From positions 62,001-126,000 of the forward strand of contig NZ_WUYX01000029.1 of the NCBI RefSeq assembly GCF_009834785.1: DNA of 64,000 nucleotides, given 5' to 3'. The notes under the pieces are model-generated. The model was given only the letters and a program-made list of their open reading frames with translations, ran no database searches and was not told the origin of the DNA. This document shows, piece by piece, positions 1 through 64,000 of the stretch. A program made the position numbers and the translations under genes. Numbering within the stretch: position 1 is the first letter of the stretch; each line of letters begins with the position of its first letter. The stretch comes from Natronorubrum halalkaliphilum (GTDB lineage Archaea; Halobacteriota; Halobacteria; Halobacteriales; Natrialbaceae).

Positions 1-83
1 GCAAGCGGCATCGCGAGGATGCCGACCATAATGCACAGCTGGTACAGTGCGAACAGGGTCGCGCGGTACACGCGGGATATCAT
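1..83 (-). CDS. Small membrane protein, N-terminal part only (runs off the window)
   Basis: Only the first 27 residues are inside the window; the gene continues beyond base 1. The peptide begins MISRVYRATLFALYQL and goes on into a hydrophobic stretch (CIMVGILAMP), so it looks like a protein that starts with a short basic segment and then crosses the membrane. I chose ATG at 83; another ATG at 93 is in a different frame and gives a basic, unlikely peptide. On the minus strand a TATATA element at 114-119 sits about 30 bases before this start, which fits a leaderless mRNA. No function can be assigned from this fragment. Confidence 0.55.
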   Translation of the reverse strand, partial: MISRVYRATLFALYQLCIMVGILAMPL

Positions 84-113
84 CAGCGTTCATCGTGCCC
101 CAGACGGAGGGTG

Positions 114-120
114 TATATAA
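114..120 (-). promoter_or_regulatory. TATA element for the minus-strand membrane protein
   Basis: TTATATA on the minus strand in an otherwise GC-rich context, 31 bases before the ATG at 83. The spacing matches a haloarchaeal TATA box in front of a leaderless transcript. Confidence 0.4.
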
Positions 121-407
121 GCTTTCTTGAAATCCAATATCTATAATGGTTGTTACTGACTAATCGGGTCGCTCCCGTCATGCGATTCAACTCCGGTTTC
201 GATCCGAACAACTCGAGGCGTACTCGGGCCGATGTACGGGTATCCTGACGACAATCGACTCGCTCGATTCTCGTAACTTATGCGCATTATCCGATTCACG
301 TGCGCACCTCGAGCGCGTCGCTATCGACGTCGGAACAACGACGGGGGATCCGCCGCGTGTCGGGGACGAACCGCAAAGCAGGAAACCCCCCGGAACGACC
401 ACGACAT

Positions 408-764
408 ATGGGAAACTATCTCGTCGCGATGGAAGCCGCATGGCTCGTTCGTGACGTCGAAGCGATCGACGACGCGATCGGCGTCGCCGTCAGCGAAGCC
501 GGGAAACGACTCAACAGCGAAAACATGGACTACGTCGAGGTCGAGGTCGGCGCGACGGGCTGTCCGGCCTGTGGCGAGCCCTTCGATTCGGCGTTTATCG
601 CGGCCGACACCGCGCTCGTCGGCCTCGGTCTCGAAATGGAGGTTTTCAACGCCGACAGCGAAGAACACGCCTCTCGGATCGCCAAGAGCGAAGTCGGCGG
701 CGCGTTGCGAGACGTGCCGCTCTCCGTCGTCGAAATCGCCGAAGTCCCCGAAAACGAGGACTAA
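408..764 (+). CDS. UPF0212 family protein (DUF555)
   Basis: A 118-residue conserved archaeal protein of unknown biochemical function. It opens MGNYLVAMEAAWLVRDVEA and has the GCPACGEPF motif (a CxxC pair, likely a metal or redox site) near residue 50, then the conserved AKSEVGGALRDVPL stretch. These are the hallmarks of UPF0212/DUF555. The frame is open upstream to position 300, but that part is arginine-rich and unlike the family, so I use the ATG at 408. The gene stands alone, followed after 97 bases by the XRE-CBS regulator on the same strand. Confidence 0.9.
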   Translation: MGNYLVAMEAAWLVRDVEAIDDAIGVAVSEAGKRLNSENMDYVEVEVGATGCPACGEPFDSAFIAADTALVGLGLEMEVFNADSEEHASRIAKSEVGGALRDVPLSVVEIAEVPENED

Positions 765-830
765 TTTCGGTCGCGGCCGCCGTTTTCGACAGCAGTTCGT
801 CGAACTACAGAACCGTGAATCGACCCAAAG

Positions 831-842
831 TATTTTTGATAA
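831..842 (+). promoter_or_regulatory. TATA element for the XRE-CBS gene
   Basis: The AT-rich stretch TATTTTTGATAA lies 20-31 bases before the ATG at 862 and is the only such run between the two genes. It fits a leaderless haloarchaeal promoter. Confidence 0.5.
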
Positions 843-861
843 CCCGCAGTTATTGGCCCGT

Positions 862-1401
862 ATGGAACTTCCGACGCCCGCGGACCTGCGCCAGCGCCGA
901 ACCGAACTCGGGCTGACCCAGAGCGAACTCGCGGATACGGCCGACGTCTCCCAGCCGCTGATCGCGCGAATCGAGGGCGGGGACGTCGACCCGCGGCTCT
1001 CGACGCTTCGACGGATCGTCAACGCGCTCGAGAAGGCCGAAAGCGACGTCGTCCGTGCCGAAGACCTGATGAACGAGGCCGTCGTCAACGTGGCCCCGGA
1101 CGACGCGGTCAAGGCCGCTGCCCGAAAGATGGAAGACGAAGCCTATTCCCAACTGGCGGTCATCCAGGACGGGATTCCCGTCGGCTCGATCAGTCAGAGC
1201 GACCTCGTTCACCTCGACTCCGAGGCTCGAGACGAACCCGTCGAAGAGCACATGAGCGAGAGCTTTCCGACGGTGTCGAAAGACGCCACCTTAGACGAGA
1301 TCAGCAATCTGCTCGAGCACTACAAGGCCGTGATGATCACCGAGGCCGGCGAGACCGTCGGGATCATCACGGAGGCCGATATCGCCGCGCGGTTCTCCTG
1401 A
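862..1401 (+). CDS. XRE-type HTH regulator with a CBS domain pair
   Basis: A 179-residue protein. Residues about 7-62 form a Cro/C1-type helix-turn-helix (LTQSELADTADVSQPLIARIE), followed by two CBS motifs at about 66-120 and 125-178 (VNVAPDDAVKAAARKM and FPTVSKDATLDEISNLL). Proteins of this build bind DNA through the HTH and probably sense an adenosyl ligand through the CBS pair; the ligand is not readable from sequence. The in-frame upstream extension to 280 overlaps UPF0212 and has no regulator-like content, so the ATG at 862, 20 bases after a TATA element, is preferred. The family is common in archaea; the target genes are unknown. Confidence 0.9.
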   Translation: MELPTPADLRQRRTELGLTQSELADTADVSQPLIARIEGGDVDPRLSTLRRIVNALEKAESDVVRAEDLMNEAVVNVAPDDAVKAAARKMEDEAYSQLAVIQDGIPVGSISQSDLVHLDSEARDEPVEEHMSESFPTVSKDATLDEISNLLEHYKAVMITEAGETVGIITEADIAARFS

Positions 1402-1662
1402 TCGGCTTCCGGTCGGGGCCGTCGCCTTTCGCCGAACTGGCGGAAGTTGCGAGTCGGTTATCGAATCGGGCGAAAAGAACACAGATGAACTTCTCAAAGG
1501 AATTTCCGATTTTCCACTGAAAGAGGGAGATTTGGTCCTCGAAACCACGGAATGATAACTACGCGTGGGAATCGTGGGTCAAATGCTGTCGCCAGCGTGC
1601 TTTCCAGGCAAGTATTGGGCTCGTAGTGCAGACTACGGTTCGACAGCGCGGGGAGTCCACTA

Positions 1663-3141
1663 ATGGAACACACGCGACGGGAGATCGTACTGGGAGCCAG
1701 CGCGGTGACGGCCGGCAGTCTCGCCGGTTGTCTGGGAACCGTCGGCCGGGACAGCGACGGCGAGTGGGCGCTCGCCTCGTTCTTTACGCTTGCCGATTTC
1801 ACCGCCCAGATCGTCGGCGACGGTAGATCGGTCGACAATGCGGTTCCGTCCGGACAGCACGGCCACGGCTGGGACCCCCAGGCGACGATGCTCCCGTCGA
1901 TCGTCGAATCCGAGGCGTTCGTCTATCTCGGTGTCGAAGGGTTTCAGCCGTGGGTCGATCAAGCGGTCGAGGAAGTCGAGTCGAATCACGGCGACGACGT
2001 CGTCCTGATCGACGCACTCGAAGGGATCGATCTGCTCGAGTACGATGGTCACGGCCACAATCACGATCACGAGACCGATCACGGACACGGCGAGCACGCT
2101 CACGAACTGTCCGTCCGGGCCATCCAGTTGACCGACCGCGACACCGGCGAGACCGTCGTCGACGCCCACGCCGACCACTGGCACGGCGAACCGCTCGCCG
2201 TCCCGATCGAGGACCGCCGGTCGCTCGGTGCTATCCTCGAGACCGACGACGGCGACGCTGTCGATCTTGGCGACGAGTATGCGCTGACTGCACGGACCGC
2301 CGGGTCAGCCGATCTCCTCGAGATCGAGTCCCACGGCGATCACCTCCACGTGCGTGCAACCGAGGACGGGGCCGCGACGATCGTCGTTCAGGTCGCCCGC
2401 GGGGACTCGATCGTCTGGAAATCTCCGGCACTCGAGGTCGAAGCTGGAGCGGGGGCAGACGGGGACGGTGCAGACGGACACGGCCACAGCCACGGGGGCG
2501 ATCGCGACGACGGCCACAGTCACGGCGATGATGAGCACGGCCACGACAACCACGATCACGACGCCGACGACGGACACGGCCACGATCACAGCCACGGCGA
2601 GTACGACGCCAAATTCTTCTCCGATCCCCTCCTGGCGAAACGCGGCGTCGAGAACATTCGCGACGCCCTGATCGACCTCGACCCGGACAACGCCGACGGC
2701 TACGAGGCCAACGCCGACGACTACCTCGAGCGACTGGACGACGTTCACGCGGCCTACGAGCAGCGTCTGGCCGATCGGACACAGGACGCGGTGATCCTCG
2801 CCGGCCACGATTCGTTCCAGTATCTCAGCGACCGCTACGGCTTCGAGATTTACACGCCCTACGGGCTTTCGCCGGACGACGACCCGAGCAGCAGCGAGAT
2901 CGCCGACGCGGTCGATTTCGTCGAAGAACGGGGTATCGAGTACGTCCTCTGGGATTACTTCGACGGCGACGAGGACGCGGAACTGATCGCCGCGGAAGCC
3001 GATACCGTCATCGACACCGTGATGGTCTCTCCGGCGGAAAGCGTCGTCGAAGAATGGGGCGAGGCGGGCTACGGCGACTACGTCGGCCAGATGATGGAGA
3101 TCAATCTGACGGCCTTCGAAACGGCCCTGGGCGCGGTGTGA
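1663..3141 (+). CDS. Zinc/metal ABC transporter substrate-binding lipoprotein (ZnuA-like) with His-rich loops
   Basis: A 492-residue exported metal-binding protein of the ZnuA/TroA cluster. A twin-arginine-like start (RREIVLGAS) and lipobox LAGC with Cys23 predict Tat export and lipid anchoring. The two ends match ZnuA: DPQATMLPSI near residue 71, and LAGHDSFQYL with the helix after it in the C-terminal lobe. Two His/Asp-rich segments (about 128-148 and 269-316) flank an inserted region of about 115 residues, making the protein much longer than the usual 300. The usual His-Trp before the Asp-Pro of the linker is replaced by FFSDP. It is followed by the permease gene after 52 bases. Zinc is the family default; nickel is possible given the urease genes downstream. 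Confidence 0.85.
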   Translation: MEHTRREIVLGASAVTAGSLAGCLGTVGRDSDGEWALASFFTLADFTAQIVGDGRSVDNAVPSGQHGHGWDPQATMLPSIVESEAFVYLGVEGFQPWVDQAVEEVESNHGDDVVLIDALEGIDLLEYDGHGHNHDHETDHGHGEHAHELSVRAIQLTDRDTGETVVDAHADHWHGEPLAVPIEDRRSLGAILETDDGDAVDLGDEYALTARTAGSADLLEIESHGDHLHVRATEDGAATIVVQVARGDSIVWKSPALEVEAGAGADGDGADGHGHSHGGDRDDGHSHGDDEHGHDNHDHDADDGHGHDHSHGEYDAKFFSDPLLAKRGVENIRDALIDLDPDNADGYEANADDYLERLDDVHAAYEQRLADRTQDAVILAGHDSFQYLSDRYGFEIYTPYGLSPDDDPSSSEIADAVDFVEERGIEYVLWDYFDGDEDAELIAAEADTVIDTVMVSPAESVVEEWGEAGYGDYVGQMMEINLTAFETALGAV

Positions 3142-3193
3142 ACCAAGCGTCTCGTCCGATGGTAGCCCGGCGACTCCCGAACGGTGTGCCCCG

Positions 3194-4177
3194 ATGAACC
3201 GAGCACTCGAGGTCGCAGTTCGGGCGAGCGTCGGAGCGGTCGCCGCCGCCGCGGTCGCCGTTTTCCTTCCGATCGCGTTCGGGCTGATGCCCGACCGATT
3301 TTTCGGGGCCAGTTGTACGGCCGGCGAGGCGCTGGGCACGCGACTGGCCTGCTATCGATTCATGTGGAACACGATCACGGTCGGCGTCTTCATCGGGATC
3401 ATCGGCCCGATGATCGGGACCTTCCTCGTCCACCGGGAGATGGCGCTGATCGGCGAGACCCTCGCCCACACGGCGTTCGCGGGCGTCGCCTTCGGAACCC
3501 TACTGTTCGCCGGGACGGGGTGGGACGTTCGCCTGTTGCTCGTGGCTCTCGGAGCGGCCATCGTCGGCGCGCTCGGGGTGCAAGCGCTCGCCAAGCGAAC
3601 CGGCTCCTACGGTGACGTCCCGATCGCGATCGTGCTTACGGGCAGTTTCGCGCTCGGAACGCTGTTTATCGATCTCGGCGGGGGCTTCGCGTTCGTCGAT
3701 ATCAACAGCTACCTGTTCGGGAACATCTCGATCACCGACGACCGCAGCGTCACCTTGATGGCGCTGGTCAGTCTCGCCGTCGTCGTCGTCGTCTCGCTCG
3801 CGTACAAGCAACTCTTGTTCATCACCTTCGACGAACGGGCCGCTCGGGTCGCTCGAGTTCCCGTCGCGGGCTACAACGGGCTCTTGATTGTCCTGACCGC
3901 GCTGGTCATCGTCGGCTCGATGCAGATCCTCGGCGTGATTCTCGTGGCCGCGATGCTCGTCGTCCCCGTCGCGGCGGCCTCGCTGGTCGCCGGCAGTTTT
4001 CGGGAGACGCTCTACACGTCGATCGTCGTCGGCGAGTTCGCGGTCCTGTCCGGGCTGGTTCTCTCGTGGCTGTTCGAACTCCGCCCCGGAGGCACGATCG
4101 TCGTCGTCGCGATCGCGTGCTACCTCCTCGCGGTGGTGCGTACCGGCCGAACCGGGTCCGCGCCGACGAGCCACTGA
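3194..4177 (+). CDS. Metal ABC transporter permease (ZnuB-like, ABC-3 family)
   Basis: A 327-residue integral membrane protein with about eight or nine hydrophobic segments, typical of ABC-3 permeases for Zn or Mn. Family signatures include HREMALIGETLAHTAFAGVAFG near residues 77-98 and the late segment SMQILGVILVAAMLVVPVAAA. It follows the binding protein by 52 bases and is surely co-transcribed with it. Normally a ZnuC-type ATPase gene lies between or beside the two; none is present here, so the ATPase must come from elsewhere in the genome if the transporter works. ATG at 3194 gives a short start directly before the first membrane segment. Confidence 0.9.
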   Translation: MNRALEVAVRASVGAVAAAAVAVFLPIAFGLMPDRFFGASCTAGEALGTRLACYRFMWNTITVGVFIGIIGPMIGTFLVHREMALIGETLAHTAFAGVAFGTLLFAGTGWDVRLLLVALGAAIVGALGVQALAKRTGSYGDVPIAIVLTGSFALGTLFIDLGGGFAFVDINSYLFGNISITDDRSVTLMALVSLAVVVVVSLAYKQLLFITFDERAARVARVPVAGYNGLLIVLTALVIVGSMQILGVILVAAMLVVPVAAASLVAGSFRETLYTSIVVGEFAVLSGLVLSWLFELRPGGTIVVVAIACYLLAVVRTGRTGSAPTSH

Positions 4178-4515
4178 GGCGGACCGCCGTAGTCAGTTCG
4201 GGTGCGTTTGCCAGAGAAAGACCGCTCGCGATCGACCCGGTAACGGGGACAACAGCCCGTACGAGCGGACGGTCCTTCGCCGCTGGCCCGTTCGATGCCG
4301 GCCCGAAAAGGAAACGCGTGTGGGATTACGGGGACGATAGCGTCGGGGCAGACCATCACCGTCCAATTATTCGAAACCTGGTCGCGAAATATGGGATTCG
4401 ATGGGCAAATATTGTCATACACAGTGCTATTTACGCCGTTCGTGTTCCTATTCTCCTTCGTAATGGAACATCTACGTCTTGAAATCGCTGGAGTTTCAGC
4501 CGGCGTGATCGACGA
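4178..4515. other. Intergenic region before the urease operon
   Basis: 338 bases without a convincing gene. The first half is GC-rich; bases about 4365-4500 are distinctly AT-richer, with weak TATA-like runs (AAATATGG near 4387 and CTATTTA at 4427-4433). This is where the urease operon promoter should lie. A 74-codon frame at 4295-4519 overlaps the ureB start and has no family resemblance. Confidence 0.4.
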
Positions 4516-4929
4516 ATGAGCGAGTTCGTTCCGGGAGAACTGCGCCCGTCCGAGGACCCGGTCCGGCTCAACGAGGGGCGGCCGACGGCAACGGTAACGG
4601 TCGAGAACACCGGCGATCGTCCCGTGCAGGTCGGCTCTCACTTTCACTTCTTCGAGGTCAACCCGGGGCTGACCTTCGACCGGGAAACCGCCTACGGGAT
4701 GCGACTCGACATTCCGGCGGGCACGGCGGTCCGATTCGAACCGGGCTGTGAACGGGAGGTCGACCTCGTCGATATCGGCGGCGACCGAATCGTCCACGGC
4801 ATGGGCGGACTGGTCGGCGGCGAACTCGACGACGAGGACGTGAAGGCCCGAGCGATGGACCGGGCTCGAGCGCAGGGCTACATCACGGAGTCGGCGGACG
4901 CCGCTCTCGACGCGGGGGACGAGCAATGA
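4516..4929 (+). CDS. ureB: Urease beta subunit
   Basis: First gene of the urease operon; the product packs with UreA and UreC in the nickel enzyme that splits urea to ammonia and carbamate. The 137 residues include [21 protein letters not shown], the central UreB signature, then [14 protein letters not shown] and the end of the beta-sandwich domain near residue 105. A further acidic tail of about 30 residues is longer than in bacterial UreB. The stop overlaps the ureC start by four bases (ATGA), implying translational coupling. Confidence 0.97.
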
Positions 4930-6629
4930 GGGAACTCCCGCGCGCGGCGTACACCGAACTGTTCGGTGCGACCGAGGGTGATCGAGTGCGTCTGGGTGAT
5001 ACCGACCTGTTCGCGAAGATCGAGACCGATTACGGCGTCCCCGGCGAGGAAGCGGTCTTCGGCGGCGGAAAGACGATGCGCGACGGGATGGGCATGCAGT
5101 CGGGGACGACCCAGGCCGAAGGTGCCCTCGACTGGGCGTTTACGAACGTCGTGATCATCGATCCCGTGTTGGGCGTCTGCAAGGGAGATATCGGCGTTCG
5201 AAACGGGAAGATCGTCGGCGTCGGCAAAGCGGGGAATCCGGATACCATGGACGGCGTCGACATGGTGATCGGCTCGAGTACCGACACTATCCCCGCCGAC
5301 GGGCTGATCGCGACTCCCGGCGCGCTGGACATCCACGTCCACTTCAACAGCCCGCAACTGATCGAGCACGCGCTGGGCTCGGGCGTGACGACGATGTTCG
5401 GCGGCGGCTTCGGCGGCGGGGCGACCACCTGTACGCCCGGCCCGCGGAACGTCCAGCGGTTCCTGCAAGCCGCCGAAGAGTGGCCGGTTAACGTCGGCTT
5501 CTACGGGAAGGGCAACAGCAGCCAGCCCGCGGCGCTCCGCGAGCAGGTCGAGGCCGGCGTCGCCGGACTCAAACTCCACGAGGACTGGGGGTCGACGCCC
5601 GCCGCGATCGATACCTGTCTCGAACTCGCGGACGAAGAAGACGTTCAGGTCTGTATTCACACCGACACGCTGAACGAGTCGGGGTTCGTCGAGGAGACGT
5701 TCGACGCCATCGACGGTCGCGCGATCCACACCTTTCACATCGAGGGCGCGGGCGGCGGACACGCGCCGGACGTGCTCGAGTTGATCGGTCACGAGCACAT
5801 GCTCCCCTCGTCGACGAACCCGTCGATGCCCTACACCGAGAACACGTTCGACGAGCACCTGGACATGGTGATGGTCTGTCACCACCTCAATCCCGACGTG
5901 CCGGAAGACGTCGCCTTCGCTGAGTCCCGCATCCGCGCGGAGACCATCGGCGCGGAGGACGTCCTCCACGACACCGGCGCAATTTCGATGATGACAACCG
6001 ACTCGCAAGCGATGGGCCGGATGGCCGAGTTAGTCTGTCGGACGTGGCAGACCGCCCACAAGATGAAACACCAGCGCGGGCCGCTCGCCGCCGACGAGGG
6101 AACCGACGCCGACAACGCCCGCATCGCACGCTACGTCGCCAAGTACACGATCAACCCGGCGATCACGGCGGGGATCGACGACTACGTGGGCTCGCTCGAG
6201 CCCGGAAAGCTGGCGGACATCGCGCTGTGGGATCCAGCCTTCTTCGGAATCAAACCGAAAGCGGTCATCAAGGGCGGGTTCCCGGTCTGGTCCCAGATGG
6301 GCGAAGCCAACGGCTCGTTGATGACCTGCGAACCCGTCATCGGCCGCGAACGCGCCGGCGCGCAGGGACGGGCCAAACAGGCGCTCTCGATATCGTTCGT
6401 CAGCGAGGCCGCCTACGAGAACGAGGTCGGCGACGCCTACGACCTGAAAACGCCCGTTCGACCGGTCAGCGGAACGCGGGAGGTCCGCAAGTCCGACATG
6501 GTCCACAACGACCACTGTCCGGACGACATCGAGATCGACGCCCAGACGTTCGAGGTCGAGGTTGACGGCGAACACGTCACCTGCGACCCGGCCGACGAAC
6601 TGCCGCTCGCACAGCGATACCTGCTCTGA
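4926..6629 (+). CDS. ureC: Urease alpha (catalytic) subunit
   Basis: The 567-residue catalytic subunit holds the two-nickel centre. Visible active-site features are HVH at residues 137-139, the carbamylated lysine Lys216 in GLKLHEDWG, the nickel-ligand histidines in CIHTDTLNE and [11 protein letters not shown], the mobile-flap Cys in MVCHHLNPD, and the late Asp ligand in [10 protein letters not shown]. All expected residues are present and the length is normal for UreC. It overlaps ureB by four bases, and the stop is followed two bases later by an ATG opening a 37-codon frame before ureA. Confidence 0.98.
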
Positions 6630-6631
6630 TT

Positions 6632-6745
6632 ATGACTACCGAAAACACAGTTACAGCGACGACTCCGCGGACGATTTCGACAGCATCGACGACCCAATCA
6701 CCCCTCGCCTCGAGCGACCCGGCGGAGGTGAACCGATGGGAATGA
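6632..6745 (+). CDS. Possible 37-residue Ser/Thr-rich peptide between ureC and ureA
   Basis: An ATG two bases after the ureC stop opens a frame of 37 residues ([20 protein letters not shown] and so on) that ends by overlapping the ureA start. It would couple translation from ureC to ureA, bridging the only gap in the otherwise overlapping operon. The peptide is rich in Thr and Ser and has no recognisable domain. It could also be plain spacer DNA: the ureA Shine-Dalgarno lies within it. Confidence 0.25.
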
Positions 6746-7191
6746 ACCTCTCGCCGAAGGAGATGGAGCGGCTGACGGTGTTCATGGCCGCGGAACTCGC
6801 GCGCCGACGGAAGGACCGCGGCGTGAAGCTGAACCACCCGGAGACGGTCGCGTACATCTCCGACTGGGCCTGCGAGGCCGCTCGCGAGGGGAAATCCGTC
6901 GCCCGGATCCGGACCGAAGCGACCCAGTTGCTCACGCGCGAGGACGTGATGGACGGCGTGCCGTCGATGGTCGACATGATCCAGGTCGAACCCGTCTTCC
7001 CCGACGGTACCAAGCTCGTGACCATCCACGACCCGATTCGGGCCGACAGCCGCGACCAGCTCGAGACGGTCGAGCCCGGACCAGGCGAGGAACTCGCGGC
7101 TGCCGGAGACGAGGCTGTGGCCGAGGGGGACGCCGACGAGAGCGAAGCGCACACCGCGGGTGGCGGCCCCGAGCCGACGGAGGGAGACTGA
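6736..7191 (+). CDS. ureA: Urease gamma subunit
   Basis: The smallest structural urease subunit, here 151 residues. Residues 1-100 match Ure[28 protein letters not shown], then [24 protein letters not shown] and [27 protein letters not shown]. The last 50 residues are an acidic Glu/Ala/Gly tail that bacterial UreA lacks. The frame is open upstream into ureC, but a GGAGGTGA ribosome-binding site at 6724-6731 fixes the start at 6736 (an ATG at 6742 is the alternative). The final base of its stop codon is the first base of the ureG start. The order B-C-A differs from the usual bacterial A-B-C. Confidence 0.96.
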
Positions 7192-7811
7192 TGGGGTACC
7201 GAGACGTCGCCAAAGTCGGTCTCGGCGGTCCCGTCGGCTCCGGAAAGACGGCCCTGGTCAAGCGACTCGTCCCCGAACTCGTCGACGAGGGGTACGACGT
7301 CGGCGTCATCGCGAACGACATCATGACCCAGGAGGACGCCGACGTCTTCCGGGAGTCCTTCGCCGATCTCCTGCCGGAGGATCTGGTCGAGGGCGTCGAG
7401 ACCGGCGCCTGTCCACACACGGGGATCCGCGAAGACCCTTCGATGAACCTCGCGGCAATCGACGAGTTCACCGAACGTCATCCCGACCTGGACGTCGTCC
7501 TGATCGAGAGCGGCGGCGACAACCTCGCCGCGACCTTCAACCCGGAACTGGCGGACTACTTCCTGTTCGTCATCTCGGTCGCCGAGGGCGAGGACATCCC
7601 ACGAAAGCGCGGCCCCGGCGTCACGCAGGCCGATCTGTTGGTCGTCAACAAGACCGACCTTGCACCCCACGTCGACGCCGATCTGGACGTGATCGAGGCC
7701 GACGCGGGCGAGGTTCGGGGCGACGACCCATTCGTCTTCACCAACTGCAAGGACGGCTCCGGGGTCGGCTCCGTCCTCGAGCACGTCGAGCGGGAGGTGC
7801 TGTTCGTGTGA
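7191..7811 (+). CDS. ureG: Urease accessory GTPase
   Basis: A 206-residue SIMIBI-class GTPase that drives nickel insertion into urease together with UreD/UreF and receives nickel from UreE. Visible motifs are the P-loop GPVGSGKT with Lys19, the nickel-binding Cys-Pro-His at residues 74-76 followed by [27 protein letters not shown], and the guanine-specificity motif NKTD. Length and motifs are typical. It overlaps ureD by four bases (GTGA). Confidence 0.98.
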
Positions 7812-8857
7812 GTGCGGGTCGATCGAGCGCCGGCGGAATCGAATCGGCGCGCCTCCCGGCCGCCTTCGAGGCCTACGCCGACGAGTCACTCGCTCAGGCT
7901 CCGGCCGGCGGCCCCGGGAAGAACGGACTGCTCGAGGCCGCGTTCGCCCGCGATGGCGAGAACCCGACCCGACTTATCCGCGATTACGTGAAGGTTCCCT
8001 ACCACCTGACGGGGGCCCTCGAGACCGATCCGGCACCCGGACTCGCGACGCTCGTCGCCCAGGAGCCGACCGGCGGCGTGGCACAGGGCGACCGCCACCG
8101 GATGGCGATCGACGCTCGCCCGGGAGCGCGCGCACACGTAACGACCCAGAGCGCGACGAAGGTCCACAGCATGCGCGCGAACTACGCTCACCTCGACGCC
8201 TCGCTCCGGGCGGCCGCGGGGAGCTACCTCGAGTACGTTCCGGGGCCAACGATCGTCAACGAGGACGCGCGCTGTCTCCAGACGATCGACGTCGATCTTG
8301 CGGACGATGCCTGCGTCGTCGTGGCGGACGTCCTCGTTCCGGACGGGTTGAGCGACCACGAGCCGTTCGAGTTCGATCACTATCACGCCCGCGTCGAGGC
8401 CGAACACGACGGGCGATTAGTCTGTGCCGACGCCGTCGACCTTCGGCCGAGCAACCGTGATCCGCGGGACCCGGCGAGCGTCGGGGAGTACGGCGTGGTC
8501 GGATCGCTGTACGTCTTCGCGCCGAGCGGTGACGGCGGCGAGACCGGAGACGGGAGCGACGATGTGGACGAGGCCGGCAGCGAGAGTGGCGGCGGAGGGA
8601 CCGCGGAGGACCGCAATTCCGATTCCGATTCCGATTTCGATTTCGATCTCGAGGCCCTGATCGACGGCATCCGCGACCGAATCGGAGACCGCGAGGATGT
8701 CCGGGCCGGCGTCTCGATGCTTCCCGAGGAATCCGGCGCGATCGTTCGAATTCTCGGGCATCGAGAGGCCGACGTTACGGAGACGCTGCGGGCCGCATGG
8801 GACGAAACGAGACGGCGGCGACTGGGGGTCGGCGTACCTGCCGACCGGCGGTACTGA
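7808..8857 (+). CDS. ureD: Urease accessory protein (UreD/UreH family)
   Basis: A 349-residue scaffold protein that binds apo-urease and recruits UreF and UreG. The core resembles UreD ([43 protein letters not shown]). I start it at the GTG at 7808, which overlaps the ureG stop in a GTGA junction; the open frame extends upstream only as an out-of-phase shadow of ureG. Residues about 243-280 are an added Gly/Ser/Asp-rich linker encoded in part by a tandem hexamer (8617-8646). It overlaps ureE by one base (TGATG). Confidence 0.93.
8617..8646 (+). repeat. Tandem hexanucleotide repeat inside ureD
   Basis: Five consecutive units of TTCCGA or TTTCGA, encoding alternating acidic and Ser/Phe residues in the ureD linker. 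Gain or loss of units keeps the frame, so it would only change linker length. Confidence 0.7.
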
Positions 8858-9549
8858 TGGAGCGAATCGACGGCGTCGTCGGCAACGTCCACGCCGACGA
8901 CGAACTCGCCAGGTTGCGAGACGAACACGACGCCGCCGGAACGCTCGAGCGAGTCGTCATCGACGCGAACAACCGGCGGCGCTCGCGGTTCCGGGCGACG
9001 ACGGACGCGGGAACGGACGTCGGCGTGATCGTCGACAAGGCCGCGGTCTCGGCCGGGGACGTGCTGTCGGTCGAGGACGACCGATTGATCGTCGTCGCGT
9101 TCGAACCGCTCGACGCTCTCGCCCTGACGCTGCCCGAGGCTACCGACGAACGGCTCGAGGCGGCGGTCGAACTGGGCCACCGGATCGGCAACCAGCACTG
9201 GGACCTCGCGGTCGAGGACGGCGTGGTCTACGTCCCGCTCGAGGCGGACCGCCACATCGTCGAACGTGTCGTCGCCGACGTCGTTCCCGGCACGGAGATC
9301 CAGGAGCGGACCGTCGAAGCCGACCTGTTCGTGACGGATCTCGAACTCGAGGGTTCGGGGTCCGGGTCCCACGGTGGGGACCACGAACACAGTCACGGAC
9401 GTGGTGAGCACGACCACGAGCATTCACACGCTGCCGACGACGGACACGATCACTCGCACGAAGAGCACAGCCACTCCCACCCGCACTCGCACGAAGAGCA
9501 CAGCTACGACCACACCGATCACGGCCGCGAGCACGATCATGAGCACTGA
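8857..9549 (+). CDS. ureE: Urease accessory nickel metallochaperone
   Basis: A 230-residue nickel carrier that delivers the metal to UreG. The N-terminal peptide-binding domain ([19 protein letters not shown]) and the metal-binding domain with LGHRIGNQHWDLAVEDGVVYVPLEAD are as in UreE. The last 65 residues are a tail with about 22 histidines in Asp/Glu/Ser context, much longer than the tail of about 15 residues in Klebsiella UreE, suggesting metal storage as well as delivery. I take the ATG at 8857 rather than the in-frame ATG at 8797 because it directly overlaps the ureD stop and matches the family start. It overlaps ureF by 11 bases. Confidence 0.95.
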   Translation: MERIDGVVGNVHADDELARLRDEHDAAGTLERVVIDANNRRRSRFRATTDAGTDVGVIVDKAAVSAGDVLSVEDDRLIVVAFEPLDALALTLPEATDERLEAAVELGHRIGNQHWDLAVEDGVVYVPLEADRHIVERVVADVVPGTEIQERTVEADLFVTDLELEGSGSGSHGGDHEHSHGRGEHDHEHSHAADDGHDHSHEEHSHSHPHSHEEHSYDHTDHGREHDHEH

Positions 9550-10255
9550 TCCGCAGTCGTTCCTAACCGCCCTCCGCCTTTCGGACTCGTTTCTCCCCGT
9601 CGGCGGCTACACGGCCTCCTACGGCCTCGAGCAGTACCTCAACGAGGATCGGATCGAGGACGGCGACGACCTGCAGGCGCTGCTCGCGGCCTACCTCCGG
9701 CGCGTGGTCGGTCCCTGTGAAACCGTCGCGCTGGCCAACGCCCACGGGGCGAGCACCGCGGCGGATCTCGAGACGCTGCTTGCCGTCGACGAGCGACTGC
9801 ACGCGGTGACGATGCCCCAAGAGTTTCGCGAGAGTTCGACGAAGGCCGGGGCGAAACTGTGTGAGTTACTGGGCGAAACCGCGGCGGAATCGGGGCCCGA
9901 AGGCGGGACGGACCTCGAGTCAGCGTTCGCCGATACCGTCGCGAGCGACGACACGCCGGGGCACTACCCGGTCGTCTTCGGCGTCGTCGCGGAGCGTCGC
10001 GGGCTCTCGAGGCTCGAGGCCTGTCTCGCCCACGCCTACTCGTTCATTACGGGGCTGCTCGGCGCGGCCCAGCGACTCGGCCGGTTCGGCCACACCGAGA
10101 TTCAGTCGGTGCTCGAGGCGCTGGGGCCGACGATCGCCGAGACGTGCGAGCGCCACGTCGACGACGAGGTGACGGCGATGGCGTCGTTCGCACCGCTCGC
10201 GGAGATTATGGGAATGCGACACGAACGGGCCGGGCGGCGACTGTTTATGAGCTGA
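9539..10255 (+). CDS. ureF: Urease accessory protein
   Basis: A 238-residue all-helical protein that gates the UreG GTPase on the urease activation complex. Family motifs: LRLSDSFLPVGGYTASYGLEQYL at the start, HAYSFITGLLGAAQRLGRFGH in the middle, and the C-terminal PLAEIMGMRHERAGRRLFMS. The frame is open back to 9374, but that part is a shadow of the His-rich ureE tail; the ATG at 9539 gives the family N-terminus. It is the last gene of the operon. The next gene is convergent, so the urease transcript must end within about 128 bases. Confidence 0.96.
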   Translation: MSTDPQSFLTALRLSDSFLPVGGYTASYGLEQYLNEDRIEDGDDLQALLAAYLRRVVGPCETVALANAHGASTAADLETLLAVDERLHAVTMPQEFRESSTKAGAKLCELLGETAAESGPEGGTDLESAFADTVASDDTPGHYPVVFGVVAERRGLSRLEACLAHAYSFITGLLGAAQRLGRFGHTEIQSVLEALGPTIAETCERHVDDEVTAMASFAPLAEIMGMRHERAGRRLFMS

Positions 10256-10383
10256 GTGAAAGGCCTAAATCGATACCCGATAGCGAGAGGCGGTCGGGCG
10301 TGGTCTTTCTGACCGGCCTGTCTGCCATCGCGACGACGACGCCAGACGGCAGCGGACGAGCCCGTCTCGAGTCGTTACCGTTA

Positions 10384-11241
10384 CTATTGCTGCCCCGGAT
10401 CGTCGACCGCGGCCAGCCCGCTCGAGACCAGTCGTCGAAGGAGGACGACGACCCCGTTCTCGAGTCCTCTGGCGAAAATCGCCTGTTCGTCCGCCTCGGT
10501 GGTCCCGCTGCCGGGATAATAGGTGCCGATCAGGAGCGTTTCGCGGTCGATGAGCAGGATCCGACTGACGGCGACGTCCTGTCCGGCCGACGCGCCGTGG
10601 AGCCAGTCGAGTTCGGTCTCGAACACGCGGACGCTCGGGAGTTCCGTCCCCAATCGATCAGTGATCGCGTCCGTCTCCCCGCCGAGGATAATCGAGAGGT
10701 CGCGGTCGACCGCGTCGTGTATCCCGTCGAACAGCGGTTCCGAGAGAATATCCTCGTCGACGACGAGCAACGCGATCTCCGACTCCGCCTCGTCGATGAG
10801 ATCGAGCGTCCGCGACTCGACCGCTTCGTGACCCGTCAGCGACCACACCTCCTGTACGCTGTCGTCCTCCGAATCGGGTTCCCGCTGTTCGACGCTCTCG
10901 AGTTCGCCCTGAAGCGTCTCGATCCGATCGTCGTACTTCTTGCGGAGGGTCTGGGTCGCTTCGTCGATCTCGACGGCCCGGTACTGCTGGGGGCTCGAGT
11001 GTTGTACCTCGACGAGACCCTGCGACTCGAGGACGCGAATGGCGTCGTAGACGCGCGTCCGCGGGACGTCGGAAATCTCGTGTATCTGTTTTGCTGTGCC
11101 GGTAGGGAGTTGCGTCAACGCCAAGAAGCACCGCGCTTCGTACTCCTGAAGGCCGAGCTCTTGTAGTAGACTCACCGCTTCTGCCGCCGTATCGTTCCCT
11201 GTCATGCCCAACCACGAGTTCGGATAGCCGAACACGTTCAT
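10384..11241 (-). CDS. TrmB-family transcriptional regulator
   Basis: Up to 285 residues. A winged helix at about 20-90 (LLQELGLQEYEARCFLALTQLPTGTAKQIHEISDVPRTRVYDAIRVLESQGLVEV, read in parts) is the TrmB DNA-binding domain; a coiled-coil at about 105-135 and an effector-binding domain follow (EVWSLTGHEAVESRTLDLI). TrmB proteins usually sense sugars, but the ligand here is unknown. I give the ATG at 11241; the ATG at 11205 (MTGNDTAAEAV) is an equally good start. The gene converges with the urease operon and is otherwise isolated. Confidence 0.88.
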   Translation of the reverse strand: MNVFGYPNSWLGMTGNDTAAEAVSLLQELGLQEYEARCFLALTQLPTGTAKQIHEISDVPRTRVYDAIRVLESQGLVEVQHSSPQQYRAVEIDEATQTLRKKYDDRIETLQGELESVEQREPDSEDDSVQEVWSLTGHEAVESRTLDLIDEAESEIALLVVDEDILSEPLFDGIHDAVDRDLSIILGGETDAITDRLGTELPSVRVFETELDWLHGASAGQDVAVSRILLIDRETLLIGTYYPGSGTTEADEQAIFARGLENGVVVLLRRLVSSGLAAVDDPGQQ

Positions 11242-11397
11242 TGGGTCGTGAAGGGTGAAAAGAATTCACCTATCGCCCGATACTTGGGACCGAGGCGGAG
11301 TCCACAACCGACGGATTCGTACTCTCGACCGACTCGGGTCCGACTGCGAAGCGAATCGTCGCGCCGTTCCAGACGGTTAACTCAGATAATCACACAA

Positions 11398-11406
11398 ACT
11401 ATTTTA
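11398..11406 (+). promoter_or_regulatory. TATA-like element before a 12-bp stem-loop
   Basis: ACTATTTTA lies 28 bases before base 11426, where a perfect inverted repeat starts. No start codon follows, so if active it would drive a non-coding RNA. Confidence 0.3.
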
Positions 11407-11425
11407 CCCCACGACTAGAAGGGCG

Positions 11426-11472
11426 AAACGGCGTACACCGCTACGGCCCAACCACGGCGATGTACGCCGTTT
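11426..11472. other. Perfect 12-bp inverted repeat, possible small RNA or operator
   Basis: AAACGGCGTACA at 11426-11437 is exactly complementary to 11461-11472, with 23 bases between, and the right arm continues into a T-run. It lies in a 323-base gap (11242-11564) between two minus-strand genes. It could be the start of a small RNA, a terminator for the winged-helix gene at 11565, or a regulator site. I see no gene in the rest of the gap. Confidence 0.4.
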
Positions 11473-11564
11473 TAGATCGATCGAGAGACGAATCTGTGTA
11501 GCCGTCGGTCACACACCGTCATTCAGTTCGATGACTCGAGGCCCTGCTGTGAGCGGCTTCGGCG

Positions 11565-11858
11565 TTACGTCCAGTCACCGGGAACCGCGTCGGCGTTTTC
11601 ACGGAAGAGTTCCAGCATCGGCTCGATTTCGTCGAACTGCGGTCCTTTCGTAACGATCTGCTGGTCTCGGTTCCACTCGATGAAGCCGTACGCTTCCAGT
11701 TTCGGCAGGTGGACGTGGTGCTGAGAGATCGACGGTATCGCGTATCCGCTGTCGGCCTTCGACTGCGACAGTACCTCACCCGGATTCCGGTCCAGTAACT
11801 CGAGGAGTAATTGACGCCGATACCGATCCGATAGCGCTTCGAAGACGTTGTCCGCCAC
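11565..11858 (-). CDS. Haloarchaeal winged-helix regulator (ArsR/DUF7344-like)
   Basis: A 97-residue protein with one winged-helix domain: FEALSDRYRRQLLLELLDRN, then IPSISQHHVHLPKLEAYGFIEW and a short acidic end. This build is widespread in haloarchaea as small one-domain regulators with no known ligand. It has no neighbour on the same operon; the gap before it (11859-12026) separates it from another winged-helix gene on the same strand. Confidence 0.82.
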   Translation of the reverse strand: MADNVFEALSDRYRRQLLLELLDRNPGEVLSQSKADSGYAIPSISQHHVHLPKLEAYGFIEWNRDQQIVTKGPQFDEIEPMLELFRENADAVPGDWT

Positions 11859-12026
11859 GTGAATCTACCTGGTTGTTTGGTAGCACATCTGTAGAGTTAA
11901 ACGGCCGACTTTTTCACGATTTGTCGCTGTATTGATTAACCGAGTAACAATATAGCAGACTTCGGCGCTCGAGTCCGCAGGACCCACGAAATCCGGTCGT
12001 TCCATCGGGGCCACCGGTGAACTCGA

Positions 12027-12440
12027 TCAATCGGTATCGGGACGGGGCGCGTTCTCGTACCTGATCATCTTCTCCGGTTTATCGGAAATCGTCTCGTAAA
12101 TCCGCTGGAGCGTCTCCTCGGCCGCAAACAGATTGTGGTCCTCGAGGAACGCTCGGCCCTCGTCGGTCAGCCCGTAGAACTTCCAGGGATACCCTTGCTG
12201 GCGCTCGTCGTCGGGAAGCGCGACCTCATCGACGATGCCGGCGTCGATGAGTTTCTGGACGTGTTTGTACACCGTCGCCTCGCTCACGCTCGGGTTCAGT
12301 CGCTCGAGTTCGTACATCGAGGGGAGTTGATCGGGGTGTTGCAGGATGTTGGCGAGCAGTGCGAATCGCGTTTCCTGCGTGACGAAGTGGAGGAGTTCCC
12401 GCGTCTTGCCTCCTTCGTTCGGGCCCGCATCGGTACTCAT
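12027..12440 (-). CDS. Winged-helix transcriptional regulator (PadR/phage-repressor-like)
   Basis: 137 residues from the ATG at 12440 (the frame stays open to 12491, but that part overlaps the operator region). A winged helix spans about residues 10-90: LLHFVTQETRFALLANILQHPDQLPSMYELERLN, then SEATVYKHVQKLIDAGIVDEV and a wing ending in YGLTDEGRAFLEDHNL. A C-terminal helix could dimerise. It is divergent from the gene at 12578, and two tandem palindromes lie 33-61 bases before its start, so it probably represses itself and perhaps its neighbour. Confidence 0.85.
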   Translation of the reverse strand: MSTDAGPNEGGKTRELLHFVTQETRFALLANILQHPDQLPSMYELERLNPSVSEATVYKHVQKLIDAGIVDEVALPDDERQQGYPWKFYGLTDEGRAFLEDHNLFAAEETLQRIYETISDKPEKMIRYENAPRPDTD

Positions 12441-12472
12441 GACTCCATCTACGCAGCCGACGGTCAAGTAGT

Positions 12473-12501
12473 TTACCCTGGGGTAAATCACCTTGGAGTA
12501 A
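12473..12501. promoter_or_regulatory. Two tandem 14-bp palindromic operators
   Basis: On the minus strand the sites read TTACCCCAGGGTAA (12473-12486) and TTACTCCAAGGTGA (12488-12501), with 15-base spacing. The first is nearly a perfect palindrome (TTTACCC, two bases, GGGTAAA); the second matches it at 11 of 14 positions. They sit between divergent genes, just upstream of the winged-helix regulator at 12440, as expected for an autoregulatory operator. Confidence 0.6.
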
Positions 12502-12577
12502 TCCGCTGAAACGCGGCGGTTTCGGAAACGGAAACGCGGAAGAAAATCCTATGTGAAAGTGGTGTGAATCGAGGGGT

Positions 12578-13132
12578 ATGACCGATGAGTCGCCGCCGGT
12601 TCCCGAAGACGTGCTCGCGACTGCGACGGAGCGACTCGAGGACGAGGCGCTCACGCTCGCGGACAACGAGGAGATCCTGACGGCGTTGAGCGAACTGACG
12701 CCGATTTACGAGCGCGAGCGCTCGTACTTCGTTCTCGGGAACTACGACCGCGAACAGATGCGCCGCCTCGATCTTGTCGTCGACCGCCTCAACCGCCGCT
12801 CCGACGCCTACGCCTTTCGGATGAGCGACGTTCGCGGCGGCTGGGACAACGGCATCCAGAAGTTCTGTCTCATCTCCGATCTCGTCAGCCACATCGTGGG
12901 CGTCGCCGAGAAGGAGCCGAGCGGCTTCCTCGTCGAACAGGGGTTGGTCGTCGGCACCGAGGAGTACTTCGAGAAGAGTCACGTGCTCAAGCGTACGTAT
13001 CCCGATACCGACGAAGAGCACCCGTACGGCTGGATGGAAGACAGCGTCTTCGAGTTGCTCGAGGAAGACGGCCGGCTGTATCAGTGGGAAACTGAGGCGG
13101 AGCTCGTGGCCGCCGTCGAAGCCCTTCCGTGA
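12578..13132 (+). CDS. Conserved haloarchaeal protein of unknown function
   Basis: A 184-residue, strongly acidic, soluble protein with no membrane segment and no motif I recognise. It is mostly predicted helical at the start (VLATATERLEDEALTLADNEEILTAL), has a central conserved-looking part (FRMSDVRGGWDNGIQKFCLISDLVSHIVG), and ends in acidic helices. It is transcribed away from the winged-helix regulator at 12440 across a 137-base region with tandem operators, which suggests control by that regulator. ATG at 12578 follows an AT-rich run (AAAATCCTATG) by about 25 bases. Confidence 0.7.
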   Translation: MTDESPPVPEDVLATATERLEDEALTLADNEEILTALSELTPIYERERSYFVLGNYDREQMRRLDLVVDRLNRRSDAYAFRMSDVRGGWDNGIQKFCLISDLVSHIVGVAEKEPSGFLVEQGLVVGTEEYFEKSHVLKRTYPDTDEEHPYGWMEDSVFELLEEDGRLYQWETEAELVAAVEALP

Positions 13133-13190
13133 GCGACGCCCGCGATACTGCGCCGTTACTGCTGTTCTGGCACCCGTTCTTCGGCGACTC

Positions 13191-14165
13191 TCAGGAGTGG
13201 CCCGAGACCGGCACCGGCTCGCACGGCTCCTCGAGATACGCCATATCCGACGCCGAGAGCGAGATGTCGAGCGCCTCGACGGCCTGTTCTAAGTGCTCGA
13301 CGCTGGTCGTGCCGACGATCGGCGCGTCGACCCAGTCCTTATGAAGCAGCCACGCCAGCGCGATCTGAGCCATCGTCACGCCCTTCTCGGCGGCGAGTTC
13401 TGCGACGCGTTCGTTGATTTCCCGGCCGCCACCCTCGCGATACGGATGGTCGTACAGGTGCTCTTCCGTCTCGCCGCGTTCCGTGGCGTCGATCTCTTCG
13501 TGCGGCCGCGTGAGATAGCCACGGGCCAACGGCGACCACGGTACCACGCCGATATCTTCCTTTTCACAGAGAGGTAGCATCTCCCGCTCCTCCTCGCGAT
13601 AGACGAGGTTGTAGTGGTTTTGCATCGTCTGGAACCGCTCGAGGCCGAGCGCATCGCTCGCGTGCAGCGACTCGGCGAACTGGTGGGCCCACATGGAAGA
13701 CCCGCCGACGTAGCGGACGTGGCCCCGCCGAACGGCGTCGTCGAGCGCCCGCAGTGTGGTCTCGATCGGCGTGTCGTCGTCCCAGCGGTGGATCTGGTAG
13801 AGATCGATCGTGTCCATCCCCAGCCGTTCGCGGCTGGCCGCGAGTTCCTGTTCGATCGCCTTTCGGGAGAGGCCGCCCGAGTTCGGGTCGTCCTCGCGCA
13901 TCTGGAAGTACCCTTTCGTCGCGACGACCGACTCCTCGCGGTGGCCCTCGAGCGCCTCGCCGAGGATCCGTTCGGACTCGCCTCTCGAGTACATGTTCGC
14001 CGTATCGAAGAAGTTGATTCCGAGGTCGATCGCACGCTCGATGATCTCCGTGCTCTCCTCGTCCTCGAGGACCCATTCGCGCCAGTCGCTCGAGCCGAAG
14101 CTCATACAGCCCAGACAGAGTCGGCTGACTTTCATGCCGGTCGAACCGAGTGTCGTGTACTCCAT
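13191..14165 (-). CDS. Aldo/keto reductase
   Basis: A 324-residue NADPH-dependent oxidoreductase of the AKR TIM-barrel family. The catalytic tetrad is visible: Asp54 and Tyr59 in FFDTANMYSRGESE, Lys84 in VVATKGYF and His126 in DLYQIHRWDD. The late NADP-binding part (PIVGTTSVEHLEQAVEAL) is present. The sequence is close to the yajO/YhdN-like aldo/keto reductases, which act on a broad range of aldehydes; the natural substrate is unknown. The frame is open upstream to 14237, but the ATG at 14165 gives the family start MEYTTLGSTGMKVSRL. Confidence 0.93.
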   Translation of the reverse strand: MEYTTLGSTGMKVSRLCLGCMSFGSSDWREWVLEDEESTEIIERAIDLGINFFDTANMYSRGESERILGEALEGHREESVVATKGYFQMREDDPNSGGLSRKAIEQELAASRERLGMDTIDLYQIHRWDDDTPIETTLRALDDAVRRGHVRYVGGSSMWAHQFAESLHASDALGLERFQTMQNHYNLVYREEEREMLPLCEKEDIGVVPWSPLARGYLTRPHEEIDATERGETEEHLYDHPYREGGGREINERVAELAAEKGVTMAQIALAWLLHKDWVDAPIVGTTSVEHLEQAVEALDISLSASDMAYLEEPCEPVPVSGHS

Positions 14166-14259
14166 ACGGACCGGACGCGCGCCTCCGAAAAAACAGTACG
14201 TGCTGGGGCAACCCCTATTCGCGACGACCGGCGCCACAACTTATAGGTAAGATATCCGT

Positions 14260-14269
14260 TATTTTTTAG
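14260..14269 (+). promoter_or_regulatory. TATA element for a small ORF
   Basis: TTATTTTTTA, centred 33 bases before the ATG at 14298, in a gap between divergent genes. The spacing fits a leaderless haloarchaeal transcript. Confidence 0.5.
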
Positions 14270-14297
14270 TGAGGTCGCGCCGTACCGCCGGCTGTCC

Positions 14298-14390
14298 ATG
14301 GCGGACGAACGCAACGACCGAGACGCGACCCGCAACGACGACAGTGGCATCGTCTCACGAATCAAGCGCGTCTTCAGTCGGAGCGACTGA
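14298..14390 (+). CDS. Small charged protein, 30 residues
   Basis: A short ORF too small for ordinary gene callers. The product begins MADERNDRDATRNDDSGI and ends in a basic amphipathic stretch (SRIKRVFSRSD). Three things support it: a clear TATA element at 14260-14269 at leaderless distance, the acidic haloarchaeal composition of the first half, and a stop codon that is also the first three bases of a palindromic element found at the ends of three other genes here. No function can be proposed. Confidence 0.5.
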   Translation: MADERNDRDATRNDDSGIVSRIKRVFSRSD

Positions 14391-14468
14391 TACGGACTGC
14401 CGTACCGAGGTCCCGTGTAACCACGGCGGCTGTGGTTGCACCGGCACTGACGGACAGGACACCGTCTA
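14388..14468 (+). repeat. Palindromic intergenic element, copy 1 (begins at a stop codon)
   Basis: About 81 bases starting TGATACGGACTGCCGTACCG, where TGA is the stop of the 30-residue ORF. It shares its first 15 bases (two Y and one R differences) and the internal CCGGCACTGACGG (14441-14453) with copy 2 at 51653, at almost the same distance from the start. The middle folds: AACCAC at 14419-14424 pairs with GTGGTT at 14432-14437. The rest of the gap up to 14704 holds nothing I recognise. Confidence 0.65.
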
Positions 14469-14704
14469 CATAGGAAGCAGGCAGAGTGCCCCGGGCCACC
14501 GTGCCCGCGGTACTTCACACGCTACCGTCAACCTGCGATTCCGTTCGTTATTTCCATTTTTCTCGTGGCACCGATCGCGCGTGGACTCGAGTGGCCTCAG
14601 TCGGCGGTACCGAGACGGTCGCCGACTGATCGCGTGCCGGACGATTTCGACCCGGAATGGGTAGCCGGGGCCACGTTCAAACCGAACGCGTTCGAAGCGG
14701 TAGT

Positions 14705-15760
14705 ATGGACACCGCCGAGAAATTCGGCCGATACGCGGCGTGGGTCGCGGACGAGTCGCCGCTGTACGCGTCGCTGGCGGGGGCGGCAGCTGTGGACGAC
14801 CTCCTGCTCGACATCGCGTCAGAGGCCCGGGCGGCACAACCCGAACCGGAACTCCTGCTCGCGGCCGTCCACTCGCTTCTGTTAGACGGCCGGGATCACC
14901 CGCTGGTTGACTTTTACCCCTCCTGTGGCGGCACAGCGGAGGACGGGGATCCCGTCCCATCCTTCCGAGACTTCTGCGCGACAAACGAGGATCGGTTGCG
15001 GTCGATCGTCGCGACGCGGCGCTGTCAGACGAACGACGTCGGGCGATCCGCAGTGCTCCGTCCGGCGTTCGAATACGTCGCCGAAACGGCCGGAACGGAG
15101 ACCGTAGCGCAGATCGAACTCGGATCGAGCGCGGGGCTCAACCTCAACTGGGACCGCTATCGGTACGAGTACATCGACGACGGAGCGGTCGGACCGAGCG
15201 ACGCTCCCGTGACGATCGAGACGGCGGTGCGGGGCGACCGGCGTCCGCCGGTCTCTCGAGCCGTCCCGACGGTCGCGTATCGGCGCGGGATCGACCTGAA
15301 CCCCCTCGACGCGTCCGTCGAGGCGGACGCCCGATGGCTGCGCGCGTTAATCCATCCGAATCGCGTTCGGCGACACGACCGGCTCGAGGCAGCGCTCGAG
15401 GTCGCCCGCGAGCACCGTCCCCCGCTCACCGAAGGCGACGCCGTCGACGACCTTCTCTCTCACCTCTCGGACGCTCCGGACGACGCCGCCCTCGTCGTCT
15501 ACAGCACGCACGTCCTCTACCAGCTCGAGGCGGAGACGCTCGCGGCGCTCCGATCACTTCTCTCGCGGTACAGCAGGGACCAGCGCGTGTACTGGCTGTC
15601 GATCGATCCGGACGAGGACCTTGGAACGCCGGCTTACCGCCTGGTTACGTTCGACGACGGCATCGCGACGGAAACGCGGCTCGCACGGTTCGAATCATAC
15701 GGGAAGTGGATCCGGTGGCTCGCTCCCGAGCGCGGGTCGCCCTCACAGGAGCCCTCGTAG
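14705..15760 (+). CDS. DUF2332 family protein
   Basis: A 351-residue soluble protein. The N-terminal helices (FGRYAAWVADESPLYASLA), the LLDGRDHPLVDFYPS segment, VAQIELGSSAGLNLNWDRYRY and the late WLSIDPDE stretch match DUF2332, a family of unknown function found in bacteria and haloarchaea with a methyltransferase-like fold suggestion (ELGSSAGLNL resembles a SAM-binding loop; that is inference). I start at the ATG at 14705; an in-frame ATG at 14657 adds a basic, unlikely leader. The 3' end overlaps the convergent membrane-protein gene by 18 bases. Confidence 0.85.
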   Translation: MDTAEKFGRYAAWVADESPLYASLAGAAAVDDLLLDIASEARAAQPEPELLLAAVHSLLLDGRDHPLVDFYPSCGGTAEDGDPVPSFRDFCATNEDRLRSIVATRRCQTNDVGRSAVLRPAFEYVAETAGTETVAQIELGSSAGLNLNWDRYRYEYIDDGAVGPSDAPVTIETAVRGDRRPPVSRAVPTVAYRRGIDLNPLDASVEADARWLRALIHPNRVRRHDRLEAALEVAREHRPPLTEGDAVDDLLSHLSDAPDDAALVVYSTHVLYQLEAETLAALRSLLSRYSRDQRVYWLSIDPDEDLGTPAYRLVTFDDGIATETRLARFESYGKWIRWLAPERGSPSQEPS

Positions 15761-16153
15761 CAGCGACCCGAGCACCGGTAATCCGAACGCGCTGGCAACG
15801 ACCAGATAGACGACCGGCGTCATCTCGATGACGATCCACGTCGAGGAACCGAGCGCGAACGCGAAGGCGACGAGCACGACCGCGCCGAAGGCGACCGCTC
15901 CGACCACCCCTCGTCGGAGATTCGGCGCGAGGACGCTCACGAGCGCCCCGCCGACGACGAGTCCGAACCAGTGCAGCCACGAGAAGAGCAGGCCGAGTGC
16001 GACCGCGATGACGACGGCGACGGCGTGCGGTCCGGGCTCGGTTCTGATGCGCTCGAGTAGCACCCGGCTACGTGCGACTGGCGATTCGTCGAGAGGTTCG
16101 GAACGCCCGCCAGAACCGCCGGCCTCGCTCGAGTCGGGTTCGTGCTCGCTCAC
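15743..16153 (-). CDS. Haloarchaeal membrane protein of unknown function
   Basis: 136 residues. The first 40 are hydrophilic and acidic; then come three hydrophobic segments at about 44-62, 64-105 (probably two spans) and 110-134. No domain is recognised. The start overlaps the stop of the penicillin-acylase-like gene by four bases, so the two are one transcription unit and translation is probably coupled; a link between a secreted hydrolase and this membrane protein is possible but unproven. Confidence 0.75.
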   Translation of the reverse strand: MSEHEPDSSEAGGSGGRSEPLDESPVARSRVLLERIRTEPGPHAVAVVIAVALGLLFSWLHWFGLVVGGALVSVLAPNLRRGVVGAVAFGAVVLVAFAFALGSSTWIVIEMTPVVYLVVASAFGLPVLGSLLRGLL

Positions 16154-18609
16154 GACGACCCCTCCGTGAACTCGACGGTGGTGTCAGTGTCGTCGGGGTC
16201 AGTGTCCACGGCCATCGGTTTCTGGTCGTTCTCGATCCACCGTTCGAGCTGGTCGGCGTAGTGATCGGAAAAGTAATCCCCCGAGTTGCCGCCGGGGAGG
16301 ATCGCGGTCGCGTCCCCGCCGGGTTCGACGACCATCCGCCAACTCGAGCCGACGGCGCTCGCGACGCGGTAGTTGTTGACCGTCGCCCGCGAGCCGTCCA
16401 GCGGCCGTTCGTCATAGTCGAGAAACGGCGCCTCGACGCCGAAGGGGTGTTCGATCGGCCCGGTGGTGTTCCAGTCGCCGTAGACCGTCCAGCCCTCGTC
16501 GTCGATTTCGTCCAGAGCCTCCTCGAGGGCCGCAATCATCGTCTCGGCTCGTGACCGATCGGCGTAGAGGTCGCTCTCGTCACCGAGCGTCGCGATTGCC
16601 CAGTCGCCGGGGTAGTAAGAATCGTCGAGGTCGTTGTCCCCAAACTGTGGCTCGACGGTCAACCGACGGAACTGGTCCATCCATCGGGCGAAGACGAGCG
16701 CGCCCGCGCTCTCCCGAACCATCCGTCGATCCCAGTCGTCGAGAGTCCTGCCGGCCTCCTCGAGCCGATCGGACACGTCCCGATCGTCGAGCGTTTCGAG
16801 CAATTCAGGGACGAGTTGCTCCGCCCGCCCGTCGCGGGCGTCCCGCTGGAGGTCCCGGTGGAACTCGAGGTCGGTCAACTCCCCGCTCGCGACGGCCTTG
16901 TCCAACCGGTCGTAGATCCGGGCGCCGCGGTAGGGCGAGGCGTAGGCGACGCCGACGTAGTGTTCGGGATCGTCGACGACGCGCTGATTCGCCGTCGCGA
17001 GCACGTCGGGATCAATGGCGTGGGGTTTCTCCTCGAAGGGGACGAACCCGTCCCAGGAGGATTCTCCGAAGGGCGTAAAGCCCTCCCACTCGCCTTCGCC
17101 CGCGGAGCCGTCGAAGATTTGGTTGCCGGCTACGGCGTCCCCGTCGATCGTCCGAACGGGAAGCTTCCCCGTCGCGTAGTACAGCGTTCGCCCGTCGGCG
17201 TCCGCGTAGACGAGGTTCTGTGTCGGCAGATCGAACTTCCGGGTTGCGGAGAGCAGCGCCTCGAGGCCGTCGCTCCGGCCGAACTCGTAGATCGCTTCCG
17301 TCGTCCGGGTGGCGGTGTGGCCGGTCCAGGCGACGCCGACTGTCTGCTCCTCGCGCTCGAGCACCGGGCCGTGGACCGTCTTCCGAAGCGTGATCGTCCG
17401 GTTCTCGCCGTTCGCGACGGCGAGTTCGCGTTCCTCGGTCTCGAACTCGCGCCACTCGCCGTCGTAGCGGTAGCGCTCGCCGTCGTCGTCGATATCGTAC
17501 CGATAGCAGTCGAGGACGTCGGCGCCGACGTTGGTAAAGGACCACGTCCCGGACTCGTTGGCCCCGGCAATGACGAACGGGACGCCCGGGAACGTCGCTC
17601 CCCGAACCGACGTCTCGGGCGTCTCGACGCGCTGTTCGTACCACAGCGGCGGCGTCATCAGCGTGAGGTGGGGATCGTACGCGACGATCGGCCGTCCGCT
17701 GTCGGTGTGCTCGCCCGAGACGACCCAGCTGTTCGAGCCGACGCCGGTCGGCGATTCGAACCGGGAGAGCCAGCCGGTCAGTTCCCGACCGACCGAGCCA
17801 GTGCTGTCGACGGAGCCTGCCGTCTCGTCGGTTGCTTCGTTCCCGTCGCTCGAGTCGTCGTCGTTTTCGCCCTCGAGACGATCCGCATCCACTTCGTCCC
17901 GGAGGATCGGCACGTCGTGGTCCATTCGTTCGGGATACAGCGCCCCAGCGAGGTCGTCACCGAGCCGATCGGCGACCAGCGCCCGGCGGAGTTCGCCGAA
18001 GTTCCCCGTCAGATCCCAGGATATCTGCTTCTCCATCAGCATCGAATCGACCGGCGTCCACTCGCGGGGTTCGAACCCGAGCAGTTCGAACTCAAGGGGG
18101 AGCGGTTCGCGTTCGATCGCGGCATTGACGCCGTCGGCGTAGGCCTCGACGAGCGGCCCAGCGGGGGTCTCGGCGGCCAGTTCCCAGGTCGCCTCGGCCG
18201 CGCCGACGAAGTCCATCCGCGCGTGGAACTCGTCGTCCTCGAGGGTGGCCTCGCCGACGATTTCGGAGAGTTGCCCGCGCATCACCCGCCGCTGGAGATC
18301 CAGTTGAAACAGCCGATCGAACGCCTGCGCGTAGCCGACGGCGAAGTACGCGGCCCGTTCGTCTTCGGCTTCGACGTGGGGGACGCCGTCGTCGTCGACC
18401 CGCAGGGTCGCCTCGCCGTACGGACTCTCGACTGACTCCGGGCGGGTCCGGTCGGCTGCGTTCCAGGCCCGCCCCGATAGCGGTGCGAACTGCTCGAGGA
18501 GTTCGCGGGCGCCGGAAAGCGTCAGGCCGCCGATGCCTGCGGCGAGCGCGCCGGCGAGCACGCCGCGGCGTGTGGTGTCTGCTGGCACTACCCTACCGAT
18601 CCGGCGCAC
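16150..18609 (-). CDS. Penicillin acylase family (S45) amidohydrolase, Tat-exported
   Basis: An 819-residue Ntn-hydrolase precursor. A Tat-like signal (TTRRGVLAGALAAGIGG, residues 12-28) predicts export in folded form. The alpha chain carries RVDDDGVPHVEAEDERAAYFAVGYAQAFDRLFQ (read in parts). An acidic spacer follows at about 245-270. The beta chain should start at Ser292 in GSNSWVVSG, the autocatalytic nucleophile, with the usual AYDPHL and GATFPGVP after it. Substrates in this family range from beta-lactams to acyl-homoserine lactones; none can be chosen here. It overlaps the downstream membrane-protein gene by four bases. Confidence 0.93.
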   Translation of the reverse strand: MRRIGRVVPADTTRRGVLAGALAAGIGGLTLSGARELLEQFAPLSGRAWNAADRTRPESVESPYGEATLRVDDDGVPHVEAEDERAAYFAVGYAQAFDRLFQLDLQRRVMRGQLSEIVGEATLEDDEFHARMDFVGAAEATWELAAETPAGPLVEAYADGVNAAIEREPLPLEFELLGFEPREWTPVDSMLMEKQISWDLTGNFGELRRALVADRLGDDLAGALYPERMDHDVPILRDEVDADRLEGENDDDSSDGNEATDETAGSVDSTGSVGRELTGWLSRFESPTGVGSNSWVVSGEHTDSGRPIVAYDPHLTLMTPPLWYEQRVETPETSVRGATFPGVPFVIAGANESGTWSFTNVGADVLDCYRYDIDDDGERYRYDGEWREFETEERELAVANGENRTITLRKTVHGPVLEREEQTVGVAWTGHTATRTTEAIYEFGRSDGLEALLSATRKFDLPTQNLVYADADGRTLYYATGKLPVRTIDGDAVAGNQIFDGSAGEGEWEGFTPFGESSWDGFVPFEEKPHAIDPDVLATANQRVVDDPEHYVGVAYASPYRGARIYDRLDKAVASGELTDLEFHRDLQRDARDGRAEQLVPELLETLDDRDVSDRLEEAGRTLDDWDRRMVRESAGALVFARWMDQFRRLTVEPQFGDNDLDDSYYPGDWAIATLGDESDLYADRSRAETMIAALEEALDEIDDEGWTVYGDWNTTGPIEHPFGVEAPFLDYDERPLDGSRATVNNYRVASAVGSSWRMVVEPGGDATAILPGGNSGDYFSDHYADQLERWIENDQKPMAVDTDPDDTDTTVEFTEGSS

Positions 18610-18747
18610 GTGTCTTAGTTGTCACGCCCGCGAACGGTCGCGGCCGGTCCGGTCAGGTGGGCCGAGACTCGGCCGTGTACGGCGCTCTCGAGGGGCCGAC
18701 TCGGGCCGTTGCAAACCTCCATGGGCGATGCCGGCGTAGTACCCCGT

Positions 18748-19182
18748 ATGACTCGCCTCCAGACGACGCGAACGCCGGAGGGCCGCCGACTCGAAGCCTC
18801 GCACGTGCTCGACGTCCCCGCGGCCGACGCCTGGGACCTGCTGGTCGACACCACCCGCTGGCCGGAGTGGTCGCCGATCGTCGTCGGCGTCGAGTCCACG
18901 GATCGGCGGATTCGGGCGGGGACGACCGGACGGATACGGATTCCGGGAGCGTGGCTGTCGTTTCGAGTCACCGGCTATCAGCCCGCGGACAGACGCTGGC
19001 GGTGGCGGATCACTGGACTCCCGGGCGCCGGCCACCGCGTCGACGATCTCGGCGAGAGCCGCTGTCGGATCGCGTTCGAACTGCCGCTGACGGCGACCGG
19101 CTACGTCCCCGTCTGTCTGCGCGCCCTCGAGGGACTCGAGGCGGTGCTTCTCGAGGATCACGAGCGCGCGACGCCTGAGTGA
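18748..19182 (+). CDS. SRPBCC (START-like) family protein
   Basis: 144 residues with the helix-grip pattern of polyketide cyclase/START-like lipid-binding proteins: SHVLDVPAADAWDLLVDTTRWPEWSPIVVGVE at the start, alternating strands in the middle, and a final long helix (CLRALEGLEAVLLEDHE). It likely binds a hydrophobic ligand; the ligand is unknown. I take the ATG at 18748. The frame upstream to 18619 is basic and overlaps the promoter area of the divergent acylase gene. Confidence 0.85.
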   Translation: MTRLQTTRTPEGRRLEASHVLDVPAADAWDLLVDTTRWPEWSPIVVGVESTDRRIRAGTTGRIRIPGAWLSFRVTGYQPADRRWRWRITGLPGAGHRVDDLGESRCRIAFELPLTATGYVPVCLRALEGLEAVLLEDHERATPE

Positions 19183-19206
19183 CGGTGTCGCCGTCGCCGT
19201 CGCCGG

Positions 19207-19947
19207 CTACGGCGGTCGCTCGAGACCGAACCGATCGTCCGTCCGCGCGTACAGGCTCCCGGCCAGTCGGCCGATGGCGTCGACATCGTTGACGTCGACC
19301 TTGCCGTCGGTCGTTACGGAGTTCCGGAGATGGACGTAGCGAACGTCGCCGAGAACGAGCGTGGACCCGCCGACGTCGAGGAAGTCCCGAAGGGTGCATT
19401 CGAACGCGATTTTCGCGTCGGCGACTCGAGGGGCGTCGATCAGTTTCGAGTCGGCCCGCTCGATACCGGCGTGGTCGAACTCGCTTTCGTTGGCCGGGAG
19501 GGTCGCACTCGTTTCGTTCATCGCATCCGAGAGGCCGTCGGTGACGATGTTGACGACGAATTCGTCCGTTTCGCGGATGTTTCGCGGCGTGTCCTTCAAC
19601 CCGTCGGCGCCGTCGACGGGCGCGAAGAGGAGCACCGGCGGGTCGACCGACGCGACGGTGAAGAAGCTGTACGGCGCGAGGTTGTCGACGCCGTCCGCGT
19701 TCCGTGTGCTCACCCAGGCGATCGGCCGCGGCACGACTGCACTCGAGAGAATTCGGTAGAGCGACCCGTCGTGGGAATCGACGTCGATCTCGAGGAGTTC
19801 GTTCGTGTCGTTCGTATCGTTTGTGTCGGTGGTATCGTTCGTCTTACCCGTGTCACTCGTGTCGTTCGGGCCGTTCGCGTCGTTCGTCCCGCCAGTCTCG
19901 TTCGGTCCACCCTTCCCCTCCGTCGGTCCGGGTTCGTCGGTCGTCAT
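19207..19947 (-). CDS. Flavin reductase family protein (FMN-binding split barrel)
   Basis: 246 residues from the ATG at 19947. Residues about 50-246 match flavin reductase-like proteins: YRILSSAVVPRPIAWVST, NLAPYSFFTVASVDPPVLLFAPV, KDTPRNIRETDEFVVNIV and FECTLRDFLDVGGSTLVLGDV. These bind FMN and reduce flavin or a linked substrate. The first 45 residues are a low-complexity Asn/Asp/Thr/Gly-rich extension made of NDT-type triplets, which is odd for the family. It is divergent from a HxlR regulator, a common pairing for redox genes. Confidence 0.9.
   Translation of the reverse strand: MTTDEPGPTEGKGGPNETGGTNDANGPNDTSDTGKTNDTTDTNDTNDTNELLEIDVDSHDGSLYRILSSAVVPRPIAWVSTRNADGVDNLAPYSFFTVASVDPPVLLFAPVDGADGLKDTPRNIRETDEFVVNIVTDGLSDAMNETSATLPANESEFDHAGIERADSKLIDAPRVADAKIAFECTLRDFLDVGGSTLVLGDVRYVHLRNSVTTDGKVDVNDVDAIGRLAGSLYARTDDRFGLERPP
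19799..19890 (-). repeat. Degenerate tandem repeat coding an Asn-Asp-Thr tract
   Basis: On the minus strand, units close to ACGAACGAC (9 bases) repeat with drift over about 90 bases and encode runs such as TNDTTDTNDTNDTNE in the flavin reductase N-terminus. Being a multiple of three, length changes keep the frame. Confidence 0.7.
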
Positions 19948-20067
19948 CAAACGATCACCTCGAGTGCGAGCGGGAAAGCGACGCCGTTCGTGAGCCGGTA
20001 CAGTCCAGGGCCAGTCGTCGGTCGTGTCTTCGTCATGGGTCTCGTCGTCCGCGGTTCGCCGACGCAA

Positions 20068-20100
20068 CTAACGCCGTGTTAGCTGGTTCGGACCCGAACC
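20068..20100. promoter_or_regulatory. Two adjacent inverted repeats between HxlR and flavin reductase genes
   Basis: CTAAC at 20068-20072 mirrors GTTAG at 20078-20082, and GGTTCGG at 20085-20091 mirrors CCGAACC at 20094-20100 with a two-base centre. They lie 42-74 bases before the HxlR start, in the divergent promoter region, and are good candidates for the HxlR operator. Confidence 0.5.
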
Positions 20101-20141
20101 GCTAAAGTCGTTCGCGACGTAGTCGGGAGCAGACCCCGACG

Positions 20142-20486
20142 ATGTCATCTCCAGAGACGAAACCCCGCGAACAAAACGTCGGTGCCTGTCCCGTTATCGA
20201 GTCCTTAGAGCAGATCGGCTCCCAATGGCGGCTGGCGGTCCTCCACGAACTTCTCGAGGGCGAGCAGCGCTTTAACGAACTCAAACGCTCGACCGGTGCG
20301 AACGCGCGGACGCTCTCGCGCGTGCTCGACGACCTCGGCGACATGGGCTTCGTCGAACGGCGCCTCGAGGAAGACGCCCCGATCGCGACGTACTACAGCC
20401 TGACGGCCAAGGGCGAATCGCTCGAGCCGGTGTTCGACGAAATCGAGTGCTGGGCCGGCTCGTGGCTCGAGAGCTGTGACGCCTGA
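20142..20486 (+). CDS. HxlR-family winged-helix regulator
   Basis: 114 residues with the HxlR pattern: CPVIESLEQIGSQWRLAVLHELLEGEQRFNEL, TLSRVLDDLGDMGFVERR and a wing before YSLTAKGESLEPVFDEIECW. Cys16 just before the DNA-binding domain is at the position that senses quinones or electrophiles in some HxlR/HypR-type regulators. Its neighbour across a 194-base divergent promoter is a flavin reductase, so redox or electrophile control of that gene is a fair guess. A single-gene unit. Confidence 0.93.
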   Translation: MSSPETKPREQNVGACPVIESLEQIGSQWRLAVLHELLEGEQRFNELKRSTGANARTLSRVLDDLGDMGFVERRLEEDAPIATYYSLTAKGESLEPVFDEIECWAGSWLESCDA

Positions 20487-20666
20487 GAACGCTGCTACCG
20501 CCCCTTCCCTTTCGGAGGCCGCGACCGTCCTGCCCGCTGGGAGATACTGACAGCAAACGCGGACAACTCGAGCGACGCTGCCCGCCCCGCACGTCGCGCC
20601 GTTCGTGACGGACGACTCTCTCGAGTGTTCCCGTGCCGTCAAACCTATGCTAGTTCGTCCCGACCA

Positions 20667-21005
20667 CTACCGGTTCGGACGCGACGGACGGTGTGGCGGG
20701 CGAGCGGAGTAGATTGGCGCTTTCAGGAAGTAGTAGACCGCGACGCCGAGGAGAGCCAGTCCGAGTACCATCCCGAGCGACCCGAACGCGCCGCCGGCTA
20801 TGGAGCCCTGTACCAGCAGTATCAGTCCGAGCAGCCCCGGAAGCCGCGACAGTACCCGCCCTTTCAGGGTGAAAATATCGGATTGACAGTTCGGACACCG
20901 CTTTGCGTCCGGTTGAACGATCTCACGACACTCGCCGCAGCGGATTTCGCCGTTTTCGACTTTCGGACGAGCGCCGCCGATGAAGAAGTTCTTCAACAGT
21001 CCCAT
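20667..21005 (-). CDS. Zinc-ribbon membrane protein
   Basis: 112 residues. A zinc ribbon at about 22-41 (CGECREIVQPDAKRCPNC, two CxxC pairs) faces the cytoplasm, followed by one or two membrane segments (LPGLLGLILLVQGSIAGG and LGMVLGLALLGVAVYYFL) and a short basic tail. Such zinc-ribbon plus membrane proteins are common in haloarchaea, without known role. It stands alone between the HxlR gene and purL. Confidence 0.78.
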   Translation of the reverse strand: MGLLKNFFIGGARPKVENGEIRCGECREIVQPDAKRCPNCQSDIFTLKGRVLSRLPGLLGLILLVQGSIAGGAFGSLGMVLGLALLGVAVYYFLKAPIYSARPPHRPSRPNR

Positions 21006-21384
21006 GTCTGGCGATTCTATCGCAGTCGCTTAAATTTCGGCCAAAATACCTATCCGTCCTTCATTCTCTCGCAGATTTCGAGGTAAACACATCCACTACG
21101 GGCGGAAAATCAGCCATCCGCCCGGAGAAATCCGGCCGATCGATCGATAGATTATCCGCGATACCACGATACCGCGGTACCGACCTCTCTCCACCGATTT
21201 TACCCGCGCGTGCTCGAGCGCTTCCAGAGCGTGGTGTCCCCTGCCGCGGACCGTCTCAGCGTACTCGGCCCACCGTTCGCAGGCGGAACGTCCGCCCTCG
21301 AGGCCATCCGAGTCAGTACCCGTATCGATACACGAACGTGTACATAGAAACCCATTTACTACCCGACTTCCATCACCGACATGA
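21006..21384. other. Intergenic region before purL
   Basis: 379 bases. It holds the promoters of the zinc-ribbon gene (minus) and purL (plus). I see no RNA gene, repeat or small ORF with support; there are only short AT-rich runs near 21020-21080 and 21340-21360. Confidence 0.4.
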
Positions 21385-23577
21385 ATGAGTCTTGCCGATT
21401 CGGACCGCGAACTCGTCGTCGAGGAACTGGAGCGAGAGCCGACTCCAGCGGAGGCGGCGCTGTTCGAGAACCTCTGGAGCGAACACTGCGCGTACCGCTC
21501 CTCGAGACCGCTACTCTCGGCCTTCGACAGCGAGGGCGACCAGGTCGTCATCGGACCGGGTGACGACGCCGCAGTCGTCGCACTGCCCGGGAGCGAGGAC
21601 GACGAAGCGGACGAGGACGGAGACGATCGCACGTACATTACGATGGGGATCGAGAGCCACAACCACCCGTCCTACGTCGATCCCTTCGACGGAGCCGCGA
21701 CGGGCGTCGGCGGCATCGTCCGTGACACCCTGTCGATGGGGGCCTACCCGATCGCGCTCGCGGACTCGCTGTACTTCGGCGAGTTCGAGGACGAACACTC
21801 GAAGTACCTCTTCGAGGGCGTCGTCGAGGGAATCAGCCACTACGGCAACTGTATCGGCGTTCCTACGGTCGCCGGCAGCGTCGACTTCCATTCCGACTAC
21901 GAGGGCAACCCACTCGTGAACGTCGCCTGCGTCGGTCTGACCAACGAGGAGCGACTCGTCACCGCCGTCGCACAGGAACCCGGCAACAAACTCGTCCTCG
22001 TCGGCAACGGGACCGGCCGCGACGGACTGGGCGGCGCGAGCTTCGCCAGCGAGGATCTGGCCGAAGACGCCGAAACCGAGGACCGACCCGCGGTCCAGGT
22101 CGGCGACCCCTACGCCGAGAAGTTGCTGATCGAAGCCAACGAGCAACTCGTCGACGAGGGGCTGATCGAATCCGCCCGCGACCTCGGTGCCGCCGGCCTC
22201 GGCGGCGCCTCGAGCGAACTCGTCGCCAAAGGCGGTCTCGGTGCCCGGATCGAACTCGAGCGGGTTCACCAGCGCGAGCCGAACATGAACGCACTGGAGA
22301 TCCTCCTCGCCGAATCCCAGGAGCGGATGTGTTACGAAGTGACGCCGGACAACGTCGAGCGCGTGCGCGAAATCGCCGACCGATTCGACCTTGGCTGTTC
22401 GGTTATCGGCGAGGTCACCGACGGGAACTACACCTGCACTTTTAACGGTGAGACGGTCGTCGACGTCGACGCGTACTTCCTCGGCGAGGGCGCGCCGATG
22501 AACGACCTCCCGAGCGAGGAGCCCGAACAGCCCGAAACGGAGCTCCCGGAAACGTCCCTCGAGGACGCCTTCGACACGGTCGTCTCGAGTCCGAACACGG
22601 CGTCGAAGCGGTGGGTCTACCGCCAGTACGACCACGAGGTCGGCGTTCGGACGAGCGTCGGGCCGGGCGACGACGCCGCTATTATCGCGATCCGAGAAGC
22701 CGAACAGGGGCTCGCAATTTCGTCGGGTGCGGCACCGAACTGGACGACCGCCGCACCGTTCGAGGGGGCCCGTGCGGTCGCCCTCGAGAACGCGACGAAC
22801 ATCGCGGCCAAGGGCGCGACGCCGCTGGCCGCCGTCGACTGTCTCAACGGCGGCAACCCGGAGAAGCCGGACGTCTACGGCGGCTTCAAGGGGATCGTCG
22901 ACGGCCTCGCGGACATGTGTGAGTCGCTGTCCTCGCCGGTGGTCGGTGGCAACGTCTCGCTGTACAACGATTCCGTGACCGGTCCCATCCCGCCGACGCC
23001 GACGCTCGCGATGGTCGGAACCAAAGACGGCTACGACGCACCGCCGCTATCGCTCGAACCCGACACCGACACCACGGTTCTGTTAGTCGGCGACACCGGC
23101 CTCGAGAACGGTGATCTCCGACTCGGCGGCTCCGAGTACCTCGCTCGGACCGGCGGTAGCGACCGGTTCCCCGAACTGCCTGCGGATCCCGCCGCCGTCG
23201 TCGAGACGCTCGCCGAGGTCGCAAACGACGAGACGACGCTGGCGGTCCACGACGTCAGCCACGGCGGCCTCGCGGTTGCACTGGCCGAAATGGTTACCGA
23301 CGACGCCGGGCTCGAGGCGTCGATACCCGTCCCCGAATCCGGCAGTGAAACGGCCGCGGCGGCCGCGCTCTTCCACGAGCAACCGGGTCGAGCGCTGATC
23401 CAGACTGAGTCCCCCGAGGTCGTCAGCGACGCCTTCGAGGGCGTCACTCCGGTCGTCGAACTCGGCGCGGTGACTGACGACGGCACGCTCGGGATCGCGG
23501 TCGGCGACCGAACGCTCACGACCGACGCGGGCGAAATCCGGGATCGACGCGCGACGATCGAACGCGGGCTCGAGTAA
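21385..23577 (+). CDS. purL: Phosphoribosylformylglycinamidine synthase subunit PurL
   Basis: The 730-residue synthetase subunit of the fourth step of purine synthesis, which turns FGAR to FGAM using ATP and ammonia from PurQ. It has two AIR-synthase-like halves: the first with [26 protein letters not shown] and the catalytic HNH motif at residues 92-94 ([20 protein letters not shown]), the second starting near 400 ([39 protein letters not shown]). Length is right for the small archaeal/Bacillus form, which also needs PurS and PurQ; those are not in this window. ATG at 21385 is chosen over 21381, which is out of frame. Confidence 0.96.
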
Positions 23578-23675
23578 GGGTATCAGCATCGGAAATTACT
23601 AATCGCCCGATATATTCATATATCCCCGGTACGACGTCTACGACGAACCGACAGCTTCGGGGGAGATACCGTTCG

Positions 23676-24269
23676 ATGGCCACTAATACACCGTCCGTTC
23701 TGATCGTCGAGGACGAGCCGGACCTCGCGACCCTGTACGCCACCTGGCTCGAAGACACGTACGACGTCGAGACGGCCTACGACGGTGAAGAAGCGCTCGA
23801 AGCGATCGACGAGACCGTCGATGTCGTCCTCCTCGATCGACGGATGCCCGTGCTGTCGGGCGACGAGATTCTTTCGACGATCCGCGAGGACGGCCTCGAG
23901 TGTCGCATCGCGATGGTCACCGCCGTCGAACCGGACTTCGATATCATCGAGCTCGGGTTCGACGATTACCTCGTCAAGCCGGTCTCGAAGGCCGAACTCC
24001 TGCAGATCGTCGACCAACTTCTGTTGCGCTCGAGCTACGACGAACAACTCCAGCGGTTCTTCGCTCTCTCCTCGAAAAACGCTCTCCTCAAAGCCGAGAA
24101 GAGCGATGCCGAACTCCGCTCGAGCGAGGAGTACGCCCAACTACAGGATCAGCTGGCGGTCCTTCGCGTTCAGGTCAACGAAACGATGGAGGAACTCCTC
24201 GAGCGGGACGGCTATAGACGGCTCTGTCAGGACATCAGTCGAGGGTCCGTCCGGCAGGATTCGGGGTGA
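23676..24269 (+). CDS. HalX-domain response regulator
   Basis: 197 residues. The receiver domain (1-115) is complete: acidic pocket EDE at 12-14, phospho-acceptor Asp54 in VVLLDRRMP, Thr82 and Lys101 in DDYLVKPVSK. The C-terminal part (about 120-185, SSYDEQLQRFFALSSKNALLKAEKS and on) is the HalX domain, a haloarchaeal helical output of unknown mechanism. It converges tail to tail with a sensor kinase gene, only seven bases apart, which suggests a functional pair, though that kinase lacks its phospho-accepting histidine. Confidence 0.93.
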   Translation: MATNTPSVLIVEDEPDLATLYATWLEDTYDVETAYDGEEALEAIDETVDVVLLDRRMPVLSGDEILSTIREDGLECRIAMVTAVEPDFDIIELGFDDYLVKPVSKAELLQIVDQLLLRSSYDEQLQRFFALSSKNALLKAEKSDAELRSSEEYAQLQDQLAVLRVQVNETMEELLERDGYRRLCQDISRGSVRQDSG

Positions 24270-24276
24270 GGTTTGG

Positions 24277-26205
24277 TCACCCCTGTTTCTCGAGGGTCGT
24301 CACGTCACGAATCTCGAGGCGCGTTCCGCCGTTCTCGCCGTTATCGACCGAGAGCGTCCAGTCGTGGGCTTCGGCGATGGCCCTGACGAGTGCGAGGCCG
24401 AGACCGTCGATACTCGTCTTTCTGTCGGTCGCAGTGCCGGCGGAATTGGCCGTCGGCTCGAGCACCTGCTCGTGAGCGGCCGGCGGAATTTCGGCGGCGT
24501 CGTCTAACAGATAAAAGCCCCGCGAATCATCGGTCGCGTCGAATCCGAGGAGCCCGACCTGAATCGTGACCGTCCCGTCGGCGCGGGCGGCGGCGTCGTC
24601 GAACGCCGTTTCGAGCAGGTGGACGAACCGATCGGTGTCGGCTCGGAGCGTCGCCGCTTGTTCGACGATGACTCGGTTTTCGTCGAGCCGTGACCGTTCG
24701 AGGGCGGTTTCGATCGCGTCCTCGAGATCGAGCCGACTGCGGGTCCCGACTGTCGCGGCGTTCCGCGCGAACTCCCGAACGTCGTCGACGAGCCGTTCGG
24801 CGCGGTCGAGCGTTTCCGTTACCGAATCCTCCGCCAGCGGGAACTCCCAGTCGTCGGTCTTGATGTCGCTCCCGTTCACGTTCCCGCTCTCGGTTTCGGC
24901 CTCGTTTCTGTCCTCCAACGTATCCGCAACGGTCGACAGCTGCTGTTTCAGGTCGCTCGAGAGGACGTTAGCGACCGACTCGAGGCGTTCGGTCTGGCGC
25001 TCGAGTTCGTCGGTTCGGTCTCGAAGGACCCGTTCGCGCTCGGCTCGATCGAGGGCGGCCCGGGTGTTCTCGACCAGCGTCGAGATGAGATCGACGTCCG
25101 TCTCGTCGAACTGGTGGGGCTCGAGCGACCCGGTCATGAGGACGCCGTGGGTGCCGATCGGCGCGATGATCTCCGAGCGAATCGGCGAGTCGGGGTTGTA
25201 GAGGTCATCGACCGTCCCCAGATCGTCGAACCGTTCGACGCTGCCGGCTTCGAACACGTCCCAGATCAGTCCCTCGTTGGGGTTAAATCGCGGCAGACCA
25301 CCGAACTCGTCGTGTGCGCCGGCCGTTCCGGCGACCGGCTCGAGATAGCCGTGTTCCTCGTCTAACAGCCAGACGCCGCTGAGGGGTAGGTCGAGCAGGT
25401 CGCTTCCCGAGTGGACGGCGATCGCACAGATCTCCTCGGGGTCGTCGGACTCGAGCAGCCAGCGGGTGACCTCGTGGAGCGACGTAATGATGCGTTCGTA
25501 CTCGTGGCGGTCCGTGACGTCGCGGACGACGCCGGCGACGGTCGCGACGTCGTCCTCGATCGGAACGATCTGGAATTCGCCGATTCGATCGTTTCCGTAC
25601 CCGTCGCTAAAGGGCAACTCGAGCCGGCGCTTGTCAGCGTTCCCGACGTCGACGTCGGTAATCGCCTGCCCGATCTCGACGGCGTGTTCGTCCGAGATTC
25701 CCGCCAGTTGGGTGAGGGTTTCGACGTGCTTGCCGACGAGTTCGCTCCGTTCGGTGTCGAAAACCTTCTCGATGGCGTTGTTGACGGTGACGATTTCCCG
25801 GTTGCGATCGAGGGTAACGACCGCGTCGTGGACCGCTTCGACGGCGGCGGCGTGTTGCGCGAGCGAGGTCTCCTGGGACTTGCGCTCGGTGACGTCGCGC
25901 ATGTACACCGACAGCCCGGTTTCGGAGGGGTATGCGCGCGCCTCGAACCAGGTTTCTAAGTGGGCGTGATACACCTCGAACGAGACGGGGACCTGCTCGT
26001 CCATCGCGTGGTGGAACCCGTCGGGAAACTGGGTTTCGACGGTGTGGGGAAACTCGTCCCACATCACCCGACCGATCAGGTCGTTTCGAGAGCGTTTCAG
26101 CAGCGTCTCGGCGCGCTCGTTGAGATAGGTAAACCGGAAGTCCGTATCGAGTGCGAAGAAGGCGTCGGTGACGCGGTCGACGATCGGCACGGATCGCAGC
26201 GTCAC
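24277..26205 (-). CDS. PAS-PAS-GAF sensor with degraded histidine-kinase core
   Basis: 642 residues, no membrane segment, so a cytoplasmic sensor. Two PAS domains (about 1-110 and 118-235), a GAF domain (about 245-395), a coiled coil and a kinase-like end. The expected H-box His is replaced by Ser in VLSSDLKQQLS (near residue 412); the N-box Asn is also lost (HLLETAFDDAA, near 528) and the DxGxG region reads DDAAEIP. Only the last G-box (DGLGLALVRAIAEAHDW) is intact. So it may bind nucleotide but should not autophosphorylate in the usual way. It faces the HalX regulator gene. Confidence 0.88.
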   Translation of the reverse strand: MTLRSVPIVDRVTDAFFALDTDFRFTYLNERAETLLKRSRNDLIGRVMWDEFPHTVETQFPDGFHHAMDEQVPVSFEVYHAHLETWFEARAYPSETGLSVYMRDVTERKSQETSLAQHAAAVEAVHDAVVTLDRNREIVTVNNAIEKVFDTERSELVGKHVETLTQLAGISDEHAVEIGQAITDVDVGNADKRRLELPFSDGYGNDRIGEFQIVPIEDDVATVAGVVRDVTDRHEYERIITSLHEVTRWLLESDDPEEICAIAVHSGSDLLDLPLSGVWLLDEEHGYLEPVAGTAGAHDEFGGLPRFNPNEGLIWDVFEAGSVERFDDLGTVDDLYNPDSPIRSEIIAPIGTHGVLMTGSLEPHQFDETDVDLISTLVENTRAALDRAERERVLRDRTDELERQTERLESVANVLSSDLKQQLSTVADTLEDRNEAETESGNVNGSDIKTDDWEFPLAEDSVTETLDRAERLVDDVREFARNAATVGTRSRLDLEDAIETALERSRLDENRVIVEQAATLRADTDRFVHLLETAFDDAAARADGTVTIQVGLLGFDATDDSRGFYLLDDAAEIPPAAHEQVLEPTANSAGTATDRKTSIDGLGLALVRAIAEAHDWTLSVDNGENGGTRLEIRDVTTLEKQG

Positions 26206-26374
26206 GGCTCCGAACCCCCATCCCGATTCGATGTCGGCGTCGCGGTCCGTCCGCCACCGGACCGCGACATCCGATCTGTCGTTGTACTCATCAGCAGCCA
26301 GTTACTCCCTTCTTTGCGAACCGCCTATTTCAGTGTCGTGGCTGTGTCCCGAAGACGGTTCGATCGGCGGCCAG

Positions 26375-27364
26375 CTACAGCACCAGCGTCGTTCCGATCC
26401 CGCGGTCGGCGGCCCGATCGAACACGAATTCGGCAGTTGCGGCGTCGAGAACCGCCGTCCCGACGCTCTCGAGGACGACGATCTCGTCCGCAGACTCCCG
26501 GCCCCGTCGACCGGCTAACACGTCCCCGAATGGGTGAACCTCGAGGGCGACGTGGCCGCGCAGGTCGCCGGTCTCGCGGGCTTCCGCCGGGACGTCGGCG
26601 ACGACGCGGGACGCGCGTTCGATCGTCGCGGCGTCCAGTTCGCGCATCTCGGGCGTGTACGCGCCGATGGCGATCACGAGCGTGCCATCGGCGAGAGCCT
26701 CGCCCGGAAATACCGGCTCGGTGCTCGTCGTCGCCGTGACGACGACCGAGGCGTCCGTCACGGCCTCGCGCGGACTCGAGACCGGCGTCGCCGAGACGCC
26801 GAGTTCGGATTCGAGGTCGCGAGCGCAGTCCACGCGGGAGTCGCTGGAGGAGTAGACGCGGATCGACTCGAGGCGGTCGCTGCCGACCGCGGCGGCGACG
26901 GCCCGCGTTTGCCAGCGGGCCTGCGTGCCGGCGCCGATCACCGCCAGTTCGATGGGGCCGTCGGTCGCGAGTTCGCGGGCGGCGAGCCCGCCGATACAGC
27001 CGGTTCGGGCGTTAGTAATCCGGTTGCCCGCGAGGTAGCCGACCGGCTGGCCGGTTTCCGCGTCGGTGAGCGAAATCTGGGCGGTGACCGTCGGCAACCC
27101 GCGCTCGGGGTTGTCCTCGACGACGGCGACGAGTTTCGTCGCGGCGTAGGCGGCTCCGTGGACGTACGCGGGCATACAAAGTCCGGTCCCGGTCGGTTCT
27201 TCCGGTGCGTCGGGATCGATCCCCTTCCCGATCGGGTAGTGGGGTCGCTCGGGCCGTTCGACCGAACCCGTTCGTTGCTTTTCAAACGCATCGGCGACGA
27301 CGGGCAACAGCGCCTCGAGGTCGAGGACCGAGGCGACCTCCTCGTCAGAGAGCACGCGAACCAT
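26375..27364 (-). CDS. Ornithine cyclodeaminase / mu-crystallin family enzyme
   Basis: 329 residues from the ATG at 27364 (a GTG at 27370 is also in frame). The NAD-binding part has AVIGAGTQARWQTRAVAAAVG near 138-160; family signatures KLVAVVEDNPERGLPTVTAQISLTDAETGQPVG and ITNARTGCIGGLAARELA are clear. Members act as ornithine cyclodeaminase, alanine dehydrogenase or ketimine reductase and cannot be told apart here. It is divergent from an FAD amine oxidoreductase across 122 bases, which favours a role in amino or imino acid breakdown. Confidence 0.9.
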   Translation of the reverse strand: MVRVLSDEEVASVLDLEALLPVVADAFEKQRTGSVERPERPHYPIGKGIDPDAPEEPTGTGLCMPAYVHGAAYAATKLVAVVEDNPERGLPTVTAQISLTDAETGQPVGYLAGNRITNARTGCIGGLAARELATDGPIELAVIGAGTQARWQTRAVAAAVGSDRLESIRVYSSSDSRVDCARDLESELGVSATPVSSPREAVTDASVVVTATTSTEPVFPGEALADGTLVIAIGAYTPEMRELDAATIERASRVVADVPAEARETGDLRGHVALEVHPFGDVLAGRRGRESADEIVVLESVGTAVLDAATAEFVFDRAADRGIGTTLVL

Positions 27365-27486
27365 ACGCACACATCGTCGGAGGGCTACTTCAGTGGTGCC
27401 GTCGCCCGCGACCGGCCCCGGATTCGCGTCGCAGCGAGCGTTCGGCCGGCGGAGTGTGTTTGTAGTTGGCCGTGGTAGCTTATCGC

Positions 27487-28587
27487 ATGGATATCGTCAT
27501 CGTCGGCGGCGGTATCGTCGGGACCGCGATCGCAGCGCGCCTCGGTGAGACCGAGCACGACGTTGCGCTCGTCGAACGGTCGGGGATCGGAACGGAGACG
27601 ACCGCGGCTTCCGCGGGCATTCTGATGGAGACCGTCATCGACCCGACGCCGTTCGACCTGCGGTTTCGCGAGCGAGCGCGGTCGGTCTACGACGACCTCT
27701 TCGAGCGGAGTCCGCTCGAGTCGACTCGAGTCGGCGTCCTCTACGTTGCCGAAACGGCGACGTTTGCGGATCGACTCGAAGAGTCCGCGGCGACGCTCAG
27801 CGATCGCGGACTCGAGGCCTCGTACCTGCCGGCCGACGAACTGTCGCGGCTCGGCGTCGATCCCGACGGGTTCGTCGGCGGGCTGTACACGCCGAACGAC
27901 GCGCTCTGCGATCCGACCGCCGTCGCCAACTGGTTCGCCGATTGTGCTCGGCAAACGGGCGTTGAGGTTCGAACGGAAGCGGCGGTAACTGACATCGTCC
28001 TCAGCGAGGGCGCCGTCTCGAGCGTCGAAACCGATACCGGCCGACTCGACGCCGACTGCGTGATCAACGCGACCGGTCCGTGGGCACCGGCGGTAAACGA
28101 ACTGGTCGACGTTTCGCTCCCGCTCAGACAGACGCTCGGCCCGATGGTAGCACTCGAGAGCGACGACCCGATCGAGAGTCCCGTGACGATCCTCGAGTCC
28201 AAGCGGTACGTGCGCCCGACCGGCGGAGCCGACGGGACCGGTGCGTGGGTCGGCGAGTACCGGACCGGCTACGACGACGGACAGCGCTACGATCCGGACG
28301 AGGCCGCCGTTCCGGACGGCTTCGCCGACTCCGCGAGGGCTCTCGCGACGGTCGTCCCGGCACTCGAGGATGCCTCGGTCGCCGACGAGTGGGTCGGTCT
28401 TCGGACCGTTACGCCGGACGGACGGCCCATCGTCGGCGAAACGAACGTGGACGGGTTCGTCGTCGCCTGCGGAATGACGGGACAGGGGATTACGCTCGCT
28501 CCGGCCGTCGCAGACGTCGTGTACGGCGTCCTCGAGGAGGATTTGGCCGGCGAATCTCGAGACCGACTCTCCCCGGACCGGTTTTGA
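27487..28587 (+). CDS. FAD-dependent amino acid/amine oxidoreductase (DAO family)
   Basis: 366 residues. The Rossmann start MDIVIVGGGIVGTAIAARL binds FAD; SAGILMETVIDP, INATGPWAPAVNELVDVSLPLRQTLGP and the C-terminal VGLRTVTPDGRPIVGETNVDGFVVACGMTGQGITLAPAVAD are typical of the D-amino acid oxidase/glycine oxidase family. ATG at 27487 gives the FAD motif at once. It shares a divergent promoter with the ornithine-cyclodeaminase-like gene, and a second member of the same family follows at 29054, so imine/ketimine chemistry is a likely theme. Substrate unknown. Confidence 0.9.
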   Translation: MDIVIVGGGIVGTAIAARLGETEHDVALVERSGIGTETTAASAGILMETVIDPTPFDLRFRERARSVYDDLFERSPLESTRVGVLYVAETATFADRLEESAATLSDRGLEASYLPADELSRLGVDPDGFVGGLYTPNDALCDPTAVANWFADCARQTGVEVRTEAAVTDIVLSEGAVSSVETDTGRLDADCVINATGPWAPAVNELVDVSLPLRQTLGPMVALESDDPIESPVTILESKRYVRPTGGADGTGAWVGEYRTGYDDGQRYDPDEAAVPDGFADSARALATVVPALEDASVADEWVGLRTVTPDGRPIVGETNVDGFVVACGMTGQGITLAPAVADVVYGVLEEDLAGESRDRLSPDRF

Positions 28588-29053
28588 TGGGATCCGGCCG
28601 TGCGGTTGTCACTCGAAATTCGTCGGTGTCAGTGGGCTACTACACCGCGGCGTGACACATCATGAGAACCCGTGATTGCGGCGGTTGACGACGGTAGTGA
28701 GGGCTACGAAAAGCGGGCTCCGGTGCCGTCGGTGCAAGACCGACACCGGAGACAGCCAAGTGGGGGTGGGTGGGGGGATGGTTGGTAGACAACGGTCGCG
28801 CGGCGAACGCGCGACGAGTGAACACTATTCTGCTTCCACTATCAATCCAGTTCTGATTCCCACTCGCTTGGATACGGCCGTACTCGGTACGCACGTGACC
28901 GTACACCGCCGAGCGACCGCGGTACGGAGCTGTTCACCCGCCGAGAGATCCGAACGGAGCGGTGGCCGTTTGCGTTTAAGCGGCTGACAGCTCCGTCGTC
29001 GACCGCCGAGAGGCGAACGAAGCCTTATCCTGTGGCGAAGCGATGGGTATCGC
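28588..29053. other. Long intergenic region between two FAD oxidoreductase genes
   Basis: 466 bases between same-strand genes. It contains a strong hairpin and a G-run at 28718-28790 (listed apart). The rest has no supported ORF; an 88-codon minus-strand frame at 28640-28906 has composition unlike haloarchaeal proteins. The promoter of the gene at 29054 should lie near its 3' end. Confidence 0.4.
28718..28790 (+). ncRNA. Candidate structured RNA: bulged 13-bp hairpin followed by a G-rich tract
   Basis: CTCCGGTG (28718-28725) pairs with CACCGGAG (28744-28751) and TCGGT (28729-28733) with ACCGA (28739-28743), leaving a three-base bulge and a five-base loop. Eleven bases later come three G-runs (28762-28766, 28768-28770, 28772-28777) split by single T, then two GG pairs, enough for a possible G-quadruplex. 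No RNA family is recognised. It could instead be a terminator or processing site after the gene at 27487. Confidence 0.3.
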
Positions 29054-30235
29054 ATGACAGTAGTCGTGATCGGCGGCGGCATCGTCGGTCTGGCGAGCGC
29101 GTACGAACTCGCCACTCGAGGCGCCGACGTCGTCGTCTGCGAACGGGGCTCGATCGGTTCGGGAAGCACCGAGCGATCCGTGGGCGGCATTCGCGCGCAG
29201 TTCTCGACGCCGGTCAACGTCGAGTTGTCCCGCGAGAGCATGCGCGTCTGGGAGCGCTTCGAGGAACGGTTCGGAATCGATATCGAGTATCGACGGACGG
29301 GCTACCTCTTCCTCGCTCGCAGCGAGGCGGTCGGCGCGGAACTCGAGGAAACGGTCGCGATGCAAAACGAGCGCGGCGTTCCCAGCGAACTGCTGGATCC
29401 CGACGCCGCGCAGGAGCACTGTCCGGGAATCGACCCCGATCGGTTCGTCGCGGGGACGTACTCGCCGACCGACGGGTTCGCCGATCCCCATCTCGCATTG
29501 CAGGGATATGCACGGGCCGCGACCGACGCGGGTGTTGACATCCGGACGAAGACGCCCGTCACGGACGTGATTCGGGAGGGGGCCGGTGCTGGTGACGACG
29601 GTGGCGACACTGCGGGTCGAGTGACTGGCGTCGAAACGCCCGACGGGCGACTCGAGGCTGCGTACGTCGTCAACGCCGCGGGGCCGTGGGCCCGCGAAAT
29701 CGCCGCGATGGCCGACGTTTCGCTGCCGATCACTCCGAAGCGACGACAGATCGCCGTCGTCAAGCCCGAACAGTCCGTTCCGGAAACCGATCCGCTGACG
29801 ATCGATCTCGAGAGCGGGTCCTACTTCCGCCCGGATCGAGACGGCGACGCGCTGGTCGGCGGCCACTTCGGCCCGCCCGATCCCGCCCGCGATCCGAACG
29901 GCTACGATCGCTCGATGGATTTCGACTGGAGCATCGACGCCCTCGAGGCCGTCGCCGAGTGGACGAGCTACTTCGGGCCCGAGTCGGCGGTCAAACGCGG
30001 CTGGGCGGGACTCTACGCGGTGACGCCGGACGATACGGCGATTCTCGAGGAGACGGTTCCCGGCTTCGTCACGGCGGCCGGATTCTCGGGTCACGGGTTC
30101 CAGCACGCACCCGCGACCGGGAAACTGGTGGCCGAACTCGTGACCGAGGACGAGGCGTCGCTGGTCGATATCAAGGCGCTCTCGAGCGATCGGTTCGGAC
30201 GGGACGCCGAGCGACTGGAGCGAAACGTCGTCTGA
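29054..30235 (+). CDS. FAD-dependent oxidoreductase, sarcosine oxidase beta-like (DAO family)
   Basis: 393 residues. FAD-binding start MTVVVIGGGIVGLASAYELATRG, then SIGSGSTERSVGGIRAQFSTPVN, VNAAGPWAREIAAMADVSLPITPKRRQI and the end GLYAVTPDDTAILEETVPGFVTAAGFSGHGFQHAPATGK (read in parts). This layout is closest to sarcosine oxidase beta or dimethylglycine/proline dehydrogenase-like proteins. It lacks the partner subunits of heterotetrameric sarcosine oxidase nearby. It lies 466 bases after another DAO-family gene, with which it may share a pathway. Confidence 0.9.
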   Translation: MTVVVIGGGIVGLASAYELATRGADVVVCERGSIGSGSTERSVGGIRAQFSTPVNVELSRESMRVWERFEERFGIDIEYRRTGYLFLARSEAVGAELEETVAMQNERGVPSELLDPDAAQEHCPGIDPDRFVAGTYSPTDGFADPHLALQGYARAATDAGVDIRTKTPVTDVIREGAGAGDDGGDTAGRVTGVETPDGRLEAAYVVNAAGPWAREIAAMADVSLPITPKRRQIAVVKPEQSVPETDPLTIDLESGSYFRPDRDGDALVGGHFGPPDPARDPNGYDRSMDFDWSIDALEAVAEWTSYFGPESAVKRGWAGLYAVTPDDTAILEETVPGFVTAAGFSGHGFQHAPATGKLVAELVTEDEASLVDIKALSSDRFGRDAERLERNVV

Positions 30236-30418
30236 GAGGTGGGACGACCATGCGAGACGGGGTTTACAGCGAGGATTAGTTGGATGGCCACGACGTCGAT
30301 TCACGCCTCGGCGGTCAGAAACGCTATACGAGAACGACTCACCGTGCTGGTGCCGGATCCACGAACGGCGGTAGCCGCCAGTCGTTTATGGTGGTGATTC
30401 GCATCGGATTCGGCCCCC

Positions 30419-31717
30419 TCAGTATCGATCGCCGTGATAGACGGCGGTCTCCGGAAAGAGCGCCGACAGCGTCTCGACCGCGCCCGAATCCGTCGCCTCG
30501 AGTCGACCTCGTCGCTCGAGGTCGCTGGCCGACCGTGCGCCGACGACGAGTTGCGAGAGCGCGCCGATCTCGAGGGCCGCGTCGGGCGTGGCGTCCTCGG
30601 TGAGACGCTCGCAGCTGACTTCGCCGGCCGACGTCGCGAGCCGAAAGACCCCGTCGTTCCAGTCGGCCAGCGGGTCCTCGACGGCGACCGTCAGGGGTGA
30701 TTCGAGGTTAGGGGCGGAATCAGCGTCGAGATCGGACCTGGAACCGGAAACCGAATCGACGCCGGAATCGGGATACGAGAGCGCAGACAGCGTCTCCGCT
30801 ACGTCGACGAGTCGAACCATCGGGCCGTCCGTGACGGTCGTGTCGATCTCGTCGGGGTCTCGGGCGACCGCACGAAGCGGGATCTCCTCAGGACCTCGCA
30901 GGCGCACGCGCTGGGCCTGCGAGTCGTGATCGGCGCAGAACGACAGCAGCGCCAGGAACGCGTCGTGATCTGCAAAGACGAGTTCGGAGACGTCCATCGT
31001 CCGGTCACCCATCTCCCCGTCGATCGTGTAGACGAGGTAGCCCGCGACGTCCCCATTCCCGTCTCCGCCGCGTTCGAATGCGTAAACGAACGGATCTCGA
31101 TCGTGGCCGCCGAACACGCGATGGCGCCACCAGTCCTCGTCGCGCTCGAGGGCGAGGCCGTACCGGTCGGCGTGGGCCTCGTACGCGGACTCGAGCAGGC
31201 CGTAGTCGTTGGCCTCGAGTCTTCGAAATCGGCCGCCCCTAACTCTCTCGTCCGTCGCGAACGACAACACTTCGGGCTCGCAGTCGTGGGTGAGGACGCG
31301 GTTGCTCGTATCCCAGCCGTACTGTCGATAGAACCGGTACTGAAACGGCCACAGTATCGAAAATCGAACGTCGTGCTCGCGGTACTCCTCGAGCGAACGA
31401 GCGAGCAACTGCCGGACGTGACCCTGTCGACGATACTCGGGCGGCGTCGCAACCGACGCCAGCCCGGCGGTTCGATGGGCGTCCCCGCGGACGCGGGCCT
31501 CGAGCCAGTAGTGCCGACAGACACAGCGCGGCGTCGGGTTCTCGGACCCGGTCTCGTCGTCGCTCGCGTACAGCCCGCGACGGGAACCGAGGGTGTCCCG
31601 CGGCGTCTCGTGCTCGTCGGGATCGTACGCGGGAACGCCGTTCTCGGGTCTGAACGCGTAGCTTCGATACTCGTGAAAGAGCTCCCGTTCGTCGGGAATC
31701 GCGCGATAGTCGACCAT
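30419..31717 (-). CDS. GNAT acetyltransferase with sterol-carrier-like C-terminus (Eis-type)
   Basis: 432 residues. The first GNAT domain has the acetyl-CoA loop in AGLASVATPPEYRRQGHVRQLLARSLEEYRE (near 83-113, RQGHVR) and FYRQYGWD; a second GNAT-like domain spans about 165-300; a C-terminal SCP2-like domain ends the protein (from about 340). This three-part layout is the Eis family, which acetylates amines or lysines on varied substrates. The segment between about 315 and 340 is Ser/Asp-rich and variable. A single-gene unit with its promoter beside the inverted repeat at 31769. Confidence 0.88.
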   Translation of the reverse strand: MVDYRAIPDERELFHEYRSYAFRPENGVPAYDPDEHETPRDTLGSRRGLYASDDETGSENPTPRCVCRHYWLEARVRGDAHRTAGLASVATPPEYRRQGHVRQLLARSLEEYREHDVRFSILWPFQYRFYRQYGWDTSNRVLTHDCEPEVLSFATDERVRGGRFRRLEANDYGLLESAYEAHADRYGLALERDEDWWRHRVFGGHDRDPFVYAFERGGDGNGDVAGYLVYTIDGEMGDRTMDVSELVFADHDAFLALLSFCADHDSQAQRVRLRGPEEIPLRAVARDPDEIDTTVTDGPMVRLVDVAETLSALSYPDSGVDSVSGSRSDLDADSAPNLESPLTVAVEDPLADWNDGVFRLATSAGEVSCERLTEDATPDAALEIGALSQLVVGARSASDLERRGRLEATDSGAVETLSALFPETAVYHGDRY

Positions 31718-31768
31718 ACGAACGACGGTGCGGGCGACCGGGAAAACTGTTCGTGATCGCGGACGGCC

Positions 31769-31884
31769 TGATACTGTCGGACAGAAGTCACTGAGAAGTC
31801 GGTCGCGAATTCGCGGCCGTCCTCGAGGATGACGATCGCAGTAGTGCGACCGATCTTCGAATAGTTCTGTCCGGCAGTATGAGA
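31769..31884 (+). repeat. Long inverted-repeat element, possible relative of the TGATAC family
   Basis: Starts TGATACTGTCGGACAGAAGT and ends GTATGAG, like copies 3 and 4 of the palindromic family. The 18-base ends (31771-31788 and 31863-31880) are complementary at 16 positions, and pairing continues inward with GGTCGC against GCGACC. At 116 bases it is longer than the others and does not start at a stop codon. It lies in the 284-base gap (31718-32001) upstream of the acetyltransferase gene and downstream of rps3ae. A MITE-like element is one reading. Confidence 0.5.
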
Positions 31885-32001
31885 TCGACGCTTTCGATCC
31901 GTTACTGCCAGTTCCGACTCGAGGTCGGAATCATCGTAAAAAATCGATCGTCGGTCGTTCAGTCGGCTCGCCGGCTGCTGCCGTCGAGTCGTCCGTGTCC
32001 G

Positions 32002-32643
32002 TTAGTCGCCGGTCGCAACGTCTTCGTCGTCGACGTCGACGGAGGTCGCTTCCTCTTCGGCGACTTCCTCGGGGTGGGCCTCGAGGGTCGACTTCTGGAT
32101 CTCGACGCGGCGAAGCGGGTAGATCGTCTTGGCTTCGCCGTAGATGCCCGACGAGAGTCGGCCTTCGACGACGCTGTCGATGAGTTCCTCGAAGGTCCGC
32201 TCGGCAGCGGCCTCTTCGACCATCTCGACCATCTTTTCGCGGATGGCCTTCTCCTGGCTCGCATCGGCCTTCTTGGTCGTGAAGGCGACGGGCTGAATCT
32301 GGACGCGGTAGTCGTCCGTCGTGAGGACGGTGACGTAGGCCTCGACCTTCGAGGCACCGCGGCGGACCAGCGAACGGAGGTAATCCCGTGTCAGGGAGTG
32401 CTCGACGAACTCCGTGTACGCCGAGTCGCTTCCGACGTCGGTGATCTTGAAGGTGAGCTTCGTGTTGTTCTCGCTGGCGTTGTTGGTCAACTCGCCGAGC
32501 GTCGTTTCGATGGTTCGGTCGTAGACTTTCTCCGGTTCGTCAGCGGGGGTTTCGCCGAGTTCCTGGCGGTCGAACTGCTCGGGTGCCAGAACGGTGTACC
32601 ACCGCTTCTCCTGTTTCGCGCGTGAAACTGATCGTTCACTCAT
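32002..32643 (-). CDS. rps3ae: Small ribosomal subunit protein eS1 (S3Ae)
   Basis: 213 residues of the archaeal/eukaryotic small-subunit protein eS1. MSERSVSRAKQEKRWYTVLAP, LTNNASENNTKLTFKI, RDYLRSLVRRGASKVEAYV and IYPLRRVEIQKSTLEAHPEE match the family. The C-terminus is an acidic haloarchaeal extension. Last gene of the operon rps15-recJ-like-pcc1-rps3ae; it overlaps pcc1 by eight bases. Confidence 0.97.
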   Translation of the reverse strand: MSERSVSRAKQEKRWYTVLAPEQFDRQELGETPADEPEKVYDRTIETTLGELTNNASENNTKLTFKITDVGSDSAYTEFVEHSLTRDYLRSLVRRGASKVEAYVTVLTTDDYRVQIQPVAFTTKKADASQEKAIREKMVEMVEEAAAERTFEELIDSVVEGRLSSGIYGEAKTIYPLRRVEIQKSTLEAHPEEVAEEEATSVDVDDEDVATGD

Positions 32644-32929
32644 TGTGTGTTGATGTATCTGAGTCGCTGTCGGACACAGGTCCCGTGTCCGTCGGTTGCT
32701 CGTCCTGTCCCGCTCGTGTCCGCTCCGTAACCTCCATCGCGACCTCGAGGTTGACGACGTAATCGTCGACGTTCGAGTGCAGACCGCCGGTCGTCTCGCG
32801 GTCGATCCGCGTCACGACCGCGTCGCCGTCGACGACGGTCTCCATCTCGTCGGTGTTGTCCGGGCACAGCGCCCGCGCAACGAGTTCGGGATCGTCGTGG
32901 GTTGTCCGGATCGTCGCTCGCCGGCTCAT
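32636..32929 (-). CDS. KEOPS complex subunit Pcc1
   Basis: 97 residues. Pcc1 is the dimerising subunit of the KEOPS complex, which makes the t6A modification of tRNA with Kae1, Bud32 and Cgi121. The fold-defining parts are visible: ELVARALCPDNTDEM, VVTRIDRETTGGLHSNVDDYVVNLEVAMEV. The last 25 residues are an acidic Ser/Asp tail. It overlaps the recJ-like gene by four bases and rps3ae by eight, so the unit is translationally coupled. This linkage with ribosomal genes is conserved in haloarchaea. Confidence 0.92.
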   Translation of the reverse strand: MSRRATIRTTHDDPELVARALCPDNTDEMETVVDGDAVVTRIDRETTGGLHSNVDDYVVNLEVAMEVTERTRAGQDEQPTDTGPVSDSDSDTSTHNE

Positions 32930-34137
32930 AGTCGCTCCCTCACTGCCGCGATGATCGTCGATTCGTCCCTGGCCGTGTCGTATCGCAGATAGCCGCGGCG
33001 GCGGCTGCTGTCGTATTCGACGCCTTCCTGGGCTCCGTTCGAATCCGAATCGTCGGCACCCAGTTCCCGCGCAACGGCCTCGACGGTCGCGCCGAGGTGA
33101 TCGTCGCCGCGGGTCGCGATCGCAGCCTCACCGTCTCCGACGGCGAGAACCACGGGTTCCGGCGATCGGTAGGTGGCCGCGATGCGAGCGACCGTCTCGA
33201 CCGGCCCGTCGTCGATGCCGACGACGAACAGGCCGTCGTAGCGACCGGTCGACGCTCCCTCGAGCGCCGCGTGGGCGCGACGACCGTCCTCGCGCCAGGC
33301 CGCAAGCGCCGGCTCGTGGACCCCATGGCCCATCGCGAGCGCAGCGCCGGTACCGGGCTCGGTCCGGGCCGTCGCCTCGAGCACATCCGCGTAGCCGCCG
33401 ACCGTCGCGAACGCGTGGTCGGGCGTCGCGTACGGTCTGAGCGCGCGCTGGATCGTCTCCGCGGCGGCCGCGGCAGCCTCGTCGTCGCCGACCACGTCGA
33501 GTGCGACGGCGGAAGCGATCGCTCGGTGATCGTCCCCGTCGAAATCAGCGGGCTCGTCGAGATCGGCGCCGAGCCCCTCGAGTGCGTCTCGAGTTGCGTC
33601 CGGATCGCCCGACCACGGCGCGCGGAGGCGCGTCGAGTGAGCGATCCCGTCGACCGGATCGCCCGTCGGGATCCCGACGCCCGGTCGGCGCTCGACGAGA
33701 CCGCGTTCGCGCGCGGTCTCGAGGATCCACTCACTCTCGCCGGCACCCGGCTCCACGTCGGCGGCGACGAGGCCGGCCAGTGCGAGCACGGGATCCGGCG
33801 TCGATCCGATCTCGCGGACGACGTCGAGCGCTGCGAGCGTGGCGGGTCGGTCGGCGTCGTCGAGTCGTGTGACGTCAGCGTCGATCGCGCCGACGCCGAT
33901 CGTGACGTCATCGGTCGCCGGCTCGCGGTCGCGAACGCGTGCGGTTCGATCCGCGACGGTCCGGCCGACGCTCACCTGGAACGGCGTCCCGCGGTCGGTC
34001 AGCGCTCTCGCGAGGAGACCGCTCGTCGCGAGCGCGTCGCCGTCGGCCCGCGCAACGATGTGCGCGAAGCCGGCGCTCTCGAGTGCGCTGGCGACGGGGG
34101 CGGACGACGGCTCGGCGGAACGACGCTCGGTTGCCAT
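32926..34137 (-). CDS. RecJ/DHH-superfamily-like protein, motifs degraded
   Basis: 403 residues from the ATG at 34135-34137. It is positioned between rps15 and pcc1, where haloarchaea carry a gene usually called RecJ-like exonuclease. The first motif is reduced to ARADGDALATSGLLARAL, there is no DHH triplet (the matching part reads LDDADRPATLAAL), and the GGGH of the DHHA1 domain is missing. The later part FVVGIDDGPVETVARIAATYRSPEPVVLAV still looks DHHA1-like. So the fold is probably kept while nuclease activity is doubtful. A frame extension to 34233 runs over the rps15 3' end and is rejected. Confidence 0.8.
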   Translation of the reverse strand: MATERRSAEPSSAPVASALESAGFAHIVARADGDALATSGLLARALTDRGTPFQVSVGRTVADRTARVRDREPATDDVTIGVGAIDADVTRLDDADRPATLAALDVVREIGSTPDPVLALAGLVAADVEPGAGESEWILETARERGLVERRPGVGIPTGDPVDGIAHSTRLRAPWSGDPDATRDALEGLGADLDEPADFDGDDHRAIASAVALDVVGDDEAAAAAAETIQRALRPYATPDHAFATVGGYADVLEATARTEPGTGAALAMGHGVHEPALAAWREDGRRAHAALEGASTGRYDGLFVVGIDDGPVETVARIAATYRSPEPVVLAVGDGEAAIATRGDDHLGATVEAVARELGADDSDSNGAQEGVEYDSSRRRGYLRYDTARDESTIIAAVRERL

Positions 34138-34168
34138 ATTGTGTGCGTATCTGCGTTCAGGGGTCGGC

Positions 34169-34636
34169 TTACTTCTCGAGGAGTTCCTTCGCCGTTTCGT
34201 AGTTGTACGAGAAGTCCGGCTCGAGTTCGTCACCGCGGTAGTAGTCGGCGAGTCGGCGGACCTTCGATTCCGTGTTCTGCAGGGCGCGCTTGTTCTGGTA
34301 GTCCTGCGGGTTCTCTCGGATGTGCTCGCGCAGGCCGATGGCGCGCTCCATCAGGTTGCGAAGGTCCTCGGGAATGTCCGCGGTCGCGTCGTTTTCCTCG
34401 AGGATCTCGCCGATCTTCTTGCCGGTCGCCAGCTTGACGTCCGGGATGGGCGTGCCCGTGACGCCTTCGTCACGCAGCTTCATGCCGATCTGGCTCGGCT
34501 CGTAGCCCTGCTCCGCTAGTTCGACGACTCGAGATTCGATATCGTCCGAGTCAACGTCGCTCCACTCCGGTGGTTCGTCTGCCGCTGGCTTGTCCGAACC
34601 GGACGAGCCACGGCGGCGGGTGTGCATTCGTGCCAT
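34169..34636 (-). CDS. rps15: Small ribosomal subunit protein uS15
   Basis: 155 residues; begins MARMHTRRRGSSGSDKP as haloarchaeal S15 does. The N-terminal archaeal extension (to about 65) is followed by the rRNA-binding helices (LREHIRENPQDYQNKRALQNTESKVRRLADYYR). I use the ATG at 34636; the open frame continues to 34741 but that part is not S15. First gene of the operon, with 31 bases before the recJ-like gene. Confidence 0.97.
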   Translation of the reverse strand: MARMHTRRRGSSGSDKPAADEPPEWSDVDSDDIESRVVELAEQGYEPSQIGMKLRDEGVTGTPIPDVKLATGKKIGEILEENDATADIPEDLRNLMERAIGLREHIRENPQDYQNKRALQNTESKVRRLADYYRGDELEPDFSYNYETAKELLEK

Positions 34637-35031
34637 TGTTGAGGATAGGAACCGCACTGACCGCTCCGATAGTGTGACAGCCGAAACCGGCTGCCCGTGC
34701 ACTTCCGCAATCCCAAGCCATCCGGAAAGAGTCGATGGCACAGTCAGATTTGCGGCCGTGCGCTTCCCACCGTCGCTTTCGCTCGGACGGACTAAAGGGT
34801 TTCTAGACCGTGACGGATCTGCGTGTGCGGCGCTGTGTGGGTTTGGGTCCGCTTACTCGAACGAATGAACTGGTGGAGTGGTACTCGAGGCCAGCGCTTC
34901 TGCCTCGAGGCCTACAACAACTCGTGCGTGAGGGTGTGCAGCGACCGGCCCTATGCGAGTCATAGACAGGGGCGGCTCGACAATTTCGAGGGGTTTATCT
35001 ATTCCCGACGGAAATGGAGGAATGCGAACGA
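34637..35031. other. Divergent promoter region of rps15 operon and tRNA-Ala
   Basis: 395 bases with no supported protein gene. It must hold the rps15 operon promoter (minus) and contains the tRNA-Ala promoter at its right end. A 72-codon plus-strand frame at 34823-35041 runs into the tRNA and is not credible. Confidence 0.45.
34993..35000 (+). promoter_or_regulatory. Box A (TATA) of the tRNA-Ala gene
   Basis: GTTTATCT, about 32-39 bases before the first tRNA base, in an otherwise GC-rich flank. This is the usual position for an archaeal tRNA promoter with a short leader. Confidence 0.55.
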
Positions 35032-35103
35032 GGGCTCGTAGATCAGAGGTAGATCACTCCCTTGGCATGGGAGAGGCCCCGGGTTCAAATCCCGGCGAGT
35101 CCA
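35032..35103 (+). tRNA. tRNA-Ala (anticodon GGC)
   Basis: A full cloverleaf of 72 bases. Acceptor GGGCTCG pairs with CGAGTCC, including the G3:U70 wobble pair that marks alanine tRNAs. D-stem GATC/GATC, anticodon stem CTCCC/GGGAG with loop TTGGCAT (anticodon GGC), T-stem CCGGG/CCCGG around TTCAAAT. The discriminator base is A; CCA is not encoded (the next bases are CTCG). No intron. Confidence 0.97.
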
Positions 35104-35413
35104 CTCGAAATTAACCGTTCTACCGAGGGTTTCTAAACTTCGAGTAGGAACGCTGTATTTCTCAGAATTTATCTCCGTGAGGACGTGTTTCGGTTTCAGC
35201 TGCGCCGACTGCGATGGTTGCGAATCGATTCCTGTCGGACCGGCTATCGCGTCGTGTCATCGGATACTCACCACGGGACTCACTCGGCTTCGATTTAGAG
35301 GGGTGTTCACAGGAAGAGTCTCAGTTACGAGGGATAGCCGAACGTCGGTTGGTAACAGTGTTCGCTCCGCAAACTCGATCGCGTTCGACCACTGCCCTGA
35401 AAACATGTACCGC
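35104..35413. other. Intergenic region after tRNA-Ala
   Basis: 310 bases between the tRNA and a convergent minus-strand gene. Slightly AT-rich just after the tRNA (35105-35175), as for a tRNA terminator. No gene or repeat that I can support. Confidence 0.4.
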
Positions 35414-35815
35414 TTACTCGTTCGCTCGAGTCGCGTCTGCCCGTTCTTGAGCCTGCTCGATCTTCCCGTCGAGTTTCTTCAAAACGGAGTACTTGAACTC
35501 GTCTGGCATCTGGCCATACTCGATGTCGACGGTCACCATCGCATCGCAGTCGTCGACGATCTCGGGAGCCCACTTGCCGCGGGCGAGTTTCGACTCTTCC
35601 GTGACGACCGCTCGGCCATCCTCGAGGTCGATGAACGCGGTCACGGTGTTCCAGATCTGAGGGTCGCTCGTGGTCGCCTCGTCGAACAGTCCCTCGAGTC
35701 GCGATTCCTTGATCGGTTCCGCGGCTATTTCGTCCCGCAGATCCTTGAGGGCGTCGGCCAGCGCTTCGTACTCGGCTGCAGGGGTGTCCGAATCGTCGAG
35801 GATCATCGCATCCAC
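35414..35815 (-). CDS. Conserved haloarchaeal protein of unknown function
   Basis: 133 residues, acidic and soluble. An N-terminal helical half (AAEYEALADALKDLRDEIAAEPIKESRLEGLFDEATT, read in parts) is followed by a beta-rich part (IWNTVTAFIDLEDGRAVVTEESKLARGKWAPEIVDDCDAMVTVDI) and a final helix. No family recognised. Start choice between ATG at 35815 (MDAMILDD) and the in-frame ATG four codons in is open. It is a single-gene unit with a hairpin-bearing gap upstream. Confidence 0.65.
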   Translation of the reverse strand: MDAMILDDSDTPAAEYEALADALKDLRDEIAAEPIKESRLEGLFDEATTSDPQIWNTVTAFIDLEDGRAVVTEESKLARGKWAPEIVDDCDAMVTVDIEYGQMPDEFKYSVLKKLDGKIEQAQERADATRANE

Positions 35816-36141
35816 CTCGTGCTCGTGGTGTCGATGGTGACAGCGGTGTCGGGTGCCATAGTGATACGCATGTATGTGTGATCGAGTGTTGAACCTGTGG
35901 CCCTAAGAGCCTCGCTACTTCGTCCGTGATCGGGATAGTAGTATATGAACAACTGGAACTGTTCACACACCGACTTCCAGCGGCTACTATCGTCGGTGAT
36001 ACGATTGACGACTACGATAGTGTCGGATAGCGTCAGTCGGGTGGTGACCGACTGCTGTTGGTACCGTCTCCACCCAACCGTTGCCGCTCGGATCGGCGGA
36101 GTACGTGATCATCCGTAGTGGCCCGGACTTTCCTCGAGTTC
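35816..36141. other. Intergenic region with an 8-bp hairpin
   Basis: 326 bases. ACTATCGT (35986-35993) is the exact reverse complement of 36014-36021, with 20 bases between; it lies downstream of the minus-strand zinc-finger gene at 36142 and may help end its transcript. A weaker GAACA/TGTTC repeat lies at 35947-35964. No gene is supported. Confidence 0.4.
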
Positions 36142-36333
36142 TCACTCCGCTCCGGATCCGGCCACCGAGTCCTCTGTGGAGTCGTCGACAACCTCGAACG
36201 CGTTCGCACCGCAGGAACAGCCCTCCTGTCCGATGATCCGAACTGTCCCGTCCGGCCACTGCCGCGCCGCATACACGGACCCACACTCTTCACACGTTGC
36301 CAAAACCCTCGTTACATCGTCCTTATACGCCAT
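36142..36333 (-). CDS. Small zinc-finger-like protein
   Basis: 63 residues from the ATG at 36333. Two Cys pairs, CEEC at about 15-18 and CSC near 39-41 (ATCEECGSVYAARQWPD and QEGCSCGANAFEVV), would make a single zinc knuckle; the end is an acidic tail. Upstream on the minus strand a TTTTTT run lies about 33 bases from the start, consistent with a leaderless promoter. The frame continues upstream to 36486 but without Cys-motif conservation. Many such tiny zinc-finger proteins exist in haloarchaea; some affect motility or biofilm, but nothing links this one. Confidence 0.7.
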   Translation of the reverse strand: MAYKDDVTRVLATCEECGSVYAARQWPDGTVRIIGQEGCSCGANAFEVVDDSTEDSVAGSGAE

Positions 36334-37075
36334 CCCCGAGTTATCACCTAGTGAAACAGTACAAAAAAGCTTTCCACTTGGAAAAACCTGACAGCGGAGA
36401 CGGTCGTACTCTCGGGTAATCGACAGTTCCCGAACGTAGCTGTGATGCCATCTCGAGTAGCGACCGCCGTCTCGCGTCCGTTCCACAGGTGGCGCTCGAG
36501 TCCAGTACCAGCCCGTTCACAGTGAGATAGATTAGCACTGATTCAGCCTCGTTCTATGATATTCTCGAGTCGTCTCTCGAAACCGACGATAATCTATCAC
36601 TGTAGGGGAATACCATCGGCAAACTACTGAATTGCGGCCCTCGAGGACCGGTCAGGAACGCCGTACTCGAGTACACGATCCATTCCGTTCGGATTTAGTG
36701 ACAACCTATTTATTATTGGTCCTCTCGAGGGGTTATCTGTGACGCTGAGCGATCAGTTTCGGGGTGGGACGCGGGTGGGCCGTCGAAAGGTGGCCCGACC
36801 AGCGTGTCGAACCGCGCCACGACGGAGACGCGAATCGATGCACGCACCGGCCGGGAAACGCGCCGGCGGTCGGACGACTACCGACGAGCGGTCCCGCGGG
36901 GGTGGCGACCGCAGCTATCGGTGCAGACGCCGCCGCTGCCGTCGAGCGAAGGGGGCCGATCGCGGTCGACGGTGCCCGGCGGTCGGTCGCAACCTGTCTC
37001 TACGCGGTCACCGAACACCGCGGAACGCGCCAGCGGAGATCGAACACGCAGCCCTCTCACGACGGCAACTCAGCT
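36334..37075. other. Long gap with a TATA element and a basic unsupported ORF region
   Basis: 742 bases. The part 36334-36720 is AT-rich and featureless except for the zinc-finger gene's promoter. CTATTTATTATT at 36707-36718 is a strong TATA-like run pointing to a start of transcription near 36737. From there to 37075 several frames are open on the plus strand but all are Arg-rich and unlike haloarchaeal proteins. Either the HalOD1 mRNA has an unusually long leader or the stretch is decayed coding DNA. Confidence 0.45.
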
Positions 37076-37396
37076 ATGGATAACGCTCACTCGAGGCCGA
37101 ACGTAACGATGTCTTCACACCGAGACACGGACGTCATTATCGTCACTGTGGTCGAGGCACTGGCCGAAGCCGATCGACTCGATCTCGACGAGGTCGAGTA
37201 CACGCTTTACGAGTACATCAACCCGGAGATCCTCACGGAGTTGGCCGACCAGCAGAACGGTTCCTGGGAGTTCACGTTCGAGGTCGCCGACCACGAGGTG
37301 ACGCTCGCGAGCGACGGACGGTTGTTCGTCGATGGCGTCCTCTGCCGGACCGATCTCACGCTGCGTGAGTCTTCGTCGACGTGTCCGTACCGCTGA
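37076..37396 (+). CDS. HalOD1 domain protein
   Basis: 106 residues from the ATG at 37076; an ATG at 37109 (MSSHRDTD) is an alternative. The pattern VIIVTVVEALAEADRLDLDEVEYTLYEYINPEILTELADQQNGSWEFTFEVADHEVTLASDGRLFV (read in parts) is the HalOD1 output domain, found alone or behind receiver domains in haloarchaea. Its biochemical role is not established. The frame is open upstream to 36764, with a basic sequence that I do not accept as coding. No neighbour suggests a partner. Confidence 0.8.
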   Translation: MDNAHSRPNVTMSSHRDTDVIIVTVVEALAEADRLDLDEVEYTLYEYINPEILTELADQQNGSWEFTFEVADHEVTLASDGRLFVDGVLCRTDLTLRESSSTCPYR

Positions 37397-37619
37397 CGTC
37401 GCGAGCCACGAGTCTCGTCGTCTCGTCGTGAGCGTTGTACTCGACCGGCACGCTCGCCGGACCCGTATCTACATTGCTGGGCCGACGGCGGTCGCCGAAG
37501 GGGCGACAACGGCCGCTACCGGAACCGAACTGATTGTGCGGTAATAGCTCGACGACGAGGAACTTCACTCGAGCGATACGGTATCGCTCGAGGACCCGAT
37601 ACGCCGTCCCGACCGCTCG

Positions 37620-37766
37620 CTACAGCAGCATCGAGACCACCGCGAGGACCAGGAACAGGAGGACGAGCCACTTCGCGATTGACATGGTCATGCCAGCGAC
37701 ACCAGTCGCGCCGAGCGCACCGGCGATGATCGCGATCACGAAGAACAGCAGTGCGAGTTCTAACAT
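37620..37766 (-). CDS. DUF1328 small membrane protein
   Basis: 48 residues, nearly all hydrophobic, forming two membrane segments: [24 protein letters not shown] and [21 protein letters not shown] (read in parts). The [10 protein letters not shown] turn and the length match DUF1328 (YtjA family). The family is stress-linked in bacteria, with no defined function. ATG at 37766; a longer in-frame start at 37817 adds a non-family leader. Single-gene unit. Confidence 0.85.
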
Positions 37767-38094
37767 ACCTGTATGAAGGGTAGTCCGCTGCAAGTGAATT
37801 AGGCCTGAATACGCCATATTCTCCGATATGGGTGATTGTCACAAGAACGCACGTCGATCCGCGAGCCGTTCGGTGGGCGGAACCTACTGCGAGACCACGC
37901 CGCGGGGAAGACGGCAGACGACGCGCTAACGTGAGCGCGGGACTCGAGTAACCACGGCGCGTCGCGGGACGTCTCCACTCAGCCGGAGTAATACGAACGG
38001 CGAAAACAGTACGTCGATGCGGACTACAGATTCTCAGTTAGGTCCCGATACGGGCGTGATAACACCGCAGTCGCGGGCCATCGACTACAGCCTG
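37767..38094. other. Intergenic region
   Basis: 328 bases between two minus-strand genes. It should contain the promoter of the DUF1328 gene near its left end. I see no repeat, RNA or ORF with support. Confidence 0.4.
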
Positions 38095-38484
38095 TCACTC
38101 GTTCAGGTGCGAACGGTACCCTTTGGGTTCGAACCCGCGCCGACAGACGACGCGTTTTCGACCGACCGTAATCGCGCTGACCTGCCCCTCGTCTTCCATC
38201 CCGGAGATGACCTCCTCGAGGTGGTCGTCCGACCATCCGGTCTCCTGGCGGACGGTCGACCGATCGACCCGGCCGCCGCGTTTGACCAGAAGCCTGAGGA
38301 TCTTGTCCTCGTCGGGCAAGTCCTGTTCGTTGACGCCGTACTCGATCTCTTCGGCGTAGCTCAGCGTTTCGTCGTCGTTGTCGTCCGGTTCCGCCGTCGT
38401 AGACGCTTCCTCCGTCGTCTCCTCCGCCGAACTGGTCGACCAGAGCGACGAAAGGCGGGTCCAGAGCGTGTTGAATACCATCAT
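38095..38484 (-). CDS. Winged-helix DNA-binding protein
   Basis: 129 residues. The first 50 are a Ser/Glu/Thr-rich linker; residues about 58-129 form a winged helix (DEDKILRLLVKRGGRVDRSTVRQETGWSDDHLEEVISGMEDEG, read in parts) ending in RRGFEPKGYRSHLNE, a tail often seen in small haloarchaeal HTH proteins. The N-terminal MMVFNTLWTRLSSLW is amphipathic and could touch the membrane. No operon partner. Confidence 0.78.
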   Translation of the reverse strand: MMVFNTLWTRLSSLWSTSSAEETTEEASTTAEPDDNDDETLSYAEEIEYGVNEQDLPDEDKILRLLVKRGGRVDRSTVRQETGWSDDHLEEVISGMEDEGQVSAITVGRKRVVCRRGFEPKGYRSHLNE

Positions 38485-38682
38485 TGATCACCCGTTGTTG
38501 AAACTATCGCTAGTTGAACGCGCAGTTACCTTGATTTTCCGTTTCATCTGTTATCTATTCCTGTAGCTGCTGGTTACGGTATGTCTATCGTACACTCTTC
38601 ACGATCGATAGCATCGGCCTTGCGGCCTGCAAGTCGGTTATCACATCACCGGTTCGACACGCCCGGTTAGTGGGATGAGCGA

Positions 38683-38913
38683 TCACAGATATGTACGAAC
38701 CCGTCGAACGATGTTATCGATATTGTACGTTTCCTCACTCTTCTCGAAGATCACGTCGCCGTCGACACGAACGACAAAGACACCGTCGTCACCGGTGGCA
38801 AGCGTGACTGCCTCGAGTTGCTCGCCAAACGTCGACAGAAGCGCGTGCTGAAGGTCCTCGGCGCGACGGAGGAACCCGCACGGAACACAGTACTCGATTT
38901 CGACACTCGCCAT
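38683..38913 (-). CDS. Rdx (SelT/SelW/SelH) family thioredoxin-like protein
   Basis: 76 residues with the CxxC redox motif in VEIEYCVPCGFLRRAEDL and the late strand DGDVIFEKSEE, matching the Rdx family, related to selenoprotein W but with Cys. Members are small thioredoxin-fold proteins thought to act in redox handling; substrate unknown. ATG at 38913 is chosen over the frame extension to 38940. It lies 72 bases after the stop side of surE on the same strand, so they could be co-transcribed. Confidence 0.88.
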   Translation of the reverse strand: MASVEIEYCVPCGFLRRAEDLQHALLSTFGEQLEAVTLATGDDGVFVVRVDGDVIFEKSEETYNIDNIVRRVRTYL

Positions 38914-38985
38914 ACTCCGTGGTTCATCATCCTGATACAAATCAGTTCGGTAGCGAGCGCATTCTCCCCTTCGTGTCGGATATCG

Positions 38986-39792
38986 TTAACTATCGTTCGC
39001 TGTGACGGTTTCGAGATAGGACTCCGCGAGCGCGGTGAGCGTCTCGTGGTGGTTCGTCGAGTGTGGTGCGGTCAGCGGGGAGACGCTGATTCGTCCCTCG
39101 ACGACGGCCCGGCGGTCGGTTCCCTCGGGGTCGGGAAGGGTGTCGGGGTCCATCCGTTCCCAGACGCGATCTTTCAGGTGGACGCGCGTTCCGTTGCGCT
39201 CGGCGTCCATCTCGTACCGTTTCGAGGGCCTGGTAATCTCGATCGGTGCGGGCTCGCCGTCCGGAAGGGGGACGTTGACGTTGAGGTATGCGGCGTGTTC
39301 GAAGACACCAGCGCCGAGCGCGTGCTCGATCAGGTAGGACGTGACGCGGGTGGCTTCCGCGTACTCCTCGGCACCGAGATCGATCTGACTCAGCGGCGTC
39401 TCGCCGGCGGGAACGTACATGGAGGTCGCGATGGCGGGAACGTCGAAGAAGGCGGCCTCGACGGCGGCGCTGATCGTCCCCGAGCGACCGAGGACGTACT
39501 CGCCCAGATTCGCCCCCTTGTTACAGCCCGCGACGACGATGTCGGGATCCGGACCGAGTTCCGCCAGTCCGGCGACGACGCAGTCCGAGGGCGTTCCGTA
39601 GACGGCGTACCCCAGATCGCGTTCTTCGACGTCGACCTCGTGGGACATCGAGCGGCCGCAGGCGCTCTGATCGGTCGCGGGGGCGACGACGGTTACGTTT
39701 CCCTGCTCGGAAAGAACATCGTACAGCGCCCGAAGCCCGGTGCTGTCGATCCCGTCGTCGTTCGTTAACAGGATCTCGAGGGGATCGCTCAT
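38986..39792 (-). CDS. surE: 5'/3'-nucleotidase SurE
   Basis: 268 residues. SurE removes phosphate from nucleoside monophosphates with a metal centre: Asp12-Asp13 in LLTNDDGIDSTG, Ser in APATDQSACGRS and Asn in AGCNKGANLGEYVLGRSGT. The C-terminal part SVSPLTAPHSTNH is also family-typical. ATG at 39792 is the family start; the open frame continues to 39870 but has no homology. Downstream of rsm22 on the same strand, separated by a palindromic element at 39847-39931. Confidence 0.95.
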   Translation of the reverse strand: MSDPLEILLTNDDGIDSTGLRALYDVLSEQGNVTVVAPATDQSACGRSMSHEVDVEERDLGYAVYGTPSDCVVAGLAELGPDPDIVVAGCNKGANLGEYVLGRSGTISAAVEAAFFDVPAIATSMYVPAGETPLSQIDLGAEEYAEATRVTSYLIEHALGAGVFEHAAYLNVNVPLPDGEPAPIEITRPSKRYEMDAERNGTRVHLKDRVWERMDPDTLPDPEGTDRRAVVEGRISVSPLTAPHSTNHHETLTALAESYLETVTANDS

Positions 39793-39846
39793 ATCAACCG
39801 CGTCGAAGCCCGGCGCGAAAAGCCCACCGCTTTGCCGAATTCCCGT

Positions 39847-39931
39847 CTCATACTGTCTACTGGAAGCCATTACCGGGGCAATCGCGACCGTCCTGCGATT
39901 GACCGGTACATCGGTACAGCAGACAGTATCA
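39847..39931 (-). repeat. Palindromic intergenic element, copy 4 (begins at the rsm22 stop codon)
   Basis: On the minus strand it begins TGATACTGTCTGCTGTACCG, with TGA being the rsm22 stop, and ends CAGTATGAG, 85 bases in all. ATACTGTCT at the left (39850-39858) mirrors 39921-39929; inside, CAATCGC (39879-39885) mirrors 39895-39901 and CCGG pairs with CCGG, so the whole folds into one long hairpin. The 5' end matches copy 3 at 51867 over TGATAC, TGCTGTA and ATGTACCG in the same spacing. Confidence 0.65.
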
Positions 39932-41551
39932 GCCGATTCGGTCGACGATCGTTTCCTCGTCGACGACCAGATTGTACGCCTCCTCGTCGTCGTTCCAGAG
40001 GGCGAGGGCCTGCTCGAACGAACAGACCTCTCCGTAGTCGGCCTCGAGCAGCGGTCGGTTGAGCGCAGTCTCGTTCGTGAGGACGGCGTAGTGGTCGACC
40101 TGTTCGCTGCCGTCGCTGATCTTGAACAGCGGGTTCGAACTCGATCCGCCCGAGCGGCCGTCCCACTCGTCGTCGCCGCTCAGCGACCGGCTGAGTTTCG
40201 CCCCGACGACGTCGATCCGGTTGGGAACGTGGTGGCCCATCTCGGCCATCTTCGCCCAGTCGCTGGTCTCGAGGTCGAGTTCGAGCCGCCGGCTGCCGTC
40301 GAGTCGCAACAGCGAGTAGGAAAACTGGACGTCGACGTTGACGAACTCGCCGGAGGCGTGTTCCTCGTCGGCGTCCGGCGTCGCCTCGTCGAGTTTCCGC
40401 TGGAACGCGGGCACCTCGAGGTCGGGTCTGGCGTCGAACGACCAGCCGCGATCCGCGGGCCGGTCGCCCGACCAGAGGCGGACGGTGGGGCCGTAGACGG
40501 TCACCCGACCGGTGCGGTCGTAGTTGTCGTTCTCGTCGGCAACGTCGTCTCCACTGTTCCGGTCGTCGACGCCGTCCTCGCCGTCTGCAGCTTCATCCTT
40601 CCCCAACTCCGCCGGCGTCCACAGCCGTTCGTCCTCGAGTTCTCGCTCGACCGCGCGTAACTGAATGCTCGTGTTCTTGTCCGCCGGTGCCATCGCGAGC
40701 AGCGCCCCGTCGGGTGCGAGCAACTCGAGTGCCGACCACAGGACGGCGGTCGGGTCCTCGAGTTCGCTCGCGACGTTGGCGGCGAGGATCAGGTCGAAGC
40801 CGTCGGCGGGTGCAGTTGGGTCGAAGCCGTCGCTGTCGTTGTCAGCGTCTGTCTCGCCGATAGCAGCGGGATCGAACGCCTCCGCGGTCGTCCGGTGAAT
40901 CGTTGTGTGAACGTTCCGGTCCGTCTCAACGAGCAGTTCCTCGAGAATATCGGCGGCCGCGCTGGGTTCGATGCCGTGGTAGTCGACCAGCGCGTCGTCG
41001 GGAAGGTAGTCACAGAGCCCCAGCGCGGGGCCGCCGACGCCGGCACCGATATCGAGCACGCGCAGGTTGCGACCCAGCAGGCCGCGTTCGGCGAGGTCGT
41101 CCAGTGCGTACTGTACGGCGGCGTAGTAGCCCGGAAGGTGGTAGATCGCGTATCCCGCCGCGACGTCGTCGTCGTACTCGACCGGCCGGCGCTCGAGATA
41201 GCGGGATTTGAATCGGCGGATGGTCGATCGCAAGAGGTCGCCGGTCGCGTCCTCGTGCCAGCCGACGCCGTAGCGGTCGACCAGCAGATCGTCGAGGCGG
41301 CGTTCGTACGCCGTGGGGAACTGCCGGACTGGGCCCTGACGCGGCCGGACGGGCTCGTCCTCGACGGGAACGAACGTGCCGTCGTCCCGTTCGATCAGCG
41401 CGAGGTCGGCGGCGTCCTCGCGAAGGTGCTGTCGGACGACCGCCGGGTGCGGGGTGCCGTCGATGTAGTCACAGATTTCCTCGGGGTCGATCGGTCTGAC
41501 GTTCCGGAGATACTTCGCGTTCGATCGGACGGCTTCGCGTTGGTTGCTCAT
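39929..41551 (-). CDS. Rsm22-like methyltransferase (small ribosomal subunit family)
   Basis: 540 residues. A class I SAM-binding motif, VLDIGAGVGGPALGL, sits near residue 188, with post-motifs LILAANVASELEDP and LLAPDGALLAMAPA; N-terminal helices resemble Rsm22 of mitochondrial/bacterial small-subunit methyltransferases. The C-terminal third, about 400-540, contains an OB-like part (YSLLRLDGSRRLEL) and is long. Acidic insertions at 255-275 and 330-365 are haloarchaeal. It overlaps the upstream tyrA by four bases and its stop codon opens a palindromic element. Confidence 0.85.
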   Translation of the reverse strand: MSNQREAVRSNAKYLRNVRPIDPEEICDYIDGTPHPAVVRQHLREDAADLALIERDDGTFVPVEDEPVRPRQGPVRQFPTAYERRLDDLLVDRYGVGWHEDATGDLLRSTIRRFKSRYLERRPVEYDDDVAAGYAIYHLPGYYAAVQYALDDLAERGLLGRNLRVLDIGAGVGGPALGLCDYLPDDALVDYHGIEPSAAADILEELLVETDRNVHTTIHRTTAEAFDPAAIGETDADNDSDGFDPTAPADGFDLILAANVASELEDPTAVLWSALELLAPDGALLAMAPADKNTSIQLRAVERELEDERLWTPAELGKDEAADGEDGVDDRNSGDDVADENDNYDRTGRVTVYGPTVRLWSGDRPADRGWSFDARPDLEVPAFQRKLDEATPDADEEHASGEFVNVDVQFSYSLLRLDGSRRLELDLETSDWAKMAEMGHHVPNRIDVVGAKLSRSLSGDDEWDGRSGGSSSNPLFKISDGSEQVDHYAVLTNETALNRPLLEADYGEVCSFEQALALWNDDEEAYNLVVDEETIVDRIG

Positions 41552-42348
41552 TGGGTTGTCCCTCCGTTCGTGGATCGGTCGGCATCGGCGCAATCGTCTC
41601 GCTGCCACTGTTGCGCCGCCTCCCGGTACAGCGACTCGAGGGCATCGCTATCGGCGTCGGCGATCCGCGCGGCGGCGTCGGCGACGGCGTCGGCACCCTC
41701 GAACGTCTGCTGAATGTCGGCGTAGACGCGCGGCGTGCCCTCGGTCACCTGTTCGGTGAGCGACCGCAACTCCTCGTAGATCGGCGTTTCGAATCCGTCG
41801 GGAACCGAATCCGCGGCGAGGGCGAACGAAAGCACGGCCGCGTGGGTCGCCGCCTGCACCGTCTCCATCGCCCCGTCGTGTTCGGTCGCCGTCGTCTCGA
41901 CGAGGGTGTTCCCGCGGGCTGTAAGCGACTCGAGCAGCGCGTCGAGGACCGGCCCCGACTCGTCGCGGACGACTGCGATCGAACCCGGTGCCCGTTCAGG
42001 CGCAAAGAGCGGGTGTAAGCTCGCTCGCTCGAGCGTCGGCGCGTGCGTCGCCATCGCCTCGAGCGGCGGGTCCATTACGCCCGAAAGGTCGACGATCGCC
42101 CGCTCGGCTCGGTCGGCGTGGTCCGCAATCGCGTCGACGACGTGGGTCATCGGCACTGCGAGACAGACGACGTCGTAGCTGTCTGTCCCCTCGAGATCCG
42201 TGACGTCGGCGTCGGCCCCGACCGTGTCGGCCGCCGTCGCCGCGGCGTCCGCATCGACGTCGGCGAACGCGACCGTGGCGTCGACGGCGCGCCCGAACCA
42301 CGTCCCGATCGCGCCGGCACCGACGATCAGTACGTCCATCGACGACAT
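41548..42348 (-). CDS. tyrA: Prephenate dehydrogenase
   Basis: 266 residues. It oxidises and decarboxylates prephenate to 4-hydroxyphenylpyruvate for tyrosine. The NAD-binding start DVLIVGAGAIGTWFGRAVD, then VCLAVPMTHVVDAIADHADR, IVDLSGVMDPPLEAM, and SLHPLFAPERAPGSIAVV follow the family; the C-terminal half is helical. ATG at 42348 or 42339 are both possible starts. It overlaps the Rsm22-like gene by four bases, an odd functional pairing but clearly one unit. Confidence 0.88.
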   Translation of the reverse strand: MSSMDVLIVGAGAIGTWFGRAVDATVAFADVDADAAATAADTVGADADVTDLEGTDSYDVVCLAVPMTHVVDAIADHADRAERAIVDLSGVMDPPLEAMATHAPTLERASLHPLFAPERAPGSIAVVRDESGPVLDALLESLTARGNTLVETTATEHDGAMETVQAATHAAVLSFALAADSVPDGFETPIYEELRSLTEQVTEGTPRVYADIQQTFEGADAVADAAARIADADSDALESLYREAAQQWQRDDCADADRSTNGGTTQ

Positions 42349-42614
42349 CTACCCCCTGGCGTTGCAAAAGCCGTTCGATCGATCGGTTCCCGAGCGCGTT
42401 CCCGGGCCCGAAATCCGGCCGTTGGCGAGAATTGCGTCGCCATCCGTGTCGCGTGCAGTTCGAGAGACGGGGTCGCCGAGACGGACTGTCGGTCCCGTGG
42501 TCCGGTGGGCCCGGGTCCCGTTCGCAGTCCACGGAGTCAATAGGAACTACCGCGATCGACGGAGGGTGCGTCCGAGACACCAACCGTATTGGCGATCGGT
42601 CGCGTACGCCGTCT

Positions 42615-42971
42615 ATGGGCGAATTTGACCCGCAGGCGGTCGTCGAACAGTACTACGACTTCGTCGACGCCGAGCGGTACGACGATCTCGTGGCGCTCTT
42701 TACCGAAGACGTTCGGTACGAGCGTCCGGGCCAGGCGACGATCGAGGGTCGAGACGAACTCCGCACGTTCTATCTCGAGGAGCGACCCTTGACGGAGGGC
42801 AACCACGACGTTCACGACCTCGTCGTCGACGGTGACACCGTCGCGGTTCGCGGGTCCTTTTCGGGCCGACAGGGCGGCGAGTCCGTCGCGTTCGATTTCG
42901 CCGACTTCCACGAGTTCAGCGACGAGGCTATCGCGCGCCGCTACTCGTTTACGGACCGCGACGAGGTCTGA
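42615..42971 (+). CDS. SnoaL-like / NTF2-fold protein
   Basis: 118 residues with the SnoaL/NTF2-like pattern: VVEQYYDFVDAERYDDLVALFTEDVRYERPGQATIEGRDELRTFY (read in parts), then VHDLVVDGDTVAVRGSFSG and FADFHEFSDEAIARRYSF. Such small cone-fold proteins bind or isomerise small molecules; no ligand evident. The ATG at 42615 gives the family start; the frame is open to 42432 but with basic sequence. It is divergent from tyrA. Confidence 0.85.
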   Translation: MGEFDPQAVVEQYYDFVDAERYDDLVALFTEDVRYERPGQATIEGRDELRTFYLEERPLTEGNHDVHDLVVDGDTVAVRGSFSGRQGGESVAFDFADFHEFSDEAIARRYSFTDRDEV

Positions 42972-43085
42972 GACGCCGCTCGAGGCCACTGGATGGAGCA
43001 ACAAGACGCATTGGCGTCACTCGCAACACCGTGGTGTGTGACATCACTTCCCAAGCTCTAAGTCATCCGTTTCCGTACGGGTCCT

Positions 43086-43817
43086 ATGGGAGCGACTGAG
43101 CGGCCGACGTTTACGTCCGACGCCAACAGGCGCCTCTACGAGTACGTCGAACGCAACGGGACCGTCAAGCGACACAAGCTACTGGACGTCGTGTCGCTCT
43201 CCTCCGAGGAGTTTCGGTCCCACCTCGATGAACTGAAAGCCGACGGGTATCTGAAAGAGGAGGGCGGGACCTTGCGGATCGGCCTCGAATTCGGCGCGGT
43301 GGTGGAGTACGACACCGAGGACCTCGAGTTCGTCATTCGACCGGGCCGACAGTCGGACTTCGACGGGCTCATCGAGACGATTCGGGACGTTACATCAGCG
43401 GAGACGTACGTCGTCGCGGAGAGCATCGCCGAGGAACTGCTCTACGAAAACGCCGTGACCAGACACAACACCGTGAAATCGCGGATGTTCTTCGTCGCGA
43501 CGGTCGACGGGGAGGTCGTCGGCTGGACCCACCTGGACCTCCCGCAGGTCGAACGGATGCAGGGCACCGCCCAGCAGACGGTCGGCGTCCGCGAGGCCGT
43601 CCGAGGCCACGGTATCGGGAGTAAACTGCTCCAGCGCGGAATCGAGTGGGCCGAAGCCAACGGCTACCGGAAGGTGTACAACAGCGTTCCGATCGTCAAC
43701 GACCGCGCGCTCGAGTTCCTGACCCACCACGGCTGGGACACCGAGGCGATCCGCCGAGATCACTACGAAATCGACGGCGAACACGTCGACGAAGTGATGA
43801 TGGCGCGCGAGCTGTAG
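43086..43817 (+). CDS. GNAT acetyltransferase with N-terminal winged helix
   Basis: 243 residues. Residues about 10-65 form a winged-helix-like part (RLYEYVERNGTVKRHKLLDVVSLSSEEFRSHLDELKADGYL, read in parts), and 80-243 a GNAT fold with the acetyl-CoA loop in VREAVRGHGIGSKLLQRGIEWAEANGYRKVYN and a late VNDRALEFLTHHGWDTEAI. HTH-GNAT fusions occur in haloarchaea; the acetylated substrate is unknown, and the HTH suggests it may also bind DNA. Confidence 0.9.
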   Translation: MGATERPTFTSDANRRLYEYVERNGTVKRHKLLDVVSLSSEEFRSHLDELKADGYLKEEGGTLRIGLEFGAVVEYDTEDLEFVIRPGRQSDFDGLIETIRDVTSAETYVVAESIAEELLYENAVTRHNTVKSRMFFVATVDGEVVGWTHLDLPQVERMQGTAQQTVGVREAVRGHGIGSKLLQRGIEWAEANGYRKVYNSVPIVNDRALEFLTHHGWDTEAIRRDHYEIDGEHVDEVMMAREL

Positions 43818-43902
43818 CGTCTCGGTCGTCGATCGCGGTTCGGCGCCGACACGCCACACGCCCGGTGCCGGGATACTTGAGGACTCGAGCCGAGTATCGA
43901 CT

Positions 43903-44946
43903 ATGACACGGATCGGAATCGTCGGCGCGGGTGTCGCCGCGGCCGCCGCGGCGTATACGATCGAGGAAACGGTCGAGGAGGCGAAGGTGACGGTCCTCGA
44001 GAAGTCCGGCGGGCTCTGTGGCCGTGCGGCCACGCGACGCCGGGACGGCGCGGTTTACGATTACGGCGCGAACTACGTCAAATCGGCCGACGAGCGGGTG
44101 GTCGAACTGCTCACGGAGACCCTCGAGACCGACGGCCTGGTCGACGTCACCGAACCGGTCTGGACGTTCGACAGCGCAGGCACCGTTTCGGGGGGTCGAG
44201 ACGCGGACGAGCACAAATGGACCTACCGCGAGGGACTGACCGGAATCGCAAAGCGGCTCTTTTCGCGAACCGACGCGACGGTTCACCGCGAGACGCGAGT
44301 CGAGACGATCCGCCGGGAACCCGCCGCGGAGACGTGGCGGCTCACGGACGCCGATAGCAACCAGTGGGGTCCCTTCGACGTCCTCCTGCTGAACCCACCC
44401 GCGCCGCAGACGGCCGACCTCCTGCGGTCCGCCGAGTGGGACCGCGACGTTCGGGACGCCCTCGTCGACGCCATCGACGCCGTTCCCTATCGAACGATCT
44501 GGGCCGGCGTCTTTCACTACCCCTTCGAACTCGACCTCCCCTACTACGCGCTGGTTAACACGGACAAGGACCACGAGATCGGGTGGCTCTCTCGCGAGGA
44601 GTGCAAACCGGGCCACGTCCCCGACGGCGAGTCGCTGTTGATCGTCCAGGCCAACCACGAGTGGTCGGTCGAGCGCTTTGAGAGCGATCTGGAGCAGAAC
44701 CTCGACGAACTTGCGTCGATGATCGCCGACCTGCTCGAGGACGACCGACTGACCGATCCCGACTGGACGGACCACCAGGGGTGGCGCTACGCGCTTCCCG
44801 ACGACGGTGTCGAGACCGACGCACTCCGGCGCGCAGAATCCGCGGGGCTGTACTGTCTGGGCGACTGGGTCGCCGGCGAGGGGCGAGTCCACGCCGCGTT
44901 ACGGAACGGACTCGAAGTCGGCGAACGCGTGATAGCAGACCGGTAG
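43903..44946 (+). CDS. NAD(P)/FAD-dependent oxidoreductase (renalase-like)
   Basis: 347 residues. FAD-binding start MTRIGIVGAGVAAAAAAYTIEE, then KSGGLCGRAATRRRDGAVYDYGANYV, and the end ESAGLYCLGDWVAGEGRVHAALRNGLEVGE, which is the second FAD signature. This is the amine-oxidase/renalase-like layout found in cyanobacteria and haloarchaea. The substrate is unknown. It lies 85 bases after the HTH-GNAT gene and converges with an M24 peptidase gene 17 bases away. Confidence 0.88.
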   Translation: MTRIGIVGAGVAAAAAAYTIEETVEEAKVTVLEKSGGLCGRAATRRRDGAVYDYGANYVKSADERVVELLTETLETDGLVDVTEPVWTFDSAGTVSGGRDADEHKWTYREGLTGIAKRLFSRTDATVHRETRVETIRREPAAETWRLTDADSNQWGPFDVLLLNPPAPQTADLLRSAEWDRDVRDALVDAIDAVPYRTIWAGVFHYPFELDLPYYALVNTDKDHEIGWLSREECKPGHVPDGESLLIVQANHEWSVERFESDLEQNLDELASMIADLLEDDRLTDPDWTDHQGWRYALPDDGVETDALRRAESAGLYCLGDWVAGEGRVHAALRNGLEVGERVIADR

Positions 44947-44963
44947 CGGGTATTGGAGTCGAT

Positions 44964-46151
44964 TTACTCGCCTTTTGGCTCGAGTCCCACGCGATAATCG
45001 GTTAGATTCTCGTAGCCGTCCTCGGTAACGACGACCAGATCCTCGATCCGAACGCCGCCGACGTCGGGATCGTAAATTCCAGGTTCGATCGAGATCACGT
45101 GGCCGGCCTCGAGTTCGCCGCCGGCCGGCGAGACGCTCGGCTGTTCGTGGATATCCAGTCCGACGCCGTGGCCCGTGCTGTGGATGAAGCCGGTTCCGGC
45201 GCTCGGATCGCTCCGGAGCGTCTCGTAGCCCGCCTCCTCGATGATATCGCAGGCGACGTCGTGTACGTCGGCTCCGGTGACGCCGGCCTCGACGGCCTCG
45301 AGCGCGGCCTCGTAGGCCTCGCGGGTCACGTCGTACCGCCGTCTGGCTTCCTCGCCGGGGTCGCCGCGGGCGAACGTCCGCGTCATGTCCGCGAAGTAGC
45401 CCGTCTCCTTGTCACGCGGGAAGATGTCGATCACGATCAGTTCGTCGGCCGCGAGCGGGCCGCTGCCGCGGTCGTGGGGATCCGCGCCGTCGGCCCCGCA
45501 GGCGACGATGGTGTCGTCCAGCGAACAGCCGTGTCGGAGGAGCGTGACTTCGATCTCCTCTTTGACGCGCTCGCTGGTGAGCGGTTCGCCGTCGCGGACG
45601 AGAACGCCGTCTTCGATCTCGGCCGTCGCGATCAGTTCCTCGGCGGTCGCCAGCGCGGCCTCGTTGGCGCGCTGGCTCGCCCGTATCTGGTCGATCTCCC
45701 AGTCGGTTTTCGTCGCACGGATCTCCTCGATGATCCCCTCGGATTCGACCGTCACGGAGACCCCTTGGTCTCGCAACCCGTCCGCGGTCCCCGTCGGGAA
45801 GTTTCGCGGGACGGCCAGCGAGTCGACGTCGTGATCGTCGAGAAACGCCGCGAGCATGCGACTTTTGGCCTCGTAGGAGCCGTGCTCGGCGACGAGTTGC
45901 TGGTAGTCGTAGGTCGATCGGCGGGTCACCGAATCGGCGCTTGCCTCTTTGCTCGCACGGCCGTACTCGAGTCCCGAGACGAGCAGGTGGATTCCCTCCC
46001 GGGTGACGAGCGTCTGGTAGGGATCCGGCGCGGTAAAGCCGGAGACGTACCGCTGGTCGGAGTCCGAGGCGTCGTCGTCGATCAGATAGCCGTCGTGGCC
46101 GTCGGTGTCGAGGTGCTCGCGGAGCGAGGAGAGGTCGACCGCTTCGTTCAT
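44964..46151 (-). CDS. M24 family metallopeptidase (Xaa-Pro dipeptidase/aminopeptidase type)
   Basis: 395 residues. N-terminal creatinase-like domain (1-150) and a pita-bread C-terminal domain with the five metal ligands in place: Asp in VIDIFPRD, Asp in YFADMTRTF, His in STGHGVGLDIHE, Glu in ISIEPGIY and Glu in GVRIEDLVVV. It cleaves peptide bonds N-terminal to proline or dipeptides with proline. Cytoplasmic, no signal. Single-gene unit, promoter in the 179-base gap 46152-46330, shared with a divergent lipoprotein gene. Confidence 0.94.
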   Translation of the reverse strand: MNEAVDLSSLREHLDTDGHDGYLIDDDASDSDQRYVSGFTAPDPYQTLVTREGIHLLVSGLEYGRASKEASADSVTRRSTYDYQQLVAEHGSYEAKSRMLAAFLDDHDVDSLAVPRNFPTGTADGLRDQGVSVTVESEGIIEEIRATKTDWEIDQIRASQRANEAALATAEELIATAEIEDGVLVRDGEPLTSERVKEEIEVTLLRHGCSLDDTIVACGADGADPHDRGSGPLAADELIVIDIFPRDKETGYFADMTRTFARGDPGEEARRRYDVTREAYEAALEAVEAGVTGADVHDVACDIIEEAGYETLRSDPSAGTGFIHSTGHGVGLDIHEQPSVSPAGGELEAGHVISIEPGIYDPDVGGVRIEDLVVVTEDGYENLTDYRVGLEPKGE

Positions 46152-46330
46152 ACGGTGGTGTGTGGCGAGCGACTACATAATCCCGGCGAGTTCGCTCCGT
46201 CGCGTCCGTGCCTTCGATCAACCATCGGCCCGTCCACCGCCGATCCCTTCGGCGTCGCTCGCGTTCTCTCCGGCCACCCGGATGGATTCGGACCCACAAA
46301 CTTATCAATTAAGGCAATAATCTGGCGCGT

Positions 46331-47467
46331 ATGAACCGCCGACGGATCCTGGCTACCGGGGCGGGCGTCGCGCTGGCTGGCTGTGTCGGCCTCGCGGCCG
46401 ACGACGGTCCCTCGAGCGACGACCTCGTCCAGGATGCGATCGAGACCCGGCGACACATGAGCCAGCTCTCGGCTCGTCGAACGATGACGGTCGAAACCCC
46501 GGACGGCTCCGTCGAGCGAACGGAACGCATCGCGAGCGAACCGCCCGCCAAGCAGCGTATCGAGGTTTTGGACTCGACCGATCCGACCGTCCCGAGCGGC
46601 TCGGTAACCGTCACGAATCGGGAAACGACCTGGGAGTACAACCCGGCAGCGGAAGTCGTCGACATGCGCCACCACGGGAACAAGGTCGACGACGACCGAA
46701 CCTTGCGCGTCCTCGAGCGCCTCCGCGAGGAGTACCGGCTGGGGTATGAGGGGACCGCGACGGTCGACGGGCGAGACGCACACGTCATCGAGGCGCGACC
46801 GCCGATCGACGATTCCGATCGGCGGATCGATCTCGTCGTCGGAGGGACGACCTACGTCGTTCCGCTGTCAACGGCGGCGTTCGAGGACCTGGAGGTCTCC
46901 CGTACGATCTGGATCGACGACGAGTACCGGTACCCGGTCAAGGAACGAAACGAGGTCAGCGACGGCGACGAGACGCGGTACAGCCTGACCGTCAGCTACG
47001 AGGCGCTCTCGATCGACGAGGGGCTCGAGTCGGGGACGTTCACCTACGAGCCGCCGGTGGAAGCATCCGTCGTCACCGACGGACCCGAACCCGACGGCAT
47101 CTTCGACTCGCGAGCGGCCGCCGCGGACGCCGTTCCGTACGAGTTGCCCGAGCCAGACGTGCCGGATTCGTTCGTGCTCGACCGAGTCACCGTCGTCGAA
47201 TCTGCCGAGCGATTCGGTACGACCGCGACGCTCTGGTACGACGACCCGGCCGTCGTCGCGCGGGAACTCTTCGTCGCTGTTCGAGAGGTTCAGCGATTCA
47301 GACCGTCCGCGCTCGAGGAAATCGAGATCGACGGGCTGGTAGCCTACCGTCGGGACGGACGGATCCAGAGCGTGTTCTGGGCCTGTGACGACCTGAACTA
47401 CGAGGTCTCGAGTCTGACCGACGGCGACCCGCTCCGGGACGTGGTGGCTTCGATCGGCTGTCCGTGA
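46331..47467 (+). CDS. Secreted lipoprotein, LolA-like
   Basis: 378 residues. Signal with RRR and lipobox LAGC ([18 protein letters not shown], Cys18) predicts Tat export and lipid anchoring. The middle, about 40-240, has the pattern of LolA/MucB-like half-barrels ([49 protein letters not shown]), which bind hydrophobic chains. The C-terminal 110 residues repeat a similar strand pattern. Known haloarchaeal proteins of this kind have no assigned role. Confidence 0.8.
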
Positions 47468-47561
47468 GCCGTTCCTCTCCCACGGAGAGTGGCGGTCCGA
47501 TTCCAGTACCAGTACTGCGGGGATCGGTATCGGTAAGGCGCGGCCACCCGACAGAGCGACC

Positions 47562-48860
47562 ATGAACGTCACCATCACCCCCTCGAGCGTTCGAGGGACG
47601 GCGCGGGCACCGCCCTCGAAGAGCTACACCCACCGAGCGATCCTCGCGGCGGGGTATTCGGACCGAACGACCGTTCGCGACGCGCTCTGGAGCGCCGACA
47701 CGCGGGCGACCGCTCGCGCGGTGGATCTTTTCGGCGGCGACGTCGAGCGCCACGAAGACGGTACGCTCGAGATCGAGGGCTTCGACGGTCGGCCGGAGGT
47801 CCCGGCGGACGTCATCGACTGCGAGAACAGCGGCACGACGATGCGACTCGTCACGGCTGCGGCCGCCCTCGCCGACGGCACCTCGGTGCTCACCGGCGAC
47901 GAGTCCCTGCGTTCGAGGCCGCAGGGGCCGTTGCTCGAGGCGATCGCCGACCTCGACGGCGACGCGTACAGCACGCGGGGCAACGGGCAGGCTCCGCTGG
48001 TCGTTACCGGGCCGATTTCGGGCGGCGGGGTCTCGATCCCGGGCGACGTCTCCTCGCAGTACATCACCGCCTTGTTGCTGGCCGGGGCCGTCACCGACGA
48101 GGGGATCGACATCGAACTGGAGACCGAACTCAAGTCCGCGCCCTACGTCGACGTGACCCTCGAGGTGCTCGAGGAGTTCGGCGTCGATGCCCGCCACACC
48201 GACGACGGGTTCGCGGTCGATGGCGGCCAGACCTACGATCCCGTCGGCGGGACCTACGCGGTTCCCGGCGACTTCTCGTCGATCTCGTACCCGCTCGCGG
48301 CGGGTTCGATCGCCGGCGCCGAAGCGGACGGCGTCCGCATCGAGGGAGCCAATCCCAGCGCCCAGGGCGACACCGCTATCGTCGACATCGTCGACCGGAT
48401 GGGTGCCGACGTCGAGTGGGACCGCGAGGCGGGCGTCATCGAGGTCTCGAGCGCCTCGCTCTCGGGCATCGAGGTTTCCGTGGCCGATACGCCCGACCTG
48501 CTTCCGACCATCGCGACGCTCGGTGCCGTCGCCGACGGCGACACGCACATTACGAATGCCGAGCACGTCCGGTACAAGGAGACCGACCGCGTGAGCGCGA
48601 TGGCCGAGGAACTGGGCAAGATGGGCGTCGAAACGAGCGAAGAACAGGACTCGCTGACCGTCCACGGGAGCGAGTCCCGACTCGAGGGGGCGACCGTTCG
48701 CGGTCGCGACGACCACCGAATCATCATGTCGCTCGCGCTCGCCGGACTCGTCGCCGACGGCGAGACGACCGTCGAGGGGGCCGATCACGTCGACGTTTCC
48801 TTCCCCGGGTTCTTCGGCATGCTCGAGGAGTTAGGCGTCGCGCTCGAGCGCCGGGAATAA
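47562..48860 (+). CDS. aroA: 3-phosphoshikimate 1-carboxyvinyltransferase (EPSP synthase)
   Basis: 432 residues; makes EPSP from shikimate-3-phosphate and PEP in the chorismate pathway. Family marks: [15 protein letters not shown] at the start, the LxxxNSGTT-type motif [29 protein letters not shown], and late [15 protein letters not shown] with the [19 protein letters not shown] stretch. All key residues are present and the length is usual. It is not directly linked to aroC (52462) or tyrA (41548), but all are within 12 kb. Confidence 0.97.
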
Positions 48861-48932
48861 CGTCGGTAACGGGGGCGGTAGGTGGGGTTTACGATCGACG
48901 TACCGAACTCGCTGATGTTACCGATGTACGTA

Positions 48933-48940
48933 GATATATG
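48933..48940 (+). promoter_or_regulatory. TATA element for the thiolase gene
   Basis: GATATATG, 25-32 bases before the ATG at 48965, in the 104-base gap after aroA. Typical for a leaderless haloarchaeal mRNA. Confidence 0.5.
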
Positions 48941-48964
48941 TGCTCGCAAAGACAGTGATGGACC

Positions 48965-50107
48965 ATGACAGACACCACGCCGGTACTCGTTAGCGCGGTG
49001 CGAACGGCGCAAGGAAAGGAAGACGGCGCGCTCGCGTCGTTTCGAAGCGAAGACCTGTCGATTCCGCTGGTCAACGAGATGCTCGCGGAGACGGGGCTCT
49101 CCGGCGACGAAATCGACGATCTGATGTGGGGCTGTGCCCAGCAGCGCGAGGAACAGCGGTCGAACATCGCCCGGCAGATCGCGCTCTTTTCGGATCTCGG
49201 CGAGTCGGTCCCCGCGACGACGATCGATCGCCAGTGTGCCTCCTCGGCCCAGGCGATCATCAGCGCCGCGGACTCGATCGCCGCGGGACGCCAGCAAGCC
49301 GTCTTCGCCGGCGGCGTCGAGAGCATGAGCCGGGTGAAGATGGGAGCCGCCAGCAGCGGCAAGATGTATCCCCAACTCGACGAGGAGTACGGCATGGAGA
49401 ACCTCTCGATGGGGATGACCGCCGAAAAGGTCGCCGAGAAGTACGGCGTGAGCCGGGAGGAACAGGACGAGTACGGCGCCCGCAGCCAGCAGCGCGCGGT
49501 CGAGGCGACAGAGGCGGGGCGGTTCGACGACGAAATCGTCCCGCTCGAGACGGAAGACGGCGTCCACGACGAAGACGAGGGGCTCCGGCCCGGCACGACC
49601 CCCGAGAAACTCGCCGAACTCCCGACCGTGTTCAAAGAAGACGGCACCGTCACGCCGGGCAACGCCTCCCAGATCGCCGACGGCGCGGCCGGCGTCCTTT
49701 TGACCAGTCGTGACTTCGCCTCCCGGAACGACCTCGAGGTCCTCGCGGAAGTCGGCACCAGCTACGTTGCCGGCGTCGATCCCACGGTGATGGGCGTCGG
49801 CCCGGTGCCCGCCACGAAAGGACTGCTCGAACGCGCCGGTCGCGAAATCGACGACTACGGTCTCGTCGAGATCAACGAGGCCTTCGCGAGCCAGACGCTG
49901 TACTCACAGCGCGAACTCGGGATTCCGGACGACCGGTTGAACGTCAACGGCGGCGCGATCGCCATCGGCCACCCGCTTGGCTGTTCCGGCGCGCGCCTGC
50001 CCGTGACGCTCGTCCACGAGATGAACCGCCGCGGCGTCGAGCGCGGAATCGCGACGGAGTGCGTCGGCTTCGGACAAGGAGCGGCGATCGAGTTCAAACT
50101 GTCCTAA
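48965..50107 (+). CDS. Thiolase (acetyl-CoA C-acyltransferase)
   Basis: 380 residues. Thiolases join or split acyl-CoAs. Active-site Cys91 in [12 protein letters not shown], His336 in [13 protein letters not shown] and Cys366 in [13 protein letters not shown] are present, as is [10 protein letters not shown]. The enzyme could serve beta-oxidation, ketoacid turnover or mevalonate supply; nothing nearby decides. A short copy of its own last codons lies 80 bases downstream (50185-50221), a sign of a lost second thiolase. Confidence 0.95.
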
Positions 50108-50184
50108 GACGATCGGCCTCGGCTTTTTGGTCCAGATTTTGCGAGCGAAGAACGACGTGATGAGCGAGACAAACGGTGGTCGCG

Positions 50185-50221
50185 ACAGGGCGCGGCGATC
50201 GAGTTCGAACTGGCCGAGTGA
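50185..50221 (+). pseudogene. C-terminal scar of a second thiolase gene
   Basis: ACAGGGCGCGGCGATCGAGT and the 17 bases after it read, in frame, QGAAIEF followed by ELAE and a TGA stop. This mirrors the end of the intact thiolase ([10 protein letters not shown], 50075-50107) at about 28 of 33 positions, with the differences expected of a paralogue rather than a fresh copy. The sequence between the two (50108-50184) has no coding sense. It looks like the junction left after recombination between tandem thiolase genes. Confidence 0.6.
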
Positions 50222-50335
50222 GTCTCTCGAGGCCGGTAGCCCGCCATTCCGGTCCGCTTGGTCCCCGAGACGTCGTGTGTGTTCCGCGTTCACATCACCT
50301 GGGGTACTTTTTGCTTCGAGGTCGAAACCCGTGCC

Positions 50336-51655
50336 ATGCGCACCGACCTCGAGCGCCGTCTGCGCGAGCGCCTGTCCGAGGGGGACTACTGCTTCCCCGA
50401 TTACGACGGCTACTGTTTCGCTAACGTCCCGGCGACGGTCGGGTCGGTGCTCGGCGCGGACCGCAACGCCGGACGGTCGCTGCCCGACGACGTCCTCACA
50501 GGCGTCGGCGACGAGTACGATCGGGTGCTCGTCGTCGTGGTCGACGGGTTCGGGACCGCCTTCTGGAAACGCCACGACCATCCGCTCCTCGAGCGCGTCG
50601 AAGCCGAGGGAATCGTTTCGCCGCTGACCTCGACGTACCCCTCCGAAACGGCGGCGGCCATGACGACCTTCCACACTGGTCGGTTGCCCGCGGCTCACGG
50701 CGTCCTCGGCTGGGACATCTACGATCCGGCGGACGACGCCTCCTACGAGGCGTTCACGGTCGAGGTCAAGGCCGGAAACGAGTCCGTCGATCACGAACTG
50801 CACGACGTTTTCGAGGGTGAGCCGATCTACCCCGACCTCGCGAACGCGGGGGTCGACTGCCATCACGTCGTTCCGTTCGAGGAGACGTACGACGGCGCGG
50901 TCGCCCACACGTACGACTGGAATCGAGACGGGGACCGTGACCATCACGAACTGGGGCGAAAGCCCGAGATCGAGGGTTTCGACTCCGCGCTCGAGGCGGC
51001 GTTTACGGCCGCCGAGACACCGGCGTATCTGTTCGCGTACCTTCCGCAGATCGATAGCGCGGCCCACGCGTTCGGGACCGAAAGCGAGGAGTACCGCGAA
51101 ACCGTCGACAACACCTTCGACGCGCTCGAGCGCGCGCTCTCGGGACTCGAGTCGAACGGCAGCGGCGCTAGCGCCGGTGGAAGCGCCGATCGAGACGCCG
51201 AAACGCTCGTCGTGCTGACCGCCGACCACGGCCACGTCGACACCGATCCCGAGCGCAACATCGACCTCGAGACCTGCGACGAGATCATGGGGTATCTCGA
51301 GCACCACGCCGACGGCGAACCGGTCCGGTACGCGGGAAGCCCGCGGAATCTCCACCTCCACCTGCGGGATTCGGATCGGGGCCGCGAGCGGGTTCGAACG
51401 ATGTTGGACGAGACGCTCGACGCGCGTATCTTCACCCGAGAGGAGGTTCTCGAGCGCGACCTGTTCGGCGACTGCCGGCCGAGCGAGACCTTCCAGCGGC
51501 GACTCGGCGATCTCGTAGTCTGTCACCGCGAGCGCTCGGTCTGGTACGGCAGCGACCGGGCCCACCTCGAGTTGGTAGGGGTCCACGGCGGCCTCCATCC
51601 CGACGAGATGCTGGTGCCGTTCGCGGCGAGCGATCTCGAGCCGGTGCTGGAGTGA
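50336..51655 (+). CDS. Alkaline phosphatase superfamily (type I phosphodiesterase/nucleotide pyrophosphatase-like) hydrolase
   Basis: 439 residues, no signal peptide, so likely cytoplasmic. Metal-site marks: VLVVVVDGFGTAFW near 64, then the nucleophile region SPLTSTYPSETAAAMTTFHTGRLPAAHGVLGW with Thr as likely nucleophile, YLPQIDSAAHAFGTES and LVVLTADHGHVDT. These are the conserved zinc ligands of nucleotide pyrophosphatase-like enzymes. The ATG at 50336 follows an AT-rich TACTTTTTG run by about 20 bases; the open frame to 50258 is not needed. Its stop TGA starts a palindromic element. Confidence 0.9.
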   Translation: MRTDLERRLRERLSEGDYCFPDYDGYCFANVPATVGSVLGADRNAGRSLPDDVLTGVGDEYDRVLVVVVDGFGTAFWKRHDHPLLERVEAEGIVSPLTSTYPSETAAAMTTFHTGRLPAAHGVLGWDIYDPADDASYEAFTVEVKAGNESVDHELHDVFEGEPIYPDLANAGVDCHHVVPFEETYDGAVAHTYDWNRDGDRDHHELGRKPEIEGFDSALEAAFTAAETPAYLFAYLPQIDSAAHAFGTESEEYRETVDNTFDALERALSGLESNGSGASAGGSADRDAETLVVLTADHGHVDTDPERNIDLETCDEIMGYLEHHADGEPVRYAGSPRNLHLHLRDSDRGRERVRTMLDETLDARIFTREEVLERDLFGDCRPSETFQRRLGDLVVCHRERSVWYGSDRAHLELVGVHGGLHPDEMLVPFAASDLEPVLE

Positions 51656-51737
51656 TACGGGCTGCTGTAACTGTGTACCGGTGACCGCGAGCAGTCCTGG
51701 GGTCGCGCCGGCACTGACGGGTAACAGTCCGTCTGAG
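51653..51737 (+). repeat. Palindromic intergenic element, copy 2 (begins at a stop codon)
   Basis: 85 bases beginning TGATACGGGCTGCTGTAACT, with TGA the stop of the phosphodiesterase-like gene, and ending CCGTCTGAG. It shares 18 of its first 20 bases with copy 3 (minus strand from 51867), and the internal CCGGCACTGACGG (51708-51720) with copy 1. CGCGA at 51686-51690 pairs with TCGCG at 51703-51707 in the centre. Confidence 0.7.
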
Positions 51738-51780
51738 TCGGTGCCGTACGCGAGTTGCAGGTGGTCGTGGTCAGTATCCC

Positions 51781-51867
51781 CTCATACGGTTTACTGTAGT
51801 CAATGACCGCCGATCACCGATCCCGTCCCTGGTGATCGGCGGTACATAGTTACAGCAATCCGTATCA
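51781..51867 (-). repeat. Palindromic intergenic element, copy 3 (begins at a stop codon)
   Basis: On the minus strand it starts TGATACGGATTGCTGTAACT, TGA being the stop of the lipoprotein gene at 51865, and ends CCGTATGAG. CCGCCGATCACC (51807-51818) is the exact complement of 51831-51842 across a 12-base loop; the outer arms (51784-51806 against 51843-51865) match in part, so 27 of 35 positions pair overall. Copies 2 and 3 lie back to back between convergent genes. Confidence 0.75.
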
Positions 51868-52344
51868 GTCGCAGTGGTCGGCATCTTCGTCGGTAGTGAC
51901 CTCGAACTGGCCGTCCTCGAGGACGAACAGCTCCGTGCCCGGACAGGCGTCGTCGAACGACGACCGCTCGAGTTCGGTCGCCGCTTCGGTTATCTCGTCG
52001 CCGCTGACCGTCACGCTGTAGCGATCCCGGCCGTGTAACAGGACGACGATATGGGCGTCGGCGTCGAGCTCGTAGCTTCCGTCGAAGGAGACGACGCCCG
52101 ATTCCGACTCGATCTCGAGGGCAACGGTGCGTCGCTCGTCGGTCCGATTCCAGAGTCGGACGCGGTGTGGCGGGACGTCCGTCGACGGCGACCCGAGGAC
52201 CGCTCGAGCGATCGGCTCGTCCGGATTCGACGGCGGCTCCGGAGCGGGCTCTTCTTGCCCGACCGCCGACTCCGCGACCGGGAGACAGCCCGCGACCGCG
52301 AGACTCGAGCAGCCGACGCCGGCGAGCAGCGAACGGCGATGCAT
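51865..52344 (-). CDS. Haloarchaeal lipoprotein of unknown function
   Basis: 159 residues from the ATG at 52344 (MHRRSLLAGVGCSSLAVAGCLP). Tat-like RR and lipobox VAGC with Cys20 predict export and anchoring. After an acidic Pro/Glu linker, the rest is a small beta-rich domain (PHRVRLWNRTDERRTVALEIESESGVVSFDGSYEL, read in parts) resembling immunoglobulin-like folds, with a Cys in DDACPG and one at the extreme end (HCD) that could bridge. Divergent from aroC; stop embedded in a palindromic element. Confidence 0.75.
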   Translation of the reverse strand: MHRRSLLAGVGCSSLAVAGCLPVAESAVGQEEPAPEPPSNPDEPIARAVLGSPSTDVPPHRVRLWNRTDERRTVALEIESESGVVSFDGSYELDADAHIVVLLHGRDRYSVTVSGDEITEAATELERSSFDDACPGTELFVLEDGQFEVTTDEDADHCD

Positions 52345-52439
52345 GTACGGTCGGTCGTACACCGATTGCCACAAAGACGCTTGGGGTGGCTGTTGACGGC
52401 GAGACGATCGGGCTTCTCGAATCATGCACCGCTAAGTGT

Positions 52440-52459
52440 CCCCGCCTCCGAGGGGCGGG
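52440..52459 (+). promoter_or_regulatory. GC hairpin just before the aroC start
   Basis: CCCCGCCTCCGAGGGGCGGG folds as CCCGCC (52441-52446) against GGCGGG (52454-52459), ending two bases before the ATG at 52462. It would cover the translation start region of any leadered aroC mRNA. Confidence 0.4.
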
Positions 52460-52461
52460 TA

Positions 52462-53613
52462 ATGAACGGCAACCGTTTCGGTCGCCTCTTTCAGGTGACC
52501 ACGTTCGGCGAGAGCCACGGCGAGGCGATGGGCTGTACCGTCTCGGGCTGTCCCGCCGGCCTCGAGCTGTCGGCCGAAGATATTCAGGCGGATCTGGATC
52601 GGCGCAAGCCGGGCCAGTCGATGATCACGACCAGCCGCGGGGAACCCGACGCCGTCTCGATCAAGTCCGGCATTCAGGACGGCTATACGACCGGGACGCC
52701 GATCGGGATGGTTATCCAGAACAAGGACGCCAGATCGGGCAAGTACGAGCCCTTCATCACCGCTCCCCGACCCAGCCACGGCGACTTTACCTACTCCGCG
52801 AAGTTCGGCACCCGGAACTGGGGCGGCGGCGGCCGCTCCTCGGCCCGAGAGACCGTCAACTGGGTTGCCGCGGGCGCGATCGCGAAGAAGCTCCTCGAAC
52901 GGGAGGGAATCGAACTCAAGGCCCACGTAAACCAGATCGGCGACGTCGAAGCGCCCGAAGTGAGCTTCGAGGAGATGCTCGAGCACAGCGAGGAGAACGA
53001 CGTCCGCTGTGCTCACCCCGAGACGGCCGCGGAGATGCAGGACCTGATCGAAGACTATCAGGAGGAAGGCGACTCCATCGGCGGCTCGATTTACTTCGAG
53101 GCACAGGGTGTGCCCGTTGGCCTCGGCGCGCCGCGCTTTGACTCCCTCTCCGCACGCCTCGGCCAGGCGATGATGGCCGTGCCGGCGACGACAGCCTTCG
53201 AGTTCGGACTGGGTACCGAGGCCGCCGAGTGGACCGGCAAAGACCGAAACGACGACTGGGAGTTCGACGACGACGGCACACCGACGCCCGTCGAGAACGA
53301 CCACGGCGGCATCCAGGGCGGCATCTCGAGCGGCGAACCGATCTACGGCGAAGTCACCCTTCACGCGCCGACGTCGATCCCGAAGAGCCAGCAGACGGCC
53401 GACTGGGAGACGGGCGAACTGAAAGAAGAACAGGTCATCGGTCGCCACGACCCCGTGCTTCCGCCGCGTGGCGTCCCCGTCGTCGAGGCGATGCTCGCCC
53501 TGACGCTCGTCGATTTCATGCTGCTCTCGGGTCGGCTCAACCCCGACCGGGTCGACGATCAACCGGGCAAGTACGACACGGATTACCATCCGAGCAACCC
53601 GAACAACGAGTAG
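52462..53613 (+). CDS. aroC: Chorismate synthase
   Basis: 383 residues; turns EPSP into chorismate with reduced FMN. Hallmarks: MNGNRFGRLFQVTTFGESHGEAMGC with the first GESHG signature, DLDRRKPGQS, TYSAKFGTRNWGGGGRSSARETV and DHGGIQGGISSGEPI. Length is standard. I use the ATG at 52462 although the frame is open to 52051 antisense to the lipoprotein. It is the last shikimate enzyme, with aroA 3.6 kb upstream. Confidence 0.97.
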   Translation: MNGNRFGRLFQVTTFGESHGEAMGCTVSGCPAGLELSAEDIQADLDRRKPGQSMITTSRGEPDAVSIKSGIQDGYTTGTPIGMVIQNKDARSGKYEPFITAPRPSHGDFTYSAKFGTRNWGGGGRSSARETVNWVAAGAIAKKLLEREGIELKAHVNQIGDVEAPEVSFEEMLEHSEENDVRCAHPETAAEMQDLIEDYQEEGDSIGGSIYFEAQGVPVGLGAPRFDSLSARLGQAMMAVPATTAFEFGLGTEAAEWTGKDRNDDWEFDDDGTPTPVENDHGGIQGGISSGEPIYGEVTLHAPTSIPKSQQTADWETGELKEEQVIGRHDPVLPPRGVPVVEAMLALTLVDFMLLSGRLNPDRVDDQPGKYDTDYHPSNPNNE

Positions 53614-53902
53614 TCGAATCGCGACGGATTCGTGTACCAGTGGTAGGTACTACGGCAGTAGTGAAGGCAGTGTTTTGTAGGCAGTGTTTGTTACTCGCGT
53701 TCAGTATCAGCTACGTAGTTATAGGAGCCGCTAGAAGTCGGTTCACACCCGATCGCACAGCTGTCGTGGGATCGGTGTGTGAACAGTTCAAGTTGTTACT
53801 ACAGCAAGTCGAGTGCTATCAAGAGCGGATCGGCGAAGTCGTTCGTCCCCGCCACACTGCTCTCTGGGAGGTTTTTACGGCCAGCGAAACATCGTCCGAG
53901 TA

Positions 53903-54559
53903 ATGGCTACTGAGGCTACCTTTACCGTTCCAGCCGATCAGTTCCCTCTCGGCACCGTGTTCGCACAACTGCCGGACGTGACGGTCGAACTCGAGCGACT
54001 GATCCCGTCGCGTGACGTGGTGATTCCTTATTTCTGGGTTCGAGGGACGGAAGTTGCGGACATTGAGGTGGCGTTTTCTGACCATCCGGGCGTGAAGCAG
54101 ATCCAACTCGTCGATTCCGTCGAGGATGAGTATCTCCTTCGTGTCGAGTGGTCACTCGAATACGACGACGTGCTGAGTGTGCTGACCGAGACGGACGTCC
54201 CGCTCATCACGGCGAGCGGTTCGAACCAGCAGTGGACGTTCGACGTGCGCGGGGACACTCGAAACGATGTTGCAACCTTTCACTCTCGATGTCGAGAATT
54301 GAACATCCCGGTCACGCTGACGGAACTGCACGCACTGACGCCGGTCAAGACCGAAACCGAGGCGGCACTCACTGACACACAACAAGAAGCGTTGGTACTC
54401 GCCTACCAGCGCGGGTACTTCGAGTCTCCGCGTGCGGTGACGATGGAAGAACTCGGGTACGAACTCGGTATTACCCAGCAGGCGATCGCGTCTCGACTCC
54501 GCCGCGGGGTGAAACACATCCTCGGGAGTACCCTTCCCGAAACGAGGAAATCGAATTAG
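53903..54559 (+). CDS. Bacterio-opsin activator (Bat)-type HTH protein
   Basis: 218 residues from the ATG at 53903. The C-terminal HTH_10 domain is clear at about 160-212: LTDTQQEALVLAYQRGYFESPRAVTMEELGYELGITQQAIASRLRRGVKHIL (read in parts). The N-terminal 150 residues form the usual Bat-associated alpha/beta part (LIPSRDVVIPYFWVRGTEVADIE, VKQIQLVDSVEDEYLLRVEW). No PAS or GAF sensor is fused, so the signal is unknown. A receiver-only regulator follows 20 bases later in the same direction. Confidence 0.92.
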   Translation: MATEATFTVPADQFPLGTVFAQLPDVTVELERLIPSRDVVIPYFWVRGTEVADIEVAFSDHPGVKQIQLVDSVEDEYLLRVEWSLEYDDVLSVLTETDVPLITASGSNQQWTFDVRGDTRNDVATFHSRCRELNIPVTLTELHALTPVKTETEAALTDTQQEALVLAYQRGYFESPRAVTMEELGYELGITQQAIASRLRRGVKHILGSTLPETRKSN

Positions 54560-54579
54560 TGGCCACTTAAAGGTGTTGT

Positions 54580-55080
54580 ATGGCCAAAAGTAGATTTGAG
54601 GATGGTAGCCGTCCAAGCAGTGCTACATTCGGACGCGTCCTGAGAGAGCAAACCGTGGAAACACCAAACTCCCTCGACTCTCCGAGAGAAGTGAACGACC
54701 TCCTGCTCGTGGAGGATAACCCGGCTGACATTCGCTTCGTCGAAGAGACGATCGACAACTCCTCACTCGATGCGACAGTCCACAGTGTCTCGACGAGTGC
54801 TGCAGGTGTGGATTTCGTTCGCCAGCGAGGGGAGTACCAAGATGCACCGGAGCCTGACCTCGTATTTCTCGACTGGAATCTCCGGCAAACGACTGGAAGA
54901 GAAGTATTAACGGCTATCAAGGAGGAACACGCACATATCCCTATAGTGATACTAACCGGCTCGAAAGTGAAGGTGGAGCCCGACCAACTGCCCTCGACGA
55001 AGGCGGATTCGGTGAAGGAAAAACCGACCGACCCGGATGGATACATCGAAATCATCCGTTCGATCGCTCCCAATCAATAA
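54580..55080 (+). CDS. Single-domain response regulator (RcpA-like)
   Basis: 166 residues. Receiver motif set: EDN at 45-47 in LLLVEDNPADIRFVEETI, Asp98 in LVFLDWNLRQTTG, Thr126 in VILTGS and Lys148 in VKEKPTD. This is the RcpA/Rrp1-like type common in haloarchaea, with no output domain. The first 38 residues are an unusual leader that family members lack, so a later start (GTG at 54691) is possible. It sits 20 bases after the Bat-type gene and may be co-transcribed; no sensor kinase is nearby. Confidence 0.88.
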   Translation: MAKSRFEDGSRPSSATFGRVLREQTVETPNSLDSPREVNDLLLVEDNPADIRFVEETIDNSSLDATVHSVSTSAAGVDFVRQRGEYQDAPEPDLVFLDWNLRQTTGREVLTAIKEEHAHIPIVILTGSKVKVEPDQLPSTKADSVKEKPTDPDGYIEIIRSIAPNQ

Positions 55081-55391
55081 GCACACGCACCGACTCGAGC
55101 GTTTTACCCGTTGCTGGATGTTCGAACCGAAACAGGCCACCCGGTGAACAGTCCAAGTATATAATTATTTCCTATCGTGCAATTATATCTAATCGTCGCC
55201 GGATCGTAGCTGGTCAATTATCCACAAATAGCTACCATTGTGGCACCTTTGCAGAAAGGTCACGGTCTTTCATTCAATATACTGTGTGGTTGTTCATTCT
55301 TCACGATAGATCTATGGCAATGTATAGCAAAGGCTTTAGTTCTCGTGGGGCAAAATTCCGGTACGGTCGGCCCACAGGCCACTGATTTACT
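55081..55391. other. AT-rich intergenic region before korA
   Basis: 311 bases, notably AT-rich at 55155-55215 (TATATAATTATTTCC and neighbours) and 55280-55345. It contains the terminator of the receiver gene and the korAB promoter; the T/A-rich run before 55392 makes a single TATA hard to pick. No ORF is supported. Confidence 0.45.
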
Positions 55392-57299
55392 ATGAGCGAC
55401 GACGAACTCATCTGGCGAATCGCAGGCGGTTCCGGAGACGGGATCGACTCGACAAGTCAGAACTTCGCAAAAGCGCTGATGCGTTCGGGGCTCAACGTGT
55501 TTACCCACCGCCACTATCCGTCGCGGATCCGCGGTGGCCACACCTACGTCGAGATCCGGGCCGCAGACAAGGACGTACAGTCACGGGGAGACGGCTACAA
55601 CTTCCTGCTCTCGCTGGGCGATTCCTTCGCCCGCAACCCGCAGGAAGAGGCCTACTACGGCAACGAGGAGATCAAGCCGCTCTCGGAGAACTTAGACGAG
55701 CTACGGGAAGGGGGGATCATCGTCTACGACGAGGGCCTCATCAGCGAGGAGGACGTCGAAGCGATCAACCTCGAGGAGCGTGCCGAGGAGAACGACTGGC
55801 ACGTGTTCCCGATGGACCTCCGCGGCCTCGCAAAGGAGCACGGCCGCGAGGTCATGCGCAACACCGCCGGCGTGGGGGTCACCGCGGCGCTGCTCGACAT
55901 GGAGCTCGAGCACATCGAGGACCTGATGTCCGACGCGATGAGCGACGACATCCTCGAGGCGAACCTCGAGATCCTCCACGAAGCGTACGACACCGTCAAC
56001 GAGGAGTACGACTTCGAACACGACCTTCGCGCCCCGACGGGCGACCACGGCGCGGAACAGGCGCTTCTGTCGGGTTCGAACGCGATCGCCTACGGCGCGA
56101 TCGACGGCGGCTGTCGGTTCATCGCGGGTTATCCGATGACGCCGTGGACGGACGTGTTCACCATCCTGAGCCAGAACTTCCCCGACATGGGCGGAGTCTC
56201 GGAGCAGGTCGAAGACGAAATCGCCGCGGCCGCGCTCGCCGTCGGGGCGAGCCACGCCGGCGTGAAAGCCATGTCCGGGTCCTCCGGGGGCGGATTCGCG
56301 CTGATGAGCGAACCCCTCGGTCTCGCCGAGATGACCGAGACGCCGCTCGTGCTCGTCGAATCGATGCGCGCCGGCCCCTCGACCGGGATGCCGACCAAGC
56401 CCGAACAGGGCGACCTCGAGTTCGTTCTCTACACGAGCCAGGGCGACTCCTCGCGAGTCGTCTTCGCGCCGGGGAACATCGAGGAGGCCTACGAGCAGAC
56501 GCGACTGGCCTTCGACATCGCCTGGGAGTACCAGATCCCGACGATCATCATCTACGATCAGAAGCTCTCCGGCGAGAACATGAACGTCGACGTCGAGTTC
56601 TTCGACCGCGAACCCGAACCTGGTCTCGGCTCGACGATGACCGAAGAAGAGCTCAAGGAGGCCGCTCACGATGCCTCCGGGAAGTTCCATCGCTTCCAGC
56701 ACGAACCCGACAACGATAACCACGTCAGTCCGCGCTCGCTGCCCGGCCAGAAGGGCGGGCGCTACCTCGCGACCGGGAACGAACACAGCCCGGTCGGACA
56801 CATCAGCGAGGACCCCGACAACCGCGTCTTCCAGATGGAACGACGGGTGCAGAAACTCGAGGCCATCCGCGACGAACTCGACGAGGAACGGCCCTCGAAC
56901 CAGACCTACTTCGGCGAGGACGACGCCGAGTACGGAATCATCACGTGGGGCTCGAGCCAGGGCGCCGTCGTCGAAGCCGTCGAGCGCCTGAACGAGCAGG
57001 GCCACTCGGTAAGGGGGATCAGCGTCTCCGACATGATGCCGTTCCCCGAGCAGGAAATGACCGAGTTCCTCGAGAGCGTCGACGAGGCGATGGTCGTTGA
57101 GATGAACGCCACCGCCCAGTTCCGCGGCCTGATCCAGAAGGAACTCGGTCGCTTCGGCGAGAAACTGACCAGCCTCCTCAAGTACAACGGGAACCCGTTC
57201 GAGCCCGCGGAGGTCGTCGAGGGCTACGAGGTTAACCTCGAGGATGGCGACAGAGAACCGACCGCACAGGTCCGAATCGAACCTGCTGCAGGTGATTAA
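55392..57299 (+). CDS. korA: 2-oxoacid:ferredoxin oxidoreductase, fused gamma-alpha subunit
   Basis: 635 residues. The gamma domain (1-195, IAGGSGDGIDSTSQNFAKALMRSGLNVFTHRHYPSRIRGGHTYVEIR read in parts) is fused to the alpha part (from 205, GSNAIAYGAIDGGCRFIAGYPMTPWT) and ends in a transketolase-C-like domain. With KorB it oxidises a 2-oxoacid, probably 2-oxoglutarate or pyruvate, handing electrons to ferredoxin. The substrate choice is by similarity to the haloarchaeal enzymes and not certain. The beta-subunit gene starts two bases after its stop. Confidence 0.94.
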   Translation: MSDDELIWRIAGGSGDGIDSTSQNFAKALMRSGLNVFTHRHYPSRIRGGHTYVEIRAADKDVQSRGDGYNFLLSLGDSFARNPQEEAYYGNEEIKPLSENLDELREGGIIVYDEGLISEEDVEAINLEERAEENDWHVFPMDLRGLAKEHGREVMRNTAGVGVTAALLDMELEHIEDLMSDAMSDDILEANLEILHEAYDTVNEEYDFEHDLRAPTGDHGAEQALLSGSNAIAYGAIDGGCRFIAGYPMTPWTDVFTILSQNFPDMGGVSEQVEDEIAAAALAVGASHAGVKAMSGSSGGGFALMSEPLGLAEMTETPLVLVESMRAGPSTGMPTKPEQGDLEFVLYTSQGDSSRVVFAPGNIEEAYEQTRLAFDIAWEYQIPTIIIYDQKLSGENMNVDVEFFDREPEPGLGSTMTEEELKEAAHDASGKFHRFQHEPDNDNHVSPRSLPGQKGGRYLATGNEHSPVGHISEDPDNRVFQMERRVQKLEAIRDELDEERPSNQTYFGEDDAEYGIITWGSSQGAVVEAVERLNEQGHSVRGISVSDMMPFPEQEMTEFLESVDEAMVVEMNATAQFRGLIQKELGRFGEKLTSLLKYNGNPFEPAEVVEGYEVNLEDGDREPTAQVRIEPAAGD

Positions 57300-57301
57300 T
57301 C

Positions 57302-58237
57302 ATGAGTGCATTCAACGCAATCGGTGAGGAACGGGAGATCGACCGGGACGAGTTTACCCCCGGTGTCGAACCGCAGCCGACCTGGTGTCCTGGCTGTGGC
57401 GACTTCGGCGTGCTGAAGTCGCTCAAACAGGCGCTGCCCGAAGTCGGCCGAACGCCCGAAGAGGTGCTGACGGTCACCGGGATCGGCTGTTCCGGCAAGC
57501 TGAACAGCTACCTGGATACGTACGGCTTCCACACGATCCACGGCCGCTCGCTGCCCGTAGCCCGTGCTGCAAAGCTCGCGAATCCGGAGCTCGAGGTCAT
57601 CGCCGCAGGCGGTGACGGCGACGGCTACGGGATCGGTGGCAACCACTGGATCCACACGGCTCGTGAGAACCACGATATCACGTACATCGTCTTCAACAAC
57701 GAGATCTTCGGCCTGACGAAGGGCCAGACGTCGCCGACGAGCCCGAAGGGTCACAAGTCCAAGACCCAGCCATCGGGGAGCGCGAAGACGCCGCTGCGAC
57801 CGCTGTCGATGTCGCTGAACGCCGGCGCGAGCTACGTCGCTCGTACGGCCGCGGTCAACCCGAATCAGGCCAAGGAGATCATCAAGGAGGCCATCGAACA
57901 CGACGGCTTCGCCCACGTCGACTTCCTGACCCAGTGTCCGACCTGGAACAAGGACGCACGCCAGTACGTCCCCTACATCGACGTCCAGGAGTCCGACGAC
58001 TACGACTTCGACGTTACCGACCGGCGCGAAGCCGCCGAGATGATGCACGAGACCGAAGACGTCCTCAAGGAGGGGACCGTCCTCACGGGCCGGTACTACG
58101 TCGACGACGACCGACCGTCCTACCAGCAGGAGAAGGCCGCCGTCGGCGAGATGCCCGACGAACCGCTCGCAGAGCGGTACTTCGACGACGACGCCGAGTG
58201 GGAGCGCAGCTACGACCTGCTCGACCGACACACCTAA
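57302..58237 (+). CDS. korB: 2-oxoacid:ferredoxin oxidoreductase beta subunit
   Basis: 311 residues. It carries the thiamine diphosphate and one iron-sulfur cluster: Cys29 and Cys32 in WCPGCGDFG, the later Cys in VTGIGCSGKL, and the TPP motif GDGDGYGIGGNHWIHTARENHDITYIVFNNEIFGLTKGQTSPTS (read in parts). Together with KorA it forms the complete haloarchaeal enzyme. A T-rich region and a perfect hairpin follow. Confidence 0.95.
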   Translation: MSAFNAIGEEREIDRDEFTPGVEPQPTWCPGCGDFGVLKSLKQALPEVGRTPEEVLTVTGIGCSGKLNSYLDTYGFHTIHGRSLPVARAAKLANPELEVIAAGGDGDGYGIGGNHWIHTARENHDITYIVFNNEIFGLTKGQTSPTSPKGHKSKTQPSGSAKTPLRPLSMSLNAGASYVARTAAVNPNQAKEIIKEAIEHDGFAHVDFLTQCPTWNKDARQYVPYIDVQESDDYDFDVTDRREAAEMMHETEDVLKEGTVLTGRYYVDDDRPSYQQEKAAVGEMPDEPLAERYFDDDAEWERSYDLLDRHT

Positions 58238-58273
58238 GCTGAACCGTCGTCTCGTCGCCGGCTTGGGCTTCGA

Positions 58274-58357
58274 TTTTGGAGTTTGGCTTTCGGTTTGCTA
58301 TTCTTTGTTTTCCGTTTTGAGTACTGATCTTCGCTTTTCGCCGTGAATACTCACGGC
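58274..58357 (+). terminator. Probable korAB terminator region
   Basis: Downstream of korB a stretch of repeated T-runs (TTTT, TTT, TTTGTTTT) spans 58274-58337, followed by a perfect 7-base stem GCCGTGA/TCACGGC (58340-58357) with loop ATAC. U-rich DNA is the usual archaeal stop signal. The rest of the 361-base gap (58238-58598) holds nothing I recognise. Confidence 0.6.
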
Positions 58358-58598
58358 ATACCTCGAAAGTGACGTCATTCGCGCCGACTACCGGGAAGGC
58401 ATCCGAGTGAACTCGAACGGTTCCGGCTTCACACAACCTGCCGTTGCACGCGCTCGGGATTGGTCCTCACGGGGTCACAACGGGAGGCGCTGCCGTTCGC
58501 GTGTTCTCGAGACGGTTCTGAATCGGTCCAGAAAGCAAGCGGGGAGAAATAGCCGAAGATGAGGCAAACGGCAGGCGAAGACGGTTCCCCCTTCGCAC

Positions 58599-58931
58599 TC
58601 AACTGTCGCCGTCGTACTCCCCGCGGTAGCCGACGCCGCGGGCGAACAGTTTCGTGAGGTAACTCAAGACGAGCAGGGAAACGAGTAGCCCGCCGAGCGC
58701 GAGGGGCTGGAAGCCGTAGATCATCTCGCGAATCGCGTAGCCGATGACGAGCAGCCCCATGAACAGGGCCGTGCCGCCCGCCCATCGGGACACGTAGGCC
58801 GGATCGACCGACTCGTCGTAGTTCGCGTGCAAATCGGCTCGTCCGCGGATCGCGATAACGTACCCGAGATAGAGGATGGCGATCCCGCAGAGCAACCAGA
58901 CGGTCCCGCTGATGAGATTGGCGTCGACCAT
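58599..58931 (-). CDS. Small membrane protein (DUF3784-like)
   Basis: 110 residues from the ATG at 58931 with three membrane segments at about 8-26, 47-66 and 75-95. The early turn GYVIAIRGRADLHANYDES and PAYVSRWAGGTALFMGLLVIGYAI resemble DUF3784 proteins. The frame runs to 58979 upstream but adds nothing. Function unknown; single-gene unit, divergent from the Lrp gene. Confidence 0.75.
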   Translation of the reverse strand: MVDANLISGTVWLLCGIAILYLGYVIAIRGRADLHANYDESVDPAYVSRWAGGTALFMGLLVIGYAIREMIYGFQPLALGGLLVSLLVLSYLTKLFARGVGYRGEYDGDS

Positions 58932-59092
58932 GTCACTCGGTGAATTTGGGGTTAGCGAGCGAATAAGTCCGACGATCACGCGGCCGGAACAGGCCCCGCT
59001 GATTCGCAGTAGGCCCTACCCGCTAGCCGTTTCCCATTTCGACGCCCAGACGCCCGAACGGTGGCGTTTCCATCGGATCACCGGCCGTTTTC

Positions 59093-59111
59093 GTATACAA
59101 AAGATATTTTT
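59093..59111 (+). promoter_or_regulatory. Palindrome and TATA element of the Lrp gene
   Basis: GTATAC at 59093-59098, flanked by TTTTC and AAAAG, overlaps the transcription-factor-B site just before a TATA-like GATATTTTT (59103-59111), itself 24-32 bases before the ATG at 59135. The position suits autoregulation by the encoded Lrp protein. Confidence 0.45.
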
Positions 59112-59134
59112 CCATCGGAGCAAAACAGAGTAGT

Positions 59135-59563
59135 ATGAGCACCCAGGCGACGGAAGATCGCATCCTCGAGGTTCTCGAAGAGGATGCCCAGGCGTCCTAC
59201 GCCGAGATCGCCGAGCGGGCGGACGTCTCGAAACCAACGGTTCGAAAGTATATCAACCAGCTCGAAGACGAGGGGGTGATCGTCGGCTACTCGGCCGATA
59301 TCGACCCGAAGAAACTCTCGAGTAAGACGATTGCGATGGTGGGAATCGACGTCGCGAGCGAACGCTACGTCGAGGCGACGAAGGCGCTCAAGTCCCTCGA
59401 GGAGGTCGAGGCCCTGTACAGTTCCAGCGGCGACCACATGCTGATGGCGGAGGTTCGCGCCGAAGACGGCGACGCGCTGGGCGAGATTATCTCCGAGAAC
59501 TTACTCGAGATCGACGGCGTCACCGCGGCCCACCCCTCTTTCTTGCAGGAACGACTCAAGTAA
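59135..59563 (+). CDS. Lrp/AsnC-family transcriptional regulator
   Basis: 142 residues: HTH at 1-55 (RILEVLEEDAQASYAEIAERADVSKPTVRKYINQLEDEGVI, read in parts) and a ligand-sensing RAM domain at about 65-142 (TIAMVGIDVASERYVEATKALKSLEEVEALYSSSGDHMLMAEV, read in parts). Such proteins assemble as dimers to octamers and sense amino acids. It is near korAB, whose type of gene is a plausible but unproven target. Confidence 0.93.
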   Translation: MSTQATEDRILEVLEEDAQASYAEIAERADVSKPTVRKYINQLEDEGVIVGYSADIDPKKLSSKTIAMVGIDVASERYVEATKALKSLEEVEALYSSSGDHMLMAEVRAEDGDALGEIISENLLEIDGVTAAHPSFLQERLK

Positions 59564-59653
59564 CGGCGGTCGGTGGTCAGTCTTGCCTCGTTGAGCCCTA
59601 TCCGGGGACCGTTTGGCCATTTCGTTTTCACGCTGGCCGGCGTAGGTACGGCC

Positions 59654-60148
59654 ATGCCTTCGTACGACCGCCGGACGACGATCGATGCACCGCTCGCGGA
59701 TGTCTGGCAGTTTCACTCGGGAATCGAAGCGCTCGAGGCGGTAACGCCGGATTGGATGGGGTTGCGCGTCGAGTCGGTGATGGGTCCCGTCGGCGATCTG
59801 GATCCGGGCCGACTCGACGCCGGCACCGAAATCTCGCTGTCGATACGGCCGTTCGGTGCGGGGCCCCGTCAGTACTGGACCTCGTTGATTACGGAGCGCG
59901 AGCGCGGCGACGGCGCTGCCTACTTTCGCGACCGGATGATTCGCGGTCCGTTCGCTCACTGGGAACACACCCACGCTTTCTACGCCGACGGCGATCGAAC
60001 CCTGCTTCGGGATCACGTCGAGTACGAACTGCTCCCCGACAGAGGCGGGCTCGGGCGGGTCAACGACGTAGTCTCGCCGTTCTCCCGAATCGGGTTCGAG
60101 ACGATGTTTCGGGCACGCCACCGGGAGACGAAAGCGCGACTCGAATGA
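59654..60148 (+). CDS. SRPBCC (START-like) family protein
   Basis: 164 residues with the START-like layout: RRTTIDAPLADVWQFHSGIEALEAVTPDWMGL at the start, then SIRPFGAGPRQYWTSLITERERG, and DHVEYELLPDRGGLGRVNDVVSPF before a last helix. It resembles the ligand-binding cyclase/dehydrase group. The ATG at 59654 is the family start; the frame runs to 59573. Partner unknown. Confidence 0.85.
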   Translation: MPSYDRRTTIDAPLADVWQFHSGIEALEAVTPDWMGLRVESVMGPVGDLDPGRLDAGTEISLSIRPFGAGPRQYWTSLITERERGDGAAYFRDRMIRGPFAHWEHTHAFYADGDRTLLRDHVEYELLPDRGGLGRVNDVVSPFSRIGFETMFRARHRETKARLE

Positions 60149-60189
60149 ACGCGTCCGTCTGATCTGCCGTCGAGGATCGTGTTCGTCGC

Positions 60190-60246
60190 GTTGCCGCGTT
60201 CGTGTCGTTGCCACGTCCGTACCGTTGCCACTGCCACGTTCGTACC
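60190..60246 (+). repeat. Degenerate tandem repeat, three units of about 17-23 bases
   Basis: Units start GTTGCC and carry CGTTCGT or CGTCCGT, at 60190-60206, 60207-60223 and 60224-60246. They occupy the gap between two plus-strand genes. No function evident. Confidence 0.45.
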
Positions 60247-60319
60247 GTTCGTCCGCCGAGTGTTCGGTTTCGGTGACTGAACCACGCTCGTTTTGGTCGT
60301 CGGGTCGTTACGTCCGCGT

Positions 60320-60940
60320 ATGACTGGACTCGAGGACCGATCGGTCGGCCGACGACGGCTCCTGGGCGCGTTCGGAGCGAGCGCAACGGTCGGTATCGCG
60401 GGGTGTCTGGGTGGAAACGGTGACGACGAGGGCGACGACTCCGAGGGCGATACCGGTGACACCGACGATATCGAGGTCACGCAGTCCTACCAGCCGAACG
60501 TCGAGCATCCGGGTGACGACCCGATCGACTTCGAGGGCGACCACAACTGTGCGGTCTGTAATATGACGGTGACGGACTACCCGCAGTGGCAGAGCCAACT
60601 CGCCCACGAGGACGGGGACGGGGCCGTCTTCGACACGCCGGGCTGTCTGCTCGCGTACATGGTCGCGACGGGTTCCGACTCGCCGATCGCCGGGGCCTGG
60701 ACGACCGAGTTCGAGTCCACCACCCTCATCGACGCCACCGAAGCGCACTTCGTTCGGGTCACCGAGACGGCCGCGACGGACGATCCGATGGGCGGCAGCC
60801 CGCGCGTCTTCGAGGAGTACGATGATGCCGTCGCGTACCTCGAGGACTGGGAGCACGAGGAGCTAACGGAGGACGACATCATCGAGTTCGATGATATCGA
60901 CGTCGAGACCGCGGCGATCTATCGGGAGAATCGGCTCTGA
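60320..60940 (+). CDS. NosL-like copper-binding lipoprotein
   Basis: 206 residues. Signal with RRR and lipobox IAGC (SVGRRRLLGAFGASATVGIAGC) predicts Tat export; a 25-residue acidic Gly/Asp linker follows. The mature domain has the NosL motif CAVCNM (near 79-84), DGDGAVFDTPGCLLAYM and FVRVTETAATDDPMGGSPRVFEEYDDA. NosL normally delivers copper to nitrous-oxide reductase; no nos genes are nearby, so the partner may be another cuproenzyme or lie elsewhere. Confidence 0.9.
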   Translation: MTGLEDRSVGRRRLLGAFGASATVGIAGCLGGNGDDEGDDSEGDTGDTDDIEVTQSYQPNVEHPGDDPIDFEGDHNCAVCNMTVTDYPQWQSQLAHEDGDGAVFDTPGCLLAYMVATGSDSPIAGAWTTEFESTTLIDATEAHFVRVTETAATDDPMGGSPRVFEEYDDAVAYLEDWEHEELTEDDIIEFDDIDVETAAIYRENRL

Positions 60941-61001
60941 TCGCGCTCGTGAAACTGGCCTGATAGCTCTGCCCGGCTGCCGACGGTAAAGACGTCCAGC
61001 C

Positions 61002-61871
61002 TCATTCTCGCCGCTGAATCAGGAGGACGCCAACGACGACCAGCGCGCCACCGAATACCGTCGTCGCCGTCACGGGTTCGCCGAGCACTGCGGTGCCGAG
61101 GACGACCGCTACGGCCGGTTCGGCCGTACTCACGATACTCGCTCTGCTCGCACCGATCCGCGACAGTCCGGCGTACAACAGGAGGATCGGGAGCGCGGTC
61201 GAGAGCAGCGACAGCGCGGTCAACACGCCCCAGGCCGTCGTCTCGGTCGCCGCGGGAATCCGAAACGTCCCCGTTCCGACGCCGAGCGCGAGAAAGACGA
61301 GTCCGGACGCCGGCAACACGTGTGCGGTCAACACCTGCGGCTCGATCGACTTGAGGACGCGCTCGCTGCCCATCACGTAGCCGGCGTAGCTGACGGCCCC
61401 GGCGAGGACGATGAGCACGCCCCGCGGATCCGCGCCGGCGGGGTCCGCGCCGACGATCAGGGCGACGCCCCCGAGGGAGAGACAGAGCGCCACGAGCATC
61501 GTCCGGCTTACTCGCCGGGGGTTCGTGACGATTCGGACGGTGACGACGATCGCCGGGTACGTGTAGAGGACGATCGCGACCAGCCCGGCGGTCAGATACT
61601 CGAGCCCCCAGAAGTAGAAGCCACTCATCGCGCCGAAGCCGGCGACGCCGAGCACGATCGCCCACACGAGTGAGCGTCCGGTGAGCAGGCGGAGCCGGCC
61701 GCGAAGTGCGAGCAGCGGCCAGAGAATCGCGGTCGCGATGGCGAACCGAAAGACGAGCACGGTCGGAATCGAGAGGCCGATGTCGCTCGCGACGGTCCCG
61801 AAAATACCGACGGCACCGAACCCCGTGGCGGACGCGAGGACGTACGCGATGCCGACCGACCGCTCGTTCAT
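61002..61871 (-). CDS. EamA/DMT-family transporter
   Basis: 289 residues with ten hydrophobic segments in two EamA repeats (1-140 and 150-289). Marks: SATGFGAVGIFGTVASDIGLSIPTVLVFRFAIATAILW and TALPILLLYAGLSRIGASRASIVSTAEPAVAVVLGTAVLGEPV (read in parts). DMT transporters export metabolites such as amino acids or nucleosides; substrate not readable. Divergent from a second EamA gene at 62081 with 209 bases between. Confidence 0.92.
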   Translation of the reverse strand: MNERSVGIAYVLASATGFGAVGIFGTVASDIGLSIPTVLVFRFAIATAILWPLLALRGRLRLLTGRSLVWAIVLGVAGFGAMSGFYFWGLEYLTAGLVAIVLYTYPAIVVTVRIVTNPRRVSRTMLVALCLSLGGVALIVGADPAGADPRGVLIVLAGAVSYAGYVMGSERVLKSIEPQVLTAHVLPASGLVFLALGVGTGTFRIPAATETTAWGVLTALSLLSTALPILLLYAGLSRIGASRASIVSTAEPAVAVVLGTAVLGEPVTATTVFGGALVVVGVLLIQRRE

Positions 61872-62080
61872 ACGGGACAGTACCTAATACGCACTGATAC
61901 CTGCGGCGATCCGCTGGGGGTTCGTCCGCCGTCCCGTTCGAGCCTTCTCTTCGAGTTTCGACTCGAGGCACACGTTCCGTTCCGAGGTCGGTCCGAAGAC
62001 TGCCCCTAACTGCACGTTTGGGCCCGAATCGAAGCGCCGTTTCGGAAGCGGTTTGGTTCCCCAGCGGATTGGACCACGAC

Positions 62081-62995
62081 GTGAACGCGTCCGATCTCGA
62101 GGTGACACCGGTCGTCGCTCTCGCGTTTGCGGTGTTCGCGGCGAGCACCAGCGCCATCCTGGTTCGCTGGAGCACGGCTCCGAGTTCGGTCGCGGCCTTC
62201 TACCGAGTGCTGTTCACGACGGCCATCGTCGCTCCCGTTGCCGTGCTCCGCTACCGGGAGGAGTTCTCGCGGCTCTCGCGGCGCGATCTCGGCTTCGCGG
62301 TCGTCGCCGGCGTCGCGCTCGCGGTCCACTTCGCGTCCTGGTTCGAGAGCCTGAACCACACGAGCGTCGCGGCGAGCGTGACGATCGTCCAGAGCCAGCC
62401 CATCTTCGTCGCGCTCGGCGCCGGGCTCCTTCTCGGCGAGCGGATCAACCGGGAAACGGTCATCGGCATCACGGTCGCCATCGTCGGTGCCGCCGCGATG
62501 TCGCTGGGTGACGCCGGCGAGGCACCCATCTCCGATGCGACGCTGTACGGCAACTCGCTGGCGCTGCTCGGAGCAGTCACCGTCGCCGCCTACGTCCTCG
62601 CCGGCCGATCGATCCGCCAGCGCGTCTCGCTGTTTCCATACGTCACCGTCGTCTACACCGCCTGTGCGCTGACGCTGTGCCTTCTCGTCGGGGCCCAGGG
62701 CCACGAGTTCGTCGCCTATCCGGCCCGCGAGTGGCTGCTCTTTCTCGGGATGGCTATCGGCCCCGGCGTTTTCGGGCACACCGTCGTCAACTGGGTGCTC
62801 GAGCACCTCGAGTCGGTCGTGGTGAGCGTCGCCTGGTTGGGCGAACCCGTCGGCGCGACGCTGCTCGCGCTCGTCTTGCTCGCCGAGGTTCCCGACGCGG
62901 TGACGATCGGTGGCGGGCTAGTCGTTCTGGCGGGAATCTACGTGACGACAATCGAGCGGGAACGACGGCGCGGGCCGACACAACGCGACGAGTAG
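62081..62995 (+). CDS. EamA/DMT-family transporter
   Basis: 304 residues, again two EamA repeats of five spans: VVALAFAVFAASTSAILVRWSTAPSSVAAFYRVLFTTAIVAPVAVL and LGMAIGPGVFGHTVVNWVLEHLESVVVSVAWLGEPVGATLLALVLLAEVP (read in parts). The start is uncertain: I choose GTG at 62081 (VNASDLEV) directly before the first span; an in-frame TTG at 62018 is the outer limit. It is only distantly like its divergent neighbour. Confidence 0.9.
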   Translation: MNASDLEVTPVVALAFAVFAASTSAILVRWSTAPSSVAAFYRVLFTTAIVAPVAVLRYREEFSRLSRRDLGFAVVAGVALAVHFASWFESLNHTSVAASVTIVQSQPIFVALGAGLLLGERINRETVIGITVAIVGAAAMSLGDAGEAPISDATLYGNSLALLGAVTVAAYVLAGRSIRQRVSLFPYVTVVYTACALTLCLLVGAQGHEFVAYPAREWLLFLGMAIGPGVFGHTVVNWVLEHLESVVVSVAWLGEPVGATLLALVLLAEVPDAVTIGGGLVVLAGIYVTTIERERRRGPTQRDE

Positions 62996-63007
62996 CCGTA
63001 GCGATCG

Positions 63008-63229
63008 TTATTCCGCCTCCGGGAGCGAGGTGAGATACTCCTCCCCGTCGTCGGTGATGACGTACACGCCGCCCGAAATCTGCCGAACGTAGCCGTCGGA
63101 CTGGAGCGTGGAACACCGGTTGGTGACCGTCACCGGATGGGTCTCGAGGGCCGCCGCCAGTACCCCTATTTCCGTCGGTCCTCGCTCGTCGAGGAGATCC
63201 AAGAGCCCTCGGGTCGAGCAGGCAGTCAT
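63008..63229 (-). CDS. Small winged-helix protein
   Basis: 73 residues from the ATG at 63229: LLDLLDERGPTEIGVLAAALETHPVTVTNRCSTLQSDGYVRQISGGVYVITDDGEEYL reads as a complete minimal winged helix. The frame stays open to 63511 but overlaps the promoter of the next gene. Single-gene unit beside the BKACE gene; it could regulate it. Confidence 0.78.
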   Translation of the reverse strand: MTACSTRGLLDLLDERGPTEIGVLAAALETHPVTVTNRCSTLQSDGYVRQISGGVYVITDDGEEYLTSLPEAE

Positions 63230-63305
63230 TAGGTAACACACATCACGGCAAAGAATGGCATAACCGTTTCGGTGTCGGTGACGAGAGCGGTCTTCCGATC
63301 GTTCG

Positions 63306-64000
63306 TCAGAGGCCGAGAATCTCCCGTGCCCGTGCTGGCGAGGCAACGTCCCGTCCGAGTTCCGCGGCGACGCGAACGACGCGTTCGACGAGTTGGGTGT
63401 TGCTCTCGGCGAGTTCGCCCCGCCGGTAGTAGACGTTGTCCTCGAGGCCGACGCGGACGTGGCCGCCGAAGAGGATTCCCATGGTCGCAAACGGCAGTTG
63501 GTGGCGACCAAAACCGAGCGTGTTGAACCGTGCGCCGTCGGGCAGTGTATCGATCGCGTTCAGGAAGTTCCGCGGCCGCGGCGGGGAGAGCGTACCGGGG
63601 CCGAAGATGAGCGTCGCGTAAACGGGATCGGCGAGCTCGTGGCGCTCGAGCAATCCGTGGACCTCGTTCAGGTGCCCGTCGTTGAACACCTCGAGTTCGG
63701 GCTTGATCCCGCGGTCGACCATCTCCTCGTGCAGGGAGTCGACCAGTCCGCGGGTGTTCTCGCTGGTGAGGTGGTCGTACCGGTTCAGCGGCCCCATATC
63801 GAGCGAGGCCATCTCCGGCGGCGGATCGGTTCGTAGCGGCAGGTGACGATCCGCGTCCGGAACGCCGGTGCCGCCGGTCGAGTGCTGGACGATCACGTCG
63901 TCGGCGTGGCGGCGAATCGCATCGTCGATCGCCTGGAAACGCTCGGTCTCGAACGTGCGTTCGCCGTTTTGATGTCGGGCGTGTACGTGGACGACGGACG
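63306..64000 (-). CDS. BKACE (DUF849) beta-keto acid cleavage enzyme, 5' part outside the window
   Basis: Truncated at its N-terminus by the window edge; the last 231 residues are here. BKACE enzymes cleave a beta-keto acid with acetyl-CoA, as in lysine fermentation (Kce). The HVHAR zinc-binding motif is visible near the truncated start, QHSTGGTG follows, and GHVRVGLEDN with the third-ligand Glu lies later, before the final helix. The substrate cannot be told. The start codon lies beyond base 64000. Confidence 0.88.
   Translation of the reverse strand, partial: SVVHVHARHQNGERTFETERFQAIDDAIRRHADDVIVQHSTGGTGVPDADRHLPLRTDPPPEMASLDMGPLNRYDHLTSENTRGLVDSLHEEMVDRGIKPELEVFNDGHLNEVHGLLERHELADPVYATLIFGPGTLSPPRPRNFLNAIDTLPDGARFNTLGFGRHQLPFATMGILFGGHVRVGLEDNVYYRRGELAESNTQLVERVVRVAAELGRDVASPARAREILGL

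Follow-up and report, generated by a model that had tools for sequence, protein, structure and literature searches.

A putative haloarchaeal pseudo-histidine kinase, conserved family-wide, and its convergent HalX neighbor

Introduction

Histidine kinases outnumber response regulators in Archaea, and most of the pathways concerned are unmapped. Among bacteria, Caulobacter and Pseudomonas have dead histidine kinases, DivL and RetS, respectively, and proteins devoid of the H box have been found in methanogens. No kinase or phosphatase activity has been reported for DivL, which reads phosphorylated DivK and binds TNP-ATP weakly (PMC4211667). RetS, whose ATPase domain is degenerate and which has an HExxT phosphatase motif, restrains GacS by contact (PMC5992135). 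In Methanosarcina acetivorans, RdmS and MsmS (MA_type 2) possess a histidine kinase-like core without an H box (PMC11784639, PMC6944256), yet archaeal RdmS binds and hydrolyzes ATP (PMC11784639). A census of archaeal two-component systems contains histidine kinase-like proteins with the histidine but without the ATPase domain (PMC5847659), which is the reverse of the case described here.

The present work concerns a gene in a 64,000-nucleotide stretch of Natronorubrum halalkaliphilum DNA (contig NZ_WUYX01000029.1, positions 62,001 to 126,000 of the forward strand; hereafter the window, to which all positions refer). As judged from its sequence, the gene encodes a pseudo-histidine kinase, hence a protein of a known kind, conserved in this instance across a haloarchaeal family. 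A literature search retrieved no paper on this pseudokinase family, which is not proof of absence. Some haloarchaea are genetically tractable and would offer a way to study a kinase core turned binding switch in Archaea. The family also provides a warning, as its members should neither be annotated as histidine kinases nor be paired with HalX by proximity alone.

Results and Discussion

Domain architecture of the predicted protein

The gene occupies positions 24277 to 26205 on the reverse strand and forms an intact open reading frame with a GTG start that encodes 642 amino acids. Based on Pfam, AF2 models, and PDB fold matches, the protein consists of two PAS domains (residues 10-109 and 127-232), a GAF domain (254-386), a degenerate DHp region (approximately 395-490), and a degenerate CA region (approximately 491-635). 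Pfam identified these segments as PAS_4 (10-109), PAS_9 (127-232), GAF_2 (254-386), and, weakly, HATPase_c (528-632; E 3e-9). The sensory PAS/PAS/GAF part and the last G box, which had been described as intact from inspection of the sequence, were thus borne out, the latter by the presence of GLGLAL. No HisKA match was found in this protein by Pfam, nor was one found in any of 39 relatives. A misplaced N terminus or a frameshift at the start was considered and ruled out: the in-frame codons upstream contain stops in many relatives, and the +1 frame is open.

Within or next to the GAF domain, H244 and C260 showed no variation across 93 sequences, H265 and H353 are nearly invariant, and it is possible, from this pattern of residues, that a metal or heme is bound there. 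Paralogue L040, the sole one that could be clearly aligned around the GAF domain, has Glu at position 265 and matches the pseudokinase at 244, 260, and 353.

Predicted structure of the C-terminal part

AlphaFold models of the pseudokinase displayed a PAS-PAS-GAF-long helix-CA layout. The C-terminal model (mean pLDDT 82) adopted a histidine kinase fold, and low-confidence linkers were present at residues 440-459 and 580-598. Foldseek matched the C-terminal model to histidine kinases with E values of approximately 1e-9, and the fold matches in the PDB included DivL, RetS (6dk7/6dk8), HK853, and ThkA. The top match was DivL (4q20; VIA Z 14.9, rmsd 6.3, 213 aligned residues), but its VIA score was tied with that of RetS (6dk7) and with those of active histidine kinases, and since the matches to DivL and RetS cannot be told from those to active enzymes, the fold speaks for ancestry and not for function. 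According to the models, then, the pseudokinase is a histidine kinase homologue with a DHp-CA fold. NifL is likewise a PAS-bearing, histidine kinase-like protein, and it works by protein binding. The NifL-NifA complex (9qq6) was among the fold matches, though as a multi-domain Foldseek match alone.

Catalytic motifs that are lost and retained

A profile of the family matched solved histidine kinases with an E value of 5e-10 and placed the SHD of the solved kinase 8f71 opposite SED/SSD of the pseudokinases. In a column-by-column alignment, the H box reads VLSSDLKQQL in the pseudokinase versus VVSHDLRNPL in paralogues, so that the position of the phospho-acceptor, which lies in SHDL of paralogues, corresponds to Ser417 (VLS-S-DLKQQL; codon at 24955-24957, reverse strand). 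Among the 93 family members aligned for residue counts, none has His here; the residue is Asn in 28, Ser in 25, Thr in 17, Glu in 8, Gly in 7, Asp in 3, Arg in 3, Lys in 1, and Ala in 1. Replacement of the histidine by serine, as stated in the preliminary description, therefore holds for the protein in the window but not as a family trait, the residue being Ser in only 25/93. Since residue 417 is this variable, it is not a new Ser acceptor, and the site is unconstrained. The Pro of the H box has been lost together with the His, while the acidic residue that follows the H position (D418) is kept in 87/93. No new conserved phospho-acceptor, either Ser or Tyr, was found in the DHp region of the family, as no Tyr is conserved there, and S416 was rejected as a candidate because it is the ordinary Ser that precedes His in kinases.

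The ATP-binding boxes are affected unequally. Comparison with the family and with paralogues showed that the N box (FVHLLETAFDDAAARAD, residues 527-543; 24577-24627, reverse strand) is degenerate family-wide, with ETAFDDA instead of the ENLFRNA of paralogues; positions 536 and 537 are Asp/Asp, and Asn is found there in just 10/93 and 4/93 sequences, respectively. The G1 box (LLDDAAEIP, residues 566-574; 24484-24510, reverse strand) has lost DxGxG, with DDAAEIP in place of the DDGPGIP of ordinary kinases, and is degenerate family-wide, reading DDAxEIP. On both boxes the preliminary description had been right. The G2 box (DGLGLALVRAIAEAHDW, residues 600-616; 24358-24408, reverse strand) is retained: its GLGL, which conforms to GxGL, is kept in 85-89 of the 93 members per position. 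A611, H614, and W616 are invariant (93/93), and T637 at the far C terminus is conserved as well. With His at position 417 in 0/93 sequences, the protein is very probably unable to autophosphorylate, just as had been proposed.

The retained G2 box may confer residual nucleotide binding. With the N and G1 boxes lost, only one of the three ATP-binding boxes is left, which casts doubt on the suggestion that the protein serves as a nucleotide-binding switch, although, by analogy with known systems, missing boxes should not be taken as proof against ATP binding. The nearest archaeal analogues, RdmS and MsmS, which we compared by description only, are also sensors with a histidine kinase-like core and no H box. 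An atypical ATPase, or a kinase acting on another residue or protein as proposed for them, would be in keeping with the ATP binding and hydrolysis of such H-box-less precedents (PMC11784639) and with the retention of the G2 box and the HATPase_c fold in the pseudokinase. However, RdmS differs in that it binds and hydrolyzes ATP, whereas the pseudokinase has lost DxGxG and the Asn of the N box in addition to the His, and the hydroxyl residues of its DHp region, with S416 being ordinary and no Tyr conserved, point to no new acceptor. We thus regard such an activity as unlikely.

A phosphatase acting on HalX or on another response regulator, which was also among the roles first suggested, could make use of the DHp helices and of D418, both of which are retained. 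In the HisKA transmitter phosphatase motif (E/DxxT/N), however, the catalytic Thr/Asn occupies the H+4 position, and the pseudokinases have it in only 6/93 sequences; in the remaining 87 it is replaced by Arg, Gln, Ala, or others. Because of this loss, and as the H box has kept neither its His nor its Pro, a phosphatase role seems highly improbable and the suggestion found no support.

Conservation of the degenerate form

The pseudokinase was detected in 62 of 63 evenly sampled Natrialbaceae, matching over part of its length in one of the 62, and in a few neighboring families (Halostella, Salinarchaeum, and two Halobacteriales MAGs). A wide score gap separates the family from its nearest paralogues. 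The latter, including those encoded in the same genome, for which 30 of 49 HATPase_c loci were examined, keep SHDLRNPL and ENLFRNA, and many also keep G1. Haloarchaeal PAS/GAF histidine kinases such as the paralogues L040 and L102 are homologous to the pseudokinase over the DHp-CA part, have the GAF domain in the same order, and share 29-30% identity with it, but they are distinguished by SHDLRxPLN and ENLFRNA, and several others by DDGPGI too. The retention of these motifs by paralogues indicates a pseudokinase and not a recently decayed enzyme.

Selection was estimated from pN/pS, which was approximately 0.1 for PAS1, approximately 0.3 for PAS2, 0.14-0.27 for GAF, 0.24-0.40 for DHp, and 0.31-0.55 for CA, so that every domain is under purifying selection. 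Alignment of close homologues had been suggested as a check on whether the loss is conserved, and kinases with an intact His among them would have spoken for recent decay. None of the 93 members has His at position 417; the loss is ancient and conserved, and with pN/pS well below 1 recent decay was ruled out. The catalytic residues have thus been lost in a conserved manner with selection maintained on PAS1, GAF, the coiled-coil/DHp helices, and the histidine kinase fold overall, as in a pseudo-histidine kinase.

It might still be argued that the gene is decaying, with a functionless C-terminal half and only the PAS/GAF part, or nothing, in use. The CA region, which has the highest pN/pS, changes faster than the other domains and may in part be drifting, and the linkers at residues 440-459 and 580-598 are modeled with low confidence. 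Within family f7, moreover, the copy of one genome (G096; L203, 3806-5080) is shortened and lacks the PAS part, and that of another (G103; L204, 3013-5019) is reported with a TGA inside the aligned span, which suggests that the gene may be eroding in this lineage. Yet the open frames are of full length in almost all species across the entire family, A611, H614, W616, and T637 are conserved up to the far C terminus, and pN/pS is well below 1 throughout. Decay is for these reasons very unlikely.

A proposed binding function without catalysis

The dead form is conserved in nearly every genome of the family, and the pseudokinase therefore probably signals by binding proteins and not by passing phosphate. 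We consider it rather likely that it is an ancient, conserved, catalytically dead histidine kinase-like sensor that works by contact with a partner and not by chemistry. Among the roles named in the preliminary description (phosphatase, decoy, or nucleotide switch), the decoy, or more generally an interaction, is the best option. The protein would form a dimer in the cytoplasm and, through its PAS and GAF domains, bind a ligand or sense a redox signal; this signal would reshape the DHp-CA part, and a partner would be bound or released without any chemistry of the pseudokinase itself. The partner could be a receiver domain, as in DivL-DivK, or an active histidine kinase, as in RetS-GacS, and one of the many active kinases of the same genome is a candidate.

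The resemblance to these two proteins is partial. DivL is, like the pseudokinase, a PAS-bearing histidine kinase with a non-His residue at the acceptor site and a DHp-CA fold, but it is bacterial, carries Tyr at the site, binds TNP-ATP weakly through its CA domain, and has DivK as partner, whereas in the pseudokinase the site is variable and the N and G1 boxes are gone. RetS shares the degenerate ATPase domain and is a fold match (6dk7/6dk8); unlike the pseudokinase, it keeps the H box and HExxT and carries receiver domains.

The convergent HalX gene as a candidate partner

A response regulator of the REC-HalX type is encoded at 23676-24269 on the forward strand. It is complete (PF00072, E 7e-22; PF08663, E 8e-22), its phospho-acceptor Asp54 as well as Thr82 and Lys101 are intact, and Asp54 is present in 47 of 48 HalX sequences, the remaining one having a gap. 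The regulator is indeed complete and 7 bp away from the pseudokinase, as first described, but on the opposite strand, a point that had been passed over. As the two genes are convergent, they share no transcript, and an operon was ruled out. On its other side HalX directly follows purL (21385-23577, forward strand), which we take, from its sequence and not from a family search, to encode phosphoribosylformylglycinamidine synthase II.

The pseudokinase could be a dedicated regulator of this HalX protein that binds the receiver once another kinase has phosphorylated it, and sequesters or stabilizes it. In line with such a role, the receiver is intact, a convergent HalX gene accompanies the pseudokinase in 49 of 61 named loci (median gap, 23 nt), and the two genes co-occur: in 146 genomes counted by hand, both were found in 25, the pseudokinase alone in 4, HalX alone in 3, and neither in 114. 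These counts are phylogenetically confounded, and shared descent explains much of the co-occurrence. Against a dedicated pair, the genes form no operon and are separable. HalX stays behind purL, on the same strand, without the pseudokinase in three genomes (G015, G058, and G088); in G013 a HalX-purL unit and a unit of the pseudokinase with an ornithine cyclodeaminase (OCD)-like gene are split by about 20 kb, and the situation in G130 is similar. Conversely, HalX is missing nearby in 12 of the named loci, in at least nine genomes the pseudokinase abuts purL with HalX missing from between them, and a close HalX orthologue is absent from six genomes.

Co-evolution of the two proteins was assessed by tree distances. 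A partial correlation of approximately 0.5 was seen at first and was discarded, as it was not robust to dropping one clade. Given purL, the correlation was 0.20 for DHp; without five fast Natronococcus-type loci, the partial correlations were 0.02 for the sensory part, 0.13 for DHp, and 0.33 for CA. Because the value for the sensory part collapses without the fast clade, we did not rely on this signal, and these tests gave no robust sign of co-evolution with HalX for DHp or the sensory part.

The functional tie to HalX implied by the preliminary description is thus weak. The contact between the genes looks like a place where two separate units meet; the chance that they are functionally linked is real, though modest, and HalX as the partner, or the pseudokinase as its dedicated regulator, is a tentative possibility. 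A neighborhood that may be likened to this one, by description only, is Haloferax HVO_1356-1358, where a kinase with GAF and PAS domains is reported next to a HalX-Bat protein (PMC7824242).

In Natronococcus-type loci (L079, L080, L081, L085, and L089), the 3' ends of the HalX and pseudokinase reading frames share 8-31 nt, and HalX has diverged far more, with an identity of 48-54%.

A putative upstream leader and the gene context

A small open reading frame of 29 codons (MSTTTDRMSRSGGGRTATPTSNRDGGSEP; 26202-26291, reverse strand) precedes the pseudokinase, and its stop overlaps the GTG start (GTGA). An ATG-started open frame in this register is present in 77 of 92 relatives versus 2/92 for each other frame. 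The start, the frame, and the stop are kept and the length varies only in steps of three, while the peptide sequence is not conserved. The codons display little third-position bias (149/165/184), suggesting that translation through the small frame matters and not the peptide. It looks like a translation-coupling leader. Upstream of its ATG lies a promoter-like box (ACACTGAAATAG; 26325-26336, reverse strand), and the ACTGAAAT box is found, most often 43 nt before the ATG, in 64 of 77 loci versus 0.6 expected. The small frame and the box together suggest that the pseudokinase has a promoter of its own and is translated by coupling.

A broader and more speculative reading, which we think has only a slim chance of being right, is that the transmitter core as a whole no longer works as an enzyme but serves as a docking platform under ligand control, i.e. 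an archaeal DivL-like conversion of a kinase to a scaffold, that is expressed via the translation-coupled leader and governs a HalX-type regulator.

Farther upstream on the same strand is the OCD-like gene (26375-27370, reverse strand), named from its sequence as presumably encoding an ornithine cyclodeaminase/alanine dehydrogenase-like protein. A gene of the OCD family is often found upstream of the pseudokinase and, in two genomes, has remained next to it although HalX has not. Pathway links of the pseudokinase to purL or to OCD would be guesses. Beside the OCD-like gene, two FAD-dependent amino-acid-oxidase-like genes are present on the forward strand at 27466-28587 and 29054-30235. Many relatives likewise have one or both of them close to the pseudokinase, which hints at amino-acid metabolism as its context.
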